From assembly GCF_003545815.1 (NCBI RefSeq), contig NZ_PDUW01000002.1, positions 248,001 through 312,000 on the forward strand: 64,000 nucleotides of DNA. The letters are read 5' to 3'. A program made the translations under genes and the position numbers. The DNA is from Pusillimonas caeni (GTDB taxonomy: Bacteria > Pseudomonadota > Gammaproteobacteria > Burkholderiales > Burkholderiaceae_B). How positions within the stretch are numbered: position 1 is the first letter of the stretch; every line of letters starts with the position of its first letter. The notes below the pieces were generated by a model that did no database searches, was not told the DNA's origin, and saw nothing but the letters and a program-made list of their open reading frames with translations. Shown piece by piece: positions 1 to 64,000 of the stretch.

Positions 1-35
1 TGCGTACGGGCGCCCCGGATGCGAATCGCGTCCAT
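1..35 (-). CDS. uvrA: UvrA excinuclease subunit A, first 11 codons (cut by window start)
   Basis: Reading down from an ATG at 35 gives MDAIRIRGART followed by the first two bases of a CA- codon. This matches the conserved UvrA amino terminus (M-x-x-I-R-x-R-G-A-R-T-H). UvrA is the ATP-dependent damage-recognition subunit of nucleotide excision repair. Only the start is visible, so the call rests on this short but very characteristic segment and on the neighbours: in Bordetella-type genomes uvrA, an MFS gene and ssb lie together. It diverges from the MFS gene across about 130 bp. Confidence 0.75.
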   Translation of the reverse strand, partial: MDAIRIRGART

Positions 36-163
36 CAGGTTCAAGTCTTTGAAAGGCCAACTTGTTACTATAGCGCGCCGAGGCGATTCGCGTGGTGTGC
101 CTGGACCGCGCCCGCCCGGCGGGGAGCCGGGCGGCTCCCGATGCGCAGGCTTGTTTATACTTG

Positions 164-1393
164 ATGGTTATGTCCAGCCACCCCCTTCCGTCGGGATCGA
201 TGCAACCCGCCAAACTGAAACTTACTCCCACCGAGCGGCGCGCCAGCATCATGCTTTCGCTGCTGTTCGCCTCGCGCATGCTGGGGCTGTTCCTGCTGAC
301 CCCCATCTTTGCCGTGGCGGCGCTGTCCGTGCCCGGGGGCGACAATGCGGCCAAGGTCGGCATCGCGCTGGGCGCCTATGGCCTGACCCAGGCTTTTTTG
401 CAGATTCCGCTGGGCATGGCGTCCGATCGCTACGGCCGCCGCGCCGTCATCGTCTTCGGCATGCTCCTGTTCACGGCGGGGGGCGTCATATGCGCCCTGG
501 CCAGCGACATCGACTGGATCATCGCCGGCCGCGTGGTCCAGGGCCTGGGCGCCGTGTCGGCGGCCATCACCGCCTGGATCGCCGATGCCACCCGACCCGA
601 AGTGCGCACGCGGGCCATGGCGATGGTGGGCGGCTCGATAGGTATTTCCTTTGCGGCCTCGCTGGTGCTTTCCCCCTTGCTGGTGGGCGAGTTCGGGCTG
701 TCGGGCCTGTTCTGGGCCATCAGCCTGCTGGGCTTTGTCTGTCTGTTCATCGCCGCGGCCCTGGTGCCTTCGGCGCCCCGCATCGAAAAGCCCATCGTCC
801 AGGCCAGGCCGCGCGACGTGCTGCGGCATCCGGGCCTTCTGCGCCTGAATTTCGGCGTATTCTGCCTGCACTTCATCCTGATGGCCCTCTTCATGGTGGC
901 GCCGGGCCTGCTTTCCAGCCTGGGCGGCTACGATTCGGCCCACCTGTGGGAGGTCTACCTGCCGGTGATCCTGCTGTCCTTCATATTGATGGTGCCGGCC
1001 GTGTTCTACACCGAGACCCGGCGCGTCCACAAAGTGGCCCTGGAGGTCGCCGTGGCCGGCCTGGCCGTGGTGCTGGCCCTGATGCCGCTGGCCAGCCACA
1101 ATTTCTACACGCTGGTCGTGCTGTTCGTGGGTTTTTTCATCGCCTTCAACATTCTGGAGGCCCTGCAGCCCTCGCTGGTGTCGCGCGTGGCGCCGGTGGA
1201 ATACAAGGGGCTTGCCCTGGGTTTCTACAATACGGCGCAGTCCCTCGGCGTCTTTGCCGGCGCGGCATTGGGAGGCGTGATCAGCGCCCGCGGCGACGCC
1301 AGCAAGGTCTTCCTGCTGGCCGCCGCCCTGGCCTTCGTGTGGTTTTTGACCGCGCGGGGATTCCGGTCGGGGCCCACCGGGCAACAGAGCTGA
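164..1393 (+). CDS. MFS transporter
   Basis: A 409-residue major facilitator protein with about twelve hydrophobic segments. The loop between helices 2 and 3 has the MFS signature (SDRYGRRAVIVFG, near residues 85-97), typical of drug/proton antiporters and sugar or metabolite exporters. I chose the ATG at 164; an ATG at 170 and one near 199 are also in frame, and no strong ribosome site separates them. The gene diverges from uvrA, and its stop is only 3 bp from the stop of the convergent livF-type gene. In related genomes ssb would normally follow this gene, so the next 11.8 kb looks inserted. The substrate is unknown. Confidence 0.8.
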   Translation: MVMSSHPLPSGSMQPAKLKLTPTERRASIMLSLLFASRMLGLFLLTPIFAVAALSVPGGDNAAKVGIALGAYGLTQAFLQIPLGMASDRYGRRAVIVFGMLLFTAGGVICALASDIDWIIAGRVVQGLGAVSAAITAWIADATRPEVRTRAMAMVGGSIGISFAASLVLSPLLVGEFGLSGLFWAISLLGFVCLFIAAALVPSAPRIEKPIVQARPRDVLRHPGLLRLNFGVFCLHFILMALFMVAPGLLSSLGGYDSAHLWEVYLPVILLSFILMVPAVFYTETRRVHKVALEVAVAGLAVVLALMPLASHNFYTLVVLFVGFFIAFNILEALQPSLVSRVAPVEYKGLALGFYNTAQSLGVFAGAALGGVISARGDASKVFLLAAALAFVWFLTARGFRSGPTGQQS

Positions 1394-1396
1394 CCG

Positions 1397-2122
1397 TCAA
1401 TCCTGCTGGACCGCGACGCCCATGCCCAGATAGGCCTGCTGCACGTAGTCGCTTTTGAGCAGCGCGGCGCTGGCGCCCTCCAGCACCAGTTTGCCGGTTT
1501 CGATCACATAGGCGCGATCCGATATCTCGAGGGCGAGCGCGGCGTTCTGCTCGACCAGCAGCACGGTGATGCCCGATCGGTGGATGTCCCGGATGAGGTC
1601 CATGGTGCGGTCTATCATGATGGGCGCCAAGCCGAGCGATGGCTCGTCCAGGATCAGCATGCGGGGATTCGACATCAGGGCGCGTCCGATGGCGACCATC
1701 TGCTGTTCTCCTCCGCTCAATGTGCCGGCATGTTGCTGGCGACGCTCGTGCAGCCGCGGATACAGATCGTAAATGCGCTGTAGTTCGTCCTTCAGCTTCC
1801 GCTTGTGGCGATGGACGTAGCCGCCGAGCAGCAGATTGTCTTCCACGCTCATGAAGGGCCACACTTTGCGCCCTTCGGGGCTATGCGAGATGCCTCGGCT
1901 GACGATGGCGGAAGGGGGCCGGCCGTGTATGTCCTCTTCATAGAAGCGTATCCGGCCCCGCACGGGCTTGATCAGGCCCGAGATGGTCCGCAACGTGGTG
2001 GTCTTGCCGGCGCCGTTTGCGCCCAGCAACGTGACGAACTCGCCTTCGCCGACGTGCAAGTTGAGTCCGAACAGCGCCTGCCGCTGGCCGTACTTCACGT
2101 CTATGTCTTCAAGCTGTAGCAT
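1397..2122 (-). CDS. livF: Branched-chain-type ABC transporter ATPase, LivF family
   Basis: A 241-residue nucleotide-binding subunit of a LIV/HAAT-type importer. It shows a Walker A (GANGAGKTTT, near residues 35-44), the ABC signature LSGGEQQM, a Walker B ending LILDEPSLGLAP (a LivF hallmark) and the switch His region (VEQN). The start at 2122 has a good ribosome site (GAGGAG) and overlaps the end of the upstream LivM-LivG gene by 14 nt; a longer start at 2152 would overlap more. It is the last gene of a minus-strand operon with livMG, livH, an SDR and two binding proteins. The substrate is inferred to be an amino-acid-like or small aromatic acid compound. Confidence 0.9.
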   Translation of the reverse strand: MLQLEDIDVKYGQRQALFGLNLHVGEGEFVTLLGANGAGKTTTLRTISGLIKPVRGRIRFYEEDIHGRPPSAIVSRGISHSPEGRKVWPFMSVEDNLLLGGYVHRHKRKLKDELQRIYDLYPRLHERRQQHAGTLSGGEQQMVAIGRALMSNPRMLILDEPSLGLAPIMIDRTMDLIRDIHRSGITVLLVEQNAALALEISDRAYVIETGKLVLEGASAALLKSDYVQQAYLGMGVAVQQD

Positions 2123-3968
2123 GTGCCGCTCCTCGACCCAGGTAGGCTTCAATCACCGCGGAATGTGTTTGGATTTCGGCGGGGCATCCCCGGGCGATTC
2201 TCTTGCCGTGATCGAGCACGACGATGTGATCGGAAAGCCCCATGACCAGCTTCATGTCGTGTTCCACAAGCAGCACCGTGACGCCTGTGTCCCGCAGGTT
2301 GCGGATGAGCTTCATCATTCTTGCTGTTTCTTCAGGGTTCATGCCGGCGACGGGCTCGTCGAGCACGAGAAGGGTGGGATTGGCGGCCAGGGCCACCGCC
2401 ACTTCCAGCAGGCGTTGTTCTCCATAAGAAAGATTGGACGTCAACTCCTGCGGATCGCGTTCCAGGCCCACGCGCTTCAGCAAGGCTTCCGCCCTGGCCG
2501 TACGACCGCCTTCCGGCATGCCGACAGTGATGGCCTTGAAGATGTTCGGCCAATTGAGTCCCAGGGTTCGATGCAGGCCCGTTTCGACAGCCTTGCCCAC
2601 GGCGATGGATTGCAGCCCTCGGGTCGTCTGGAAGGTGCGTATCATGCCTTGCTCGGCGACTTCATGCGGCATCAGGCGCCGGGGCAGGTCCGCCCCGTTG
2701 AAGCGAATCGTTCCCGCATGCCTGGGAATGAAGCCCGTGACGAGATTGAGCGTTGTCGTCTTGCCCGCTCCGTTCGGGCCTATGAGGCTGACGATTTGTC
2801 CGCGCCGGACTTCGAAGCTGACGTGGTCGACCGCCACCAGCCCGCCGAATCGCACGGTCAGGTCTTGGACGCTCAGCAACAGATCGCCTGTGTCGCCGGT
2901 GTCCGCACGTCCGGATGCCGCCCGGGCCTCGGCCGGCACAGGGGACGGGCGGGGCGCCGTCGGGCCGGAATCGTCGGGCGCGTCGGCCCCATCCGCCTGC
3001 CTGCCCGTTTGGCGATGGAACAGTCTTTGAAAGCCGTTGCGGACCAACAGGGCCAGGCCTTGGGGAAACAACAGTGTCGCGAACACCAATATGAGGCCGA
3101 ACAGCGGTTCTCGCCATGCGTCCTGCAGCCGCAGGACTTCGAGCAGCAGCACGACCAGCACGCTGCCGATCACGGGGCCGATCATGGTTCCGACGCTTCC
3201 CAGGATCACCATGACCAGAATCATGATCATGATGTTGAAGTGAAAGATCTCGGGGCTGACGAAGCTGACATAGTGGGCGTAGATGGCGCCCGCCAGGCCC
3301 GCCAATGCGGCCCCGAAAACGAAGGCAAGCATGGCGTAGCGGTATTCATTGATGCCTACGGCCTGGGCCAGGTTCTCGTCCTCGCGCACAGCGATCATGG
3401 CATCGCCCAGAGGCGACCCTACGATGCGCCATATGAAGTACAGCGCCAGCAGATCGAGCCCAAGCACGAGCCAGTAGAAACTGGCTCGACTGCCGAACAG
3501 GTGCGCGCCGGGCAGGTTCTGATGTATCAGCGGGGACGCCACCCCGGGCAGGCCCATGGGACCGCCGGTAACCTCGACCAGGTTGTTTGCAAAGAGATGC
3601 AGAATTGCACCGAATGCCAAAGTGACCAGCACGAACTGGGCTCCTCTGAACCTCAGGGTGATGTGGCCCAGGGCCAGTCCCGCCACGACCGTGACCAGCG
3701 CCGCCATGGGCAGCGTGATGAGCAGTCCCAGCCCCAGTTTGGCCGACAGCATGCCCGCGGTATAGCCGCCCAGCCCATAGAATGCCGTGTGGCCGAGCGA
3801 CAAGCGCCCTATGTATCCGTGGATCAGGTTGAGGCCGGACGTAAGCAGTATGAACAGTCCCGCCGTGGTCAGTACATGCAGATGGTAGTTTGGAAGCACA
3901 AACGGTGCGGCGGCTGCAATGGCTGCAATGGCGACGATCGCCGTCAGCATGAATTTGGAAGTTCGCAT
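2109..3968 (-). CDS. Fused LivM permease - LivG ATPase
   Basis: A 619-residue fusion. Residues about 1-310 are a LivM-type membrane permease with many transmembrane segments and the SLGHTAFYGLGGY motif. Residues about 355-610 are a LivG-type ATPase with Walker A GPNGAGKTTT, signature LSYGEQR and Walker B LLVLDEPVAGMNP. A roughly 45-residue linker rich in Ala, Pro, Asp and Gly joins them. The ATG at 3968 directly follows the livH stop and has an AAGGGG ribosome site, so I prefer it to the start at 3992, which lies inside livH. In classical E. coli liv operons LivM and LivG are separate. A second cluster at 20.8 kb has the same fusion. Confidence 0.92.
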   Translation of the reverse strand: MRTSKFMLTAIVAIAAIAAAAPFVLPNYHLHVLTTAGLFILLTSGLNLIHGYIGRLSLGHTAFYGLGGYTAGMLSAKLGLGLLITLPMAALVTVVAGLALGHITLRFRGAQFVLVTLAFGAILHLFANNLVEVTGGPMGLPGVASPLIHQNLPGAHLFGSRASFYWLVLGLDLLALYFIWRIVGSPLGDAMIAVREDENLAQAVGINEYRYAMLAFVFGAALAGLAGAIYAHYVSFVSPEIFHFNIMIMILVMVILGSVGTMIGPVIGSVLVVLLLEVLRLQDAWREPLFGLILVFATLLFPQGLALLVRNGFQRLFHRQTGRQADGADAPDDSGPTAPRPSPVPAEARAASGRADTGDTGDLLLSVQDLTVRFGGLVAVDHVSFEVRRGQIVSLIGPNGAGKTTTLNLVTGFIPRHAGTIRFNGADLPRRLMPHEVAEQGMIRTFQTTRGLQSIAVGKAVETGLHRTLGLNWPNIFKAITVGMPEGGRTARAEALLKRVGLERDPQELTSNLSYGEQRLLEVAVALAANPTLLVLDEPVAGMNPEETARMMKLIRNLRDTGVTVLLVEHDMKLVMGLSDHIVVLDHGKRIARGCPAEIQTHSAVIEAYLGRGAAHATA

Positions 3969-3969
3969 G

Positions 3970-4839
3970 TCAGACTTGCCCCTTTCGTCCAAACAGGCCT
4001 TGCGGTTTGAAGAGCAACACGGCGATCACGATGAAGAAGCCGATGGCCTCGCTGTAGTCCGACGAGATGAACCCGGAGACGAAGCTTTCGGCCACTCCGA
4101 GTATGAGTCCCCCGGCTATGGCGCCCATGATGTTCCCCAGGCCGCCGACAATGACGATGATGAAGGCCTTGAGGACGGCAATGGCTCCCATGGACGGATA
4201 CACCAGATAGATAGAGCCGAGCATGGCCCCGGCCAGGGCCGCCATGCCCGAGCCGAGAATGAAGGTCACTCCGCCGATACGGTCGGTGTCGATGCCGACC
4301 AGCCGCGCCGCATCCCTCTGCGTGAAGGTGGCGCGCATGGCTTTGCCCAGGAAGGTATGCTTGAGCAGCACATGAAAGCCCACGATGACCAGCGCCGTGA
4401 CCAGCAACACAAAAATCTGTATGGCGGTGAAAGTCAGGCCGAACGCCGACAGGGGCGCGTTGCTGAAGGGGGTGGGGATGTTTCTCGGCACCGGCCCCAT
4501 CCACAGCAGCGTGATGTTCTGCATGAAAACGGACAGGCCTATGGTGACGATGATGGTGGAATCGATCGAGGCGTCTTTCAGCCAGCGCAGTATGGAGCGT
4601 TCAAGCAAGGCGCCCAAGGCCATCGCCAGCACCAGGGCCAGCCCCAAGGCTGCGAAGTAGTTGATTCCCAGCCGGCTGGCCAGATAGAAGCAGAATACGC
4701 CGCCCAGCATGTAGAACTCGCCATGCGCGAAGTTCACGATGCGCATGATGCCGAAGATCAGTGTCAGGCCTACTGCCAGCAGCGCATAGGAACTGCCTAT
4801 GATGATTCCGTTGAGCAGTTGCTGCAGAATCTCGTTCAT
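3970..4839 (-). CDS. livH: Branched-chain-type ABC transporter permease, LivH family
   Basis: A 289-residue inner-membrane permease with about eight hydrophobic segments. The family motif IMRIVNFAHGEFYMLGG lies near residue 30 and a conserved GGLGN(I/M)xGA loop lies in the second half. It pairs with the LivM half of the next gene to form the pore. The start at 4839 is preceded by GGAGCAC. The gene sits 60 bp downstream of the SDR gene on the same strand, and livMG follows with no gap, so co-transcription is likely. Confidence 0.9.
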   Translation of the reverse strand: MNEILQQLLNGIIIGSSYALLAVGLTLIFGIMRIVNFAHGEFYMLGGVFCFYLASRLGINYFAALGLALVLAMALGALLERSILRWLKDASIDSTIIVTIGLSVFMQNITLLWMGPVPRNIPTPFSNAPLSAFGLTFTAIQIFVLLVTALVIVGFHVLLKHTFLGKAMRATFTQRDAARLVGIDTDRIGGVTFILGSGMAALAGAMLGSIYLVYPSMGAIAVLKAFIIVIVGGLGNIMGAIAGGLILGVAESFVSGFISSDYSEAIGFFIVIAVLLFKPQGLFGRKGQV

Positions 4840-4899
4840 TGTCGTGCTCCTAATGGGACGGCCGCCGGGCCGTCCTTCGTGCGCATCTTCGAAATGGGC

Positions 4900-5682
4900 T
4901 TATCCCATGGTTCCCTGATAGGCGCCCCCGTCGAGGAGCAGATTCTGGCCGGTGATGAAGCCGGCTTGGGCGCTGCATAAAAAGGCGCAGGCGGCGCCGA
5001 ATTCTTCTATGGTGCCGAACCGGCCGGCGGGAGTCTGGCTGATCTGTTCCCGGCGTACTTCCTGTTCGGACCTGCCGCTGGCCTTGGCGCCGGCGGCGAC
5101 GATCGCGGCGCGCCGATCGGTATCGAATGCGCCCGGCAGCAGGTTGTTGATGGTGACGTTGTGGCGGATGGTGTCCCTCGACAGCCCCGCCACGAAGCCG
5201 GTCAGGCCGGTGCGTGCGCCATTGGAGAGGCCCAGCACGGCAATGGGCTCTTTGACGCCGCTGGACGTGATGTTGACGATGCGGCCGAATCGGCGCTGGA
5301 TCATGCCGTCCAGCGTTGCCTTGATCAATTCGATCGGCGTCAGCATATTGGCATCCAGCGCATCCATCCATTGCTGGCGCTCCCAGCTGCGGAAATCGCC
5401 CGGCGGCGGGCCGCCGGCGTTGGTTACCAGGATGTCGGGGCTGGGGCACGCCGCCAGCACTCGCGCCCGGCCGGCCTCCGTGGTGATGTCGCCCGCCACT
5501 GCCTGGACTTTGACGCCGCATGCGCTGCGGATTTCTTCCGCGGTTGCCGCCAGGACATCCGGATCGCGTCCATTGATGACCAGATCGACGCCTGCGTGCG
5601 CCAGGGCCATGGCGCAGCCCTTGCCCAAACCGCGGCTCGCCGCGCAAACGATTGCCTTCTTGCCTGTGATGTCGTAGTTCAT
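4900..5682 (-). CDS. SDR-family protein with replaced catalytic Tyr/Lys
   Basis: A 260-residue short-chain dehydrogenase/reductase fold protein. The nucleotide-binding turn (AASRGLG, near residue 14) and NAG motif (residues 88-90) are present, as is the active-site Ser140. The position 13 residues later, where the family has Tyr, is Ser153, and the Lys four residues on is Arg157 (segment LSNGAR). The protein therefore either works by another mechanism or is not a classical oxidoreductase. It is usually annotated by homology as 3-oxoacyl-ACP reductase, which this active site does not support. It lies between a binding-protein gene and livH on one strand, so it probably acts on the transported compound. 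Confidence 0.82.
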   Translation of the reverse strand: MNYDITGKKAIVCAASRGLGKGCAMALAHAGVDLVINGRDPDVLAATAEEIRSACGVKVQAVAGDITTEAGRARVLAACPSPDILVTNAGGPPPGDFRSWERQQWMDALDANMLTPIELIKATLDGMIQRRFGRIVNITSSGVKEPIAVLGLSNGARTGLTGFVAGLSRDTIRHNVTINNLLPGAFDTDRRAAIVAAGAKASGRSEQEVRREQISQTPAGRFGTIEEFGAACAFLCSAQAGFITGQNLLLDGGAYQGTMG

Positions 5683-5718
5683 AAGGTGCCTAGTGATGAA
5701 GGTAGTGATACAAAATGC

Positions 5719-6885
5719 TTACTGGATCTGCAGAACCAGCTGCGGCTTGCCGTCGACGATCTTCGAGATGGATTGCATCGGCCGGGCCTGCCCTTTCTCA
5801 TCGAACTGCAGGACGCCGGTCAGGCCGTCGAAGCGGATCTGCTTCAGGGCATCGCGTATGCGTCCGGGCTCGGCGCTGCCCGCCTGGCCAATGGCCTTCG
5901 CCAAGAGACGCACGGCGTCATAGCCCGCCGCCACATTGGCGTCGACGCCCTGATCCTGCTTGCCATAGGCATCGCGATAGGCCTGGGCGAACTTCGCGTA
6001 GGCTTCCTCCTTGCCTTGCGGCGGCGCGTGCGGCGCAAAGTAGTTCTGCACCATCACGCCTTCGGCCGCCTCTTTGCCGGCCAGTGTGACGATGGTTTCA
6101 GCGGGGAATCCGCTGGTGACGATGCGCTTCATGCCGGCCATGCCCTGCTGATAGGACTGCTTCACGATATTGGACAAAGTGCTCGAGTCGCTGGTGATGA
6201 CCAATGAATCCGCGCCGCTGCCTTTGATCTTGGTCAGCGTGGGCGAAAAGTTCGTTTCCCCTGGCTTGTGATATTCGACCGCCACCACCGTGGCGCCCTC
6301 GGCTTCCACCACACGCGTCCAGTTCGACACGACGGCTCGGCCGAAATCGTTGTTGGCCGCCATGAATGCCAGCTTCTTCAAGCCCAGCTTCTTGACCACG
6401 TATGGACGCAGCGCGTCGGCGTCGATCTGGCTGTTGGATGAAATGCGGAATACCCAGGGGTTGCCCGCCTCGGTGATTTTTTCCGCCGTGGAAGTCTCGA
6501 CGATCAAGGGCACTTCGTAGCGCTGCATCAAAGGCATTACCGCCAGGGTGGCCGAACTGGCCCAGGCGCCGATCACCGCCTTGACCTGATCGCGGTCCAG
6601 CAGGCGCTCCGCGGCGCTCAGGGATTCCGCCGGATCAGCTTTGCCGTCTTGAAGCAGGATCTCGAGCTTGCGGTCCAGCACCCCGCCGGAGGCATTGATC
6701 TGCGCTTCGGCCAGCCGCGCGCCGTCGACCGTATTCTGGCCGTTGTAGGCGGCCGGCCCGCTGACGGGTTGTATCAGGCCGATCTTGATCGATTCGGCGT
6801 GTGCGCCGGCTGCCAGTGCGGCCAGCGCCACGCCTGCGCCGATGAGCAGTTTCGCCCGTCCCGTATATGTCGTTGAGCAATGCAC
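5719..6885 (-). CDS. ABC transporter substrate-binding protein (LivK/HAAT type), paralogue 1
   Basis: A 388-residue periplasmic binding protein with a cleavable signal peptide (hydrophobic core LLIGAGVALAALAAG, cut near AHA-ES). It then has the type I periplasmic-binding fold typical of branched-chain amino acid and aromatic-acid receptors (IKIGLIQPVSGPAAYNGQ). I chose the GTG at 6885 because an AGGGAGA ribosome site precedes it; ATG codons farther upstream add a poor non-signal sequence. It is closely similar along its whole length to the next protein upstream (7022-8167), which points to tandem duplication. It lies immediately upstream of the SDR and liv genes and is likely to deliver ligand to that transporter. 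Confidence 0.88.
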   Translation of the reverse strand: MHCSTTYTGRAKLLIGAGVALAALAAGAHAESIKIGLIQPVSGPAAYNGQNTVDGARLAEAQINASGGVLDRKLEILLQDGKADPAESLSAAERLLDRDQVKAVIGAWASSATLAVMPLMQRYEVPLIVETSTAEKITEAGNPWVFRISSNSQIDADALRPYVVKKLGLKKLAFMAANNDFGRAVVSNWTRVVEAEGATVVAVEYHKPGETNFSPTLTKIKGSGADSLVITSDSSTLSNIVKQSYQQGMAGMKRIVTSGFPAETIVTLAGKEAAEGVMVQNYFAPHAPPQGKEEAYAKFAQAYRDAYGKQDQGVDANVAAGYDAVRLLAKAIGQAGSAEPGRIRDALKQIRFDGLTGVLQFDEKGQARPMQSISKIVDGKPQLVLQIQ

Positions 6886-7021
6886 AGTCTTCTCCCTATC
6901 TGTTCCCCGGTGTCTGTACGCAACCATCCCCGCCCCCCGATGCGCCGGCACGGGGGAGCTTGATGCTGGACGTTCTGGAATCAGGCTCGCCGGCCCTAGG
7001 GCGCCGGGGAGCCTGTCTGCA

Positions 7022-8167
7022 TTACTGGCCGGCCTTCAGGATGATTGCCGGCTTGCCGTCCTCGATGCGGGACATCGATTGGAAGGGCCGCGCCTGTTGC
7101 TGCGCGTCGAACTCTATGACGCCTTGCAAGGCCTCCAGGCGGATGCCCTTGAGCGCATCGCGGATCTTCTCCGGTTCGTCGGATTGCGCCGCATTGACAG
7201 CCGCGGCCACCAGCTTCACCGCGTCGTAGCCGCTGACAGCGTACTTGTCGGCCAGGCGCCCTTTGTATGTGCTTTCGTACGTCTGTTGGAATTTCTTGGA
7301 GGCTTCTTCCTGGCCGGGCGCCGGCGCATAGGGAACCCAGTAGTTCTGCACCAGCATGCCCTCTGCGGCGTCCTTGCCCGCAAGAGGGATGATGGCCTCG
7401 GGCGGGTTGCCGCTGGTGACGATGCGCTTGAGATTCTGCAGGCCCTGTTCGTAGGATTGCTTGATGATGTTGGATACCGTCGTCACATCGCTGGTGATGA
7501 CGATGGTGTCCGCACCGCTGTTCTTGATCTTGGTCAGGGTCGGAGAGAAATTGGTCTCGCCGGGCTTGTGATATTCGGTCGCCACGATCTGTGCATTCTG
7601 GGGTGTCAGGACACGCGTCCAGTTCGAGACCACCGCCCTGCCGAAATCATTGTTGGCCGCCATGAACGCCACTTTGTTCAGGCCCAGGTCCTTCACCAGA
7701 TGAGGGCCCAGTACGTCCGCATCGATCTTGCTGTTGGAGGACGTGCGAAATACCCATGGATTGCCGGCTTCGGTGATTTTCTCGGCGGTGGAGGTCTCGA
7801 CGATCAATGGAATCTCATAGCGCTGCACCAGCGGCATGACGGCCAATGTGGCGGAACTCGCCCACGCGCCGATGAGCACGCGCACCTTGTCGCGATCGAT
7901 CAGGCGTTCCGCTGCATTCAGCGATTCGGCCGGGTCGGCCTTGCCGTCCTGAAGGAGGATTTCCAGCTTGCGGCCCAGTACCCCGCCGGCGGCGTTGACT
8001 TCGGATTCGGCGAGACGCGCGCCGTTGATCACGCTTTGGCCGTCATACGCCGCAGGGCCGGTCGCGGGTTGTATGAGCCCTATCTTGAACGTGGACTGTG
8101 CTGCTGCGGAATTTGCGCACAACATGGCACTGGCTAGCAGTGCCAGAGCACCTAGCTTCGTTTTCAT
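7022..8167 (-). CDS. ABC transporter substrate-binding protein (LivK/HAAT type), paralogue 2
   Basis: A 381-residue periplasmic binding protein. The signal peptide reads MKTKLGALALLASAMLCANS and is cut near AAA-QS. The mature part starts FKIGLIQPATGPAAYDGQ. ATG 8167 with AGGAGAC upstream is preferred; a GTG one codon earlier is possible. Blocks such as YEIPLIVETSTAEKITEAGN and FMAANNDFGRAVVSNWTRV are identical or nearly so in paralogue 1. Two receptors for one membrane complex would broaden ligand range. The gene follows a RidA gene on the same strand after 160 bp. Confidence 0.9.
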   Translation of the reverse strand: MKTKLGALALLASAMLCANSAAAQSTFKIGLIQPATGPAAYDGQSVINGARLAESEVNAAGGVLGRKLEILLQDGKADPAESLNAAERLIDRDKVRVLIGAWASSATLAVMPLVQRYEIPLIVETSTAEKITEAGNPWVFRTSSNSKIDADVLGPHLVKDLGLNKVAFMAANNDFGRAVVSNWTRVLTPQNAQIVATEYHKPGETNFSPTLTKIKNSGADTIVITSDVTTVSNIIKQSYEQGLQNLKRIVTSGNPPEAIIPLAGKDAAEGMLVQNYWVPYAPAPGQEEASKKFQQTYESTYKGRLADKYAVSGYDAVKLVAAAVNAAQSDEPEKIRDALKGIRLEALQGVIEFDAQQQARPFQSMSRIEDGKPAIILKAGQ

Positions 8168-8327
8168 CACTCGTCTCCTGATTTATGTTTTCAGGGCTCG
8201 CCTGAAGGGCGGCGCCCCGCGGTTTGCACTGATGTACTGCGTACCGCTTGTCTCCTTCTTCGTGCCGCTATGTCGGTTCGCTTCCTCCTGTGCTTCGTTG
8301 GGCTGTTTGCCTTGCGCTGCGACGGGG

Positions 8328-8789
8328 TCACCTGAGTTCGAAGACGGCTTCGACCTCGACCGGTATGCCGGCCGGCAGTTCGGTGACGCCGAAAGCAGAG
8401 CGCGCATGGCCGCCCGCCTGGCCGAAGACTTCGACCATGCAGTCGGAGAAGCCGTTGATGACCTTGGGCGCGTCGGTGTAGCCGTCGACGCAGTTGACCA
8501 GCCCAAGCACCTTCACCACACGCTTGACGCGGTCCAGATCGCCCACCAGGCCGCGCACCGAACCCAGCATGTTCAGCGCCACCTGGCGCGCCACCTGCTG
8601 CGCTTCTTCGGTGCTCATGCTGCGGCCCACCTTGCCTTGCGAGGTGGTTCGTCCCTGGCTGTCGAAGGGCCCGTGGCCGGACATGAAAAGGATGTTACCC
8701 ACCATCACTCCCGGCACATAGCTGCCTACCGGCGTGGCGGGTTCGGGCAATGTCAGGCCGAGTTCGGCGATTCTTTGTTCTGCGCTCAT
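8328..8789 (-). CDS. RidA (YjgF/YER057c/UK114) family protein
   Basis: A 153-residue RidA-family protein. Members are small trimeric enzymes that hydrolyse reactive imines and enamines; one subgroup deaminates 2-aminomuconate in 2-aminophenol breakdown. The family core is visible in LFMSGHGPFDSQG, in LNMLGSVRGLVGDLDRVKRVVKV, and in the carboxy-terminal SAFGVTELPAGIPVEVEAVFELR. The start at 8789 follows AGGAGACG. It lies between a binding-protein gene and an unknown protein next to an extradiol dioxygenase-like gene, so a role in the same catabolic path (deaminating a ring-cleavage product) is plausible but inferred. Confidence 0.88.
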   Translation of the reverse strand: MSAEQRIAELGLTLPEPATPVGSYVPGVMVGNILFMSGHGPFDSQGRTTSQGKVGRSMSTEEAQQVARQVALNMLGSVRGLVGDLDRVKRVVKVLGLVNCVDGYTDAPKVINGFSDCMVEVFGQAGGHARSAFGVTELPAGIPVEVEAVFELR

Positions 8790-8820
8790 GGGCGTCTCCT
8801 GGCAACTGATGGTCGGGATG

Positions 8821-9168
8821 TCAGGGCAGCGTGGGGCCGGCTATGTCGGGGGTGGGGATGTTTCCGCGGGTGAAGCCGCGCATCTTCTTCAGGTAGACGG
8901 GATGCATGAAGCCTATGAAATCGTCCACGCCCTTGATCCGCACCTTGTTGTCGCTGAAGTGGAAATCCTCTTCTGTCACCAGCAGTTCCTGGGTTCGGTC
9001 TTCGGGGCTGATGATGCGCACCTGCATGCTGTCGTCGTCATTGCGTCCGGTGAACTCGATGAGCCACTGCCTGCCTAGCGGATCGGTGGCGCGTCCGGTA
9101 CCGACCTTTCGCAGGGCGTCATAGATGAATTGAGGATTCATGGTGTCGAGGGATGCCGTCACGTTCAT
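8821..9168 (-). CDS. Unknown 115-aa protein next to the extradiol dioxygenase-like gene
   Basis: I do not recognise this family. It is a soluble, mixed-charge protein of 115 residues with no signal peptide, transmembrane segment or cysteine motif. The ATG at 9168 has an ideal AGGAGAC ribosome site that overlaps the end of the LigB-like gene, so the two are translationally close. Notable stretches are YDALRKVGTGRATDPLGRQW and a carboxy-terminal FMHPVYLKKMRGFTRGNIP. Its position suggests a small partner subunit or accessory protein for the LigB-like protein, as LigA-type subunits are for LigB, but I see no LigA similarity. Confidence 0.75.
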   Translation of the reverse strand: MNVTASLDTMNPQFIYDALRKVGTGRATDPLGRQWLIEFTGRNDDDSMQVRIISPEDRTQELLVTEEDFHFSDNKVRIKGVDDFIGFMHPVYLKKMRGFTRGNIPTPDIAGPTLP

Positions 9169-9179
9169 GTCTTGTCTCC

Positions 9180-10004
9180 TCAAACTGCGACAGTGTCGAA
9201 AGCGAAGGTCACGTCACCTACGGAGTAGATGGCGCCGTGGTATTGAAGAATGCTTCCAGGCGCATCGCCGCTTGCCCCCGCGATCATGAATAGATTGCAT
9301 AGATTCGCCTCGGGAGCCGCCGCCGCCCAGAGGGCCGGGTCGATCTTGTCGACGTCGCGGCTGCGGCCGGCAGCGACCAGATCGCATACTTCTCGGTCGA
9401 ATCGTCTGCCGTCACCGAAGTATTCGTCTTTCTTTGCTTTCTCAATGCGCAGGTCCAGGCGATGGGTAAGGTTGCCCGGCGCTAGAAGCACCACGCGCAA
9501 GCCGCTTTCCTCGACCGTTTTACGGATGACCTTGCCCCACTGAACACATTCTTCGTGAGAGCGTTGCGACATGGAGATGGGAACGACCGGGATGCGCACG
9601 CCCATTACCTTCAGCGGGCAGAACGCGCCGTGGTCGAGGCCATAGGTTTTTTCCTTGACCGGAAGGCCGGCCTGCTGCCCGGCGGAAATCAATGCTTTCG
9701 CCAGCTCGGGGTGTCCCGGCATCACGTGCGTAAAAAAGCGCCTGCCGAACGGAGCCGGCCGCAGCACATAGTCGTGAAAGGATTCATGAATGCTGCCGCA
9801 GTCCACGAAGAATGCGCTTTTGGGAAGCCAATGAGGCGATGCGACGATGATTGCGTCGGCCTTGAGATCTTGTTCAATGGCTTTGCCGATGGCTTGCAGT
9901 ACTTTGACCTGTTCCGCATCGCTGCCGTCCTCCGCCAGCTCCATCAGATACGAACCATTCGGAACGAAATAGGATTTCAGGAGCTCTCCTGTGCTTGGGG
10001 TCAT
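9180..10004 (-). CDS. Class III extradiol dioxygenase-like protein (LigB superfamily)
   Basis: A 274-residue LigB-superfamily protein. It has the conserved ASPHW (His58), the HESFHDY region, YGLDHGAFCPL (His125), and LAPGNLTHRL (His181) in place of the family SGDLSHRL. The amino terminus is short: residues 1-50 contain no histidine, although LigB/AmnB-type enzymes carry an iron-ligand His near residue 12. The ATG at 10004 has a strong AAGGAGA site, so an extended start is unlikely. The protein may be a non-catalytic alpha-type subunit (as in 2-aminophenol dioxygenase) or use a different metal site. It diverges from a LysR gene that probably controls it. Confidence 0.8.
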   Translation of the reverse strand: MTPSTGELLKSYFVPNGSYLMELAEDGSDAEQVKVLQAIGKAIEQDLKADAIIVASPHWLPKSAFFVDCGSIHESFHDYVLRPAPFGRRFFTHVMPGHPELAKALISAGQQAGLPVKEKTYGLDHGAFCPLKVMGVRIPVVPISMSQRSHEECVQWGKVIRKTVEESGLRVVLLAPGNLTHRLDLRIEKAKKDEYFGDGRRFDREVCDLVAAGRSRDVDKIDPALWAAAAPEANLCNLFMIAGASGDAPGSILQYHGAIYSVGDVTFAFDTVAV

Positions 10005-10082
10005 GCCTCTCTCCTTCGTGAGTTTTCATTCACGTTTAATAGTGAGGCCATGATATCAATGGCTATTACGCAAATAATCGGT

Positions 10083-10095
10083 ATAGAATTTCTAT
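10083..10095. promoter_or_regulatory. Candidate LysR-type binding box (ATAGAA-T-TTCTAT)
   Basis: A perfect 6-bp inverted repeat around one base, in the AT-rich 124-bp spacer between the divergent LigB-like and LysR genes, 34 bp before the LysR start. It fits the T-N11-A pattern of LysR-type regulators. A second loose dyad (TCAC-N8-GTGA, about 10028-10043) lies nearer the dioxygenase-like gene. Confidence 0.45.
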
Positions 10096-10128
10096 CACTT
10101 TTAAAAATGCTTAATAAGTGAGGACGGT

Positions 10129-11052
10129 ATGTTGGACGTTGCCGACATTGAAGTCTTTATTCTTATTGCGCAGAACGGCAGTCTGTCCGCTACCGCGCGG
10201 CAAATGAACGTCACCCCGGCCGCCGTCAGCTACCGGCTGGTGAAGCTGGAAAAGTATTTGGGGACGCGGCTTTTCCACCGCACGACCCGCCGCCTGACCT
10301 TGACTCAGGACGGCATGGAGTATTTGGCGCAGGTCGAGCCGCTTTTGAACGAGATCAAAGAGGTGTCTTCCGCGGCTTCGCGCCGCGACGAGCTCCCGCA
10401 GGGCGTGCTGAGGGTGACGATGCCGGCTTCGTTCGCCCTGAAGCACATCACGCCCATCATGCCCCGGTTTTTGAAGCGCTATCCTCAGGTGCAATTGAGT
10501 TTGGCGCTGAACGACGAGATCGTGGACATCGTTTCGCAGGGATTCGACGTGGCCATACGCATTTGCGCCCTCGAGGACTCCGACCTCATCGCGCGCCGCC
10601 TGGCCGCGGATCATCGCGTGGTGTGCGCTTCACCCGATTACCTTTCGCGCTATGGCGTGCCGAAGCGGCCTTCGGATCTCGTCCAGCATAATTGCCTGGC
10701 GCTGTCGCAGCAGCCGTACTGGACTTTCAATGGTCCCCAGGGGCTCGAGCGGATCAAGGTCAAGGGCAACTATGTGTGCAACAACGGCGAAGCCATCCGG
10801 GATGCCACCTATGCGGGGCTGGGCATTGCGCTGAAGGCGACGTGGGACGTTGCGGGCGCCATCAAGCAGGGCCGCCTTTGCACTGTGCTCGACGATTATC
10901 CCATCGCCAACAGCACGGCCATCTGGGCCGTATATCCGAGCCGGCGCAACATCCCGGCCAAGGTCAGCGCATTTGTGGCTTTCCTCAAAGAGCACTTTGA
11001 CTCACAGCCCCATTGGGACACTTTGGTTCACAACCCCATCGGCGCACATTGA
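10129..11052 (+). CDS. LysR-family transcriptional regulator
   Basis: A 307-residue LysR-type regulator. The winged helix-turn-helix lies in residues about 3-62 (SLSATARQMNVTPAAVSYRLVKLE region, then LGTRLFHRTTRRLTLT). The periplasmic-binding-like effector domain follows from about residue 90. The start at 10129 has GAGGAC upstream. It is transcribed away from the LigB-like/unknown/RidA genes, the usual arrangement for a LysR activator and its target. The inducer is likely an aromatic compound or a pathway intermediate, by inference from the neighbours. Confidence 0.92.
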   Translation: MLDVADIEVFILIAQNGSLSATARQMNVTPAAVSYRLVKLEKYLGTRLFHRTTRRLTLTQDGMEYLAQVEPLLNEIKEVSSAASRRDELPQGVLRVTMPASFALKHITPIMPRFLKRYPQVQLSLALNDEIVDIVSQGFDVAIRICALEDSDLIARRLAADHRVVCASPDYLSRYGVPKRPSDLVQHNCLALSQQPYWTFNGPQGLERIKVKGNYVCNNGEAIRDATYAGLGIALKATWDVAGAIKQGRLCTVLDDYPIANSTAIWAVYPSRRNIPAKVSAFVAFLKEHFDSQPHWDTLVHNPIGAH

Positions 11053-11076
11053 CGCGTTGAGGTTCTCCCCTTGGTC

Positions 11077-11844
11077 TTACGCTTCGAGTTGCGCGGCAAT
11101 GGCGTCGGCGGCCGCCTGCACCAGGGGCACGGCGTCAAGCAGGGCCTGACGGCGTATGGTCGGGCCCGAAATTGAAACCGCGCCGACCAGCCAACCATCG
11201 GCCACCACCGGCGCGGCGACGCAAACCAGTCCTTCCAGCAGCTCCTGGTCATCCAATGCATAACCCTGGCGTCTGATCAGGTCGAGCTGTGTGCGCAGTT
11301 TTTCCGGGTCGGTCAGCGTATGCGTTGTGAGGCCTTCCAACGGCCCTTGGAGGAAGACGTTTCTAAGCTCTTCGGGCGACCAGGCCAAAAGTATCTTGCC
11401 CGCTGCCGTAGCGTGCAAGGGGCCCCGCCAGCCTACATGGCTCATCATGCGTATGGCGTGGGCTCCGTCCACTTTTGCAATATAGCCGGCGCGGTCGCCG
11501 TCCAGTATGGCGAAATGGGTTGTTTCGCCGGTCTGGCGGGCCAGTTCAATCAGATTCGGCTGGCACAGGGTCTGGATGCCGCTGCTCGAGAACGCCGCCT
11601 GCGCCAGGGCGGCCAGACGCAGGGTAAGCCGGTATCGCTTGTTCACGCGTACAACGAGATCGTGGGCTTGCAGGGTCGATAAAAGACGGTATAGCGTGGG
11701 CCGCGGCAACCCTAGCCCTTCAGACAGCTCGGCCATGGTGGCTCCATGCACCGATGCGCGCTCGGCGAGATGGGTGACGAGCCGCAATGCGTGGTCCACG
11801 CTGTTTACACCTTGGGCCTGCTTGCCCGCTTTGTCCGCCGGCAT
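11077..11844 (-). CDS. IclR-family transcriptional regulator
   Basis: A 255-residue IclR-type regulator. The amino-terminal winged helix (VDHALRLVTHLAER, then MAELSEGLGLPRPTLYRLLSTL) occupies residues about 15-70. The carboxy-terminal IclR ligand domain includes LHATAAGKILLAW and the Y-A-x-D-D-Q-E-L segment. The ATG at 11844 has AAGGAG upstream; the open frame extends to 11943 but that extra part is not family-like. It diverges from a nitrilase gene. A palindrome in the spacer (11941-11956) is a likely operator, so nitrilase expression is probably effector-controlled through this protein. Confidence 0.9.
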   Translation of the reverse strand: MPADKAGKQAQGVNSVDHALRLVTHLAERASVHGATMAELSEGLGLPRPTLYRLLSTLQAHDLVVRVNKRYRLTLRLAALAQAAFSSSGIQTLCQPNLIELARQTGETTHFAILDGDRAGYIAKVDGAHAIRMMSHVGWRGPLHATAAGKILLAWSPEELRNVFLQGPLEGLTTHTLTDPEKLRTQLDLIRRQGYALDDQELLEGLVCVAAPVVADGWLVGAVSISGPTIRRQALLDAVPLVQAAADAIAAQLEA

Positions 11845-11940
11845 GGGGCGCTTCTCCTTTGACAGAACATGCTCGTGCCTTCGCACATGGGCGGGAGTTT
11901 GCGTTTCGCACAGATGCTTGTCAAATCGCCGCGCCTCATG

Positions 11941-11956
11941 CAATATTCCGATATTG
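11941..11956. promoter_or_regulatory. Candidate IclR operator, CAATAT-TCCG-ATATTG
   Basis: A perfect palindrome with 6-bp arms and a 4-bp centre in the spacer between the IclR regulator and the nitrilase gene. A further half-site, CAATAT, lies at 11982-11987 next to the nitrilase ribosome site. IclR-family operators are commonly short palindromes of about this size. The placement favours control of both divergent genes. Confidence 0.5.
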
Positions 11957-11998
11957 ATTCTTTATATGTCCATTATTGATACAATATAGGAGTTTGCC

Positions 11999-12991
11999 AT
12001 GCATGAAGCCACTACTCCCCGGCCCTCTATCGCGGCTGTTGTGCAAGCTGCCTCGGTAGTGTTCGATCGCGATGGCTGTATCGCCAAAGCCGCCGATCTC
12101 GCGGCGGACGCGGCTCGCGGGGGCGCCGAGCTGGTTGTGTTTCCCGAAGCCTTTGTCGCCGGCTATCCGAAGGGGTCCACTTTCGGCTCGGTCGTCGGCA
12201 CGCGCAGCATGGAGGGCCGCGACGAATATCGTCGTTACTGGGAAAGCGCGGTGGATGTTCCCGGACCCGCCACTCAGGCGTTAGGCGAGATTGCCCGCAA
12301 AAACCGCATTCACCTCGTCATGGGCGTCATCGAGCGCGACGGAGGAACTCTATATTGCTGCGTCTTGTTTTTTTCGCCCGAGGGCGAGCTGATGGGCAAG
12401 CACCGCAAGCTGATGCCCACCGGCTGCGAACGTCTGATATGGGGGTTCGGCGACGGTTCCACCATGCCGGTCTTCGATACGCCGCACGGGCGCCTGGGCG
12501 CGGTGGTATGTTGGGAAAACTACATGCCTTTGCTGCGTACGTCCATGTACGCCAAAGGCATCCAGATCTGGTGCGCTCCCACGGCCGATGCGCGAGATAG
12601 CTGGGTGGCTTCCATGCAGCATGTCGCGATAGAGGGCCGCTGCTATGTGCTTTCCTGCAACCAATACAGCGTGCGCAGCGATTTCCCCGATGACTTTCCC
12701 TGCGAGCTGGGCAATGACCCCGGGACGGTCATTTCGCGGGGCGGAAGCTGCATCGTGAATCCCTTCGGCGAAATCATTGCGGGACCGGATTTCGAGCGTG
12801 AAACGATTCTCATCGCAGAAATCGAGCTTGACCAGGTCGCGCGTGGGAAATTCGATTTCGACGTCGTGGGCCACTATGCCAGGCCGGATGTGTTCCAGCT
12901 GTCGGTGAATGAGCGGCGCCAGGATCCCGTCGCATGGTTCGATTCCCCCCGATCCGCAAGCGAAGAGGCTTCCGCCCCGGTAGAACGGTAA
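11999..12991 (+). CDS. Nitrilase (carbon-nitrogen hydrolase superfamily)
   Basis: A 330-residue nitrilase. The Glu-Lys-Cys catalytic triad is visible as Glu50 (VVFPEAFVAGYP), Lys137 (GKHRKLMPT) and Cys171 (VCWENYMPLL). CWEN followed by Y-M-P and the length of about 330 favour a true nitrilase (nitrile to carboxylic acid plus ammonia) over amidases and ureidopropionases of the same superfamily. The ATG at 11999 has AGGAG six bases upstream. It diverges from an IclR regulator. It is the last gene of the inserted block before ssb. A second nitrilase lies at 27.8 kb. The natural nitrile is unknown. Confidence 0.92.
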   Translation: MHEATTPRPSIAAVVQAASVVFDRDGCIAKAADLAADAARGGAELVVFPEAFVAGYPKGSTFGSVVGTRSMEGRDEYRRYWESAVDVPGPATQALGEIARKNRIHLVMGVIERDGGTLYCCVLFFSPEGELMGKHRKLMPTGCERLIWGFGDGSTMPVFDTPHGRLGAVVCWENYMPLLRTSMYAKGIQIWCAPTADARDSWVASMQHVAIEGRCYVLSCNQYSVRSDFPDDFPCELGNDPGTVISRGGSCIVNPFGEIIAGPDFERETILIAEIELDQVARGKFDFDVVGHYARPDVFQLSVNERRQDPVAWFDSPRSASEEASAPVER

Positions 12992-13120
12992 TCGTCGATC
13001 GGACGGGCCGCGGGCTCGGCGGCCCTGAGTTTGTTAGTATTTAACTTGGATGTGTAAGTCCGCCCGCACGACACTCGATTCTCGAGGATGGGCAATTATG
13101 GCCCGCGTAATTGTGCGGTT

Positions 13121-13154
13121 TATTATCGATACGGCGAGCAAATCGTCGATAATA
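13121..13154. promoter_or_regulatory. Inverted repeat upstream of ssb (TATTATCGA / TCGATAATA)
   Basis: Perfect 9-bp arms at 13121-13129 and 13146-13154 separated by 16 bp, ending 33 bp before the ssb start. It does not match the usual CTGT-N8-ACAG LexA box. It could be an operator in the ssb promoter or the edge of the inserted block. The rest of the 196-bp spacer shows no other clear feature. Confidence 0.4.
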
Positions 13155-13187
13155 GCGGCAATGTGAATTCAAGTTAGGGATACTGTC

Positions 13188-13673
13188 ATGGCCTCAGTCA
13201 ACAAAGTCATACTCGTCGGCAACCTGGGACGCGATCCCGAGGTGCGCTACAGCCCCGATGGGGCCGCCATCTGCAACGTCTCCATTGCCACCACCTCGCA
13301 ATGGAAGGACAAGAGCAGCGGCGAGCGCCGCGAAGAAACCGAATGGCATCGCGTCGTCTTCTATAACCGCCTGGCCGAAATCGCGGGTGAATACCTGCGC
13401 AAGGGCCGCTCTGTCTATGTCGAAGGCCGCCTCAAGACCCGCAAGTGGCAAGACAAGGACACCGGCGCCGACCGCTACAGCACCGAGATCGTTGCCGACC
13501 AAATGCAGATGCTGGGGGGGCGCGAAAGCTCGGGCGACGCCCCCATGGGCGGCGGCGACTACGGTTCGGCCCCGCAGCGCAGCCAGCGTCCGCCGCAGCA
13601 GCAGCGTCCCGCCGCGCCGCAGGCGGCTCCGGCGGCCAACCTGGCCGATATGGACGACGATATTCCGTTCTAG
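13188..13673 (+). CDS. ssb: Single-stranded DNA-binding protein
   Basis: A 161-residue SSB. The OB-fold occupies residues 1-110 ([44 protein letters not shown]). A Gly/Gln/Pro-rich disordered linker and the acidic tip MDDDIPF follow, which recruits repair and replication proteins. The length is typical of bacterial SSB. A TAGGGA ribosome site lies upstream. A strong intrinsic terminator follows the stop. It marks the return to core genome after the inserted catabolic block. Confidence 0.98.
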
Positions 13674-13707
13674 GAAAAATCCATTGCTTAATGGGTAGGC
13701 ATATGTA

Positions 13708-13742
13708 TAAGGCCCTGTTTTTACAGGGCCTTATGTTTTTTT
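13708..13742 (+). terminator. Intrinsic terminator after ssb
   Basis: An 11-bp perfect stem (TAAGGCCCTGT / ACAGGGCCTTA) with a TTTT loop, followed by a run of seven or more T. Its position between the convergent ssb and DUF2165 genes makes it able to act for both; the strong T tract is on the ssb side. Confidence 0.9.
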
Positions 13743-13755
13743 GAGTGCTCGGGTT

Positions 13756-14247
13756 TCAGATCTCGTCGTCGCGCTGCACCAAATAGATCAGCACCACGCC
13801 TATCGTGATAAAAAAGCGGAATGCGTCGGGAACGCCATTCCATTGGTCGGACATCCACATGCCGAACCATTCGCCGCCTATCGACATGAAGCCCACCTGC
13901 CACACCAGAAAGCCCAATGTCAGGCCGGCGATGGCAATGTTCTTTGTGCGGTTGAATTCCGCGGCCGGTGCGCGCACGTTCCCGAGCAAGCGCCCCGCGC
14001 CCCACCAGCACAGTACCGCCGTCAGGGTTTCCAGCGCGATGATGAAGATGTAGGCCGCGTGATGCAGGAATACCGAGTCGATGGCGCGGTACTTGATCGT
14101 GGCGGTGGGGAAGATCGTGTCCATCAGCAGCACGTGATGCACGAAAGCGAAATTGCTGCCGTAGTCGGTGATGTTGCCAAAGGCGACCAGCGATGCGAAC
14201 AGGGCGATAGCGGCGACCAGCAGGATTTTCGAGTAGCGGATGAGCAT
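13756..14247 (-). CDS. DUF2165 small integral membrane protein
   Basis: A 163-residue membrane protein of the DUF2165 family with four hydrophobic segments. Characteristic segments are SLVAFGNITDYGSNFAFVHHVL near the amino terminus and GFLVWQVGFMSIGGEWFGMW in the third helix region. The function is unknown. It diverges from hmp, and the 245-bp spacer contains an NsrR-type operator plus a weaker one closer to this gene. That suggests, but does not show, a place in the nitric oxide response. It converges on ssb across the shared terminator. Confidence 0.85.
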   Translation of the reverse strand: MLIRYSKILLVAAIALFASLVAFGNITDYGSNFAFVHHVLLMDTIFPTATIKYRAIDSVFLHHAAYIFIIALETLTAVLCWWGAGRLLGNVRAPAAEFNRTKNIAIAGLTLGFLVWQVGFMSIGGEWFGMWMSDQWNGVPDAFRFFITIGVVLIYLVQRDDEI

Positions 14248-14354
14248 TTGGGCCTCTTGTTAAGTGACGGTGGCGGGCCTTCGCAGTATGCCCCAGGCCG
14301 GCTGCACTGCAAAGTTTGATCTAAATCAAGGCCCGGCCAGAATTCCATTTTGAA

Positions 14355-14373
14355 GATATATTTTATTGGTATC
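14355..14373. promoter_or_regulatory. Weak NsrR-like site on the DUF2165 side
   Basis: GATATATTTTATTGGTATC has the same 9-1-9 layout as the strong site upstream of hmp and keeps about 12 of 18 consensus positions. It lies 108 bp before the DUF2165 start. Alone it would not be persuasive; next to the strong site it is worth noting. Confidence 0.35.
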
Positions 14374-14460
14374 ATTTAACTGTCCGGAACGACGGGTTCA
14401 GGCGGAACCCCATTGGGGCCGGCGCCGGATCCAGGTTGATCCGTTTTTTTTGAATTTAAA

Positions 14461-14479
14461 GATGTATTTTAAATGCATC
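14461..14479. promoter_or_regulatory. NsrR-type operator upstream of hmp
   Basis: GATGTATTTTAAATGCATC is a 9-1-9 inverted repeat with one mismatch. It matches the known NsrR consensus built on the half-site GATGCATTT, and ends 13 bp before the hmp start, an ideal place for repression. NsrR is the iron-sulfur nitric oxide sensor that represses hmp in many proteobacteria. Confidence 0.8.
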
Positions 14480-14492
14480 AATTGGAGCGAAT

Positions 14493-15698
14493 ATGTTGTC
14501 TGCCGAAGCGCGCCCGTATATTGAAGCGAGCGTTCCCGTCCTGCGCGAGCATGGCGTTACCATCACCCGCAAGTTCTACAAGAACATGTTCGCCGAGCAT
14601 CCCGAGTTGACGAACATCTTCAATATGGGCAACCAGGCCAATGGCGCCCAGCAGCAGTCGCTGGCGGCCGCCGTGTTTGCCTATGCGGCCAATATCGACA
14701 ATCCGGACGCATTGGCGCCCGTGGTAAGCCGCATCGTGCACAAGCATGCTTCGGTGGGCATCGCGGCCCGGCATTATCCGATCGTGGGCCGGCATCTCCT
14801 GGGCGCCATCCAGGAGACGCTGGGCGAGGCCGCCACGCCGGAGCTGTTGTCCGCCTGGGGCGAGGCCTACGGCATGTTGGCCGATGCCTTCATCGCGGAA
14901 GAAAAGCGGCTGTACGAGGCGGCCAAGATGGAACCCGGCTACATGCGCGAGATGAGGGTGCTGTCGGTCAAGGACGAAAGCAGCGAGGTGCGCTCGTTCG
15001 TGCTGACGAGCGCGGACGGTTCCGAACTGCGCTCCTTCGTTCCCGGCCAGTACGTCAGCGTGGCGGTGGTGCTGCCCAGCGGCCAGCGCCAGTTGCGGCA
15101 ATACAGCCTGTCCGATGCGCCGGGCAACAACCAGGTGCGCATTTCGGTCAAGCGCGAAGCGCCGGGCGCCGAGACGCCGGCGGGTGTGGTGTCCAACTGG
15201 CTGCACGACAATGTAAAGGAAGGCGATGTGCTGCATGTGACCCCGCCGTTCGGCGATTTCAATCCCGACACTGAAGGCGAGGACCCGATTGTGCTGCTGT
15301 CGGCGGGGGTGGGAGTGACGCCCATGATCTCGGCCCTGAACCGCATCGCCCAGGTGAACCCCGGTCGCCGGGTGGTCTTTGCTCATGCGGCGCGCAGTCC
15401 GGCCTGCCATGCGCATCGCGAAGATCTTGTCCGGGCGCAGGAGGCCATGCCCGAGCTTCAAGTGGCGACCTTCTACGAGACGCTGACCGAAAACGACAAA
15501 GCAGATCCGCAGGTGTACGAAGGCCGCATGCGGGTTTCGCTGCTGCCCGAGTGGAACCGCGCCGACGTCAAGGTGTATATGTGCGGGCCGGTAGGCTTCA
15601 TGCAGGCGCAATGGCGCGACCTGGTGGCGCATGGAGTCCCGCCGGCGCGCATTCATCGCGAAGTGTTCGGCCCCGACCTGCTCGATACTTTGCAATAA
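14493..15698 (+). CDS. hmp: Flavohemoglobin, nitric oxide dioxygenase
   Basis: A 401-residue flavohemoglobin that converts NO and O2 to nitrate using NAD(P)H. The globin domain (residues 1-140) keeps Tyr29 (B10), Gln53 (E7) and the proximal heme ligand His85 (IVHKH). The FAD domain has LRQYSLS near residue 206 and the NAD domain has LLSAGVGVTPMIS near residue 270. Length and all key residues match E. coli Hmp. It diverges from DUF2165, sits directly behind an NsrR-type operator, and is followed by a hairpin terminator, so it is probably monocistronic and NO-induced. Confidence 0.97.
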   Translation: MLSAEARPYIEASVPVLREHGVTITRKFYKNMFAEHPELTNIFNMGNQANGAQQQSLAAAVFAYAANIDNPDALAPVVSRIVHKHASVGIAARHYPIVGRHLLGAIQETLGEAATPELLSAWGEAYGMLADAFIAEEKRLYEAAKMEPGYMREMRVLSVKDESSEVRSFVLTSADGSELRSFVPGQYVSVAVVLPSGQRQLRQYSLSDAPGNNQVRISVKREAPGAETPAGVVSNWLHDNVKEGDVLHVTPPFGDFNPDTEGEDPIVLLSAGVGVTPMISALNRIAQVNPGRRVVFAHAARSPACHAHREDLVRAQEAMPELQVATFYETLTENDKADPQVYEGRMRVSLLPEWNRADVKVYMCGPVGFMQAQWRDLVAHGVPPARIHREVFGPDLLDTLQ

Positions 15699-15733
15699 GC
15701 CGGCGGGCCTGCAGTGGTCCGTGGCAACCAAAC

Positions 15734-15761
15734 CGCCCGGCGCATGCCGGGCGTGCCTTTT
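15734..15761 (+). terminator. Probable intrinsic terminator after hmp
   Basis: An 8-bp GC stem (CGCCCGGC / GCCGGGCG) with a GCAT loop, followed within 3 bases by a short T tract. It lies 35 bp after the hmp stop. Confidence 0.6.
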
Positions 15762-15921
15762 GCGGCGCCGGCGCCATTGTGCTCGACATGGCCGTGCCAT
15801 CAGGCGCCGGCCGTGTAATCAGTTGTCAAGAAAGGTAAAGCCATTCCGTTTGCCGCTCTGCGCGCAGGAGTTGAACCGTATACTCGGAAGTCATTGGCAA
15901 CCTTTCCTCGAGGAGAATGGC

Positions 15922-16344
15922 ATGGGTTTCTTCAGCAAGATTCTTGAAAAACTGGGTATTGGCGACGCCAAGGCGGCTCCCGCCCCGGGTCAAGGCGTGG
16001 AACAAGGCGCGGCGGCCACTCAGGCCGGCACGACCGCGGCGCCCGCGGCAGCGGCGGCAGCATCGTCCTCCTCGGCCGCGGTTCCCGTCACCGACGTCGT
16101 CGCTCAACTCGAGCAGAAGGCTGCCGCCAATCCGCAGAAGCTCAATTGGCGCACTTCCATCGTCGACCTGCTGAAGCTGCTCGACCTGGACAGCAGCCTG
16201 GCCGCCCGCAAAGAACTGGCCACCGAGCTGGGCTGCCCGCCCGAACTCATGGCCGACTCGGCGCAGATGAACATGTGGCTGCACAAGACCGTCCTGGCCC
16301 GTATCGCAGAAAACGGCGGCAACATTCCTCCCGATCTCCTTTGA
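15922..16344 (+). CDS. DUF3597 domain protein
   Basis: A 140-residue protein. It begins MGFFSKILEKLGIG, then has a low-complexity Ala/Ser/Gly linker (residues about 20-60). The conserved carboxy-terminal DUF3597 domain follows (LNWRTSIVDLLKLLDLDSSLAARKELATELG and MNMWLHKTVLARIAENGG). The amphipathic first helix and the domain resemble LysM-linked and BON-linked stress proteins, but the function is unknown. The ATG at 15922 follows GAGGAG; longer upstream frames have no support. DUF937 starts 14 bp downstream, so the two are likely an operon. Confidence 0.85.
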   Translation: MGFFSKILEKLGIGDAKAAPAPGQGVEQGAAATQAGTTAAPAAAAAASSSSAAVPVTDVVAQLEQKAAANPQKLNWRTSIVDLLKLLDLDSSLAARKELATELGCPPELMADSAQMNMWLHKTVLARIAENGGNIPPDLL

Positions 16345-16358
16345 GCCCGGAGGCCGAC

Positions 16359-16940
16359 ATGGGCGTTTCCGATCCCATTGCACAAACGCCGGAATTCCAG
16401 GCGTTCGCCAGCCGCTTTGGCCTTACCCACGATCAGGCGGCGGGCGCAGCCGATGCGTTGCTGCCCGCCATCATGGGAGGCTTCAAGAAACAGGTGCAGG
16501 CGGGCGGCGGCCTGGGCGCCATGCTGAGCATGCTGGGCGGCAGCGGCGTATTCGGCGGTACGCAGGGGGAACAGGCCCTGGATGCCGGCCAAGGCAACGA
16601 GGTATTGGGACAGATCTTCGGCTCCAAGGACGTCAGCCGGGCGGTGGCGCAGGACGCCTCCGTGCGAACCGGCCTCGACGTTTCCCTGCTGAAGCAGATG
16701 CTGCCGGTGCTGGTATCGCTGGTTACGGCCTACATGGCGCGCCAGGGCGATTTGGGCCAGGCACAGGCGCCGTCCGGCGGGCTGGCGGGCGTGCTGGGCG
16801 GTCTACTGGGTGGCGGTGCGGCGACGCCGCCGCAGCAGGGCGCAAGCCCGCTTTCGGGCATCGCCGCCATGCTCGATGCGAACGGCGACGGCAACGCTTT
16901 GGATGACATCATGCGCATGGCCGGCAAGGCGCTGCGCTGA
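16359..16940 (+). CDS. DUF937 domain protein
   Basis: A 193-residue DUF937-family protein. It shows the family pattern of glycine-rich helical stretches: FGLTHDQAAGAADALLPAIMGG near residue 20, then FGSKDVSRAVAQDASVRTGLDVSLLKQMLPVLVSLVTAYMARQ. A carboxy-terminal low-complexity Gly segment and a final NGDGNALDDIMRMA helix follow. No signal peptide or membrane anchor is clear. The ATG at 16359 has CGGAGG upstream. It is co-directional with DUF3597 and converges on the amidase. The function is unknown. Confidence 0.85.
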   Translation: MGVSDPIAQTPEFQAFASRFGLTHDQAAGAADALLPAIMGGFKKQVQAGGGLGAMLSMLGGSGVFGGTQGEQALDAGQGNEVLGQIFGSKDVSRAVAQDASVRTGLDVSLLKQMLPVLVSLVTAYMARQGDLGQAQAPSGGLAGVLGGLLGGGAATPPQQGASPLSGIAAMLDANGDGNALDDIMRMAGKALR

Positions 16941-17013
16941 TCGATCCGCCAAGAGGTGCTGAACGAGTCACGTGCCGACTGTATCCGTGGGAGCTGGGCG
17001 TTGGGCGGCCCGC

Positions 17014-18414
17014 TCAGAGTTCCGCCTGCTCCCACGCCCGGCCCAATTGCAGTACCGACCAGTCGGCGCCGGGCCGGCCGATGATTTGCAGTCCGGCGGG
17101 CAGGCCTTCGGCGTTGAATCCGGCGGGAACGCTCAGCGCCGGGCAGCCGGTGAGCGAGGGAAGTATCGTGACTTCCATCCATCGATGATAGGTGTCCATG
17201 GCGCGGCCACCGATGTCGCTCGGCCAGGCGATGTCCACGTCGAAGGGAAAGACCTGCGCGGCGGGCAGCACCAGGAAGTCGACCTCTTCAAAAGCCCGGA
17301 CGACGCTGCGGTACAGGTTGGAGCGGGCCAGGGATGCGCCGAACAGGCGCGACGCCGGCATGTCCAGGCCTTGTTCGATTTCCCAGACGGCTTCGGGCTT
17401 GAGCTGCGCGCGCCGCTCGGGATCCGCATAATGCACCCCCAGGGCGCCGGCCAACAGGAAGTGGCGCCAGGTCAGCCAGGTGTCCCACATCTGCTCGGGC
17501 GAAGAAGGCGGGGCAGTCGTTTCCACTCGCGCACCGATGGTCTCGAATTTCCGCAGCGCCTTCTCGCATAGCTCGAGCACCCCGGGCTCGAAGGCCAGGT
17601 GGCCGCCCAGGTCGCCCAGCCAGCCGATGCGGCAGCCCTTGAAGCTGTGTTCCAGGCCCTCGGCGGGAAGCGCTTCGCGTAGAGAGAAGGGGTCGTTTTC
17701 AAGGCGGCCCGCCTGGGTGCACAGCAGCATGGCCAGGTCGGCGATATTGCGTGCCATGGGCCCGTCTGTGGCCAGCTGCTGGCAGAAGAGGTCGGGCGTG
17801 CCCGACGGCACCCGGCCTTGCGAGGGCCGCATTCCATACACGTTGTTGAAGGCCGCCGGATTGCGCAGCGAGCCCATCATGTCGCTGCCGTCCGCCACCG
17901 GAAGCATGTTCAAGGCCAGGGCCACCGCCGCCCCGCCGCTGGAGCCGCCGGCCGTAAGCCGCTGATCCAGGGCATTGCGGGTGGGGCCGAACAGGCTGTT
18001 GTAAGTCTGCGAGCCCAGGGCGAACTCGGGCACATTGGTCTTGCCGATGAAGAGGGCGCCCGCCGCGCGCATGCGGCCAATGACGGGGGCGTCGGCCTGC
18101 GGAACGAAGTGCGCGAGCAAGGGCGAACCGAAGGTGGTGCGCAGACCGCGCACCGGGGTGACGTCCTTGGGCGCCTGCGGCATGCCGTGCATCCAGCCCA
18201 GATATTGGCCGCGCGCCAGCATCTCGTCGTATTCTTTGGCTTCGTCCATCAGTTCGTCTTGCGGGCGCAGGGAAACGATGGCGTTGACGGCGGGGTTCGC
18301 CTTTTCGATATGGCGCAGATAAGCCTGCATGGTGTCTTTGCAGCTCAGCTGCCTCTCTCGTATGGCGCGCGAAAGAGACAGGGCGTCGAGTTCGGTAATG
18401 TCGGTCATGCGCAT
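17014..18414 (-). CDS. Amidase signature-family hydrolase
   Basis: A 466-residue amidase-signature enzyme that hydrolyses a carboxamide to acid plus ammonia. The catalytic set is intact: Lys83 (APKD), cis-Ser158 in GGSSGG, and nucleophile Ser182 (MGSLRNPA). The family's usual GGS before the nucleophile is MGS here. A start at 18408 (second Met) is equally possible. It diverges from a liv-type binding protein and transporter. That fits import and hydrolysis of an amide, and complements the nitrilases. The exact substrate cannot be told from sequence; similar proteins are annotated as glutamyl-tRNA amidotransferase A or general amidases. Confidence 0.9.
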   Translation of the reverse strand: MRMTDITELDALSLSRAIRERQLSCKDTMQAYLRHIEKANPAVNAIVSLRPQDELMDEAKEYDEMLARGQYLGWMHGMPQAPKDVTPVRGLRTTFGSPLLAHFVPQADAPVIGRMRAAGALFIGKTNVPEFALGSQTYNSLFGPTRNALDQRLTAGGSSGGAAVALALNMLPVADGSDMMGSLRNPAAFNNVYGMRPSQGRVPSGTPDLFCQQLATDGPMARNIADLAMLLCTQAGRLENDPFSLREALPAEGLEHSFKGCRIGWLGDLGGHLAFEPGVLELCEKALRKFETIGARVETTAPPSSPEQMWDTWLTWRHFLLAGALGVHYADPERRAQLKPEAVWEIEQGLDMPASRLFGASLARSNLYRSVVRAFEEVDFLVLPAAQVFPFDVDIAWPSDIGGRAMDTYHRWMEVTILPSLTGCPALSVPAGFNAEGLPAGLQIIGRPGADWSVLQLGRAWEQAEL

Positions 18415-18516
18415 CGGTCCATATGCGGGTTTCGCCTGCAGCCTCGGGCCTTATGCATGGAAACCCTGATTTCCTTTTCGTCTTGCCAATATATACTTTT
18501 GTCAGGATTGTATATT

Positions 18517-18533
18517 TTGACGTAATCTGTCAA
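18517..18533. promoter_or_regulatory. Dyad TTGAC-N7-GTCAA in the amidase / binding-protein spacer
   Basis: An inverted repeat in the AT-rich part of the 242-bp divergent spacer. It is followed directly by TACAAAA (18534-18540), the same half-site found in the palindrome at the GntR gene (25771-25789); TTTTGT also occurs at 18497-18502. Shared control by the GntR protein at 25.8 kb is possible. Confidence 0.35.
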
Positions 18534-18656
18534 TACAAAAACGAATGAAACGCGCCTCGTGCGCGCCCCGGCACCGCATACCGAACGAAGCCGCAGAGCT
18601 TCGCCGCTTTGACAATAATTAATCGACAGCCAGGCATTCCAACAGGAGACAAAAAC

Positions 18657-19874
18657 ATGACGATCGATCGACGTGCCTTCTTGGCCGCACTCAGTGCGAT
18701 GGGCGCGGGGGCGCTTGCGCCTGCCGCTTTTGCGCAAACCGGCGGCACGCCTTCAGGCGACCCGATTCGCATCGGCGGCACCCTGGCCTTGACCGGTCCT
18801 CTGGCGGCCACCGGGCTCGTTCACAAGCTTACCGGCGAAATCTATGTCGAAAACCTCAACAAGCGCGGCGGCCTGCTGGGCCGACCGGTAGAGTGGGTGC
18901 TTAAAGACGACCAGTCCAAGCCCGATGTGGCGCGCACGCTGTACGAGCAGCTGATCACGTCCGACAAGGTCGACCTGCTGATCGGGCCTTACGCCACCGG
19001 CAACATCCTTTCGGCCATGGGCGTGGCCCAGCGCTACGGCAAGATGCTGGTTCACCATACGTTCGGTATTCCCAAACTGGCCAAGTACGAGCGCCAGTTT
19101 CCGGCCTGGTCGCTGGGCCCCGACCCCGAAACCACCACGCCTGAAATGGTGCTGGACATGATGGCGCAGTCGCAGCATCCGCCCAAGCGCATCGCCGTCG
19201 TCACCAGCAAGTTCCCCTCGGTGCACTTTGTCTCGCTGGGCGCGCGCGAAGTCGCCAAGAAAAAAGGCCTGGAAGAAGTCCTGTTCCTGGAGTGGGACTT
19301 CGGCAACCGCGACTACGCCCCCATCGCCGGCCGCATCAAAGAAGCCGATCCCGACTTCCTGTGGGTGGGCGGCCTGGGCCTCGAGGGCAATCTGCTGCTC
19401 GACGCCCTGAAGAAAATCGACTACAAGCCGCGCAACCACTTCCACCTGTATCCCGCGCCCGGTCCGATGGTGAAGGCGCCCGAGGCCGATGGGGCGCTGT
19501 CCATCACCATCTTCGAGGCTCACCCGCCTTATACCGACAACCCGGTGGCCGCCCAGTTCGTCGAGCAGTTCCGCGAGCGCGCCACCAAGGCCAATATGCC
19601 CGAGACTTCGGTCGAAGTGCAGGCCGCCGCGTCGTTCTCGGCCTGGCAGATCATCGAAACGGCGGTGGTGGCCAACAACTCGCTGGACGACGAAAAGCTG
19701 GCGACCTGGCTGCGGAACAATACCGTCGACACCATCCAGGGCAAGCTGCGTTTCAACGAACGGGGCAACTTCGGCGATGACCTGGGGCGGGTCAAGCAGG
19801 TGCAGAACGGGCAGTGGCTTACCGTCTGGCCCAAAGACTGGGCCGCTCCCGGCGCCACCTTGAAGACCTCTTGA
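18657..19874 (+). CDS. ABC transporter substrate-binding protein (LivK/HAAT type) with Tat-like signal
   Basis: A 405-residue periplasmic binding protein. The amino terminus MTIDRRAFLAALSAMGAGAL with APAAFAQ cleavage region carries the RRxFL twin-arginine pattern, so export may be by Tat rather than Sec. The mature part has the receptor fold (IRIGGTLALTGPLAATG near residue 37). The ATG at 18657 follows AGGAGAC. It heads an operon with livH, livMG and livF genes downstream and diverges from the amidase, which suggests an amide or amino-acid-like ligand. Confidence 0.9.
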   Translation: MTIDRRAFLAALSAMGAGALAPAAFAQTGGTPSGDPIRIGGTLALTGPLAATGLVHKLTGEIYVENLNKRGGLLGRPVEWVLKDDQSKPDVARTLYEQLITSDKVDLLIGPYATGNILSAMGVAQRYGKMLVHHTFGIPKLAKYERQFPAWSLGPDPETTTPEMVLDMMAQSQHPPKRIAVVTSKFPSVHFVSLGAREVAKKKGLEEVLFLEWDFGNRDYAPIAGRIKEADPDFLWVGGLGLEGNLLLDALKKIDYKPRNHFHLYPAPGPMVKAPEADGALSITIFEAHPPYTDNPVAAQFVEQFRERATKANMPETSVEVQAAASFSAWQIIETAVVANNSLDDEKLATWLRNNTVDTIQGKLRFNERGNFGDDLGRVKQVQNGQWLTVWPKDWAAPGATLKTS

Positions 19875-19957
19875 CGGCAAAGAAAGCCGCCGCGCCGCGA
19901 GGGCTGACGCCTGCTTGCTGCGCTGGCGGCACAACCCCTACGTATGATGTTTAGCTG

Positions 19958-20815
19958 ATGAATCTACCAAGCTCTACCCTGTTGGCCCAGTCCATTCTGG
20001 CTGGCATCTTCACCGGCGCGCTGTATGGACTTCTGGGGCTTGGGCTGAGCCTGTCCTGGGGGCTGTTGCGCCAGATCAACCTGGCGCACTTCGCCCTGGC
20101 TTTCCTGGGCGCCTACCTCACCTATCAGCTCGCCGGCTATGGGGGCGTCGACCCCATGCTGACGCTGCTGATGATCGTGCCGCTGTTCTTCATGCTCGGC
20201 GTCGCCGTCCATTGGGTGCTGGCGCGCTTCAAGGTCACGCCCTTCAATTCACTGCTCATCACCTTCGGCCTCACCATCATCATCGAGGCCCTGCTGCAGT
20301 GGATCTGGACAGCCGACTACCGGCGTCTGGATTCCAGCTATGCCGAACACCGCTACCGCATCGGCGACGTGTTCCTGCCGCTGCCCGAGCTCATCACGCT
20401 GGGCCTCAGCGTGGCCATTTCCGTGGCCATCTGGCTGGCCCTCAAGCGCACCGACCTGGGCAAGGCGCTGCGCGCGGCGGCCGAAGACGCGCCCATCGCC
20501 GCCGCCTTCGGCATCAACCAGCGGGCGCTCGCCCTCATGCTGTCGGGCCTCAATGCAGCGCTGGCGGGCATCGCCGGCGTGTGCATCGCGCTCAGCTACA
20601 CACTGGCGCCGTCCCAGATCTATACCTGGATCGGGGTGGTGTTCGCGGCCGTCATGCTCGGGGGGCTGGGGCGGCCCATGGGCCCGCTGATCGCCGGCTG
20701 CATCATCGGCGTCTCCGAGGCCGTCACCATGGCGGTGGCCTCGCCTTCGTGGGCGCCGCTGGTGTCGTTCTCGCTGCTGATTCTCGTGCTGCTCTTCCGT
20801 CCGGGGAGGGCCTGA
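19958..20815 (+). CDS. livH: Branched-chain-type ABC transporter permease, LivH family
   Basis: A 285-residue permease with about eight hydrophobic segments. It has the LivH hallmarks GLGLSLSWGLLRQINLAHFAL near residue 27 and the late loop AVMLGGLGRPMGPLIAG. It follows its binding protein by 83 bp and precedes the fused livMG gene by 3 bp. It forms the membrane pore with the LivM half of that protein. Confidence 0.92.
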   Translation: MNLPSSTLLAQSILAGIFTGALYGLLGLGLSLSWGLLRQINLAHFALAFLGAYLTYQLAGYGGVDPMLTLLMIVPLFFMLGVAVHWVLARFKVTPFNSLLITFGLTIIIEALLQWIWTADYRRLDSSYAEHRYRIGDVFLPLPELITLGLSVAISVAIWLALKRTDLGKALRAAAEDAPIAAAFGINQRALALMLSGLNAALAGIAGVCIALSYTLAPSQIYTWIGVVFAAVMLGGLGRPMGPLIAGCIIGVSEAVTMAVASPSWAPLVSFSLLILVLLFRPGRA

Positions 20816-20818
20816 CCC

Positions 20819-22708
20819 ATGCGCCGTTCCCTCATCATCGTCCTGCTGGCCGGCGTGCTGCTGGCCATCGTGCCCTATCTCGGCCTGCCGGCCTTCTATG
20901 AATCGGTCCTGTACCTGGTCTTCCATTGGGTGGCGCTGGCCACTTCCTGGAATCTGCTGTCGGGCTATTCGGGCTATTTCTCGTTCGGCCATGGCGCGTT
21001 CTACGGCATCGGCATGTACACCACCGCCACGCTCACCAGCCAGTTCGACGTGCCCTTCCTGTGGACGCTTCCCGCGGCGGGGCTGTTCGCCGCCTTGTTC
21101 GGCGCCGTACTGGGCGCCGTCTCGTTCCGGGTCAAGGCGGTGCGGGGCGAGCTCTTCGCCCTGCTGACCCTGGCCGCCACTTTCGTCGTGGCCACCATCG
21201 TGCTCAATACGCCCATCGACGGCGGGCAGGGCGTATATCTCAGCGCCGTGCCCATGCCCGAGTTCGGCCCCTCGCCTTCGGGCACCTTCTATCTGCTCGC
21301 GCTGGCCGCCGCCGTGGCCACCATCGTCATCGCGCTGCTCATCTACCATGCCCGCTTCGGCATCGGCCTGTTCGCCATCCACGACGACGAGGACGTCGCC
21401 GAAGTCATGGGCGTGCCCACCTTCAAGTACAAGGTGGCGGCCTTTGCCCTGTCCTGCGCGCTGGCGGGCGTGGTAGGAGGCATACAAGCCATGTTCGTGT
21501 CCTACGTGACCACGGGCGACGTCTTCACCGTGGCCATGCCGCTTACCGTGGTGCTGATGAGCGTGCTGGGCGGCACGCGGCACTGGCTGGGGCCGGCGGT
21601 CGGCGCCCTGGTCATCACGCTGCTGCTGTACAGCTTCACCGCCGGCGACAGCGCGGTGCTGGGCAAGGTGGCCATGGGCGTCATTCTGGTGGGCGTCATC
21701 CTGTTCATGCCCGAAGGCATACTGGGCCAGGCGCTCAAGCGCTTCGGCCGCAAGCCGCCGGGCAGGGCGGCGGTGGCTTCATCGCCTCCGTCGGCGATCA
21801 ATGAGCAGGCTCGTTTGGCCGAAGGTGGCACAGGGCGAACGGCCGAGACGTCCGAGATGGCCGAGCTGTCCCGTTCGCCAGAATCCGCCGTTTCCGCCGC
21901 GAATGCGGCACCCGGGACATCCGGGATACGGTCAGGCGAGGCCCTGCTGGTGGCGCGCGACGTCGCCAAGTCGTTCCGCGGCGTCAAGGCGCTCAAGGGC
22001 GTCAGCCTCGAGGTGCGGCGCGGCGAAATCCTGGGGCTGCTGGGCCCCAACGGCTCGGGCAAGTCCACCTTCATCAATGTGGCCAGCGGGCACTTTGCCG
22101 CCACGTCGGGCAGCATCGTATTCAGCGGCCGGGAGCTGGTCGGCATCAACGCCCACCGCATCGCGCGCTGCGGCGTCTCGCGCACCTACCAGATACCGAG
22201 GCCCTTCGCCCATCTGACGGTGCTCGAGAACGTCGCCCTGCCGGCCATGTTCGGCGCCCAGCTGGTCGAGCGCCAGCAGGCGCAGGAAGACGCCTGGCGC
22301 TGGCTCGAGTTCACCGGCCTGGCGGCGCGCGCCCATGCGCTGCCCGACGACCTCAATCTGCACCAGCGCAAATTCCTGGAGTTCGCCCGCGCGCTGGCCG
22401 CGCAGCCCCAGCTGCTGATGCTGGACGAAGTGCTGTCCGGCCTGACACCCTCCGAGATCGATGAAGCAGTGGCCCTGATACAGCGCATACGCGCGCAGGA
22501 CACCACCATCTTGTTCGTCGAGCATGTCATGCGCGCGGTCATGGCGCTGTGCGACCGCATCGTCATCTTCAATCAAGGAGAAGTCCTGGCCGAAGGGCCG
22601 CCCGCCGACGTCATGGCGCGCCCCGAAGTGGTGTCCGCCTATCTGGGCAAGCCCATCGACGATGGCCGCGAATCCCCCAATGCATCGGGAGTACCCATCC
22701 ATGCTTGA
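20819..22708 (+). CDS. Fused LivM permease - LivG ATPase
   Basis: A 629-residue fusion. Residues about 1-310 are LivM (WNLLSGYSGYFSFGHGAFYGIG motif region, many membrane helices). Residues about 372-620 are LivG (Walker A GPNGSGKST near 409-416, Walker B LLMLDEVLSGL, switch region FVEHVM). A linker of about 60 residues rich in Ala, Glu, Ser and Thr separates them. Two departures from the usual LivG are visible: the signature loop reads LNLHQRKFLEFARALA rather than LSGGQ-like, and the Walker B tail is DEVLSG rather than DEPxAG. The domain order matches the 2.1-4.0 kb fusion. Confidence 0.92.
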   Translation: MRRSLIIVLLAGVLLAIVPYLGLPAFYESVLYLVFHWVALATSWNLLSGYSGYFSFGHGAFYGIGMYTTATLTSQFDVPFLWTLPAAGLFAALFGAVLGAVSFRVKAVRGELFALLTLAATFVVATIVLNTPIDGGQGVYLSAVPMPEFGPSPSGTFYLLALAAAVATIVIALLIYHARFGIGLFAIHDDEDVAEVMGVPTFKYKVAAFALSCALAGVVGGIQAMFVSYVTTGDVFTVAMPLTVVLMSVLGGTRHWLGPAVGALVITLLLYSFTAGDSAVLGKVAMGVILVGVILFMPEGILGQALKRFGRKPPGRAAVASSPPSAINEQARLAEGGTGRTAETSEMAELSRSPESAVSAANAAPGTSGIRSGEALLVARDVAKSFRGVKALKGVSLEVRRGEILGLLGPNGSGKSTFINVASGHFAATSGSIVFSGRELVGINAHRIARCGVSRTYQIPRPFAHLTVLENVALPAMFGAQLVERQQAQEDAWRWLEFTGLAARAHALPDDLNLHQRKFLEFARALAAQPQLLMLDEVLSGLTPSEIDEAVALIQRIRAQDTTILFVEHVMRAVMALCDRIVIFNQGEVLAEGPPADVMARPEVVSAYLGKPIDDGRESPNASGVPIHA

Positions 22709-23423
22709 AGCCCACTCCATCCGCGTGGCCTATGGCGCGGCGACCGCCCTGTGGGACGTTTCCCTGGAGGTCGGCGCGGGCGAGCTGCTGTGCGTAGTTG
22801 GCCCCAACAGCGCCGGCAAGACGACTCTCATCAACGCCATCGCCGGCCTCAACCGCATCAGCGCGGGCAAGTTGTCTTTGGACGGCCGGGACATCTCCCG
22901 CCTGCTGCCGCATCGCTTTTGCGCGGCGGGCATCGCGCTGGTGCCCGAAGGCCGCCGGCTGTTCACCGAAATGAGCGTGCGCGAAAACCTCGAGCTGGGC
23001 AGCTACACCGGCCAGGCTCGCGCGCACCGCGCCGATTCGATCGAACGGGTATGCAACCTGTTCCCCGCCTTGGTGCCCAAGCTCGACGACCCCGCCGGCT
23101 CGCTATCGGGCGGCCAGCAGCAGATGGTGGCCATTGGCCGCGCCCTGATGGCCAGGCCGCGCCTGCTGCTGCTCGATGAGCCTTCGCTGGGCCTGGCGCC
23201 CAGCATCGTGCTGGACATGTTCCGCGTCATCCGCGAGATTCACGCCGAAGGCATGGCGGTGCTTCTGGTGGAGCAGAACGTGACCATGGCGCTGCAGGTG
23301 GCCCAGCGCGCCGCCGTGTTGGAAGAAGGCCGCATCGTGGCCACCGGCACCCCCGACGAACTGCTGGCCCGCCCCGAACTACGACGGGCCTATCTGGGTC
23401 TGGATGCCGAAGAGGTCGTCTAG
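22701..23423 (+). CDS. livF: Branched-chain-type ABC transporter ATPase, LivF family
   Basis: A 240-residue ATPase. It has Walker A GPNSAGKTT (an unusual S for G), signature LSGGQQQM, Walker B LLLLDEPSLGLAPS and VEQN switch. The ATG at 22701 overlaps the end of livMG by 8 nt, so translation is coupled; the longer frame from 22524 lies inside livMG. It is the last gene of the operon, followed by the 425-bp stretch with large hairpins. Confidence 0.93.
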   Translation: MLEAHSIRVAYGAATALWDVSLEVGAGELLCVVGPNSAGKTTLINAIAGLNRISAGKLSLDGRDISRLLPHRFCAAGIALVPEGRRLFTEMSVRENLELGSYTGQARAHRADSIERVCNLFPALVPKLDDPAGSLSGGQQQMVAIGRALMARPRLLLLDEPSLGLAPSIVLDMFRVIREIHAEGMAVLLVEQNVTMALQVAQRAAVLEEGRIVATGTPDELLARPELRRAYLGLDAEEVV

Positions 23424-23476
23424 AGTATTTCTATTCGGTGTCTTATTGAGCGAGACCGTCATTGTGTTCTTTAGAC

Positions 23477-23571
23477 GCTGCCGGGGGATGGCCTGGCTTG
23501 TACCGGGCGGTCGGGCGGACCGAGGCAGCGCCCTCCAACGCCCGGTACAAGCCAGGCCATCCCCCGGCAGC
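23477..23571. repeat. Long perfect hairpin A: 33-bp arms, 29-nt loop
   Basis: Arms at 23477-23509 and 23539-23571 are exact reverse complements (33 of 33). The left arm starts GCTGCCGGGGG and ends ACCGGGCG. The loop 23510-23538 is exactly the reverse complement of the loop of hairpin B. No T run follows the right arm (CTTATAGTGG), so a simple terminator is not the best reading, although it lies 54 bp after livF. Confidence 0.9.
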
Positions 23572-23679
23572 TTATAGTGGCTCAAGCTCCATATACTGCG
23601 TTCTTTTGTCGGTGCAGAACATGTCGGTGCTACGCGCATATTGATGTCTTGCTACATCCGCGGCCAGCCGTATGTGCGA

Positions 23680-23772
23680 GCTGCCCTGGGCGAAGCCTTT
23701 TTGGCCGGACGTTGGAGGGCGCTGCCTCGGTCCGCCCGACCGTCCGGCCAAAAAGGCTTCGCCCAGGACAGC
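23680..23772. repeat. Long hairpin B: 27-bp perfect arms, 29-nt loop complementary to loop A
   Basis: Perfect arms lie at 23685-23711 and 23741-23767. They extend outward by 4 more pairs past one mismatch (GCTG at 23680-23683 with CAGC at 23769-23772). The stem is unrelated to stem A in its middle (GGCGAAGCCTTTTTGG) but shares the outer GCTG and inner CCGGnCG pattern. The loop 23712-23740 plus flanking CG on each side equals the reverse complement of 23508-23540 over 33 bases. Confidence 0.9.
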
Positions 23773-23848
23773 GCTTAAGAAACCAAATGCCCGCCGAGCA
23801 TGAGACGTCTCCCGTATAAGAAGACCATCCATATAGCCCATCAATGCG

Positions 23849-24790
23849 TCAGGCCTGGGCGGTGGCGGCTTCAGTATTGAAGATAAAGTCGTCGGGCACG
23901 TCGGGCCCCCATAGGTACATGGAGTCTTCGGGCGGATATTCTCCCGCCGGCCACGGCTTGTCGGCCGACACGTAGTCGATGTCGGCCGAGTATTCCGAGA
24001 ACGAGCCCCAGGGGTCTTGCACGTAGTGAAAATAATTGGAGCCCAGCACGTGGCGGCCCGTGCCCCAGCCGTGCTTGTAGCCGGCGTCGTTCATCTGGCT
24101 GGCGCCGCGGCCCACATCGTCGAGCGAGGCGACGTCCCAGGAGCAGTGATGCCAGCCCTTGGCCGAGCTTTTGGCGAAGGCCAGCAGATGATGGTCGCAG
24201 CCGTGCGGCGCATGGGTGAAGGCGATGATGTCCAGCGATTTGTCCGACAGGCGCAGGCCGATGGCCTTGTTGTAGAACTCCACCGCGCGCAGCACGTCGG
24301 GGGTGAACAGCAGCACGTGGGACAGCCGGCGCGGCCGAACCGGCTGGCCTTCCGACCGCGCATGGGCGCCGCGCTGATGGGCGTCGGCGACGGGCACGTT
24401 GAAAGGCGCCTTGGCGGTGGGCATGGTGCGCGGGCCTTCCTTGACCTGGACGAGATTGCCGTCCGGGTCGTGGAACCAGATGCCTTCGGCGGTCTTGTGC
24501 GGCGAGGCGCGGTCGAAATCGGCGCCTGCGGCGCGGGCCTGGGCTTCGATGGCCGGCAGCTCGCCTTCCAGGCAGGCAAAGCTGAGGTAGGCCAATGATT
24601 TGCGGTCGGAGGCCAGCAGCCGGCCCCAACGATGGTTGTCGGCCGCCCGCAACTGGATCTCATTGCCGCTGCGTTCGACCTGCAGGCCGAAATTTCCGAA
24701 GAAATGTTCGGCCTGGTCGAGCGACGGCACATTGAGGGCGAAGTGATCGATGGAGTGGATGGCTGCGTTGCCGACGGGTTGAGCTGACAT
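23849..24790 (-). CDS. Type I (VOC-fold) extradiol ring-cleavage dioxygenase
   Basis: A 313-residue two-domain vicinal-oxygen-chelate protein of the catechol 2,3-dioxygenase/BphC class. The three iron ligands are visible in the carboxy-terminal module: His158 (RLSHVLLFTPD), His214 or His215 (GWHHCSWDV), and Glu266 (GSFSEYSAD). This class opens catechol-type rings next to the hydroxyls. The ATG at 24790 follows GGAGGA; the frame upstream overlaps the FAH gene and is not family-like. It is co-directional with the FAH hydrolase 67 bp upstream, and the two are likely one operon controlled by the divergent GntR protein. Confidence 0.9.
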   Translation of the reverse strand: MSAQPVGNAAIHSIDHFALNVPSLDQAEHFFGNFGLQVERSGNEIQLRAADNHRWGRLLASDRKSLAYLSFACLEGELPAIEAQARAAGADFDRASPHKTAEGIWFHDPDGNLVQVKEGPRTMPTAKAPFNVPVADAHQRGAHARSEGQPVRPRRLSHVLLFTPDVLRAVEFYNKAIGLRLSDKSLDIIAFTHAPHGCDHHLLAFAKSSAKGWHHCSWDVASLDDVGRGASQMNDAGYKHGWGTGRHVLGSNYFHYVQDPWGSFSEYSADIDYVSADKPWPAGEYPPEDSMYLWGPDVPDDFIFNTEAATAQA

Positions 24791-24857
24791 GTCTTCCTCC
24801 GTGTGCGTCGGAAAGAGAGGGCTTTTGTGGTGTATGTTTCCGCCCTCTCGGGTTGTA

Positions 24858-25697
24858 TTACGCCTCGTCGACGATGGGGTTGCGCAGCGTGCCCAGCTTT
24901 TCGACCGTGACTTCGCAGACGTCGCCGTCACGCATCAGCAGCTTGGGGTCGCGCGCCCAGCCGATGCCGGCCGGCGTGCCGGACACGATGACGTCGCCGG
25001 CTTCGAGCGTGATAGCTTCGCTGATGATGGAAATAAGGGTGGCGACGTCGAAGATCATGTCCGACGTGGTGGCCGACTGCACGACCTTGCCGTTGAGGCG
25101 GGTTTCGATTTTGAGGCCCTTGGCGCCCGCCGGAAGCTCGTCCGCGGTGACGAGGTCGGGGCCGAAGCCTCCGGTGGCGTCGAAGTTCTTGCCGACTGTC
25201 CATTGAGGGGCCTTGAACTGGTATTCGCGTATCGAGCCATCGTTGAAGATGGAATAGCCCGCCACGCAGTCCAGAGCGTTTTCTTTGGAGATGTAGCGGC
25301 CGCCCTTGCCCAGCACCACGGCCACCTCGCCCTCGTAGTCGAGCGAGTCGGAGAGCTTGGAGCGGACGATGGGCTGGTCGTGCGCCACCAGGCTGGTGTG
25401 CAGGCGCAGGAACAGCGTGGGGTAATCGGGCTGTTCGTAGGGGCTTTCGGCCGTATGGTCGGCATAGTTCAGGCCGACACAGATGATTTTGGGAGGCCGC
25501 GAAAGAGGGGGCAGTAGGCGTGCGTCGGCCGCCTTGATGGTTTGCGATACTTGGCGGCCCTTGGCGTAGCCGGCCAGGTCGGTGCCGCCGGCGAGCAAGG
25601 CCTCCAGGCTTTCGTTGCCGATGACGTCGATGTCGCCTTGCTCGTTGCGCACGCCCAGGGCGGGCTTGCCATTGAGTTCTATGGATACGTACCGCAT
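24858..25697 (-). CDS. Fumarylacetoacetate hydrolase (FAH) family protein
   Basis: A 279-residue FAH-family enzyme. Members hydrolyse or hydrate/decarboxylate the open-chain products of ring cleavage. Family features are ICVGLNYADHTAES near residue 75, the metal-binding acidic residues in DYEGEVAVVLGKGGR, and GYSIFNDGSIREYQ. The carboxy-terminal GDVIVSGTPAGIG is also present. The ATG at 25697 has AGAGGGG upstream. It is paired with the type I dioxygenase downstream, which fits consecutive steps of one pathway. It diverges from a GntR regulator with a clear palindrome in between. Confidence 0.92.
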   Translation of the reverse strand: MRYVSIELNGKPALGVRNEQGDIDVIGNESLEALLAGGTDLAGYAKGRQVSQTIKAADARLLPPLSRPPKIICVGLNYADHTAESPYEQPDYPTLFLRLHTSLVAHDQPIVRSKLSDSLDYEGEVAVVLGKGGRYISKENALDCVAGYSIFNDGSIREYQFKAPQWTVGKNFDATGGFGPDLVTADELPAGAKGLKIETRLNGKVVQSATTSDMIFDVATLISIISEAITLEAGDVIVSGTPAGIGWARDPKLLMRDGDVCEVTVEKLGTLRNPIVDEA

Positions 25698-25770
25698 GCA
25701 GACCCCTCTTGTTATGAAACCTTCCGGTGGATGAAAAACTATGCTGCTTGAAATCCTATGCCAAAATATA

Positions 25771-25789
25771 TACAAAATCAAGTTTTGTA
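25771..25789. promoter_or_regulatory. Candidate GntR operator, TACAAAA-N5-TTTTGTA
   Basis: A perfect inverted repeat with 7-bp arms and a 5-bp spacer, midway between the divergent FAH and GntR genes. It is nested inside a second, almost concentric pair (CAAAAT at 25762, ATTTTG at 25795). This is the most obvious regulator site in the 136-bp spacer. Confidence 0.65.
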
Positions 25790-25833
25790 GATTAATTTTG
25801 CAGGCTTGGGTAAAATAGCGGCCATCCGCCCCC

Positions 25834-26553
25834 ATGGCCGGTGCCCGGGGCTGTCGACTTCATTACGAACCCGAATTGAGCTCCGATCCCAGCACTGCCC
25901 GCACTACGGCCTCCTCCCTGCAATTCGCCATCCGCCAGGACCTCATCAATGGGGTGTTTCCGGCGGGCGCCAAGCTGCGCATACGTGAATTGGCCGAACG
26001 CTACGAAGTGGGCACCATCCCCCTGCGCGAAGCCTTGTCGCGCCTGTGCAATACCGGCTTCATCGACGCCATAGATCAAAAAGGCTTCCGGGTCTCGGAC
26101 GTCTCCGAAGACGAGCTTCTCGACATCACCCGCACGCGCCAGCAGCTCGAGTCCCTGGCCCTGCGCGAGGCCATCTCGCGCCATGACGGCGAATGGGAGG
26201 GGCGGGTCCTGGCGGCGTATCATCAGCTCAAGCGCCTGCCGCTGCATCTGGAAGGACCCGATAAAGACATCAACCCCGATTGGGAGCGCGCGCACGACGC
26301 CTTCCACGAAACGCTGATATCGGGCTGTTCTTCGAAGTGGCTCAAGCGCTTCTGCGCCACCATGCGCGAACAGACGGCGCGCTATCGGGCCCTGTCGGCC
26401 GGCATCGGCCATGCCGAGCAGCGCAACGTCGACGCCGAACATCAGGCCATCGTCGACGCCATCATGCAGCGCGATGCCGACCGTGCCTGCGAGCTGCTGT
26501 CAGGCCACTTCGCCGCGACCACCCGCTTGGTGGCGCGGCTCTTGCAGGAATAG
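25834..26553 (+). CDS. GntR-family (FCD-type) transcriptional regulator
   Basis: A 239-residue FadR-subfamily regulator. The winged helix lies at residues about 28-95 (LRIRELAERYEVGTIPLREALSRL). The all-helical FCD ligand domain follows (LDITRTRQQLESLALREAI and a His-rich DAFHETLISG segment typical of the metal site). It is transcribed away from the FAH/dioxygenase pair, so it is probably their repressor with a pathway acid as ligand. The exact start is uncertain: 25834 gives a rather long amino-terminal tail. Confidence 0.9.
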   Translation: MAGARGCRLHYEPELSSDPSTARTTASSLQFAIRQDLINGVFPAGAKLRIRELAERYEVGTIPLREALSRLCNTGFIDAIDQKGFRVSDVSEDELLDITRTRQQLESLALREAISRHDGEWEGRVLAAYHQLKRLPLHLEGPDKDINPDWERAHDAFHETLISGCSSKWLKRFCATMREQTARYRALSAGIGHAEQRNVDAEHQAIVDAIMQRDADRACELLSGHFAATTRLVARLLQE

Positions 26554-26596
26554 GGTCGTCAACACCCGAAGCGCCGCCGTGCGCGGCCTTCACCGG

Positions 26597-27640
26597 CTAG
26601 CCGCGACTTAAATTGGCGGCGTGCCGCGCGTCGTTGCGGAAATGGGTCAGGGCGAGAATGTCGCGGGTAACCGGCATGGGCACGTTCTGCAGTTCGGCCA
26701 GCTCGAGCACCGCGTCGCCGATGGCCGCCAGTTCCAACGGGTGGCCGGCGAGCGAATCTTGCAGCATCGAGGTGCGAATGGCGCCCAGGCGGGTCGCCTG
26801 TTCGGCGAAGCTGGCCGGGTCGAAATCGAGGCGCGCCCCGTAGGCGGCGGCCAGTGCCAGGCATTCATTCATTATCTTGCGAACGATGGGCTGCAGGCGC
26901 GGGTTCCGGTACAGCGTGTCGAGCGTTGCGCCGGTAATGACCGAAAGCGGGTTGGAGATGAGATTGGCGATGATTTTCGTCCACAGCGAATCGCGGATGC
27001 GGCTGCTGACGCGTGACTCGATGCCCGCCGCATTGAATGTCTCGGCCAGGCGCGCCGTGCGCGGGCTTTCGCTGTGGTCGAGTTCGCCCAGCACGATCCG
27101 CATGGGGTTGGAGGACGATGCCACCCCTGGCTCCAGGCGTTCGGCGGCAAGAAACTGCACGGCGCCCAGCACTTGCTCGCTGGGCAAGGCCCGCAGCAGT
27201 GCGCCGTCGGGATCGACAGCCCTGACGGGGCGCCCCGCAAGACGGCCCGGCAGGCGCTGAAAATACCACCATGGCACGCCGTTGACCATGGGAACGATAC
27301 AGGTGTCGGGCCCGATCAACGGCGCGAGCGCGGGCACGATGCCCGGCAGGTCTTGAGCCTTGGTACAGACGAGGACGACGTCGTGCACGCCGAGTTCGGC
27401 GGCGTCGTCGCTGGCTGGAAGCCGCACGTGCAAAGTGTGGTGGGCGCGGCGCAGCCGCAGTCCATTGCGGCGCACCGCCTCGAGGGAGGCGCCGCGCGCC
27501 AGCAGGCTGACGGGCTGGCCAGCATGAGCCAGCGCGGCCGCCAGCGTACAGCCGACGGCTCCCGCGCCCGCTACGGCGATGCGCAGTGATGTTTCGCTGG
27601 CCGGCGCGCTGGCGGCGGACGGAGAAGCGGACGTGCTCAT
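26597..27640 (-). CDS. ApbA/PanE-type 2-dehydropantoate reductase-like protein
   Basis: A 347-residue NADP-dependent reductase of the ketopantoate reductase family. Rossmann motif GAGAVGCTLAAALAHAG lies near residue 24, with VLVCTKAQD and VNGVPWW. The second domain has the conserved substrate Lys in RDSLWTKIIANLISNPLSV. The ATG at 27640 has AAGGAAGG upstream. True PanE sits in pantothenate synthesis, but this copy lies among catabolic genes and has a long Ala/Ser-rich amino terminus. A role in reducing a 2-oxo acid from the local pathway is likely. It diverges from the second nitrilase. Confidence 0.87.
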   Translation of the reverse strand: MSTSASPSAASAPASETSLRIAVAGAGAVGCTLAAALAHAGQPVSLLARGASLEAVRRNGLRLRRAHHTLHVRLPASDDAAELGVHDVVLVCTKAQDLPGIVPALAPLIGPDTCIVPMVNGVPWWYFQRLPGRLAGRPVRAVDPDGALLRALPSEQVLGAVQFLAAERLEPGVASSSNPMRIVLGELDHSESPRTARLAETFNAAGIESRVSSRIRDSLWTKIIANLISNPLSVITGATLDTLYRNPRLQPIVRKIMNECLALAAAYGARLDFDPASFAEQATRLGAIRTSMLQDSLAGHPLELAAIGDAVLELAELQNVPMPVTRDILALTHFRNDARHAANLSRG

Positions 27641-27782
27641 GGTCGGGCCCTTCCTTCCGGGATGAGTTTTTACTCTAGCACAGCGATGCGGCGCCTGTCG
27701 GCGGAGCCATTGACCTTTTTCCTTCCCTGCGGCATGGTGGTGCCGTTTCATTTCCGAACACGGTCACAACCAGGAGGCTTGC

Positions 27783-28805
27783 ATGGCAGACGTTTTTCCC
27801 AAGTTCAAGGCGGCGGCGGTGCATGCCGCGTCGGTGTTCCTGAATCGCGATGAGTCCATCGACAAGGCTTGCCGGCTCATCGAAGAGTCGGCCGAGCAGG
27901 GGGCGGATCTGGTCGCCTTTCCCGAGACCTTCGTGCCCGGATATCCCTTCTGGATCTGGACGCATACGCCCACGCGGGGGGCGCCTTTGTACTACGAGAT
28001 GTACACCAACAGTGTCGAAATAGGCAGCGAAGCCACCGATCGCATCGGCTCGGCGGCGCGGCGCGCGGGGGTCTATGTGGTGCTGGGCATGTCGGAGCGC
28101 GAGGGCGGCACGCTATACAACACCCAGCTGTATTTCGACCGCAGCGGCGCCATCATGGGGCGGCACCGCAAGCTGCAGCCCACCCACGTCGAGCGCACCA
28201 TCTGGGGCCGCGGCGACGGCTCCGACCTGCCGGTCTTCAATACCGACCTCGGCAAGCTGGGCGGCCTGATCTGCTGGGAACACACCATGGACCTGGCGCG
28301 CTATGCGCTGACCAGCCAGGGGCAGCAGATCCACGTGGGCTGCTGGCCCGGCATTTCCGCGCTCACACACGATCCGAACTCGGGCTTTTTCAACCAGGTG
28401 GTCGAGACGGCCGCCCGCTACCATGCCTGGGCGTCGCAAAGCTTCGTCATCAACGTCAGCTCGCGCATCGATGACGAAGTGCTGAAGCGGCTCGATCTGG
28501 TCGACCAGCCCGACATGATCCGCACCGGCGGCGGCTGGAGCGCCATCATTTCGCCCACCGGCCGCATGCTGGCCGGGCCCAATATGGAGGACGAGACCAT
28601 ACTGGTGGCGGACATCGACCTGTCGGAAATCGTCTACCTGAAATACGCCTGCGATTCGGCCGGCCATTATGCGCGGCCCGACATCCTGCGCCTGGCCACC
28701 AACCTCATTCCCCAGCCGGTATCGCAGCCTTTTGGCGAGGTGCCGTGGCGGCGGGACGATGTGTCTCGCCGCGCGGAGCGCGAGAGCGAGGCAGTCGATG
28801 AGTGA
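27783..28805 (+). CDS. Nitrilase (carbon-nitrogen hydrolase superfamily), second copy
   Basis: A 340-residue nitrilase. Its triad is Glu48 (VAFPETFVPGYP), Lys130 (GRHRKLQPT) and Cys164 (LICWEHTMDL). CWEH rather than CWEN, and the segment GYPFWIWTHTP, are typical of aliphatic/arylaceto-type nitrilases and cyanide hydratase relatives. It is clearly distinct from the nitrilase at 12.0 kb, so this is not a recent duplication. The ATG at 27783 follows AGGAGG. It diverges from the ApbA-like gene and converges on the FAD monooxygenase with a 50-bp gap. It should supply a carboxylic acid to the neighbouring oxygenases. Confidence 0.92.
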   Translation: MADVFPKFKAAAVHAASVFLNRDESIDKACRLIEESAEQGADLVAFPETFVPGYPFWIWTHTPTRGAPLYYEMYTNSVEIGSEATDRIGSAARRAGVYVVLGMSEREGGTLYNTQLYFDRSGAIMGRHRKLQPTHVERTIWGRGDGSDLPVFNTDLGKLGGLICWEHTMDLARYALTSQGQQIHVGCWPGISALTHDPNSGFFNQVVETAARYHAWASQSFVINVSSRIDDEVLKRLDLVDQPDMIRTGGGWSAIISPTGRMLAGPNMEDETILVADIDLSEIVYLKYACDSAGHYARPDILRLATNLIPQPVSQPFGEVPWRRDDVSRRAERESEAVDE

Positions 28806-28855
28806 GCGCGCGTTGCAATGAGGCGTGTCGGGCGCGGCGCGCTGGCCGCCAAGCT

Positions 28856-30043
28856 TCAACGTTGAGGCGCCCGCTCTGCTTCCTGCAGGGCCTGCAGGCG
28901 CGCATAGAAATTGTCGACGTGGCCCTGCGCCGTCTGGCGCATGGCCGCGTTGCGGGCCTTGCAGCTTTCGGGGTCTTCGACCGCACCGGCCTCTCCGACC
29001 TGGCGCGAGGCGTCCTGGACGAACTTGCACATGGGATGGCGCCGCCGGCCGAAGCGCTGCAGCAGTTCGGGCACGTCGGGCGCGTTTTCGTCCAGCATGC
29101 GGCCCAGCACCACGGCGTCTTCGATGGCCATGGCGCCGCCCTGGCCCATGAAGGGCGTGGAGGCGTGGGCGGCATCGCCGATGAGCAGGGCGCGTCCCCG
29201 ATGCCAGGGCAGGGGTGCGGCCACTTCCTCCACCACGGTATACAGCACTTCGGTCTCGGACGAGACCTCGTCCAGGAAGCGGCGCGCCGGTCCGCCGAAT
29301 TCCGCGAATTTTTCGCGCATGATGGCGGGCCATTCTTCGGTGGGATACCAATGCGCCTCGGGCTCGGGAACCGTGCCGAAGATGTAGAGCCGGTCGTCGC
29401 TGATGGGCATGATGCCCAGTCGCTTGCCGATGCCCATCATCATGATCTTGACGTCGAGATCGGCCGGCCGCCGGTGCACGCTGCGCCATACGCCGAAGCC
29501 GGTGTTGCGCGGCTGGATGGCGGGGTGGAGCAGGCCGCGCAGCTGCGAGCGTATGCCGTCCGCCCCGATGACCAGGTCGTAGTCGCCGGCGGTGCCGTCC
29601 GACAGCACGGCGCGGGCGGGCTGTGCTTCTGAACCCGTGGACAGTTCGGCGACGGTGGAGCCCAGCCGTATGCCCACGCCCAGCGCCTCCAGCCTGGCGG
29701 CGAGAATGCGATGGATCTCGGCGCGCTTGATGCCCAGGATGGGCGGCACATTGCCGCCTATGGAGGGGTAGAAGACGTCCACGATGGGGGCGCCCCGGTG
29801 GTCCAGGTAGATGTTCTTGCCATCGCCGATGCCGAAGCCCGCAGCAATGATCTCGTCCAGTACGCCTACTTCGCGCAGCGCCGCCAGCCCGTTGCTGTAC
29901 ACGAAGATGCCGGAGCTCTGGAAGCGCCATTCTTTCTGCTTGTCCACCAGCGTGACGGCGACGCCGCGGCTGGCGAGCGTGATGGCGGCCGAGCATCCGG
30001 CGATGCCGGCGCCGATGATGAGTGCGTTCTTGATCAGGGACAT
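28856..30043 (-). CDS. FAD-dependent aromatic monooxygenase (salicylate/3-hydroxybenzoate hydroxylase type)
   Basis: A 395-residue group A flavoprotein hydroxylase. It has the dinucleotide motif GAGIAG (residues 11-16), the DG motif (VIGADGIRSQL, near 159-169), and the GD motif (LLIGDAAHASTPFMGQGG, near 291-308). Such enzymes hydroxylate phenolic acids with NAD(P)H and O2. It lies 11 bp downstream of the Rieske oxygenase gene on the same strand, so they form an operon. A TetR operator lies upstream of that operon. The product could feed the type I extradiol dioxygenase at 24 kb. The substrate is not determined. Confidence 0.9.
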   Translation of the reverse strand: MSLIKNALIIGAGIAGCSAAITLASRGVAVTLVDKQKEWRFQSSGIFVYSNGLAALREVGVLDEIIAAGFGIGDGKNIYLDHRGAPIVDVFYPSIGGNVPPILGIKRAEIHRILAARLEALGVGIRLGSTVAELSTGSEAQPARAVLSDGTAGDYDLVIGADGIRSQLRGLLHPAIQPRNTGFGVWRSVHRRPADLDVKIMMMGIGKRLGIMPISDDRLYIFGTVPEPEAHWYPTEEWPAIMREKFAEFGGPARRFLDEVSSETEVLYTVVEEVAAPLPWHRGRALLIGDAAHASTPFMGQGGAMAIEDAVVLGRMLDENAPDVPELLQRFGRRRHPMCKFVQDASRQVGEAGAVEDPESCKARNAAMRQTAQGHVDNFYARLQALQEAERAPQR

Positions 30044-30054
30044 GAGCGGGTGTG

Positions 30055-31050
30055 TCAGCGAGTTTCGGCCGCTTCCAGGCGGGCCAGGATCTTGTGCGCC
30101 GCGGTGACGGCCTTGTCGGCCTTCAGCGCCATGTCGGGCGCGCCGCCCGTGAAGGTCTTCATGGCCTGCTGCGCCTCGGCGATTTCCACGTCTTCGCCAT
30201 GCACCTTGCGCGCGCCGTCGTCCAGCTTGTGCGTCAGCGCCTCGTCGTCGATGCGGAAATTGCGCGCCATGGCGATGAAGTAGTGATGCGAGCCATCGGT
30301 TTCGGGCGTGATGAAGTGGTCGGCGCGCAGGTCGACCTGGGCCTCTTCGTTTTCATTGCGGGCCAGCACATTGATGAAGCACGGCGGGCGCCACTCGGCC
30401 AGTTGGGTGCGGTCGATGGGCTCTTTCAGTTCGCGCCAGGCCTTGTGGGCCGGCGCCTGCATGGTGTTCTTGAACACGCGCCGTGTGCTGACGTAGGCGT
30501 CTTCGACGGCGACCTCCAGCGGGTCGCCCTCCAGGCGCCTGGAGTCGAAGCCGATCGAATCGGCGTGCAGAAAGGCGACGTGCGAGAGATCGAGCAGATT
30601 GTCGTTCATCAGCACGTGCGCGCTTTTTACGTGGAAATACTGGACGATGTCGCTGTTCCAGGCTTCATCCTCTCGCCAAGGCAGGCCGGGCAGGCTTGCG
30701 GAGTCGGCCAGCGCCGGGTCGCCGGGCCAGATCCAGATCAGGCCGTAGCGCTCCACACAGGGATAGCTCTTGATGTGCGCCCGCGGCGGAATGACGTCCT
30801 GCGACGGAATGTGCACGCAGCGACCTTCGGTATTGAATTCCATGCCGTGGTAGCGGCAGCGCAACACCTTGCCGTCGACCGAGCCCATCGACAGCGGCGC
30901 CTGCCGATGCGGGCAGACATTGCGCAGGATGGCGACCGTGCCGTCGTCCTGCCGGAACACGACCACGGGTTCGCCGCAGATGACACGGCCCAGGGGTTCG
31001 GCCCCCAGCTCGCGGCTCGCGCAGGCCACGTACCAATAGTTTTTAAGCAT
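30055..31050 (-). CDS. Rieske non-heme iron oxygenase, VanA-like
   Basis: A 331-residue oxygenase component of the vanillate O-demethylase type (start MLKNYWYVACASRELG). The Rieske [2Fe-2S] ligands are Cys46, His48, Cys65 and His68 (NVCPHR, CRYHG). The mononuclear iron site is visible as NLLDLSHVAFLH. Vanillate-type enzymes remove O-methyl groups or hydroxylate aromatic acids. The ATG at 31050 gives the family length; the frame extends upstream without family sequence. No ferredoxin reductase (VanB type) is found anywhere in the window, so electrons must come from elsewhere. A TetR-type operator lies 49 bp upstream. Confidence 0.92.
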   Translation of the reverse strand: MLKNYWYVACASRELGAEPLGRVICGEPVVVFRQDDGTVAILRNVCPHRQAPLSMGSVDGKVLRCRYHGMEFNTEGRCVHIPSQDVIPPRAHIKSYPCVERYGLIWIWPGDPALADSASLPGLPWREDEAWNSDIVQYFHVKSAHVLMNDNLLDLSHVAFLHADSIGFDSRRLEGDPLEVAVEDAYVSTRRVFKNTMQAPAHKAWRELKEPIDRTQLAEWRPPCFINVLARNENEEAQVDLRADHFITPETDGSHHYFIAMARNFRIDDEALTHKLDDGARKVHGEDVEIAEAQQAMKTFTGGAPDMALKADKAVTAAHKILARLEAAETR

Positions 31051-31098
31051 GCTTTCGTCTCCGCCGTCGAGGCGGCGATCAAGGGCATGTCGCCCGAT

Positions 31099-31120
31099 TA
31101 ATTCACGATAGAGCGAATTA
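31099..31120. promoter_or_regulatory. TetR-type operator 2 (TAATTCAC-N6-GCGAATTA), upstream of the Rieske operon
   Basis: It matches the operator at 31946-31967 at all but one position of the two 8-bp arms, with the same 6-bp spacing. It sits 49 bp before the Rieske start and touches the last codon of the TetR gene. Confidence 0.7.
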
Positions 31121-31825
31121 TCGACCCGAGCGCCGGCTCTTGTCAACGACGGAAGGCGTCGCGGGGGCTCCGGCCGAGATGCCATGCAGGATGAGGTCGG
31201 TCACGAAGGAGACATAGCGCGACTTGAGTTCATCGATGTCGGCGTTCTCGCCGAAGAGTTCATGCAGCAGGGGTTTCGCGGCCACGAAGAACTCCGTCAG
31301 CCCGATCATGGCGACATGGAGAAAGCGTGGGTCGATGGGCCGCACCGGGCGCGAGGGCTGGTCGTGCAGCAAGGAAACGGTCAGGCGCATGCCGCGCGTT
31401 GCGATCTGGCCGAGCAGGTCCTCGCCGTCGCCGTCGTTGCCCTGGCCGTAGATCTTGTCCAATACCAGCCGATGGAAATGAGGGTTCGAATGAATCAGGT
31501 CGATCATGCTTTGCAGGCGGCCGGCCAGCTTGTCTTCCAGCGGCGCGCTGCTTTCCATGGTGGAACGGGCCGATTCCTGCCCCTGGTCGACCAGCTGCTT
31601 CACCACTTCGCGCAGCAGCTTGTCCTTGTTGCCGAAGTAATAGCGTATGAGGGCGGGGTGGACGCCCGCCCTGGCCGCCACGCCGGCCAGGGTCAGCGAT
31701 TCGGGCGAAGAAACGCGCAGCTCTTCGATGGCTGCCGCCAGCAGCGCTTCGCGCCCGACCGTATCGTCGGCGTCGGGGCGGCCCTTGGCCCGGGAGTTGG
31801 ACTTTTTGGAGGTGGCTGCGCTCAT
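31118..31825 (-). CDS. TetR-family transcriptional regulator
   Basis: A 235-residue TetR-type protein. The helix-turn-helix is at residues about 43-70 (LTLAGVAARAGVHPALIRYYFGNKDKLL). A Ser/Lys/Arg-rich amino terminus precedes it, and a carboxy-terminal ligand domain follows. It diverges from the binding protein at 32.0 kb and lies directly upstream of the Rieske/monooxygenase genes. The same palindrome occurs at both flanking promoters, so it very likely represses the binding protein, itself and the Rieske operon. The inducer is probably the aromatic substrate. Confidence 0.92.
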   Translation of the reverse strand: MSAATSKKSNSRAKGRPDADDTVGREALLAAAIEELRVSSPESLTLAGVAARAGVHPALIRYYFGNKDKLLREVVKQLVDQGQESARSTMESSAPLEDKLAGRLQSMIDLIHSNPHFHRLVLDKIYGQGNDGDGEDLLGQIATRGMRLTVSLLHDQPSRPVRPIDPRFLHVAMIGLTEFFVAAKPLLHELFGENADIDELKSRYVSFVTDLILHGISAGAPATPSVVDKSRRSGR

Positions 31826-31945
31826 GGTGTATCGATATGTCGGAAGCGGCGGCCGGCCTTTTAAGCCTCGGCCGCACTAGGGGTTTGTACGGATCAGGCC
31901 CTATTGTGAGCCTCGCGGCATGGACTCGCAAATATTATCTCCATA

Positions 31946-31967
31946 TAATTCACGTTGAAGTGAATTA
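31946..31967. promoter_or_regulatory. TetR-type operator 1 (TAATTCAC-N6-GTGAATTA)
   Basis: A perfect inverted repeat with 8-bp arms in the 215-bp spacer between the TetR regulator and the divergent binding-protein gene. A second near-copy lies upstream of the Rieske gene. Confidence 0.75.
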
Positions 31968-32040
31968 AATATGGACACTGCGGCCCGCCGGCCAGAACGC
32001 GGAATGCAGCCACGCAAACAGAGCACATACGGGGACACCT

Positions 32041-33039
32041 ATGAAGCACATCACACACGCGTTAAGCCGGTTTCTCAAGGCCGCCGCCCTGGCGTCGGCG
32101 GCATCGCTGGCCCTCGGCAACGCCCACGCCCAGGAAAAGCCTTTTGAAATTACCTATCTGCTGCCGGCTCCGGCCAACGCGATCGCGTTTGCGCCGCTGA
32201 TGCTGGCCCAGCACAAGAACTACTATGCCGACGCCGGCCTGCAGGTCAAGTTCGTCTCGGTCAAGGGCGGGGCGGACGTCGGCAAGCAGCTGGGAGCCGG
32301 CAACGGCCAACTGGGCGGCGCCCTGGGCGATACGCCCATCATCCTGCGCCAGAACGGCATCCCGGTCAAAGGCGTCGCGCTGCTGGGAGGCAAGGCGCTG
32401 CATCAGCTCATGACGCGCACCGATCGCAACATCGGCGGCCCCGCCGACCTGAAGGGCAAGACGCTTACCGTCATGTCCTACCAGGACACTTCCTTCTATG
32501 CCACGCTGGCGGTGCTGGCCAAGGCCAAGCTCACGCGCGAAGACGCCAACGTCCAGGCAGCCGGCCCCACCGGCATCTGGCAGCTGGTGGCCAACGGCAA
32601 TGCCGACGGCATGGTCGGGGCGCCCGAGATGGGCGCGGTGGCCGAAGAAGCGGGCGCCCGGCTCAAATGGGAGTCCACCGGCGAGTTCTTCCCCGGCATG
32701 GCGCAGGCCGTACTGGCGTCCGACGACATGATCAAGCAGCATCCCGAAGTCATCCGCAAGTTCGTCGCGGCTACGCTCAAGTCGCTGGCCGAAGTGCAGA
32801 ACGACCCCCAAGCCGCCGCCAAGGCGTATATCGAGGCCCAGCCGGTGTACAAAGGCCGTGAAGACATGGTCGGCAAGGTCCTGGCCTACTATGCCAAAAA
32901 CGTTTATCCGGGCCAGAAGGTGCCGGGCCAGTTCGACGCCGAGCGCGTCGCGGCCTTGCAGGAGTTCTACCTGCAGCAGGGCATCATCGAAAAGAAACTC
33001 GACTCGAAAGACGTCTTTACCAACGAGTTCGTGCAATAG
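32041..33039 (+). CDS. ABC transporter substrate-binding protein (NMT1/SsuA-like), orphan
   Basis: A 332-residue periplasmic binding protein with a signal peptide (LKAAALASAASLALG, cut near AHA-QE). It has the fold used for nitrate, sulfonate, taurine, aromatic acid and thiamine-precursor uptake (PLMLAQHKNYYADAGLQVKF near residue 58). The ATG at 32041 has GGGGAC upstream. Matching permease and ATPase genes (SsuBC-like) are absent on either side: ada lies downstream in the opposite direction. It is probably controlled by the TetR protein and must use a membrane complex coded elsewhere. Confidence 0.9.
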   Translation: MKHITHALSRFLKAAALASAASLALGNAHAQEKPFEITYLLPAPANAIAFAPLMLAQHKNYYADAGLQVKFVSVKGGADVGKQLGAGNGQLGGALGDTPIILRQNGIPVKGVALLGGKALHQLMTRTDRNIGGPADLKGKTLTVMSYQDTSFYATLAVLAKAKLTREDANVQAAGPTGIWQLVANGNADGMVGAPEMGAVAEEAGARLKWESTGEFFPGMAQAVLASDDMIKQHPEVIRKFVAATLKSLAEVQNDPQAAAKAYIEAQPVYKGREDMVGKVLAYYAKNVYPGQKVPGQFDAERVAALQEFYLQQGIIEKKLDSKDVFTNEFVQ

Positions 33040-33063
33040 AAGGGACGCCGTCCCGTGCCCGGG

Positions 33064-34167
33064 TCAAGAAGCCTCGCGCTGCCCGGCTTCGCGGCGCAGC
33101 AGCTCGCGCTTGCGCTCGATGCCCCAGCGATAGCCGGTGAGGTCGCCGTCGCGGCGCACGACCCGGTGGCAGGGAATCGCCACCGCGATGGCGTTGGCCC
33201 CGCAGGCGCGTCCCACGGCCCGCACCGCGTTCGGCGCACCTATGCGTCGGGCAATGTCGCTGTAGCTGGCCGTATCGCCCGGCGGTATGTCGCGCAGCGC
33301 CTGCCACACCCTTTGCTGGAAGGCCGTGCCGCGTATGTCCAGGGGCAGGTCCAGGCCGATGGAGGGGGCCTCGACGAAGCCGACCACGCGGGCGACCAGC
33401 GCCTCGAAGGCCGCATCGCCGCCTACCAGCTCCGCCTTGGGGAAGCGGTCTTGCAGGTCGCGCACCAGCACCTCGGGATCGTCGTCGATGAGTATGGCGC
33501 AAATGCCGCGCTGGCTGCAGGCAACCAGAATGGCGCCCAACGAGCATTGCGCCACCGCGAAGCGGATCACCGAGCCGGCGCCGCCGCGCCGATAGTCGCC
33601 GGGACGCATGCCCAGCAGGCTGCCGGACGCCTCGTAGAAGGGACTGCTGGAATTGAAGCCGGCATCGTAGAGCGCCCGCGTGACCGAGGCGCCCGGCTCC
33701 GCCAGATGTTCGCGCAGCCTGCGGGCCCGGTGGGCGGCAGCGTAAGCCTTGGGCGTCAGGCCGGTCTCGGCCTTGAACACCCGATGAAAGTGGAAGGAGC
33801 TCATGCCCGCCTGCCGGGCCAGTGCATCCAGTGACGGCGGGGTATCGGCCGATTCGATGATCTGGCAGGCCCTGGCGATGAGCAACGCGCGATCGCCCCG
33901 GCCTTTGGCCGAAGGCGCCGCATCGCGGCGGCTGGCCCGGTAGCCGGCCGCCTCGGCTTCTTGCGGCGAAGAGAAGAACTCCACGTTTTCCCGCCTGGGC
34001 CGACGGGCCGCGGCGCCCGGCCGGGCATACACGCCGGTGCTTCGCACCGCATACACGAAGTGCGCGTCCGCGCCGGCGTCGCGCTCAACGATGGCGCGCC
34101 AGCGGGCGTCATCGGTGGCGTAGGGGCCGGGAGCCGTGTGGGTGGGTTTCATGGCGATGTGTTCCAT
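33064..34167 (-). CDS. ada: Ada-type O6-methylguanine-DNA methyltransferase/regulator lacking the zinc cysteines
   Basis: A 367-residue protein with the three Ada modules. Residues about 20-85 are the Ada zinc domain fold (FVYAVRSTGVYARP, RRENVEFF), residues about 95-195 an AraC-type helix-turn-helix (GMSSFHFHRVFKAETGLTPKAY), and residues about 200-362 the methyltransferase with its acceptor Cys333 in IPCHRVV. The four zinc-binding cysteines of E. coli Ada (38, 42, 69, 72) align with Ala48, Ala52, Ser79 and Asp82. Cys38 is the residue methylated by phosphotriesters, so this protein should not sense them. Repair of O6-methylguanine should remain. It converges on the binding protein and is followed by ppc on the other strand. 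Confidence 0.93.
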   Translation of the reverse strand: MEHIAMKPTHTAPGPYATDDARWRAIVERDAGADAHFVYAVRSTGVYARPGAAARRPRRENVEFFSSPQEAEAAGYRASRRDAAPSAKGRGDRALLIARACQIIESADTPPSLDALARQAGMSSFHFHRVFKAETGLTPKAYAAAHRARRLREHLAEPGASVTRALYDAGFNSSSPFYEASGSLLGMRPGDYRRGGAGSVIRFAVAQCSLGAILVACSQRGICAILIDDDPEVLVRDLQDRFPKAELVGGDAAFEALVARVVGFVEAPSIGLDLPLDIRGTAFQQRVWQALRDIPPGDTASYSDIARRIGAPNAVRAVGRACGANAIAVAIPCHRVVRRDGDLTGYRWGIERKRELLRREAGQREAS

Positions 34168-34336
34168 GGCCTTGAGCTGCTCGCTGGGTTAATTGACACA
34201 GCCTTAGAGTAGTACAGGAAATCGAATCCGGATTCCGGATTCTTGCTGCCCAGTTCCATGGCCATGGCGACAATCCTGCTAAAGTTGTGGGCTGCGTCAG
34301 GCATCAGTATTCCAACTACAAAACAAGGATGGGTTC

Positions 34337-37210
34337 ATGAGCCAGCTTCCGGCAGCAAGGTCTTTCTTTGCCGATTCAGACGTCCCGCCGCTGCGCGCCT
34401 ATGTGCGGCTACTTGGCAGGACGCTGGGCGAAGTCATCAAAGAATGCGAAGGGCAACGGGCTTTCGACGTGGTCGAGAAGCTGAGGCAGGTGGCCGTGAG
34501 GCTGAGACGCGAAGGCAACGTTCGCGACGGCCGCGCCCTCGAGCGCCAGATCGCCCGCCTGACCGACGACCAGGCTACCCAGACCGCGCGCGCTTTCAGC
34601 TATTTCCTGCATCTGTCCAATATTGCCGAGGACCGCGACCAGATACAGCGCCGCCGCCGCCACGAGCTCGTCTCGCACGCGCCGGGCCGGGGCAGCCTCC
34701 AGCATACCCTGGATGTGCTGCGCGGCCGCGGGGTGGGCAAGGCGCGCATCCGCCGCTACCTGGAAACCGCCGTCATTGCGCCCGTGCTGACGGCCCATCC
34801 GACCGAGGTGCAGCGCAAAAGCACCCTGGACCTGCATCGCGCCATCGCCGAGCAGCTGGCCCTGTGCGACGAGACCTTGACCGATGCCGAAAGGCTGCAC
34901 ATCAGGCAGCGCCTGACCGGCCTGGTGGCCACGCTGTGGCAGACCCGCATGCTGCGCCAGCAAAAGCTGACGGTGCTCGATGAAATCGACAATGCACTGT
35001 CCTATTATCGCAGCACCTTTCTGGATGCCATTCCGCGCCTGTACCAGGACTTTGCCGACCGGCTGCAGCCGGTGCGGCGTTCCGTATTCGACGTCGAGGC
35101 GCGCATGCTGCCGCCGTTCCTGCGCATGGGAAGCTGGATAGGAGGCGATCGCGACGGCAATCCCAATGTCGATGCGGCGGCCCTGGAGCAGGCCGTGCTC
35201 AAGCAATGCGCCTGCGCCATGGAGCACTATCTGGCCGAAATCAAGGTGCTGGGCACCGAGCTTTCGCTGTCGCAGTCGCTGGCCGGGCCTTCGACGGCGC
35301 TGCAGCAGCTGGCCAGCCAAAGCGGCGACACCTCGGCGCACCGCAGCGACGAACCCTACCGCCGGGCCTGCATCCACGTCTATGCGCGCCTGGCCGCCAC
35401 GGCGCAAGCCTTGCTGGGCCGTTCGCTGGCGCTGTTCCCCACCTACGCCGCGCCGGCTTACGACAACCCCGAAGCGCTGCTGCACGACCTGGACGTCATG
35501 GCCCAGTCGCTGCGGGGCCATCATGGCGCGCTCATTGCCCGCCTGCGGCTCGACGGCCTGCGCCAGGCCGTATCGGTGTTCGGTTTTCACCTGGCCACGC
35601 TCGATCTGCGGCAAAGCTCGGACGTGAATGAAAGAGTGGTTGCCGAGCTGCTTCGGGCGGCCGGCGCCAAGTGCAACGGCAAGGCCGTCGATTACGCCCG
35701 GCTGGACGAAGCCGGGCGCATCGAGCTGCTGCGCCACGAGATCCGCCAGCCCCGGCCGCTGGTGTCGCCGTGGCTGCGCTATTCCGACGAGACTGAAAAA
35801 GAGCTCGCCATATGGCGCATGGCCGCCCAGTGCCGGCGCCGCTTCGGCGAGCGCTCCATCGGCCAGGTCATCGTGTCGCATACGGAAACGCTCAGCGATT
35901 TGCTCGAAGTCTTGCTGCTGCAGCAGGAAACGGGAGTCTGCGCGCCTCCCGGCCAGGCGCGCCATGACGATGGCGGCGGCCTGATGGTGGTGCCCTTGTT
36001 CGAGACCATTCCCGACCTGGAGCGCGGGCCGGACATCATGGACGAATGGCTGGGCCTGCCCGAAGTGGCCGAGCGGGTGCGGCGCGACCAGGCCGGCGTG
36101 CAGGAGGTCATGCTGGGCTATTCGGACAGCAACAAGGACGGCGGCTACCTGACCTCGAACTGGACGCTTTATTGCGCTGAACGGCGGCTGGTCGAGGTGT
36201 TCAAGGCGCGCCGCACCCGCCTGCGCCTGTTCCATGGCCGGGGCGGTTCGGTCGGCCGCGGGGGCGGCTCCAGCTTCGACGCCATCGTGGCGCAGCCGCC
36301 CGGCACGGTCAACGGCCAGATACGCCTGACCGAGCAGGGCGAGGTCATCCAGGCCAAGTACAAGGACGTCGAAGTGGGCTCCAGCCATCTGGAGCTTCTG
36401 GTGGCGGCCACGCTGGAGGCCAGCCTGACGCCTTCCCGTTCGTCCGCGCACGACGAGGACGATTTCATGGCCCGCTTCGGCGGCGGCATGCACTATGTGT
36501 CCGAAATGGCCCAGAGCGTCTATCGCGGACTGGTCTACGAAACGCCCGGCTTTGCCGAGTATTTCTTCGCCGCCACGCCGATCCTGGAAATCGCGGGCCT
36601 GAACATCGGCTCGCGTCCGGCTGCGCGCAAGCCCGGCCAGAAGATCGAAGACCTGCGCGCCATACCGTGGGGGTTTTCGTGGGCGCAATGCCGCCTGCTG
36701 CTTCCGGGCTGGTACGGCGTCGGCACGGCCTTGTCGCACTACGTCGAGCACGGCTGCGAGAACGCTCCGGCCGGCGCCGCGCAACGGCTCGAGCTGCTGC
36801 GCGACATGGCGCGCTCGTGGCCGTTCTTCCGCACACTGCTGTCCAATATGGAGCAGGTGCTGGCCAAGGTCGACCTGAGCATTGCGCGCCGCTATGCCGA
36901 CCTGGTGCCCCAGAAAGCCCTGCGCGAGCGCATATTCGGCCGTATCCAGGCGGAATTCGACCTGACCGTGGAGATGTTCCGTACCGTGACCGGCCACGAA
37001 TTGCTGGCCAACGACGAAGCCCTGCGCGCGGCGCTGGACGAGCGTTTCGCCTACGTCGACCCGCTCAACCGCCTGCAGGTCGAGCTGCTGCGCCGCCTGC
37101 GCGGCAACACGCGACGCAGGCGCAGCACCGAAGCGGTCGAAAGCGAAATCCAGAGCGGCATCCACCTGACCATCAATGGAATCGCCGCGGGCCTGCGCAA
37201 CTCGGGTTAG
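34337..37210 (+). CDS. ppc: Phosphoenolpyruvate carboxylase
   Basis: A 957-residue PEP carboxylase, forming oxaloacetate from PEP and bicarbonate to refill the TCA cycle. Hallmarks are the catalytic His in [13 protein letters not shown] (near residue 155), [16 protein letters not shown], and [13 protein letters not shown] (near 634-646). The terminal [11 protein letters not shown] is close to the family QNTG end. Length and motifs are complete. The 169-bp upstream spacer to ada contains a perfect 12-bp palindrome GAATCCGGATTC (34224-34235) of unknown meaning. It converges on the AtoE-type gene. Confidence 0.98.
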
Positions 37211-37275
37211 CGTCAACAGGTCCCAAGCTTGCCAATGGGGAAGCGGCGCGTCAGGTTCCGCCCCCCCGGCCGGCC

Positions 37276-38586
37276 TTACAAGAACGTCAGGCCCAGCGAT
37301 ATGATCACGCCCGAGACGAACAGCTGGATCAGGCAGAACCCCATGATGTCCTTGGCCTTCAGGCCGGCAATGGCCAGCACGGGCAAGGCCCAGAAGGGCT
37401 GCAGCATATTGGTCCAACCGTCGCCCCATGCGACGGCCATGGCTGCGCGCGGCATGTCGGCGCCCAGGGCCTGAGCCGAGGCGATGACGACGGGGCTTTG
37501 CACCGCCCATTGGCCGCCGCCCGAGGGCACGAAGATATTGACCAGGCCGGCGCTCATGAAAGTCCAGAAGGCCAGCGTCTTCTCGGTCGCCAGCGACACG
37601 ATCCACTCCGACAGAGTGGCCGCCAGCCCGGATTCGATCATGATGGCCATGATGCCGGCATAGAAGGGAAACTGGATGACGATGCCGGCGCCGCCGCGTA
37701 TCGCCTGGTTCAGGCTATGCAGGAAGCGCCGCGGCGTGCCATGCAGCAGGCCGGCCAGCATCAGGAAAGAGAAGTTGATGATGTTCAGATTGAGAGTGCC
37801 ACTGCTGATGACGAAGTAGTGGAACATATAGGCCAGGCCGCTCAGGGCGATGATCAAGGCCAGGAGTCGGCTGTTTTCCAGCTTGTCCGCGGGCCGGTCC
37901 ACTGTGCCGGCTTCTTCGTCGGGTTCGACCAGAAGCTGCGGATCGACGTAGACGCTTTCTTCGGCGCGCGGCAGCATCAGGCGGTTCACCAGCGGAACCG
38001 CGATGAACAGCGCGATCACGATGGCCACGTTGAACAAGGCGAACATGGTGTCCGACGTGGGAATAATGCCGATCTGCTCTTGCGAGAAATGCCCCTCCGT
38101 TGCAATGGTGAGCGGCACCGAGCCCGAGAGCCCGCCGTGCCACACCAGAAAGCCGGAATAGGCGCTGGCGACCAGCAGCCGGTAGTCCACGCGCACCTGG
38201 CGGGCGAGCTCTTTGGCGAACAGCGCACCGACGACCAGGCCGAAGCCCCAGTTGATCCAGCTGGCGGCCAGGGCGACCACGCTGACCAGGATGATGGCGC
38301 TGCCTGGGCCGCGCGCCAGCGAGGCCAGGCGTGTCAACAGCCTGCGTATGAGCGGCGTGCTGGCCAGCATATGGCCGGTGAGCAGCACCAGCAGCATCTG
38401 CATGGTAAAACTCATCAAGCCCCAGAAGCCGTCGCCCCAGATTTCAATGACCTGCATCGGGCCTTGCTGTTCTATCAGCATGGCAGCGGCCGCCGCTACA
38501 ATGGTCAGCAGCAGAACAAAGATATATGGGTCGGGAAGATACCGCTCCACCAGCTTGACCGAACCTCGGGTAATCGCATTGAACAT
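37276..38586 (-). CDS. Short-chain fatty acid transporter, AtoE family
   Basis: A 436-residue integral membrane carrier with about ten to twelve hydrophobic segments. It resembles E. coli AtoE: YLPDPYIFVLLLTI near residue 14, SWINWGFGLVVGALFAKELAR near 108, and a conserved VPSGGGQWAVQSPVV segment in the second half. It is expected to import short fatty acids such as acetoacetate or butyrate. No ato catabolic genes are adjacent. It diverges from an MgtC-type gene. Confidence 0.88.
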   Translation of the reverse strand: MFNAITRGSVKLVERYLPDPYIFVLLLTIVAAAAAMLIEQQGPMQVIEIWGDGFWGLMSFTMQMLLVLLTGHMLASTPLIRRLLTRLASLARGPGSAIILVSVVALAASWINWGFGLVVGALFAKELARQVRVDYRLLVASAYSGFLVWHGGLSGSVPLTIATEGHFSQEQIGIIPTSDTMFALFNVAIVIALFIAVPLVNRLMLPRAEESVYVDPQLLVEPDEEAGTVDRPADKLENSRLLALIIALSGLAYMFHYFVISSGTLNLNIINFSFLMLAGLLHGTPRRFLHSLNQAIRGGAGIVIQFPFYAGIMAIMIESGLAATLSEWIVSLATEKTLAFWTFMSAGLVNIFVPSGGGQWAVQSPVVIASAQALGADMPRAAMAVAWGDGWTNMLQPFWALPVLAIAGLKAKDIMGFCLIQLFVSGVIISLGLTFL

Positions 38587-38683
38587 TGCGCGTCTCCTGT
38601 AAGCTTGCGTCTTTGTCCGCAGCGGGCGGGGCCCGTGCGGATATGTATAGTGGCTGTTATATCAAAGGAATGCCGCCCTCATT

Positions 38684-39244
38684 ATGCACGACGCTCTTTC
38701 AATCATCTGGTCGACGCTGGCGCAGGAGTTTTCCGACGTCACCGATCTGGCCGACGCCACCCGCATCGCCGTGCGTCTGCTGATGGCCGTACTGCTGGGC
38801 GGGCTCATCGGCTACGAGCGCGAACAGCGACGCAAGGCGGCGGGCCTGCGCACCCACATGCTGGTGGCGCTCGGGGCGGCGGTGTTCGTGTTGGCCCCTG
38901 CCGAAAGCGGCATGGAAATCGCCGACATGAGCCGCGTACTGCAGGGCGTCGTGGCCGGCATAGGCTTTTTGGGCGCGGGCGCCATCATCAAGCTCGATCG
39001 GGAGGGCATCATCAAGGGCCTGACCACGGCGGCCTCGATCTGGATGGCCGCCGCCATCGGCATCACCGTGGGCCTGGGCCGCGAGATTACGGCCATCATG
39101 GCCACGGTGCTGGCCCTGTTCATCCTGATTGTGCTGCGCTGGGTCGAACAAAGCCATTACGGCCCCGGCGCGCCGGCGGCGCCGGCCTCCGGCGAGCAGG
39201 CCGAGACGATCGGCCCGGCGGACGCCGACGGTTCAGACAGATAA
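38684..39244 (+). CDS. MgtC/SapB family membrane protein
   Basis: A 186-residue protein with four to five transmembrane segments. The MgtC signature region is intact ([30 protein letters not shown], then [39 protein letters not shown]). MgtC proteins affect magnesium adaptation and modulate the F-type ATPase in some pathogens; this short version lacks the carboxy-terminal cytosolic domain of Salmonella MgtC. Its end overlaps the convergent LysR gene by 12 bp. Confidence 0.92.
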
Positions 39245-40165
39245 AGAAGGGCGCAGGTCCTTTCTCAAGCCATATGCCCGGCATTCCTGCGCCAGCGCCT
39301 GAAGGTTGGGGTCGTGCTCGCGGCTCGAGGCCAGCATCAGGGCGATGCGCTGGCGCGAACGGTACCTGGGCTGCAGCGTCTTCAGGCACACCCGGTCGCT
39401 GAAGGCCGCCACCCGTCCGGGCAGCAGGCTGCAGCCCATGCCCTGGCCCACCAGATTGATCAGCGAAAAAATATCGCCCACCTGCATCACTACGTCGGGC
39501 TCATAGCCGGCCAGCCTGAAGGTGTTGACGAAGCTTTCGGACGTGACGAAACCCGGGCCCAGCATGACGAACTTCTCTTTGCGCGCCGAGGCCAGGTCGA
39601 TGTCCTTCGAAGCCGAGGCATAGCGGGAGTCGGCCGGCGCGGCAAAATACAAGGCGTCTTCGAACATGGGCACCGACAGCAGGCGAGGGTGATCCCGGGG
39701 CTCGTTGGCGCCCATGATGATGGCGTCCAGCCTGCCGTTCTGTAGCGACTCGATCAGGCCCCGGCTCGAATCCATGGACAGGTCCACGTGCAGTTCGGGC
39801 CGCCGCAGCTTCAGGCCTATGATGACCTGCGGAATGCAGTGCAGGGTCAGCGAATACAGCGAGCCGATGCGCAGCCGCGGCGTATTGACGCCGGCCATGT
39901 CCCGGACCTTGTCCAGCCCCTGGCGGCATTCGTCCAGGCAGCGCCGGGCGTGGCCGGCAAACGCATAGGCGGTATCCAGCGGCTGCAGGTTGCGGCCTTC
40001 GCGGCGGAACAGCGGGCAGCCCACCGCATCTTCCAGCGTATGCAGCGCGCGGTGAACGCTGACCGTGCTCAGCTCCATCTCTTCGGCCACGCGGGCCAGG
40101 TTGCCCAGGCGCATGAAGGCCAGGAAGATGTCGAGCTTGCGAAGGGTAAGGGCGTCTTGCGTATT
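39233..40165 (-). CDS. mdcR: LysR-family regulator of malonate decarboxylase (MdcR-like)
   Basis: A 310-residue LysR-type regulator. The helix-turn-helix is in residues about 8-60 ([37 protein letters not shown]). The effector domain begins near 95. The ATG at 40165 has AGGAGG upstream. It is divergent from the mdc operon with a 119-bp spacer, the known arrangement of mdcR in Klebsiella and Pseudomonas. The gene name rests on this position and general similarity. Confidence 0.85.
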
Positions 40166-40184
40166 CATCGGGCCTCCTGCCTTA

Positions 40185-40207
40185 ATTATTAGCATAAGCG
40201 TAATGAT
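40185..40207. promoter_or_regulatory. Candidate MdcR-type site in the mdc promoter
   Basis: An AT-rich segment with ATTA and TAAT arms (ATTATTAGCATAAGCGTAAT, then GAT) between mdcR and mdcA. It contains T-N11-A patterns as expected for LysR-type binding. It is the only such feature in the spacer. Confidence 0.4.
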
Positions 40208-40284
40208 TTCGCCATCGGCTTGATTGATGCGGGAGTGTCGGCGGCGCTAAGGTGAGGCGTGTCGAACCTTTCGAGGAAGCTGTC

Positions 40285-41940
40285 GTGAAGACCCTGCCCG
40301 AAACGCGCTGGAACCGGCGCGCCGTCGAAAAGCAGCGCCGCCTTGCGCGGGTGGCCGGCCTGGCCGAGGACGCGGTGCTGCCCGCGGGGCGCATCACCGA
40401 GGCCCTGCAGCAGTTGCTGAACCCGGGCGACAGGGTGGTGCTGGAAGGCAACAACCAGAAGCAGGCCGACTTCCTGGCGCGCGCCCTGACGCGGGCCGAT
40501 CCGGGCGTGTTGCACGACCTGCACTTGATCATGCCCAGCGTCAGCCTGCCTCAGCACCTCGACCTGTTCGAGCGCGGCATCGCCCGCCGGCTGGATTTTT
40601 CCTTCGCCGGCGCGCAGAGCCTGCGCATTTCGCAGCTGCTGCAGGACGGCCGCCTCGAGATCGGCGCCATCCACACCTATGCCGAGCTGTATGCCCGGCT
40701 GTATGTCGACCTGATTCCCGACGTGGTGCTGGTGGCGGGCTATATAGCCGACCGGCAGGGCAACCTCTACACCGGCCCCAGCACCGAAGACACGCCGACC
40801 CTGGTCGAGGCGGCGGCTTTTCGCAACGGCATCGTCATCGCCCAGGTCAACCGGGTGGTGGACGATGCCGGCGAGCTGCCGCGCGTCGACGTGCCGGGAT
40901 CGTGGGTCGACTTCGTGGTGCAGGCCGACAGGCCTTTCTTCATCGAGCCGCTGTTCACCCGCGATCCGCGCCTGATCAAGCCCGTGCACGTGTTGATGGC
41001 CATGATGGCCCTGCGCGGCATCTACGAGCGGCACGAGGTGCGGTCCCTGAACCACGGCATCGGCTTCAACACCGCCGCCATCGAACTCATTTTGCCCACC
41101 TACGGCGAAAGGCTGGGGCTGAAGGGCCGCATCTGCCGCAACTGGGCGCTGAATCCGCATCCCACCCTCATTCCGGCCATCGAATCGGGCTGGGTCGAAA
41201 GCGTGCATTGCTTCGGCGGCGAATCGGGCATGGAAGATTATGTGGCGGCCCGCCCCGACGTGTTCTTCACGGGGCCGGACGGCTCCATGCGCTCCAACCG
41301 CCTGCTGTGCCAGCTGGCGGGCCAATATGCGGTCGACCTGTTCATCGGTTCCACCTTGCAGATGGACAGCCTGGCCAACTCCTCCACGGTGACGAAGGGA
41401 CGATTGACCGGTTTTGGCGGCGCGCCCAATATGGGCCACGACCCGGGCGGCCGGCGCCATGCCACGCCCGCCTGGCTCGATCTCATCGAAGGCCGCGACG
41501 GCCTGGTCCGGGGGCGCAAGCTGGTGGTGCAGATGGTGGAAACCTTCCAGGAGGGCGGCCGGCCCACCTTCGTCGAGACGCTCGATGCCGTGCAGGTCGG
41601 GCGGGACAGCGGCATGCCGCTGGCGCCCGTCATGATCTATGGCGACGACGTCACCCATGTGCTCACCGAAGAAGGCATCGCCTACTTGTACAAGGCGCGC
41701 TCGCTGGATGAACGCAAAGCCATGCTTGCCGCGGTGGCGGGCGTCACCCCCATCGGGATGCGCAGCAGCGCCGCCGATGTGCGGCGCTTGCGGGACGAGG
41801 GCCTCGTTGCTTTTCCCGAAGACCTCGGCGTGCGGCGGGCCGAAGCCACCCGCTCCCTGTTGGCGGCCAAGAGCGTGGCCGATCTCGTCGAATGGTCGGG
41901 CGGGCTCTATCGGCCTCCCGCCCGTTATCGGAGCTGGTGA
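40285..41940 (+). CDS. mdcA: Malonate decarboxylase alpha subunit (acetyl-S-ACP:malonate ACP transferase)
   Basis: A 551-residue MdcA, which exchanges acetate for malonate on the carrier protein. The GTG at 40285 is preceded by GAGGAAG and gives exactly the length reported for Klebsiella MdcA; an upstream GTG at 40252 lacks a ribosome site. Family segments are VVLEGNNQKQADFLARAL near residue 55, LPTYGERLGLKGRI near 270, and STVTKGRLTGFGGAPNMGHDPGGRRHATP near 375. It is the first gene of mdcABC-DE-GH and overlaps mdcB by one base. Confidence 0.96.
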   Translation: MKTLPETRWNRRAVEKQRRLARVAGLAEDAVLPAGRITEALQQLLNPGDRVVLEGNNQKQADFLARALTRADPGVLHDLHLIMPSVSLPQHLDLFERGIARRLDFSFAGAQSLRISQLLQDGRLEIGAIHTYAELYARLYVDLIPDVVLVAGYIADRQGNLYTGPSTEDTPTLVEAAAFRNGIVIAQVNRVVDDAGELPRVDVPGSWVDFVVQADRPFFIEPLFTRDPRLIKPVHVLMAMMALRGIYERHEVRSLNHGIGFNTAAIELILPTYGERLGLKGRICRNWALNPHPTLIPAIESGWVESVHCFGGESGMEDYVAARPDVFFTGPDGSMRSNRLLCQLAGQYAVDLFIGSTLQMDSLANSSTVTKGRLTGFGGAPNMGHDPGGRRHATPAWLDLIEGRDGLVRGRKLVVQMVETFQEGGRPTFVETLDAVQVGRDSGMPLAPVMIYGDDVTHVLTEEGIAYLYKARSLDERKAMLAAVAGVTPIGMRSSAADVRRLRDEGLVAFPEDLGVRRAEATRSLLAAKSVADLVEWSGGLYRPPARYRSW

Positions 41941-42869
41941 TGAAGACCCTCTTTCATCCGGACTCAACGCGGGACGAGCATGCCGATTCGGCGCTGGCCG
42001 ATGCGGTGGTGCGCGCCCTGATCGAAGAAGCGGCGCTGGCGCCCAAGCCCGGCCTGGCCGACAGCCGCAGCGGCGGCGCGCATGCCGATCTCGATTTCGC
42101 CTTGATGTGCCGTTCGGCCCATGCCATGCATCCCTTCTTCCTTGCCATGGCCCGGGCCGGCGCGCGGGGGTTGGAGCTAAGAGCTTTGCGCGAACGGATC
42201 GGCCTGCTGGGGCGGCAGGCCGAGGCCGCCATGATGAAGGCGACGGGTGGCGTCAATACCCATCGGGGCGCCATCTGGGCATTGGGTCTTTTAGTTACCG
42301 CCGCGGGCCAGAGCGACGACTTGAGGCCATTCGCCGTGGCGAAGCGCGCCGGCATGCTGGCGCGCTGCCGCGATCGCGCAGCGCCCGGCCACACGGGCAA
42401 CAAGGGCGAAGCGGCGCGCCGGCGCTATGGAGTAGGCGGCGCCCAGGCCCAGGCGCGGGCCGGCTTCCCGCAAGTGCTGCGAGCCGCCTTGCCGCAGCTG
42501 CGTGGATCGCGGCGGCGCGGAGACGACGAAGCGGCGGCCCGCCTGAACGCGCTGCTGGCCATCATGGCTCAGCTGGACGATACGTGCCTGCTGTCGCGCG
42601 GCGGCAGGCAAGGCCTGGCCGGCATGCAGGCCAGGGCGGCCGGAGTGCTGGCCGTCGGCGGCGCCGGGAGCCGCGACGGATGGCGCGCCCTGCTGCGGCT
42701 GAACGAATATGCCCTGGCCTATCGCCTGTCGCCTGGCGGCGCCGCCGATCTGTTGGCGGCCGCGCTGTTCCTGGACGGCCTGGAGCCCTGCCGGGATGAA
42801 ATGCCAATGCTCGCCGAAACCGTGCCGTGCGCCGATTGTTTATCGACCGGAGACAGGGCGCGGAGTTGA
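41940..42869 (+). CDS. mdcB: Triphosphoribosyl-dephospho-CoA synthase
   Basis: A 309-residue MdcB/CitG-family enzyme that makes the prosthetic-group precursor 2'-(5''-triphosphoribosyl)-3'-dephospho-CoA from ATP and dephospho-CoA. The family motifs EAALAPKPGLADSRSGGAHADLDF (near residues 31-54) and MKATGGVNTHRGAIWALGLL (near 100) are clear. The ATG overlaps the mdcA stop (TGATG), implying translational coupling. The following spacer to mdcC is 54 bp. Confidence 0.95.
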   Translation: MKTLFHPDSTRDEHADSALADAVVRALIEEAALAPKPGLADSRSGGAHADLDFALMCRSAHAMHPFFLAMARAGARGLELRALRERIGLLGRQAEAAMMKATGGVNTHRGAIWALGLLVTAAGQSDDLRPFAVAKRAGMLARCRDRAAPGHTGNKGEAARRRYGVGGAQAQARAGFPQVLRAALPQLRGSRRRGDDEAAARLNALLAIMAQLDDTCLLSRGGRQGLAGMQARAAGVLAVGGAGSRDGWRALLRLNEYALAYRLSPGGAADLLAAALFLDGLEPCRDEMPMLAETVPCADCLSTGDRARS

Positions 42870-42923
42870 AGGCGACGAGATGCAGGGCAACGATAAAGGA
42901 CGTCAACAAGCCAGGAAAGAATT

Positions 42924-43226
42924 ATGGAAACCATGTCATTCAGTTATGCCGCCCGCGGGGCGGCAAAGGGCCGGGCGGTCGTCGGTGTAGTGGCCTCGGG
43001 CGACCTGCAGGTGCTGCTCGAGCCGGCTGCCGAACGCACTGAGATTCACGTCACCACCTCCGTGAACGGCAAGGCGGCCGTATGGTCGGCCCTGCTGGAG
43101 CGAGTCTTCGCCGCGGCCGAGTTGCCCGCGGCCCGCCTCGACATCGACGACTGCGGCGCCACGCCCGGCGTCGTGCGCCTGCGCATCGAGCAGGCGTTCG
43201 AAGAGGCGGGCGCGGCATTGCTTTAA
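42924..43226 (+). CDS. mdcC: Malonate decarboxylase acyl carrier protein (delta subunit)
   Basis: A 100-residue carrier protein. Ser25 in the segment VVASGDLQVLLEP is the expected attachment site for the phosphoribosyl-dephospho-CoA arm, and the carboxy-terminal IDDCGATPGVVRLRIEQAFEEAG is the family signature. The length is typical. It lies between mdcB and the fused mdcDE gene. Confidence 0.95.
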   Translation: METMSFSYAARGAAKGRAVVGVVASGDLQVLLEPAAERTEIHVTTSVNGKAAVWSALLERVFAAAELPAARLDIDDCGATPGVVRLRIEQAFEEAGAALL

Positions 43227-43247
43227 TCAAAGACAGAAGGCGAGTCC

Positions 43248-45002
43248 ATGACTACATTCTTGCTGCAGCGGGAAAGCTTCATCGAACTGGACGCCCGGGC
43301 ACGGGCCTTGGCTCTGCTCGATGCGCATAGCGCCCGCGAATTGCTCGGCCCTTTCGACCGCATCAAGTCGCCCTGGCTGCCCTTGCAGGGCATCGTCGCC
43401 CAGGCCGATGACGGCGTGGTGGCGGCCAAGGGCTGTATCGACGGCCGGCCCGCCGTGGTGCTGGCGATAGACGGCGGCTACCAGGGCGGCAGCATGGGCG
43501 AGGTCGGGGGCGCGAAAATCGCCGCGGCGCTCGAGCTGGCCATCGAGGACAATGTGCGCGGCACGCCCACCTGCGCGGTGCTGCTGCTGGAAACAGGCGG
43601 GGTCAGGCTGCAGGAGGCCAATCTGGGGCTGGCGGCGATTGCCGACATCCACGCCGCCCTGGTCGAACTGCGGCGCCACCAGCCGGTGGTGGGCATTATC
43701 GCGGGCCCGGTGGGCTGCTATGGCGGCATGGGCATCGCCGCCGGCCTGTGCAGCTACCTCATCGTCACGCGCGAGGCGCGGCTGGGTCTGAACGGGCCGG
43801 CCGTCATCGAGCAGGAGGCCGGCATCGACGAGCTCGACTCCCACGACAAGCCCTTCATCTGGAGCCTGACGGGCGGCGAGCAGCGCCATGGCGCAGGCCT
43901 GGCCGAAGAGTTCGCCGCGGACGACGTGGCCCAGGTGCGCGACAGGCTGCTTGCCTGCCTGCAACGCGGCGTGCCCGCCAGCCACCGCAGCCAGCGCTGC
44001 GATGGCTTCATGGACATGCTGGCGCGTATCGAGCCCGAGCCCATGCCCGACCCGGCCGAGATGCGCGGCATGGTCCGTGAAGCCTTGGATGCGGCGCCGG
44101 GCACGGAACAGGCCGTTGGGCGGCAGCCGGTATGGGAACAGGGCGGCGTTCCCGCTTCGCGCGGGGCGGCCTGGCTGGCTGGCCTGACGGGCAATGCGCC
44201 CATGCTTGCCGGCTTTCCCGCCACGGTGCGCGTGGTCGACGCGCCGCTGGGAGAAGAGCCGGCGCGCTACATCGCCGTCGTTCCAGACGGCGGCAATCGT
44301 TTTCCCCGCGTGCGCAATGGCGAGATGGGGCTCGAAGAGGGCTGGCATCTGGCTCGCGCCATCAGACAGTGCTGCGGGCAGGACGCGGCGAACGAAAACG
44401 ACGGCGGCGCGCCTGCGCATCGTCCCGGCGGCGGGATTGCCGCGCGGCGCCGTCCCATCGTCGCCGTGCTGGACGTGCCCAGCCAGGCTTACGGCCGGCT
44501 CGAAGAGGGCCTGGGCCTGCATCAGGCGCTGGCGGCCGTCGCCGACGCGGGCGCTGAAGCCCGGCTAGCCGGCCATCCGTTCATCGGCCTGATCGTGGGC
44601 AAGGCCATATCAGGCGGCTTCCTTGCCCTGGGCTGCCAGGCCAATCGCCTGATCGCCCTGCGCGACCCGGGCGTGCAGGTACACGCCATGGGCAAGGCAT
44701 CGGCCGCGCGCATCACCCAGCGCACGGTCGAGCAGCTGGAGGCGCTGGCCGCCGCCATTCCCCCCATGGCCTATGACATCGACCACTACGCCAGCCTGGG
44801 CATGCTGTGGCAGACCATGCAGGCCCGGGACGCCGACCGGCCCACCGCCGCCGACCTGAGCGCCGCGCAAGCCTTGTTGCGCGAAGCCGTGGCCGACATC
44901 CGGGCCGATCCTCGGCGCGACCTTTCCAGCCGTCTCGCGGGCGAAAACCGCCGCGCCTCGCGCCGCGTCCGCGAGCGCATGCGCGAACTTTGGGGCGGAT
45001 GA
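43248..45002 (+). CDS. mdcDE: Malonate decarboxylase beta-gamma subunit fusion (MdcD-MdcE)
   Basis: A 584-residue protein. Residues about 1-285 match MdcD (beta, carboxyltransferase fold: GGYQGGSMGEVGGAKIAAALELA near 77, VLLLETGGVRLQEANLGL near 105). Residues about 290-584 match MdcE (gamma: ATVRVVDAPLGEEPARYIAVVPD near 325, GLIVGKAISGGFLALGCQANRLIAL near 448). Together they decarboxylate malonyl-ACP to acetyl-ACP. In Klebsiella, Acinetobacter and Pseudomonas the two are separate genes. No stop codon or frameshift lies between the halves, and a His/Pro/Gly-rich insert (about residues 380-405) occurs inside the gamma part. It overlaps mdcG by 4 nt. Confidence 0.94.
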   Translation: MTTFLLQRESFIELDARARALALLDAHSARELLGPFDRIKSPWLPLQGIVAQADDGVVAAKGCIDGRPAVVLAIDGGYQGGSMGEVGGAKIAAALELAIEDNVRGTPTCAVLLLETGGVRLQEANLGLAAIADIHAALVELRRHQPVVGIIAGPVGCYGGMGIAAGLCSYLIVTREARLGLNGPAVIEQEAGIDELDSHDKPFIWSLTGGEQRHGAGLAEEFAADDVAQVRDRLLACLQRGVPASHRSQRCDGFMDMLARIEPEPMPDPAEMRGMVREALDAAPGTEQAVGRQPVWEQGGVPASRGAAWLAGLTGNAPMLAGFPATVRVVDAPLGEEPARYIAVVPDGGNRFPRVRNGEMGLEEGWHLARAIRQCCGQDAANENDGGAPAHRPGGGIAARRRPIVAVLDVPSQAYGRLEEGLGLHQALAAVADAGAEARLAGHPFIGLIVGKAISGGFLALGCQANRLIALRDPGVQVHAMGKASAARITQRTVEQLEALAAAIPPMAYDIDHYASLGMLWQTMQARDADRPTAADLSAAQALLREAVADIRADPRRDLSSRLAGENRRASRRVRERMRELWGG

Positions 45003-45853
45003 TGGCCGGTCCATGCGACCTCGGCCCGCACGATCTCGTCTGGGTGGCCGACCCGGCGGCCCTGCATTGGCGCGGCGGCATGCCCGACTGGTGCGCGCAA
45101 TGGCTGCGATCGAGCGCGCCCACGCCGGTGGTGCTGCGCCGCGAAGACATCGACGACGAAAGCCTGTTGCCCGTGGGCATACGCGGTACCCAGCGGCACG
45201 AGCGCCAGGCCGCGTATCTCGAACGATGCGCGATTGCACGGGTCATACGGCCGGAGGAACTTGTATCGTCTGCGGAGGAACTCGTATCGCCGGAGCGGGC
45301 AGCCTGGCTGCGAAACGCTCCTCGAGTAGTCCGGCCACAGGAGCTGACACAGAACGAGAAGGCGGCAATGCATCCAGGGCGGATCGGGCCCAAGCAGACA
45401 AGCCATGACTCCGCAGCGATGGTTCTTGGCCCTGACCCATATGCCGCACTGCTCGATGTCTTTCCGGCCATGGCCGGCATCGGCCTGCCCTGGGGGCCGA
45501 CCGGCGGTCTGGGATTTGCGCTCGCCACCGGCCTTCCCGTGCTGCACGAAGGCAGCGATATCGATCTTCTCGTGCGCGCCCCGGCGCCCTTGAGCCAAGA
45601 GCAGGTGCTGGCTCTGGCGGCTGTCGTCGAGCGCTCGGAACGGCCTGTCGACCTGCAGATCGATACCGGCCGGGGAGGCTTCTCGTTCAAAGAGTGGGCC
45701 GGCTGCGTTCCGCAGCGGGCCGGGCCGCCACATGGCCGTGGCGGGCGGCGTCGGGTGCTGTTGAAAACCGGAGCCGGGCCGGTGCTGGTCCAAGACCCCT
45801 GGCGGCCGGGGACGCATGCTTTCCCCGGCGATCCGCCGAGCAATGTGCTGTGA
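44999..45853 (+). CDS. mdcG: Phosphoribosyl-dephospho-CoA transferase (holo-ACP synthase)
   Basis: A 284-residue MdcG that attaches the prosthetic group to MdcC. The core is seen as WGPTGGLGFALATGLPVLHEGSDIDLLVRAP (GS-x-DxD nucleotidyltransferase-type site, near residues 165-195) and VDLQIDTGRGGFSFKEW near 220. The middle (residues about 85-140) is unusual. It contains an in-frame 21-bp tandem repeat (GGAGGAACTTGTATCG at 45253 and a one-mismatch copy at 45274) coding EELVS twice, then a charged loop absent from the core. ATG at 44999 or 45002. The end overlaps mdcH. Confidence 0.9.
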   Translation: MMAGPCDLGPHDLVWVADPAALHWRGGMPDWCAQWLRSSAPTPVVLRREDIDDESLLPVGIRGTQRHERQAAYLERCAIARVIRPEELVSSAEELVSPERAAWLRNAPRVVRPQELTQNEKAAMHPGRIGPKQTSHDSAAMVLGPDPYAALLDVFPAMAGIGLPWGPTGGLGFALATGLPVLHEGSDIDLLVRAPAPLSQEQVLALAAVVERSERPVDLQIDTGRGGFSFKEWAGCVPQRAGPPHGRGGRRRVLLKTGAGPVLVQDPWRPGTHAFPGDPPSNVL

Positions 45854-46788
45854 GCGTGCTCTTTACCTTCCCCGGCCAGGGTTCGCAGCGCGCCGGCATG
45901 CTGAATCGCCTGGCCGCCCTGCCCGAAGCGCTGCCCGTCATCGAGGCGGCCAGCCGAACGCTGGGTGAAGACGTATTGTCATGGGATACTTCCGAGGCCC
46001 TGCGTTCGACCGTTGCCGCACAGATCTGCCTGTTGACCGCCGGGGTTGCCATGGCCGCCGTCCTGACTCGGCGCGGCGCGCCGCCCGACATGCTGGCGGG
46101 TCTTTCGATAGGCGCCTACCCCGCCGCCGTCGTGGCGGGCGTGCTGGGATTCGAGGATGCCGTGCGTCTCGTTCGCCTGCGTGCCAATCTCATGCAAAGC
46201 CGCTTTCCGTCCGGCTACGGCATGGTGGCCGTCAGCGGCCTGGAGGCCCGCATGCTGCAGCCGCTCGTCGACGCGGTGCACAAGCCGGGCGAGCCGGTTT
46301 ATCTCGCCAATTTCAATGCGCCCGCGCAGCTCGTCATTTCCGGCAGCAATGCCGCGCTTCAGCAGGTGGTCGCGCTGGCCTTGAAGAAAGGGGCCGCCAG
46401 GGCCATCCGCATCGACATTGCCGTGCCTTCGCATTGCCCCCTGTTCGATGAAGATGCGCAAGCCTTGCAGCTGGCGTTCGATGAAGTGGCCGTTCGCGAT
46501 CCCACGCTCGAATACCTGAGCGCCAGCCGCGCCCGCGTCCTGTGGGACGGGCGAGAAATTGCCCACGATCTGGCGTACAACCTGGCGCGGCCGGTGCTCT
46601 GGCACGATACCGCGCGTCTGGCCTGGGAGCGCGGTGCGCGCCTGGCGGTGGAGATGCCCAGCGGTTCGGTGCTGAGCGGGCTGACCGCGCCCGTGTTCGC
46701 AGGCGGACGGGTCGCCTGCAGCGACAACCACCGCCCCGACAGCCTGGCAGCCCTGATCCGCCGCGCGCGACAATGGATTCCAGACTGA
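45850..46788 (+). CDS. mdcH: Malonyl-CoA:ACP transacylase of malonate decarboxylase
   Basis: A 312-residue FabD-like transacylase (MdcH), which loads malonyl or acetyl groups onto the carrier to prime the enzyme. It starts at GTG 45850, overlapping the mdcG stop (GTGA). FTFPGQGSQRAGML lies at the amino terminus, the nucleophile Ser in GLSIGAYPAAVVAG (near residue 81), and the catalytic His in VPSHCPLFDE (near 196). It is the last gene of the operon; no mdcF or mdcLM transporter follows. Confidence 0.95.
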   Translation: MSVLFTFPGQGSQRAGMLNRLAALPEALPVIEAASRTLGEDVLSWDTSEALRSTVAAQICLLTAGVAMAAVLTRRGAPPDMLAGLSIGAYPAAVVAGVLGFEDAVRLVRLRANLMQSRFPSGYGMVAVSGLEARMLQPLVDAVHKPGEPVYLANFNAPAQLVISGSNAALQQVVALALKKGAARAIRIDIAVPSHCPLFDEDAQALQLAFDEVAVRDPTLEYLSASRARVLWDGREIAHDLAYNLARPVLWHDTARLAWERGARLAVEMPSGSVLSGLTAPVFAGGRVACSDNHRPDSLAALIRRARQWIPD

Positions 46789-46927
46789 TCGGCCCCGGCG
46801 GCCGGGAACCTGGCCCCGTGCACCGGACGGCGCCGGCGTAGTCCATCGCCGAGTCCCGGCGGCGGCATAAAACATGCTTGGAAACCCGGAAGCTCTTATA
46901 CTAAGAAGGTAGAAACCGGTTTCAGCC

Positions 46928-47983
46928 ATGGACAATCTCGATCTCGTCGTATTGCGCGCTTTGCACGATTGGCGTCAGAAAGGCCGCCGCGCCTTGCTGG
47001 CCACCGTGGTGCGCACCTGGGGCTCGTCGCCGCGCCCCATCGGTTCCATCATGGCCTTGTGCGAAGACGGTACCGTGGTGGGCTCCGTATCGGGCGGCTG
47101 CATCGAAGACGATCTCATCTACCGTTTCACCCACGCCTATTCCGGCAAAGGCGAAGGCGGCGACATCCCGCAGGGCGCGCCCCAGTTCCTCAAATATGGC
47201 ATTCGGGCCGACGAGGCCCATCGCTTCGGCCTGCCCTGTGGCGGCACCCTGGAACTGCTGCTGGAATTCGACCCGGAGCCCGAGCTGCTCGGCCGGCTCG
47301 TGGCCCAGCTCGAAAGCGGCAAGCTCATGCAGCGCGAAGTGCGGCTGGCCGACGGCAAGGTCTCGCTGCGCACGGCCGAGCAGCCGTCCGAGCTGAGCGT
47401 TTCCGACACCACGCTTTGCAACAACTTCGGCCCCGAATACCGCATGCTGCTCATAGGCGCGGGCCAATTGGCCGAATACCTGGCCACCATGGCGCTGTTC
47501 AACGGGTTCACCGTCACGGTGTGCGACCCGCGCGAAGAGTACCGGGGCAATTGGTCGGTCGAGGGCGCCGAGATCACCGCCGAGATGCCTGACGACGTGG
47601 TGCGCGAATTCCGAGCCGACCGCCGCTCTGCCATCATCGCGCTCACCCACGACCCCAAGCTGGACGACCTGGCCCTGCTCGAGGCCCTGGAAACCGAGGC
47701 TTTCTACATCGGCGCCATCGGCTCGCGCAGCAACAACAACCTGCGCCGCGAACGCCTCATCGAGTATTTCGACCAGACTGAAGAGTCGTTGGCCCGCCTG
47801 CGCGGCCCCATAGGCATCTTCATCGGCAGCAAGACCCCTTCCGAAATCGCCGTCAGCATCATGGCCGAGGTGCTGGCCGTCAAGAACGGCGTCACCCTGC
47901 CGCGCGACATGGACGTTGCCGCGGCCAAGAACAGCATGGGCGTGCCGCCCAACGACACCGATCTGGTTTGTTCCATTAATTAA
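46928..47983 (+). CDS. XdhC-family molybdenum cofactor insertion/maturation protein
   Basis: A 351-residue XdhC/CoxI-family protein. XdhC binds and sulfurates molybdopterin cofactor for xanthine-dehydrogenase-type hydroxylases. The amino-terminal segment (LLATVVRTWGSSPRPIGSIMAL, then GSVSGGCIEDDLI near residue 60) and the carboxy-terminal Rossmann part (MLLIGAGQLAEYLATMALFNGFTVTVCDPR near 175) are typical. The late segment FYIGAIGSRSNNNLRRERL is also present. No molybdenum hydroxylase subunits are in the window, so its client is elsewhere. It stands alone between the mdc operon and a long non-coding stretch. Confidence 0.9.
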   Translation: MDNLDLVVLRALHDWRQKGRRALLATVVRTWGSSPRPIGSIMALCEDGTVVGSVSGGCIEDDLIYRFTHAYSGKGEGGDIPQGAPQFLKYGIRADEAHRFGLPCGGTLELLLEFDPEPELLGRLVAQLESGKLMQREVRLADGKVSLRTAEQPSELSVSDTTLCNNFGPEYRMLLIGAGQLAEYLATMALFNGFTVTVCDPREEYRGNWSVEGAEITAEMPDDVVREFRADRRSAIIALTHDPKLDDLALLEALETEAFYIGAIGSRSNNNLRRERLIEYFDQTEESLARLRGPIGIFIGSKTPSEIAVSIMAEVLAVKNGVTLPRDMDVAAAKNSMGVPPNDTDLVCSIN

Positions 47984-48066
47984 AGTGCTTCATGTCGTAA
48001 TGGGCGGCATGATTGCAGTGCATCGCTGTGTTCAATGCCTTCACGAAAGTCTCTCCTGGGCGCCCC

Positions 48067-48112
48067 GGGTTGGTGCCTTGCATAGTGCACGGACAGGATT
48101 ACGCACCAACCC
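48067..48112. promoter_or_regulatory. Inverted repeat GGGTTGGTGC / GCACCAACCC
   Basis: Perfect 10-bp arms with a 26-nt loop that itself contains TGCA and GTGCAC. It lies about 220 bp before the binding-protein start. It may be a leader hairpin or a paired operator. The half-sites resemble NtrC half-sites but their order and spacing do not fit. Confidence 0.4.
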
Positions 48113-48220
48113 CCTGCAATAGTTACGTTTAGTTACAAGCCACACAAAAAAAACCGGGATATAAGGGCTTACCCACATTGCGCCCGCAAAAATATTCCCT
48201 TAGTATTTTCCCAACAATTT

Positions 48221-48230
48221 AGTGATCACT
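48221..48230. promoter_or_regulatory. Palindrome AGTGATCACT near the liv operon promoter
   Basis: A perfect 10-bp palindrome in an AT-rich context 104 bp before the binding-protein start, followed by ACATTTAAATTAAGTG. It is a possible operator; no regulator gene is adjacent. Confidence 0.3.
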
Positions 48231-48333
48231 ACATTTAAATTAAGTGTTGGCTACATTTTCAGGGCGAGATCGCGGTAGCCGTCCTCCGAAGAATAAACCC
48301 CTAACACCCGATGAAATGTCCTGGGAGACACCT

Positions 48334-49551
48334 ATGAAGTCATGGAAATTTTTGGCCGTCGCGGCGGCGGTATCGATCGGAATGGCTGGTCTGGCCGGGC
48401 AGGCGCAGGCGAAGGACGACGACGTCATCCTGATCGGCGAAATCAACAGCTACAAGGCCCTGCCGGCAAATATGGGCCCTTATAAAAAGGGTTGGGAGCT
48501 CGCTCAAGAGCAAATCAACGCGGCCGGCGGCGTGCTGGGTAAAAAGCTGCAAACCATCTTCCGCGACGATAACGCCAATGCGGGCGAGGCCGTGCGCATC
48601 GCCGAAGAGCTCGTGTCGCGCGAGGGGGTGGACTTCCTCACCGGCGTCACCCTGTCACACGTCGGCCTGGCGGTGGCCGACTACGCCAAGCAGCGCAAGA
48701 TGTTCTTCCTGGCGTCCGGCCCGCTGTCCGACAAGGTCATCTGGCAGAACGGCAATCGCTACACCTATCGCATGCGCTATGGCACCCACCAGCTCTCCGC
48801 TTCGGTGGCCCCCGCCGCCGCCAAGCTCAATTTGAAGCGCTGGGCTCTCATCTATCCCAATTATGAATACGGCCAGGCCGCCGTCCAGGCTTTCAAGGCC
48901 GAGCTGAAGAAGCTGCAGCCCGACGTCGAATTCGTGGCCGAACAGGCGCCGCCCTTCGGCAAGCTCGATGCCGGCCCGGTGGTGCAGGCGCTCGAAGACG
49001 CCAAGCCCGATGCCATCTTCAACGTGCTGTTCGGGCCCGACCTGACCAAGTTCGCGCGCGAAGGCAAGACCCGCGGCCTGTTCAAAGACCGCGAAGTCGT
49101 CAGCCTGCTGACCGGCGAGCCCGAGTATCTCGACCCCCTGCGCAGCGACGCGCCCGACGGCTGGATCGTCACCGGCTATCCCTACACCAGCATCGATACG
49201 CCCGAGCACAATGCCTTCAAGAAGGCCTACGAAGACAAGTACGGCGAGTATCCGCGCCTGAACTCCGTGGTGGCCTATGCCACTGTCCAGGCCATTGCGG
49301 CGGGTATCAAGAAGGCCGGTTCGACCGATACCGAAGCCCTCATCAAGGCGTTCAAGGGACTGGAGTTCGATTCGCCTTTCGGCCATCATCACTTCCGTGA
49401 AATCGACAACCAGTCCACCTTCGGCCTGCATGTCGGCCGCCTCGTCAACAAGGACGGCAAGAAAGGTTCCATGCCCACGGGCGAATACATGGACGGCGGC
49501 GAGCTGCTGCCCAGCGACGAAGAAGTCAAGGCGTTGCGCAAGGCCGATTGA
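48334..49551 (+). CDS. ABC transporter substrate-binding protein (LivK/HAAT type)
   Basis: A 405-residue periplasmic binding protein. The signal peptide is MKSWKFLAVAAAVSIGMAGL, cut near AQA-KD. The receptor fold begins VILIGEINSYKALPANMGPY. The ligand-site region TGVTLSHVGLAVADYAKQRK differs from paralogues 1 and 2 at 5.7-8.2 kb. The ATG at 48334 has GGGAGAC upstream. It heads an operon with the fused livHM, livG and livF genes. The ligand is unknown. Confidence 0.9.
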   Translation: MKSWKFLAVAAAVSIGMAGLAGQAQAKDDDVILIGEINSYKALPANMGPYKKGWELAQEQINAAGGVLGKKLQTIFRDDNANAGEAVRIAEELVSREGVDFLTGVTLSHVGLAVADYAKQRKMFFLASGPLSDKVIWQNGNRYTYRMRYGTHQLSASVAPAAAKLNLKRWALIYPNYEYGQAAVQAFKAELKKLQPDVEFVAEQAPPFGKLDAGPVVQALEDAKPDAIFNVLFGPDLTKFAREGKTRGLFKDREVVSLLTGEPEYLDPLRSDAPDGWIVTGYPYTSIDTPEHNAFKKAYEDKYGEYPRLNSVVAYATVQAIAAGIKKAGSTDTEALIKAFKGLEFDSPFGHHHFREIDNQSTFGLHVGRLVNKDGKKGSMPTGEYMDGGELLPSDEEVKALRKAD

Positions 49552-49666
49552 TCGCGGCCGGCCGCCGCCCGGCGGCCACGTTTCAAAAACGGCAAACGCG
49601 CCGGCCGCAAGGCCGGCGTCGCCGCCGTCGTTCCTACAGCTTCATCCATATCTATAGCGGGTCGTC

Positions 49667-51586
49667 ATGGACATCTCCGGTTTCATCGTACAGCTGCTCA
49701 ACGGCCTGGCCGGCGCTTCGTCGCTGTTCCTGGTCGCCGCGGGCCTGTCGCTTATCTTCGGTGTCACGCGCATCGTCAACTTCGCCCACGGGTCGTTCTA
49801 CATGGTCGGCATCTATGTCGCCTATTCGCTCGTGCTCACGTTCGAGGACACCCTGGGGTTCTGGCCCGCCATCCTGCTTGCCGCCATCGCGGTGGGCATA
49901 TTGGGCGCCCTGATCGAAATGCTGCTGCTGCGCCGCATCTACCATGCGCCCGAACTGTTCCAGCTGCTGGCCACCTTCGCGGTGGCCTTGGTGCTGCGCG
50001 ACGTCGTGCTGTGGTACTGGGGGCCCGAAGAGCTGCTGGGTCCCAGGGCGCCGGGCCTGGAAGGCGCCATCGAGATCCTGGGCCGCCAGTTTCCCACCTA
50101 TGACCTGTTCCTGATCGCCGCCGGCCCCGTCGTGCTGGGCCTGCTGTGGCTGCTGCTGACCCGCACGCATTGGGGCACGCTGGTGCGCGCCGCCACGCAG
50201 GACCGCGGCATGGTCAGCGCACTGGGCGTCAATCAGGCCTGGCTCTTCACGGCCGTGTTCGCCCTGGGGGCGATGCTGGCCGCGCTGGGCGGCGCGCTGC
50301 AATTGCCGCGCGAACCGGCCAACCTCGAAATGGACATCCACATCATCGGCGCGGCCTTCGTCATCGTGGTGGTGGGCGGCATGGGCTCGATTCCCGGCGC
50401 CTACGTCGCCGCGCTGCTCATCGCCGAGCTCAAGGCCCTCTGTGTGTGGCTGGGCGTGGTCGAGATCATGGGCGTCGGCATCTCCTTCACCAAGCTCACC
50501 CTGGTGGTCGAGTTCCTGGTCATGGCGGTGGTGCTCATCCTGCGTCCCTGGGGCCTGTTCGGCCGGCCGCAGCCTCCCGGCCACAAGAACAGCCAGGGCG
50601 AGAAGCCGCTGGTTCCGGCCAGCGTCCGGTTCAAGATCGGCATGGGCATCTTCGCGCTGTTCCTCGTGGCGCTGCCGATACTGACCATCGATTCGCCCTA
50701 CGTCACCGTGCTGCTCATCGACCTGCTGGTCGCCTCGCTGTTCGCCGTCAGCCTGCACTTCATCATGGGACCGGGGGGCATGCACTCGTTCGGGCATGCC
50801 GCCTACTTCGGCCTGGGCGCCTACGGGGCCGCCCTGCTGGTGCGCCAGCTCGGCCTGCCGATGGAGGCCTCGCTCGTTCTCGCGCCGCTGGTCGCCGCGG
50901 TGGGCGCCATCATTTACGGCTGGTTCTGCGTGCGGCTGTCGGGCGTATATCTGGCCATGCTGACGCTGGCCGTGGCGCAGATCACCTGGGCCATCGTCTT
51001 CCAGTGGGACGACTTCACTGGCGGCAGCAACGGCCTCACCGGCGTGTGGCCCGCGGCCTGGCTGGCGGACAAGACCGTCTATTACTACCTGACGCTGGTG
51101 CTGGTCATCGCCGGCATCCTGTGGCTGCGCCGGGTGCTGTTCTCGCCCTTCGGCTACGCCATGCGGGCGGGACGCGACTCCTTCCTGCGCGCCGACGCCA
51201 TCGGCATCAACGTCAAGCGCATCCATTGGTACGGCTTCATCCTGGCCGGCGCGGTCGCCGGCCTGGCGGGGGCGCTGTTCGCCTTCTCCAAGGGCAGCAT
51301 CGCGCCCGAGACCCTGCACGTGAACAAATCCATCGACGGCCTGGTCATGGTGCTGCTGGGCGGCATGCAAACCCTCGTCGGCCCGGTCGTGGGCGCCGTC
51401 TCGTTCACCTGGCTGCATGACGTCGTGGCCCGCAACACCGATTTCTGGCGCGCCATGCTGGGCGGCATCATCCTGCTGCTCGTGCTGCTCTTCCCGCAGG
51501 GCATTGCCGGCACCATCAAACAGCTCTACGACGGCCTGGCCGGCAAGAAGATCGATCGCGTGGGCGCGAAAGGAGTGCAACTATGA
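49667..51586 (+). CDS. Fused LivH-LivM permease
   Basis: A 639-residue protein made of both membrane subunits. Residues about 1-300 are LivH (LSLIFGVTRIVNFAHGSFYMVGIY near residue 27, VVVGGMGSIPGAYVAALLIAE near 235). Residues about 325-625 are LivM (GPGGMHSFGHAAYFGLGAYGAALL near 367, GVYLAMLTLAVAQITWAI near 427, VLLGGMQTLVGPVVGAV near 563). The joint is a short hydrophilic Pro/Gly/Lys segment. This differs from the LivM-LivG fusions elsewhere in the window. It overlaps livG by 4 nt. Confidence 0.93.
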   Translation: MDISGFIVQLLNGLAGASSLFLVAAGLSLIFGVTRIVNFAHGSFYMVGIYVAYSLVLTFEDTLGFWPAILLAAIAVGILGALIEMLLLRRIYHAPELFQLLATFAVALVLRDVVLWYWGPEELLGPRAPGLEGAIEILGRQFPTYDLFLIAAGPVVLGLLWLLLTRTHWGTLVRAATQDRGMVSALGVNQAWLFTAVFALGAMLAALGGALQLPREPANLEMDIHIIGAAFVIVVVGGMGSIPGAYVAALLIAELKALCVWLGVVEIMGVGISFTKLTLVVEFLVMAVVLILRPWGLFGRPQPPGHKNSQGEKPLVPASVRFKIGMGIFALFLVALPILTIDSPYVTVLLIDLLVASLFAVSLHFIMGPGGMHSFGHAAYFGLGAYGAALLVRQLGLPMEASLVLAPLVAAVGAIIYGWFCVRLSGVYLAMLTLAVAQITWAIVFQWDDFTGGSNGLTGVWPAAWLADKTVYYYLTLVLVIAGILWLRRVLFSPFGYAMRAGRDSFLRADAIGINVKRIHWYGFILAGAVAGLAGALFAFSKGSIAPETLHVNKSIDGLVMVLLGGMQTLVGPVVGAVSFTWLHDVVARNTDFWRAMLGGIILLLVLLFPQGIAGTIKQLYDGLAGKKIDRVGAKGVQL

Positions 51587-52362
51587 GCCTGCTCAACGTA
51601 TCCGGACTGGGCAAGTCCTTCGGCGGCGTCAAGGCCGTCGACGAGATCAGCTTCGACCTGGCCGCGGGCGAGCTGCTGGCCCTCATCGGACCCAACGGCG
51701 CCGGCAAGTCCACCACCTTCAACATGGTCAACGGCCAGCTGCGCGCCGACCGGGGCTCCATCAAGCTTGACGGCCACGAGCTGATCGGCCTGCCTCCGCG
51801 CGACATCTGGAAGCTGGGCGTGGGCCGCACCTTCCAGATCGCCGAGACCTTCGGCTCTTTGACGGTGGTCGAGAACGTGCAGATGGCCCTGCTTTCGGCG
51901 GACGGCAAGCTGCTGGCCACCTGGCGCAAGGCGGCCGGCCACAAGCGCGACGAAGCCATCGAGCTGCTGGAAAAAGTCGGCATGGCGCAGCAGGCCGACC
52001 GGCCCTGCGCCGATCTGGCCTATGGCGACGTCAAGCGCGTCGAGCTGGCCATCGCCATCGCCAACAATCCCAAGCTGCTGCTTATGGACGAGCCCACCGC
52101 CGGCATGGCGCCCAAAGAGCGCAACGAGCTCATGGCGCTGACCAAGAAGCTGGTGGTCGAACGCAACATGGCCGTGCTGTTCACCGAGCACAGCATGGAC
52201 GTGGTGTTCGCCTACGCCGACCGCATGATCGTCCTGGCGCGCGGGCGGCTCATCGCCGAAGGCAAGCCGCTCGAGATCCGCGACCATCCCAAGGTGCAGG
52301 AGGTCTATTTCGGCAGCGGCAAGACATTCGAGAAAAAAGCGGCAGACAAGGAGCTTGCATGA
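51583..52362 (+). CDS. livG: Branched-chain-type ABC transporter ATPase, LivG family
   Basis: A 259-residue ATPase. It has Walker A GPNGAGKSTT near residue 37, signature LAYGDVKRVELAIA, Walker B LLLMDEPTAGMAP and switch TEHSM. The ATGA overlaps with livHM upstream and livF downstream show tight coupling. In this operon LivG is a free protein, unlike the two other liv clusters here. Confidence 0.95.
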   Translation: MSLLNVSGLGKSFGGVKAVDEISFDLAAGELLALIGPNGAGKSTTFNMVNGQLRADRGSIKLDGHELIGLPPRDIWKLGVGRTFQIAETFGSLTVVENVQMALLSADGKLLATWRKAAGHKRDEAIELLEKVGMAQQADRPCADLAYGDVKRVELAIAIANNPKLLLMDEPTAGMAPKERNELMALTKKLVVERNMAVLFTEHSMDVVFAYADRMIVLARGRLIAEGKPLEIRDHPKVQEVYFGSGKTFEKKAADKELA

Positions 52363-53093
52363 TGAACACGGCGACGCAGACATTGCTGGATGCCAAGGGC
52401 CTGCGGGCCTGGTACGGCGCCGCCCAGATTCTGTTCGATCTCGACCTGCAGGTGGGTCGCGGCGAAGTCGTGGCCCTGATGGGCCGCAACGGCGCCGGAA
52501 AATCCACCACCCTCAAGGCCATCATGGGCATGCTGGACAAGCGCCGCGGCGACATCCATTTCCTGGGGCACGACATTTCACGCAGCGAGCCTTATCAGGC
52601 CGCGCGGCTCGGGCTGGCTTTCGTGCCCGAAGACCGCCGCGTCTTCACCGACCTGACCGTCATGGAGAATCTCGCGGTGGGCCGCCAGCCCCCGCGTGGC
52701 GATGGCCAGGGCGCGCCCGAATGGACGCCCGAGCGCCTGTTCAAGCTGTTTCCCAACCTGGGCGAGATGCCGCAGCGGCCGGGCGGCCGCATGAGCGGCG
52801 GCGAGCAGCAGATGCTGACCGTGGCGCGGGCGCTGATGGGCAACCCCTATCTCGTGCTGCTGGACGAGCCTTCGGAAGGCGTGGCCCCCGTCATCGTCGA
52901 GCAGATGGCCAACATGATCCTCGAGCTCAAGGCCAGCGGGGTCAGCATCCTGCTGTCCGAGCAGAACATGCATTTTGCCGAACTGGTGTCCGACCGGGCC
53001 TATGTGCTTGAAAAAGGTCAGATCCGCTATCACGCCACCATGCAGGAACTGGCCGACAACGAAGAAGTGCGCCGCGCCTACCTCAGCGTCTAG
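52359..53093 (+). CDS. livF: Branched-chain-type ABC transporter ATPase, LivF family
   Basis: A 244-residue ATPase. It has Walker A GRNGAGKSTT near residue 40, signature MSGGEQQM, Walker B LVLLDEPSEGVAP and SEQN switch. The start overlaps livG by 4 nt. Its stop is 3 bp from the stop of the convergent 2OG oxygenase gene, so no separate terminator exists between them. Confidence 0.95.
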   Translation: MMNTATQTLLDAKGLRAWYGAAQILFDLDLQVGRGEVVALMGRNGAGKSTTLKAIMGMLDKRRGDIHFLGHDISRSEPYQAARLGLAFVPEDRRVFTDLTVMENLAVGRQPPRGDGQGAPEWTPERLFKLFPNLGEMPQRPGGRMSGGEQQMLTVARALMGNPYLVLLDEPSEGVAPVIVEQMANMILELKASGVSILLSEQNMHFAELVSDRAYVLEKGQIRYHATMQELADNEEVRRAYLSV

Positions 53094-53096
53094 GCC

Positions 53097-53750
53097 CTAG
53101 CCGGCATCGTCCCGGAACCAGCCCGTCAGGCTCCAGCGCACGCGCCGGGCGGGCAGCACTTCGTGGGGAATGCGGTCGCTCAGGAACAGCGCCAGCCGGC
53201 CCGCTTCGGGCAGTATCCTGGCATCGGCTTCGGGCCCGTCGCCTGCCGAGGTCCGTCCGGCGCTCGCGGCCGCCTCCTCTTTCGCCGCGGGGCCATACAG
53301 GCACAGCTCGCCGCCGTCTCCGGCTTTCCAGTCCTCGTTCAAATACAGCACCAAAGACACTTTGCGCGCACTCGTTCCGCCGTGCTGGTCCAGGTGCCGG
53401 GCGTAGCCCCGGCCCGGTTCATAGTGCGCGAAGTGGAATTCCTGCCCCCGCAGGCTCAGGAAAAAATGCCGGTTCAGATCCTGGCGCAAGCCGTCGGCCC
53501 AGGCCAGGAATTCCGCAGCGGGCGTATCGGGCGTTTTGTCGTCCAGCCAGCAGATGGCGTCCCCGCGTATGTCGGGATCGTGCTTCAGCCCGGCCTGGCG
53601 GCCGACGGAGGCGGGCCTGAAAAAGCCCTGCTGCCACAGCTGGTGGGCGTGATTGCGCAGAGACTGCGTCAGAGAGGGGGGGACAATGCGATCGCCGACC
53701 GCCCAGCCGCGTTCTTCGAGCGGCTGGAAAAGCACATCGTGGAAGCCCAT
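53097..53750 (-). CDS. 2OG-Fe(II) oxygenase (prolyl 4-hydroxylase/SM-20 type)
   Basis: A 217-residue non-heme iron, 2-oxoglutarate-dependent oxygenase. The iron triad is His119, Asp121 (YARHLDQHG) and His196 (RIPHEVLP), and Arg205 (RRVRWSLTGWFR) is placed nine residues after the last His to bind 2-oxoglutarate. A disordered Ala/Glu/Gly insert occupies residues about 155-177. Bacterial relatives hydroxylate proline on proteins such as EF-Tu, but the target here is not known. It is a single gene convergent with livF and divergent from the TRAP operon. Confidence 0.9.
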   Translation of the reverse strand: MGFHDVLFQPLEERGWAVGDRIVPPSLTQSLRNHAHQLWQQGFFRPASVGRQAGLKHDPDIRGDAICWLDDKTPDTPAAEFLAWADGLRQDLNRHFFLSLRGQEFHFAHYEPGRGYARHLDQHGGTSARKVSLVLYLNEDWKAGDGGELCLYGPAAKEEAAASAGRTSAGDGPEADARILPEAGRLALFLSDRIPHEVLPARRVRWSLTGWFRDDAG

Positions 53751-53979
53751 CGGGTTTTATGCGCTTAAAGTCGGCATTGTTGCACAGAATTTGTGACTCA
53801 AAACACACTGCAACGCAAAAAAAACCGCAGCGCATTTTCCCTATGAAAACCCAAGGCATCCCGGCGTTTACCTAGCAATAACCCTAATATTGCGCAGATG
53901 CTTTAAGTGTAAAATTCTTTTCCCGACTGGTCTTCAGTAGGCTGAAGTTGTAGTCGTTGTATTGAATCAAGGTAGGTCT

Positions 53980-54510
53980 ATGGAAGACACAGGACAGTCG
54001 CCGCAAGGGCGGCAGCCCTCTCTGGGTGCGTGCATGTACCGGGGGCTCATGATAGGCACGGGTGTCGTTGCCGCCATATTGTTCGCCGTCATGGCATTGC
54101 TGGTATGCGCCGACGTACTGCTGCGCAACCTGGGCGTCACTTCCATCCCATGGTCGGTCGAGGCCACTGAATACATGCTGATGGTGTCGGCCTTTCTGGC
54201 GGCGCCGTGGCTGGTCTACACCAACGATCACATCCGCGTCGATATCCTCCTGCGGGGCCTGTCGGGCGTCGCGCTGCGCATCGCGGGCATCATCGGCAAT
54301 GTGGTGTGCCTGGCCGTTAGCCTGGTGCTGGCGGTGCAAGGCGTCATCAGCATGCTGGACAGCGCCCAGCAGGGCGGCATGATCTTCAAGGTCCTGGTGT
54401 TTCCGGACTGGTGGCTCGCCATTCCCATGGTGATCAGCTTCGTTCTGCTGTCGGTGGAGTTCATCCGCCGCCTGGCATGCGCCACGCTGTGCGCAAAGGC
54501 GGCATCATGA
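53980..54510 (+). CDS. dctQ: TRAP transporter small permease (DctQ family)
   Basis: A 176-residue membrane protein with four hydrophobic segments and the DctQ pattern (VCADVLLRNLGVTSIPWSVEATEYMLM near residue 48, DHIRVDILL near 88). The ATG at 53980 follows AAGGTAGG; a TTG six codons upstream is less likely. It pairs with the large permease, overlapping it by 4 nt, in a sodium-driven TRAP importer for dicarboxylates or other organic acids. Confidence 0.92.
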   Translation: MEDTGQSPQGRQPSLGACMYRGLMIGTGVVAAILFAVMALLVCADVLLRNLGVTSIPWSVEATEYMLMVSAFLAAPWLVYTNDHIRVDILLRGLSGVALRIAGIIGNVVCLAVSLVLAVQGVISMLDSAQQGGMIFKVLVFPDWWLAIPMVISFVLLSVEFIRRLACATLCAKAAS

Positions 54511-55826
54511 TGGAATGGTATTGGGCCTTGAGCGGTCTGCTGGGCGTGCTGTTCGTCCTGATGCTGGTCGGCGTGCCGGTGGCCTTCGCTTTCCTGGGCG
54601 TCAACATCCTGGGCGCCTGGTTCTTCATGGGCGGCGAAGCGGGCCTGGGCCAACTCGTGCGCAACTCCATACAGTCGGTCAGCAGTTTCTCGCTGACGCC
54701 GATTCCGCTGTTCATATTGATGGGCGAGGTGCTGTTCCATACCGGCGTGGCCTATCGGGCCATCAGCGCGGTCGAAAGCCTGATCAACAAGGTGCCGGGC
54801 CGCCTGTCCATCGTGTCGGTGGTGGGCGGCACCGTGTTCGCCACCTTGTCGGGCTCCACCATCGCCAACACCGCCATGATGGGCGGCACCCTGCTGCCTG
54901 ACATGCTCAAGCGCGGCTACCAGCCCAGCATCGCCATGGGCCCCATCATGGCCGTGGGCGGCATCGCCATGCTCATCCCGCCGTCGGCCCTGGCCGTCAT
55001 GCTGGGCAGCCTGGGCGGCATCTCCATCTCGCAGCTGCTGATCGGCGGCATCGTTCCCGGCCTGCTGCTGGCGCTGCTGTTCGTCGGCTACGTGGTCGTG
55101 CGCTGCAAGCTCGACCCCTCGCTGGCGCCGATCGACGAGTCCGGCCCGACCCTGTCCGGCTGGCAGAAGTGGAAGCCCTTCGTGCGCGATGTCCTGCCCC
55201 TGTTCGCCATCTTCGTGGCCGTGGTGGGCAGCATGCTGATGGGCTGGGCCTCGCCCACCGAATCGGCGGCCATCGGCGCCGTCGCCTCGGCGCTCGCGAC
55301 CGTCTTTTACGGCGCCTTCACCTGGAAGACCTTCTATAAAGCGCTGATGGAGACCGCGCGCATCTCGGTCATCATCCTGTTCGTGCTGATCGCCTCGACC
55401 ACCTTCTCGCAGCTGCTGAGCTTTTCGGGCGCCACCACCGGCCTGCTGAACCTGATCTCCCAGTACGAGCTTTCGCCCATCTGGCTGGTGGTGGGCATGC
55501 TGGCGATCGTGCTGCTGCTGGGCTGCGTCATCGACCAGGTCAGCATGATGATGATCACGCTGCCGTTCTTCATGCCGCTGGCCCACGCCGCGGGCATCGA
55601 CCCTGTCTGGCTCGGCGTCATGCTGCTGCTGGCCATGGAGATCGGCCTGCTGACGCCGCCCTTCGGGCTGCTGTGCATGGTTATGCAAAGCGTAGCGCCC
55701 AGCCATATCAGGCTGACTCAGATCTATGGCTCGGTAATGCCGTTCATCATTCTCGAACTGCTGGTGCTGGGCCTGTTGTTGTTCCTTCCCTGGCTGGCCA
55801 TCGGGCTGCCCAGGATGATGATGTAG
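54507..55826 (+). CDS. dctM: TRAP transporter large permease (DctM family)
   Basis: A 439-residue permease with about twelve hydrophobic segments. It has DctM signatures: LTPIPLFILMGEVLFHTG near residue 65, LSGSTIANTAMMGGTLLPDMLKRGY near 112, and PTESAAIGAVASAL near 250. LTPPFGLLCMVMQSVAP lies near 377. Start at 54507 or the next Met at 54510. Complete and normal in length; forms the transport pathway with DctQ. Confidence 0.95.
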   Translation: MMEWYWALSGLLGVLFVLMLVGVPVAFAFLGVNILGAWFFMGGEAGLGQLVRNSIQSVSSFSLTPIPLFILMGEVLFHTGVAYRAISAVESLINKVPGRLSIVSVVGGTVFATLSGSTIANTAMMGGTLLPDMLKRGYQPSIAMGPIMAVGGIAMLIPPSALAVMLGSLGGISISQLLIGGIVPGLLLALLFVGYVVVRCKLDPSLAPIDESGPTLSGWQKWKPFVRDVLPLFAIFVAVVGSMLMGWASPTESAAIGAVASALATVFYGAFTWKTFYKALMETARISVIILFVLIASTTFSQLLSFSGATTGLLNLISQYELSPIWLVVGMLAIVLLLGCVIDQVSMMMITLPFFMPLAHAAGIDPVWLGVMLLLAMEIGLLTPPFGLLCMVMQSVAPSHIRLTQIYGSVMPFIILELLVLGLLLFLPWLAIGLPRMMM

Positions 55827-55845
55827 TAGCAATGTGGAGACACTT

Positions 55846-56826
55846 ATGAAGTTGCAGTTCAAGCAGATCGCTCTGGGTACCGTCCTGGGCCTCATGGCCG
55901 CCAGCGCCGCTCACGGCGCGGAAGTCACGCTGCGCGCGGTCAGCGTCTTTGCCAAGGATTCCTTCTTCGACCGCAAGTTCGAAGCCTTCGTGAAGAAGGT
56001 CAATGAAGAGGGCAAGGGCATCGTGCAGATCAACATGATCGGCGGCCCCGAAGCCATGCCTCCGTTCGAAGTGGGCAATGCGGTGCGCGCCGGCGTGGTC
56101 GACATGTCCAATACCACCGGTGTGTTCCACGCCAACCTCGTCCCCGAAGCGCTGGTGATGAGCTTTTCTTCGACGCCCATGGCCGAAGTGCGCGCCAACG
56201 GCGGCTACGAGCTCATGGACAAGATCCATCGCGAAAAGGCCAACATGGTATGGCTGGGCCGCGTCCATGACGGCCTGAAGTACCACGTATACACCACCAA
56301 AAAGCCCGAGAACGGCTCCTTCGAGGGCATGAAGCTGCGCAGCGTGCCGGTGTACCGCACCTTCTTCCAGTCGCTGGGCGCCTTGCCGCTGCAGGTTCCG
56401 CCCGGCGAGGTCTACACCGCCCTCGAGCGCGGCGTAGTCGACGGCTATGGCTGGCCCAGCGTCGGCATTTTCGACCTCGGCTGGCAGGAGAAGACCAAAT
56501 ACCGCATCGACCCCGGTTTCTACAACGTCGAGGTCAGCCTGTTCATGAACCAGAATTCCTGGGAAAAGAAACTGAACGACGAGCAGCGCGCCTTCCTGAA
56601 GGACCAGGTCAAGCAGCTCGAGGCCCGCTATGACGAGGACGACGCCCTGGCCGAGAAAGAGAAGCAGCAGCTCATCGACGCCGGCATCGAGATCGTCGAG
56701 CTCGAGCCCAAGCAAGCCGAGGAATTCGTCGCCAAGGCCAACGAAGCGGCCTGGAAGGCCATCGACCAGGCCAGCCCGCGCTACGCGCCCGAACTGCGCA
56801 AGCTGTTCGACAACACCGGTTCCTGA
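55846..56826 (+). CDS. dctP: TRAP transporter substrate-binding protein (DctP family)
   Basis: A 326-residue periplasmic receptor with a signal peptide (MKLQFKQIALGTVLGLMAAS, cut near AHG-AE). The conserved carboxylate-binding Arg lies in GMKLRSVPVYRTFFQSLG near residue 160. The region GEVYTALERGVVDGYGWP is the family's ligand-lid segment. The ATG at 55846 has GGAGAC upstream. The ligand is expected to be an organic acid; malonate is one candidate because the mdc operon lacks a transporter. Confidence 0.93.
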   Translation: MKLQFKQIALGTVLGLMAASAAHGAEVTLRAVSVFAKDSFFDRKFEAFVKKVNEEGKGIVQINMIGGPEAMPPFEVGNAVRAGVVDMSNTTGVFHANLVPEALVMSFSSTPMAEVRANGGYELMDKIHREKANMVWLGRVHDGLKYHVYTTKKPENGSFEGMKLRSVPVYRTFFQSLGALPLQVPPGEVYTALERGVVDGYGWPSVGIFDLGWQEKTKYRIDPGFYNVEVSLFMNQNSWEKKLNDEQRAFLKDQVKQLEARYDEDDALAEKEKQQLIDAGIEIVELEPKQAEEFVAKANEAAWKAIDQASPRYAPELRKLFDNTGS

Positions 56827-56837
56827 TCCGGTCTTTT

Positions 56838-56870
56838 CCGCCCGGAGGCCCGCCACGGCCGTCCGGGCGG
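56838..56870. terminator. GC-rich hairpin after the TRAP operon
   Basis: Perfect 9-bp arms (CCGCCCGGA / TCCGGGCGG) with a 15-nt loop, 11 bp after dctP. No T run follows, so it may be a weak terminator or an mRNA-stabilising hairpin. Confidence 0.45.
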
Positions 56871-56931
56871 CATCATGACGCCGATGGCGTTAACATAGCC
56901 GCATGTCCAAGCCTACGAGTGTTCATACGGT

Positions 56932-57054
56932 ATGACGTCCGGTGAAATCATTGTCCTGCTGATCTTCGCGGTCGGCCTGGTGTGTTCCCTGACCCTGTTT
57001 TCCTGGCTGATCAGGCTGCTGCGCCGCGACGCCAAGAAGACGCGGGATTCCTGA
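56932..57054 (+). CDS. 40-aa single-span membrane protein
   Basis: A short open frame (ATG 56932, TGA 57052-57054) coding 40 residues. It starts MTSGEIIVLLIFAVGLV, giving one transmembrane helix (residues about 5-28), then a basic tail RLLRRDAKKTRDS that should stay in the cytoplasm. The stop lies one base before the GTG of the dipeptidase, which suggests coupling. I do not recognise the family. The upstream spacer to dctP has no strong ribosome site, so expression is inferred from membrane-like composition and the tight junction. Confidence 0.55.
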   Translation: MTSGEIIVLLIFAVGLVCSLTLFSWLIRLLRRDAKKTRDS

Positions 57055-57055
57055 C

Positions 57056-57757
57056 GTGGCGTCCGAGGCCGGCGGCCGGCACGACACGGCGCCGCATGCT
57101 CAGACCGGTGCGCGGCCGCTGCCCGCCGGCGCGGCAGCCGCGTCTCGACCAGCATCTGACGCAGGAAGCGCCGGCGCGAAGCGGGCGCCATCTCCCCTGT
57201 CCCCCGCTGGGCTGGTCACGATCGAACCGGCCGGGTATCCGGTAGAAATCGAACTCGTCTACGCCGGCTCCAACAACTTCATCTGCCTGCCCATCTACGC
57301 CGCCGACGCGCCCTGCATGCTGCATCCGGACGCCGCCGCCTGCCTGATGCGCGCCGCCGTCGCGGCCCGTCGGGCGGGGCTCACCCTGAAAATATTCGAC
57401 GCCTATCGACCGCCCGCGGCGCAGGAGGTGCTGTGGCGGATATGCCCGAATCCCGCCTACGTGGCCGACCCGCGCCATGGTTCCAACCACAGCCGCGGCG
57501 TGGCGGTAGATGTAACGCTGCTGGACATCGACGGCGAAGCGCTGGACATGGGCACGGGCTTCGACGACATGCGCGAGCAGTCGCATCACGACCGGCCCGA
57601 CCTTCCGGTTGCCGTCCAGCGCAACCGCCATCTGCTGCTGGGCATCATGCTGCAGGCGGGTTTCGTGTCATTGCCTACGGAGTGGTGGCATTACGAATTG
57701 CCGGGCGCGGCTTCGTATCCTTTGCTGGACGAGGAAGGGGTCTTGTTGGCGGAATAG
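57056..57757 (+). CDS. ddpX: D-alanyl-D-alanine dipeptidase (VanX/DdpX family, M15D)
   Basis: A 233-residue zinc dipeptidase. The zinc ligands are His145, Asp152 (SNHSRGVAVD) and His212, with catalytic Glu209 (TEWWHYE); all are spaced as in VanX. The substrate-site Arg in FDAYRPPAAQ (residue 118) is also kept. It cleaves D-Ala-D-Ala released from peptidoglycan. The first 50 residues are a low-complexity Ala/Pro/Gly-rich tail before the conserved domain, so the GTG at 57056 is uncertain and a later start is possible. No VanHA-type genes are nearby, so this is a housekeeping or recycling copy, not glycopeptide resistance. Confidence 0.92.
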   Translation: MASEAGGRHDTAPHAQTGARPLPAGAAAASRPASDAGSAGAKRAPSPLSPAGLVTIEPAGYPVEIELVYAGSNNFICLPIYAADAPCMLHPDAAACLMRAAVAARRAGLTLKIFDAYRPPAAQEVLWRICPNPAYVADPRHGSNHSRGVAVDVTLLDIDGEALDMGTGFDDMREQSHHDRPDLPVAVQRNRHLLLGIMLQAGFVSLPTEWWHYELPGAASYPLLDEEGVLLAE

Positions 57758-57897
57758 GTGTTTATAGGTGGGTCTTTACCGACGGTCTGGACACGCGTCG
57801 TATTCATCACGCTCAGGCTCTACAAATTGTGTAGGGGGGCGATGCAAGTATCCAAGATACTATGAGACCGTGCCGCTCGCCCAGGCGGCGCGAGAAC

Positions 57898-59166
57898 TCA
57901 AAACGCATTGGGCAGCAAGAACATGAACGCCGCCACCAGCGTCGGAACCAACGCCGACATCAGCAGCTTGAGCGGCGAAATCGCCCCATCGGGAAAGCAG
58001 CCCTTCAAAATCGCAAACCCCGCCGGGTTCGGCGCATTCGCGATCACCGTCAGGCCGCCGCCCGTCACGGCCCCCGCCACCAGCATGTAGCGCCACAGAT
58101 CGCTCGTGCCCTCTACCAGAGAGCCCAGATAAGTCAGCGCCGCATTGTCCGTCACCGCCGTCAGCGCCGTCGAGCCCCAGAACAGCACCGTGGGAGAAAG
58201 CCCGCCCAGGAGGTCTTGCAGCCACCACTGCTGCAGCCCCCCCAGCACCACCAGCCCCGCAAGGAAAAAGCCCACCATCAGGCCCTCCTTGATCATCAGC
58301 CGGTCCTGATAGCGCGCATACGCCTGCGCATAGCCGATGAACATCATCAGCAGGCCCAGGAAGACCACCGGATGATGGGCGCCCAGCACGATGCCGATCA
58401 GTATCGCCACATGCACGGCAATGACGCTCATGGGCGTCATTGCAAGGGGCTGCTTCTGGTCGCGGCCGATGTCGCCCGACAGCAGATACTTTCGGCAGAT
58501 AAGGGTCAGCACGGCCGCATTGACGAAGACCGCGACTACCGCGCGCCAGCCGAAGTGCGTCGCCATGTACGAGGAGTCCCAGCCGAAAGTCTGCGCCACC
58601 ATCAGCACCGGCGGCGCCGCGTAGGCCGTCAGCACGCCGCCGATCGAGATGTTGACGAACAGCACGCCCAGCGTCAGATACTTGAAGCCCACCTGCTCGG
58701 GCTTGTGGAAATAGGCGTCCCGCAGCAGCAGGGCGGCCAGCGTCATGGCCGCCGGCTCGGTGATGAACGAACCCGCCAGCGGCACGATGGACAGCGTGAC
58801 GAAGAAGGTCGACAGTTCGTTGCGCATCGGCAGCGCCCGCGACAGCCCCCGCACGATCATGCCCACCAGGTCCAGAATGGGCCGGCTGGCCGCCACCACC
58901 ATGATGGCGAATACAAAGGCCGGTTCGGTGAAGTTGCGTGTGTCCAGATAGGTGACTGCCTCATGCGCCCCGGCCACCAGCCCGAAAATAATGATCAGCA
59001 CGAAGGCCCAGACGCCGAACACCGCCTCCACCTCGGACAGCAGATGCCAAAGCCCCGCATGCGGTCCGTTGCGATTGGCCAGGCGCGCGAACACGGGCAC
59101 CGAGAATGTGTGCACGATGGCGATGGCAAAAAGAGCGGTGGCGATCAGTTCGACTAAACCGGGCAT
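57898..59166 (-). CDS. Putative Na+/H+ antiporter (PF07399-type)
   Basis: A 422-residue membrane protein with eleven to twelve hydrophobic segments. It resembles the putative Na+/H+ antiporter family. The segment GSFITEPAAMTLAALLLRDAYF near residue 140, and a cluster TALTAVTDNAALTYLGSLVEG near 330 with a TDNA motif, suggest an ion-binding site as in NhaD/arsenical-pump-type carriers. It is a single gene, converging on the dipeptidase and upstream of nothing obvious. The transported ion is not proven by sequence. Confidence 0.85.
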   Translation of the reverse strand: MPGLVELIATALFAIAIVHTFSVPVFARLANRNGPHAGLWHLLSEVEAVFGVWAFVLIIIFGLVAGAHEAVTYLDTRNFTEPAFVFAIMVVAASRPILDLVGMIVRGLSRALPMRNELSTFFVTLSIVPLAGSFITEPAAMTLAALLLRDAYFHKPEQVGFKYLTLGVLFVNISIGGVLTAYAAPPVLMVAQTFGWDSSYMATHFGWRAVVAVFVNAAVLTLICRKYLLSGDIGRDQKQPLAMTPMSVIAVHVAILIGIVLGAHHPVVFLGLLMMFIGYAQAYARYQDRLMIKEGLMVGFFLAGLVVLGGLQQWWLQDLLGGLSPTVLFWGSTALTAVTDNAALTYLGSLVEGTSDLWRYMLVAGAVTGGGLTVIANAPNPAGFAILKGCFPDGAISPLKLLMSALVPTLVAAFMFLLPNAF

Positions 59167-59305
59167 AGTGTCTACCTTCGACAGGCAGGCGCGAAGCGCC
59201 TGTCACGTTGGATGAGTAAATGGTTGTTGAGCGAGGCGGCCGCTGCGCGGGAAGTGTTTCGGCGTCTTCCGTTTTGTGCGCGTTTTTTACCGGCGGCGAG
59301 CGCCA

Positions 59306-60259
59306 TTATAAAAGCGTGCCCAGCAGCGTCGCGAGAATCAGCATCACGCCCACCGCCATGTTCGAGCGGAACAGCATGAAATTGCGGTCGGGCCGCGCCA
59401 GGTTGAAGACCCTCATCTGCCAGACGAAATGGCCCCCGATGATGGCCAGCACCACGAAGTAGCCGGCATGATGGCCCAGGGCCAGGCCGCCGTAGAGCCA
59501 CAGCGCGAACGTCGCCAGATAAAAGCCGCTGATCCAGAGCTTGCCGTGCTCGGCAAAACGCATGGCGGTGGACTTCACGCCCACCTTGAGGTCGTCGCGC
59601 ACGTCCACGTAGGCATAGATCGAGTCATAGCCCACCTGCCACAGTACCGCGCCCACCCACATGGCCACACCGGCCAGCGGAATGTAGTTTTGCGTGTCGG
59701 ACCATGCCATCAGCATGCCCCAGTTGAAACCTATGCCCAGCACGATCTGCGGCCAGTAGGTGAAGCGCTTGCAGAGCGGATAGATCACCACGATGGGCAC
59801 CAGCGCCACCGCCATCCAGCGGCTGTACTCGTTGATGGCGAGCAGCAGCAGGGCGCAGACGGCAAACTGCCCCAGCAGGAAGTACAGCGCATTGCGCAGC
59901 GTGATCTGGCCGCTGGTCAGGGGACGGAAGCGCGTGCGTTCGACCTGATGGTCCAGATCGCGGTCGAAGATGTCGTTGAGCGTGCAGCCGATGCCGCGCA
60001 TCAGCAGGGCGCCCAGCGAAAAGATGAACAGCCGCCACAGCGTCGGCCAGCCCTCGGCCGCCTGCACCAGCGCCGCCAGGCAGGGCAGCAGCGTCAGCCA
60101 GGTGCCCACCGGCCTGTCCAGCCGGCACAGCCGGGCGTAAGGCCCCCATGACCGGGGCAGCCAGCGCTCCACCCAGTCGTCGTGGCGCATGTCGGACAGA
60201 TCGGGCAGTGTGTGCGGGGCTGAGTTGTCGGGTGGAGGCGGTTGCTGTATCGACGACAT
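59306..60259 (-). CDS. ubiA: 4-hydroxybenzoate polyprenyltransferase
   Basis: A 317-residue UbiA, which prenylates 4-hydroxybenzoate in ubiquinone synthesis at the inner membrane. Both Asp-rich motifs are present (NDIFDRDLD near residues 95-103; YVDVRDD near 213), with about eight membrane helices. The ATG at 60259 is preferred; a TTG three codons earlier is in frame. It starts 9 bp after the stop of the aminotransferase gene, so the two are probably co-transcribed. Confidence 0.96.
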   Translation of the reverse strand: MSSIQQPPPPDNSAPHTLPDLSDMRHDDWVERWLPRSWGPYARLCRLDRPVGTWLTLLPCLAALVQAAEGWPTLWRLFIFSLGALLMRGIGCTLNDIFDRDLDHQVERTRFRPLTSGQITLRNALYFLLGQFAVCALLLLAINEYSRWMAVALVPIVVIYPLCKRFTYWPQIVLGIGFNWGMLMAWSDTQNYIPLAGVAMWVGAVLWQVGYDSIYAYVDVRDDLKVGVKSTAMRFAEHGKLWISGFYLATFALWLYGGLALGHHAGYFVVLAIIGGHFVWQMRVFNLARPDRNFMLFRSNMAVGVMLILATLLGTLL

Positions 60260-60268
60260 AAAGGGCAA

Positions 60269-61567
60269 TCAGACCGCCTGCGTGCGGGCGGCGGAGGAAA
60301 TCATGGCGTTCTCGGCGGCGACGATCGCGGGAATCGATTCTGATCCATTCAATTCGAGCGTTTGCCCGGCAGTGTCGGCGGCGCTCTGCGCAATGAGCCG
60401 GCCCAAAATGGCAATGCCTTCGCGGATGCGGGCCTCGGGCACCGTGACGAAGCTCAGGCGAAGCGTGTTGTGCCGGGCCTCGTCGGCAAAGAAGGGCGCG
60501 CCGGGCACGAAGGCCACGTTCTGCGCAACGGCGCGCGCAAGCAGCTCGTGCGCATCGATGTGCGCCGGCAGCGTGACCCAGATAAACATGCCGCCCTCGG
60601 GCTGTGTCCAGCTGGCCGTGGACGGAAAATGCGCCTGCATGGCGTCGAGCATATAGCCGCATTGCTTGCGGTAGATTTCGCGCACGGCCGGCAGGTGCTG
60701 GTCGAGAAAGCCATCCTTGACGATTTCGTACACGGCCATCTGCGTAAGCGTGGCCGTGTGCAGGTCGGTGGCCTGCTTGATCTGCACCAGCTTGCTGATG
60801 ATAGGCGCCGGCGCAACGATATAGCCCAGCCGCAGGCCCGGCGCAAGCACCTTCGAGAACGAGCCCAGCCTGACCACCGTGGCGCCCGCCTCGCGGCCCA
60901 GAGCCAGCAGGCTGGGAAGGGGCTCGCCCGTGTAGCGCAGGTCGCCGTAGGGGTCGTCCTCGACGATGGGCAGCCCCGCTTCGGCACAGCGCCGCACCAG
61001 CGCCTGGCGGCGCTCCAGCGTCAGCGTGCGGCCGGTGGGATTCTGGAAGTTGGGCAGGGCGTAGATGAAGCGCGCATCGCGAACGCGCTCGTCGGTCAGG
61101 CCGGCCGGGATCAGCCCGCCTTCGTCGGTGGGCACGGTGACGTAGTTGGGCTCATACAAAGAAAAGGACTGCAGAGCGCCCAGATAGCTGGGCGCCTCGA
61201 CCAGCACATTGCTGCCCGGATCGATGAACAGCTTGCCCAACAGGTCGAGCGCCTGCTGCGAGCCCGAGACGATCAGCACCTCATCGGCGCCCACATGCCC
61301 CGCGCCGCGCCGCTGCATATCGCCTGCCACCCATTCGCGCAGCGGCGTGTAGCCCTCGGTGGGGCCGTATTGCAGCGCCGTGCGCCCGTTCTGTCCCAGT
61401 ACCCGGTCGAAGGCCGCGTTCACGTCGTCCAGCGGAAACCCCACCGGCGCCGGCAGGCCGCCCGCGAAAGAGATGATTTCAGGGCGTTCGGTGACCTTGA
61501 GGATTTCGCGGATGGTCGAACTGGTGATTTTTTCTGCGCGCTGCGAGAACGTGTAGGGGGTGGGCAT
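60269..61567 (-). CDS. PLP-dependent aminotransferase (class I/II, 2-aminoadipate/LysN type)
   Basis: A 432-residue fold-type I aminotransferase. The PLP lysine is Lys239 (GSFSKVLAPGLRLGY). The start FSQRAEKITSSTIREILK and FAGGLPAPVGFP, and LPNFQNPTGRTLTLERR, are characteristic of the 2-aminoadipate/kynurenine aminotransferase branch related to MocR carboxy-terminal domains. There is no GntR helix-turn-helix, so it is a free enzyme. The carboxy-terminal 40 residues are Ala/Ser-rich and not part of the core. It precedes ubiA on the same strand. Confidence 0.92.
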   Translation of the reverse strand: MPTPYTFSQRAEKITSSTIREILKVTERPEIISFAGGLPAPVGFPLDDVNAAFDRVLGQNGRTALQYGPTEGYTPLREWVAGDMQRRGAGHVGADEVLIVSGSQQALDLLGKLFIDPGSNVLVEAPSYLGALQSFSLYEPNYVTVPTDEGGLIPAGLTDERVRDARFIYALPNFQNPTGRTLTLERRQALVRRCAEAGLPIVEDDPYGDLRYTGEPLPSLLALGREAGATVVRLGSFSKVLAPGLRLGYIVAPAPIISKLVQIKQATDLHTATLTQMAVYEIVKDGFLDQHLPAVREIYRKQCGYMLDAMQAHFPSTASWTQPEGGMFIWVTLPAHIDAHELLARAVAQNVAFVPGAPFFADEARHNTLRLSFVTVPEARIREGIAILGRLIAQSAADTAGQTLELNGSESIPAIVAAENAMISSAARTQAV

Positions 61568-61975
61568 TGAAAAAGGTCCGAAAAAAAGAGCGATTCAACC
61601 GCTTAGAATACTGCAGATCGTGCCCCGGCGCATGCCCGGCGGCCCGCGGCGCAAGGGCCTGGCGTCGCCGCAAGACGGTCGCCGGCCGGCCGGGCATTGG
61701 ACTTGATTTAGGCGCGGCAGCCCTCATCTATGTGCCGAAGGCCAGTGCGGCTGCCCTTCCAGAGTTGACAGGCGCTGGCCGCCTTCTGGGTGAAAAACGG
61801 CAAAAGCAGCTAAAATCACGCGTTATCCGTGATTTTCATAGTCTGATTCGGCCGACCTTTTCCAATCAAAGGACCAGGCCGAAGCTTTGCCGCGCATCGC
61901 ACCTTGCCGTGCGCACCACCCAAGGCGGCAGCCAGCGGTTTTTCCTTGGACTATTTTTTCTTGGGATTTTTTTCC
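61568..61975. other. 408-bp non-coding stretch between the aminotransferase and FmdB genes
   Basis: It holds the divergent promoters of both genes. A frame crosses it (61567-62067) but its product is low-complexity and family-less, and it overlaps fmdB in another phase. A TAAAAT hexamer at 61811-61816 could be a -10 element. I see no RNA gene, repeat or operator. Confidence 0.6.
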
Positions 61976-62287
61976 GTGCCTATCTATGCATACAAGTGCA
62001 GCGCTTGCGGTCATGCGCAAGACGTCCTGCAAAAAATGTCCGACCCCGTCCTGACCGTTTGCCCTGAATGCGGTCAAAGCACCTATGCCAAGCAGGTCAC
62101 CGCCGCAGGCTTCCAGCTCAAGGGCTCGGGCTGGTATGTGACCGACTTCCGCGACGGCGGCAAGAAAACGGGCGCCTCCGGCGAGTCGGCGGCCTCTTCG
62201 TCCAGTTCGCCGTCCAGTTCATCGTCCGAGCCGGCGACGGCCGCGAAGCCGGCCGATACTTCTTCCTCCACGGCGGCGGCCTCCTGA
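61976..62287 (+). CDS. FmdB-family zinc-ribbon protein
   Basis: A 103-residue protein. It starts at GTG 61976 (VPIYAYKCSACGH) with a zinc ribbon of Cys8, Cys11, Cys29 and Cys32 (KCSAC, VCPEC). GFQLKGSGWYVTDF follows. The last 35 residues are almost only Ser, Ala, Pro and Thr, longer than in many homologues. FmdB-type proteins are of unclear role; the name comes from a putative regulator of formamidase. It lies 105 bp upstream of aspS. In many betaproteobacteria a DUF502 membrane-protein gene sits between the two; it is absent here. Confidence 0.9.
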   Translation: MPIYAYKCSACGHAQDVLQKMSDPVLTVCPECGQSTYAKQVTAAGFQLKGSGWYVTDFRDGGKKTGASGESAASSSSSPSSSSSEPATAAKPADTSSSTAAAS

Positions 62288-62392
62288 ACCCTGCCAGGGA
62301 CTTCCTGGCTTCGTAGCCCCGGCCCAGGCGCCGGGGCCGCCGGGACCGGCCCGAACCGACATTTACAGAATCAACAAACGGAGCACTCCTTC

Positions 62393-64000
62393 ATGCGTAC
62401 CTGCTACACCGGCGAGGTCAGTCGAGAACAACTGGACCAGACAGTCACCTTGTTTGGCTGGGTGCATCGGCGCCGCGACCATGGCGGCGTCATTTTCATC
62501 GACTTGCGCGACCGGGCCGGCCTGGCGCAGATCGTGGTGGATCCGGACAACGTCGACGCCTTCGCCACAGCCGAACGCATCCGCAACGAGTATTGCGTGC
62601 GCATCACCGGCCTGGTGCGCCTGCGCCCCGAAGGCACCAGCAATCCCGAACTGGCTTCCGGCGAGATCGAGGTCTTGTGCCGCGAGATCGAGATCCTGAA
62701 CACCTCGGTCACGCCGCCGTTCCAGCTGGACGACGACAACCTGTCCGAGACCACGCGCCTCACGCACCGCGTGCTCGACCTGCGCCGTCCGCAGATGCAG
62801 CAGAACCTGATGCTGCGCTACCGCGTCTCCATCGAGGTGCGCAAATATCTGGACAGCCTGGGCTTCATCGACATCGAGACCCCCATGCTCACCAAGAGCA
62901 CGCCCGAAGGCGCGCGCGACTACCTCGTGCCCTCTCGCGTTAATCCGGGCGAGTTCTTCGCCTTGCCGCAATCACCGCAGCTGTTCAAGCAGATGCTGAT
63001 GGTGGCCGGCTTCGACCGCTACTACCAGATCACCAAGTGCTTCCGCGACGAAGACCTGCGCGCCGACCGCCAGCCCGAATTCACCCAGATCGACTGCGAA
63101 ACCTCCTTCCTCAACGAAGAAGAAATCCGCGCCATCTTCGAAGGCATGCTGCGCCATGTGTTCAGCCAGGTGCAGGGCGTCGAGCTGCCCGAGGCCTTCC
63201 CCACCATGACGTGGGAAGAAGCCATGCGCCGCTTCGGCTCCGACAAACCCGACCTGCGCGTCAAGCTCGAGTTCGTCGATGTGTCCGACCTGATGGCCGA
63301 CGTCGACTTCAAGGTGTTCTCGGCCCCGGCCAAGGATCCGGCGTGCCGCGTCGTGGCGCTGCGCGTGCCGGGCGGCGCCGCCATGCCCCGCAGCGAGATT
63401 GACGCCTACACCAAGTTCGTCGGCATCTACGGCGCCAAGGGCCTGGCCTACATCAAGGTCAACGACGCCGCCTCCATCCCCGAGGGCCTGCAGTCGCCCA
63501 TCGTCAAGAACATCCATACCCAGGCGCTGACCCAGCTCATCGAGCGCACCGGCGCCCAAAGCGGCGACCTCGTCTTTTTCGGCGCCGACAAGACCAAAGT
63601 CGTCAACGACGCCATCGGCGCCCTGCGCGTGCGTATCGGACACAGCGATTTCGGCAAAGAGCGCGGGCTGTTCGAGGCCGGCTGGCAGCCGTTGTGGGTC
63701 GTCGACTTTCCCATGTTCGAGTACGACGAACAAGAAGGCCGCTACTTCGCCGCCCACCATCCCTTCACCAGTCCCAAGGACGGCCACGAAGAGCTGCTCG
63801 AGAACGAACCGGCGCGCGCCCTGGCCAAGGCCTACGACATCGTGCTCAATGGCTGGGAAATCGGCGGCGGCTCGGTGCGCATCCACCGCGCCGACGTGCA
63901 AAGCAAGGTGTTCCAGGCGCTCAATATCGGCGCCGACGAAGCACGCGAAAAATTCGGCTTCCTGCTCGACGCCCTGCAGTATGGCGCGCCGCCGCATGGC
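62393..64000 (+). CDS. aspS: Aspartyl-tRNA synthetase (3' end beyond window)
   Basis: An open frame from ATG 62393 to the window end, 536 codons with no stop. The amino-terminal OB-fold anticodon domain ([23 protein letters not shown], residues about 19-41) is followed by the class II catalytic core. Motif 1 includes [21 protein letters not shown] near residue 160, and motif 2 includes [19 protein letters not shown] near 216. A bacterial GAD insertion domain and a late [12 protein letters not shown] segment follow. Bacterial AspRS is about 590-600 residues, so roughly 60 are missing. The start has a weak ribosome site (CGGAGCA). Confidence 0.97.

Follow-up and report, generated by a model that had tools for sequence, protein, structure and literature searches.

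Why do two long hairpins with different stems carry exactly complementary loops in the gap between two converging genes? The question is raised by the window analysed here, a 64-kb stretch of the 4.44-Mb Pusillimonas caeni genome (hereafter G000), in which a left gene on the plus strand stops at 23423 and a right gene on the minus strand stops at 23849. Judged from the translations, we take the left gene to be branched-chain amino-acid ABC ATPase-like and the right gene to be VOC-type dioxygenase-like. The gap between the two stop codons (23424-23848) holds the whole element, within which the boundaries of the inserted unit are putative. Our answer is that the region is almost certainly one copy of a dispersed paired element that resembles REPIN/BIME repeats but is larger.

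Both hairpins are present as the initial annotation described them. Hairpin A (type T2, 23477-23571) consists of 33 perfect pairs, with 23477-23509 pairing with 23539-23571, and its conserved 33-nt core, the loop, occupies 23508-23540 on the minus strand. Hairpin B (type T1, 23680-23772) has 31 pairs with one mismatch, of which 27 perfect pairs adjoin the loop; its arms lie within 23680-23711 and 23741-23772, and its core occupies 23710-23742 on the plus strand. Both cores match the core pattern with 0 mismatches, and they are the same 33-nt sequence on opposite strands, that is, exact reverse complements. A spacer (23577-23679) separates the two hairpins, and promoter-like sites were found neither there nor elsewhere in the gap 23424-23848. 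The predicted fold of 23465-23780 reaches -200 kcal/mol, whereas 100 shuffles average -131 (sd 5.7), which gives z = -12. A stretch of 23 nt from the loop is found twice in the window and never in shuffled sequence. An intrinsic terminator, meaning a short GC-rich hairpin with an immediate T run, was considered and rejected, as neither A nor B gave such a match: there is no T run at the hairpins beyond short TTTA tails, and the sole terminator-like match in 23300-23950 is a weak 6-bp minus-strand hairpin located away from both.

The short form and its outward-facing pairs

The 33-nt core occurs in 47 copies in G000 (≤3 mismatches), against 0 for the reversed-pattern control, which bears out the earlier view that the two hairpins are members of one family with variable stems. 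Among these cores 32 form 16 close pairs with core starts 152-306 bp apart, and all 16 pairs show the strand order "- then +"; the paired hairpins therefore face outward. Loops are identical in 11 of the 16 pairs and differ by 1-2 nt in the other five. Loops A and B are thus complementary because they belong to an inverted pair whose loop is conserved, and on our best reading they match because copies are kept alike, not from a need to pair with each other. A simple script found flank types T1 and T2 joined in 13 of the 16 pairs and the same label twice in one, with two unassigned. The stem middles, which had been regarded as unrelated, have instead diverged from a shared consensus, and a switch specific to the liv operon is difficult to reconcile with the same hairpin pair at 15 other places in G000. 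The remaining 15 cores stand alone, with no partner core within 600 bp; five of them lie ≤430 bp from a contig end, and their partner may therefore have been cut off.

Several details of these copies deserve mention on their own account. At the ends of contigs C2, C5, C18 and C22 (L001, L014, L027 and L033) a common multi-copy stretch, AATCTATGGTCAGCCCGCATTTTGCAAGCG..., follows the hairpin, so that the assembly breaks there. The idea that these contig-end copies lie beside rRNA or tRNA genes was rejected, since no RNA gene was found in the stretches examined. At L008 (C1, 47.1-47.5 kb) a plus-strand long form precedes a minus-strand short form, the reverse of the usual order. The outer flanks of several hairpins (left of L012, L002 and L033) carry degenerate, TTGGGTTCTTAAGCGCCG-like tandem copies of the tail, which look like repeated duplication of the outer base.

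The short form is present in one of the two other genomes of the genus, G002, whose 11 cores show ACAAA at the loop centre in place of the TCGGA or TCGGT of G000; G001 has no short-form core. The other 265 genomes of the family contain no core at ≤2 mismatches, and an exact scan with 21 nt of the loop found no match among genome contigs, a collection from which records near this genome may be absent.

The branched long form and its units

In some members of the element family the 33-nt loop is replaced by a branched domain of ~110-160 nt that has the same ends as the loop. A 168-nt query found this long form in 32 of 268 genomes of the bacterial family (16 of 43 genera). Model R2, which was built from 32 long-form sequences and whose E-values are rough, raised the family count to 46 of the 268 (20 of 43 genera); at the level of the order it detected the long form in 76 of 399 genomes, which represent 35 of 159 genera. 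Few candidates were scored per genome (3 with the 168-nt query, 12 with R2 in the family and 8 with R2 in the order), and the copy numbers there are therefore lower bounds. R2 matches beyond the family are weaker; the best has E = 2.7e-14, and many lie around 1e-6. A TGTYYGA...GAGTT core is kept in 11 outside-family matches aligned with three family members, and "- +" pairs occur also at the outside-family loci L143, L146 and L150. At two of these (L146:1420-2060 and L150:1450-1910) a second hairpin, CTTTTCTTTGG...CTTTCTTTTGGCGAAGCAAAAGAAAG, stands on the outer side of the pairs, and this hairpin and the long-form pair seem to travel together.

The long form is itself a conserved structure. 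In alignment A2, from which L051, L025 and L049 (chance matches) as well as L107 and the second L111 match (long inserts) were left out, 97.5% of cells are paired, and 114 cells carry changes on both sides of a pair, against 29 in shuffles (0/500). The domain contains conserved unpaired positions and, internally, compensated short helices. One long form (L107:1361-1569) has an extra structured stretch nested within the conserved core. Six long-form matches occur in G001, which is without short forms, and 11 in G000, so that the 33-nt loop would most simply be a deletion derivative of the branched domain that arose in the lineage of G000 and G002.

Rfam 15 returned sub-threshold hairpins only, mostly miRNA models, for 22500-24800 of the window and three loci at a loose E-value, and nothing at the gathering cut-off for 36 further loci. 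Carriage as virus or plasmid cargo was rejected: one 261-nt query had no match in plasmids and phages, and the single pattern match in IMG/VR (L335) had no match to model R2. A pattern for the long form fitted 110 stretches, and the 80 listed among them include Candidimonas, Paralcaligenes, Pollutimonas, Paenalcaligenes and Alcaligenaceae.

The long form is abundant in G174, another genome (one contig, 4.45 Mb), with at least 150 copies. Among the 133 matches listed, 98 make up 49 pairs, all "- +" and 276-511 bp apart, and 35 are without a listed partner. We examined 40 loci (L185-L224) that were chosen for having both pair members listed, and their 80 matches, all "- +", therefore give no independent estimate of pairing. 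The A-type pattern fits exactly one member per pair in these 40 units, so the two members are of different subtypes. The units end in an inverted repeat, CTAGnGCATTTTTGGTTCGAGTGTTTACGG. Allowing ≤3 mismatches gives 30 matches to it, and the reversed pattern gives 0; a lenient match (≤8/25 mismatches) is present at 68 of the 80 ends. This terminal repeat starts with YTAG, and a stop codon coincides with the repeat at 17 of the 55 ends that have a called gene, so that insertion there would leave the gene intact. By eye, YTAR-like ends flank many of the units, with letters that often differ between left and right. In the window a left end resembling the G174 terminal repeat was located by local alignment at 23420-23446 on the plus strand (p = 0.0045 against shuffles), with a TAG that serves the left gene as its stop codon; the right end shows no such resemblance to the G174 consensus (p = 0.55 against shuffles). 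The flanks in G000 match the G174 terminal repeat at p ≤ 0.01 in only 2 of 32 cases.

Placement, age and probable maintenance of the hairpins

Wherever genes were called in G000 and G174, with a home-made caller trained on G000, the elements are intergenic. Of the 40 G174 units 28 lie between convergent, 7 between co-directional and 3 between divergent genes, with 2 unassigned. G000 has 31 sites, and the 23 with both neighbours called comprise 13 convergent, 9 co-directional and 1 divergent. As a baseline, the window's 40 gaps of ≥20 bp comprise 9 convergent, 19 co-directional and 12 divergent. The excess of convergent sites is significant by Fisher's test both in G000 (13/23, p = 0.012) and in G174 (28/38, p = 1e-5, against a baseline taken from another genome). 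No listed pair spans a gene-sized segment, the largest spacing being 511 bp in G174 and 306 bp in G000.

The history of the sites appears to combine gain and persistence. The gene pair of the window is found in both G002 and G001 without the element or its hairpins, and the unaligned gap measures 429 bp here, whereas that of G002 measures 139 bp and that of G001 24 bp; by eye, the G002 gap has an ordinary-looking terminator instead. Most simply, the window copy was gained in the G000 lineage, loss being the alternative. Seven of 10 distinct G002 sites align with hairpin-bearing sites of G000, six of them on both flanks, and these alignments indicate that many of the hairpin sites in the two genomes are old. 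Hairpins at sites common to a second species, together with the copy number, exclude an assembly artefact, a possibility that had been raised at the outset. The short hairpin of L008 is missing from its G002 counterpart L076. At two further sites (L035 versus L048 and L038 versus L044) the T2-type hairpin lies in opposite orientation in G000 and G002, which may reflect inversion or independent insertion; these two sites are the basis for inversion, and they suggest it at most.

Two lines of evidence support selection on the stems. First, they covary. Alignment A1 holds 56 of 58 hairpins, L009 (broken stem) and L027:514 (cut core) having been left out. In it 98.9% of stem cells are paired, changes on both sides are seen at 27 of 37 pairs, and 405 cells carry double changes, compared with 101 (sd 11) after shuffling (0/500). 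When the partner was slid by 1-3 columns as a control, pairing dropped to 35-48%. This covariation check supports the earlier suggestion that the long perfect stems may be under selection, through compensatory change. Secondly, the stems are biased towards one strand. On the outward strand G-U wobble accounts for 61 cells at 18 pairs against 6 cells at 6 pairs for A-C, an excess with p = 1.5e-12 by cells, which as related copies are non-independent, and p = 0.02 by pairs. On our best reading the hairpins are selected on one strand, probably in the form of RNA, where converging transcripts end. Alternatively, the wobble bias could have arisen through selection acting on one strand of DNA in single-stranded form.

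Seven hairpins were matched between G000 and G002, four of them with both flanks aligned and in the same orientation, and the stems of these four differ by 4, 5, 6 and 1 double changes. The count for L033/L047 was not used because an 8-nt loop duplication misaligns the pair, and L035/L048 (11 double changes) and L038/L044 (7) are uncertain orthologues because the hairpins face opposite ways. In every one of the seven matched loops the two genomes differ at three centre positions, the same throughout; two of the loops have one further difference. Thus loops co-evolve within a genome, and stems drift but stay paired. The L047 duplication (L047:1501-1541, CCGCCCGA) is a tandem one within a single G002 loop, and the loop is therefore not absolutely fixed.

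We propose that the outward-facing hairpin pair is dispersed, is spread by copying and is kept in the form of transcript ends, an account to which we give an even chance overall. Its parts differ in strength. That the element is mobile, as the initial annotation had suggested for a palindromic element, appears somewhat better than even; movement is here inferred from the gap that lacks the element in two relatives and from the copies of the parent form in G174. Units would be copied into intergenic gaps by a putative enzyme. A role as RNA transcript ends is slightly less than an even prospect. Each hairpin, read outward as RNA, would be a very stable transcript end, and such ends would limit read-through and decay between converging genes; units between gene ends would be kept because their hairpins form these ends. 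The co-directional sites and the few divergent ones run counter to the convergent-end reading. We consider it rather unlikely, as a broader version, that the repeat is a new structured RNA class across much of Burkholderiales that is at once mobile body and transcript end, acts as a two-way insulator, is carried by a route other than RAYT, and has the short loop as a derived state.

The main rival of the RNA transcript-end reading is a purely selfish, non-autonomous element similar to MITEs or REPINs, whose hairpins would be recognition structures for an enzyme acting on single-stranded DNA. Its recognition of them would account for the paired stems and the one-strand wobble, and the convergent bias would mark sites where insertion does no harm. 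This is a real possibility, if clearly short of even. It draws on the high copy number of the long form in G174 (at least 150), on the inverted terminal repeats there (30 matches versus 0 reversed), on the gap that is without the element in G002 and G001, and on the parallel that REPINs are likewise described as inverted doublets with compensatory changes (PMC3116915). However, the Y1 transposase is absent from the three genomes of the genus, no gene-sized segment lies within any listed pair, and nothing similar came up in plasmids or phages with the single 261-nt query. Moreover, the sites common to G000 and G002, with stems that have diverged yet remain paired, suggest maintenance.

Mutation bias alone is improbable. 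It would have template switching in a quasi-palindrome pair the stems, and breaks at the tip followed by conversion keep the loops alike, with selection on RNA not required. The frequent double changes in matched stems would fit, as would the 47 G000 loops near one sequence and the 11 G002 loops near another, including those of the seven matched hairpins; but the one-strand excess of G-U over A-C (61:6) is not predicted, nor are the conserved unpaired positions and compensated short helices of the long form. A local RNA switch or kissing pair between loops A and B, a helix that the initial annotation had entertained and that is possible insofar as the 33-nt cores are exact reverse complements and any transcript across the gap would hold both, is very improbable, as nothing points to it: complementarity is automatic in an inverted pair, 5 of 16 pairs have 1-2 loop mismatches, 15 of 47 cores are without a near partner core, and the same hairpin pair stands at 15 other G000 places.

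The structured repeat was detected in 35 of the 159 genera sampled from one order, shows strong compensatory evolution and is without an Rfam match. The element bears on the means by which palindromic repeats disperse when a RAYT is not found, on how converging genes are kept apart, and on the preservation of a large RNA-like domain across many sites, three questions that are usually separate lines of study. The 47 stems of G000, together with the matched stems of the second species, form a ready data set on compensatory evolution.

Comparison with known systems

Bidirectional intrinsic terminators occur between convergent genes and have GC-rich stems. The element is similar in its GC-rich stems and its position between gene ends, but its stems of ~30 bp and loops of ≥33 nt, without a T run here, set it apart. 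Integron attC sites are imperfect hairpins with conserved 7-bp core sites on the outside and with bases left extrahelical on one strand; judged by eye, the stems here are perfect and the tail GTTTAAGAAC is without the expected core. MITEs are non-autonomous transposons with terminal inverted repeats. The G174 units resemble them insofar as they are many and end in an inverted repeat; in contrast to MITEs they have structured subterminal hairpins with strong covariation; the terminal repeat is barely seen in G000, and the Y1 search in the three genus genomes turned up no parent transposase.

Three further families from related bacteria are close to the element by description. The Beta-proteobacterial repeat element (BRE) is intergenic in Bordetella and other Betaproteobacteria, and part of it is transcribed as the small RNA BprJ (PMC3110155). 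Its units are given as 75-91 bp, frequently arranged in tandem and separated by few nucleotides or none, rather than as inverted pairs (PMC3110155), and no such tandem array was found at the R2 match in L139 or L140. Bor-1 is, like our element, an intergenic stem-loop family, with a length of 117 bp and 196 members in Bordetella bronchiseptica (PMC2267715). The Burkholderiales-1 motif is likewise a candidate structured RNA from the same order, which its survey lists with no Rfam number and rates as ambiguous (PMC2864571). BRE (PMC3110155) and Burkholderiales-1 (PMC2864571) could overlap with the apical domain. We call the element new in the sense that Rfam 15 gave no match to it and that the literature searched contained nothing recognisable as this element.

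A match to a known family, REP/BIME or other, had also been envisaged; against it stand the lack of an Rfam match and of any RAYT-type transposase in the three genus genomes. A search for the Y1/RAYT transposase (PF01797) gave 0 of 3 there, the control being positive in 5 of 14 named genomes, and a RAYT-driven REP was rejected for lack of this enzyme in those three genomes. By eye, in alignment A1, a GTAG or CGTC tag at the base of the hairpins was not recognised. We have not filed the element as REPIN/BIME because no RAYT is found in the genus and because it is not a short tagged palindrome. The likeness to these repeats as described in two papers (PMC3116915, PMC3733652) is as follows: both are intergenic and dispersed, form inverted palindrome doublets mostly in one orientation, show compensatory changes in their stems, and have single members that are likely remnants. 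The difference is one of scale and architecture. Where REPIN/BIME members are palindromes of 20-40 bp, the element described here has hairpins of at least about 95 nt, with stems of ~30 bp topped by a 33-nt loop or a 110-160-nt apical domain, arranged in units of 0.4-0.9 kb.
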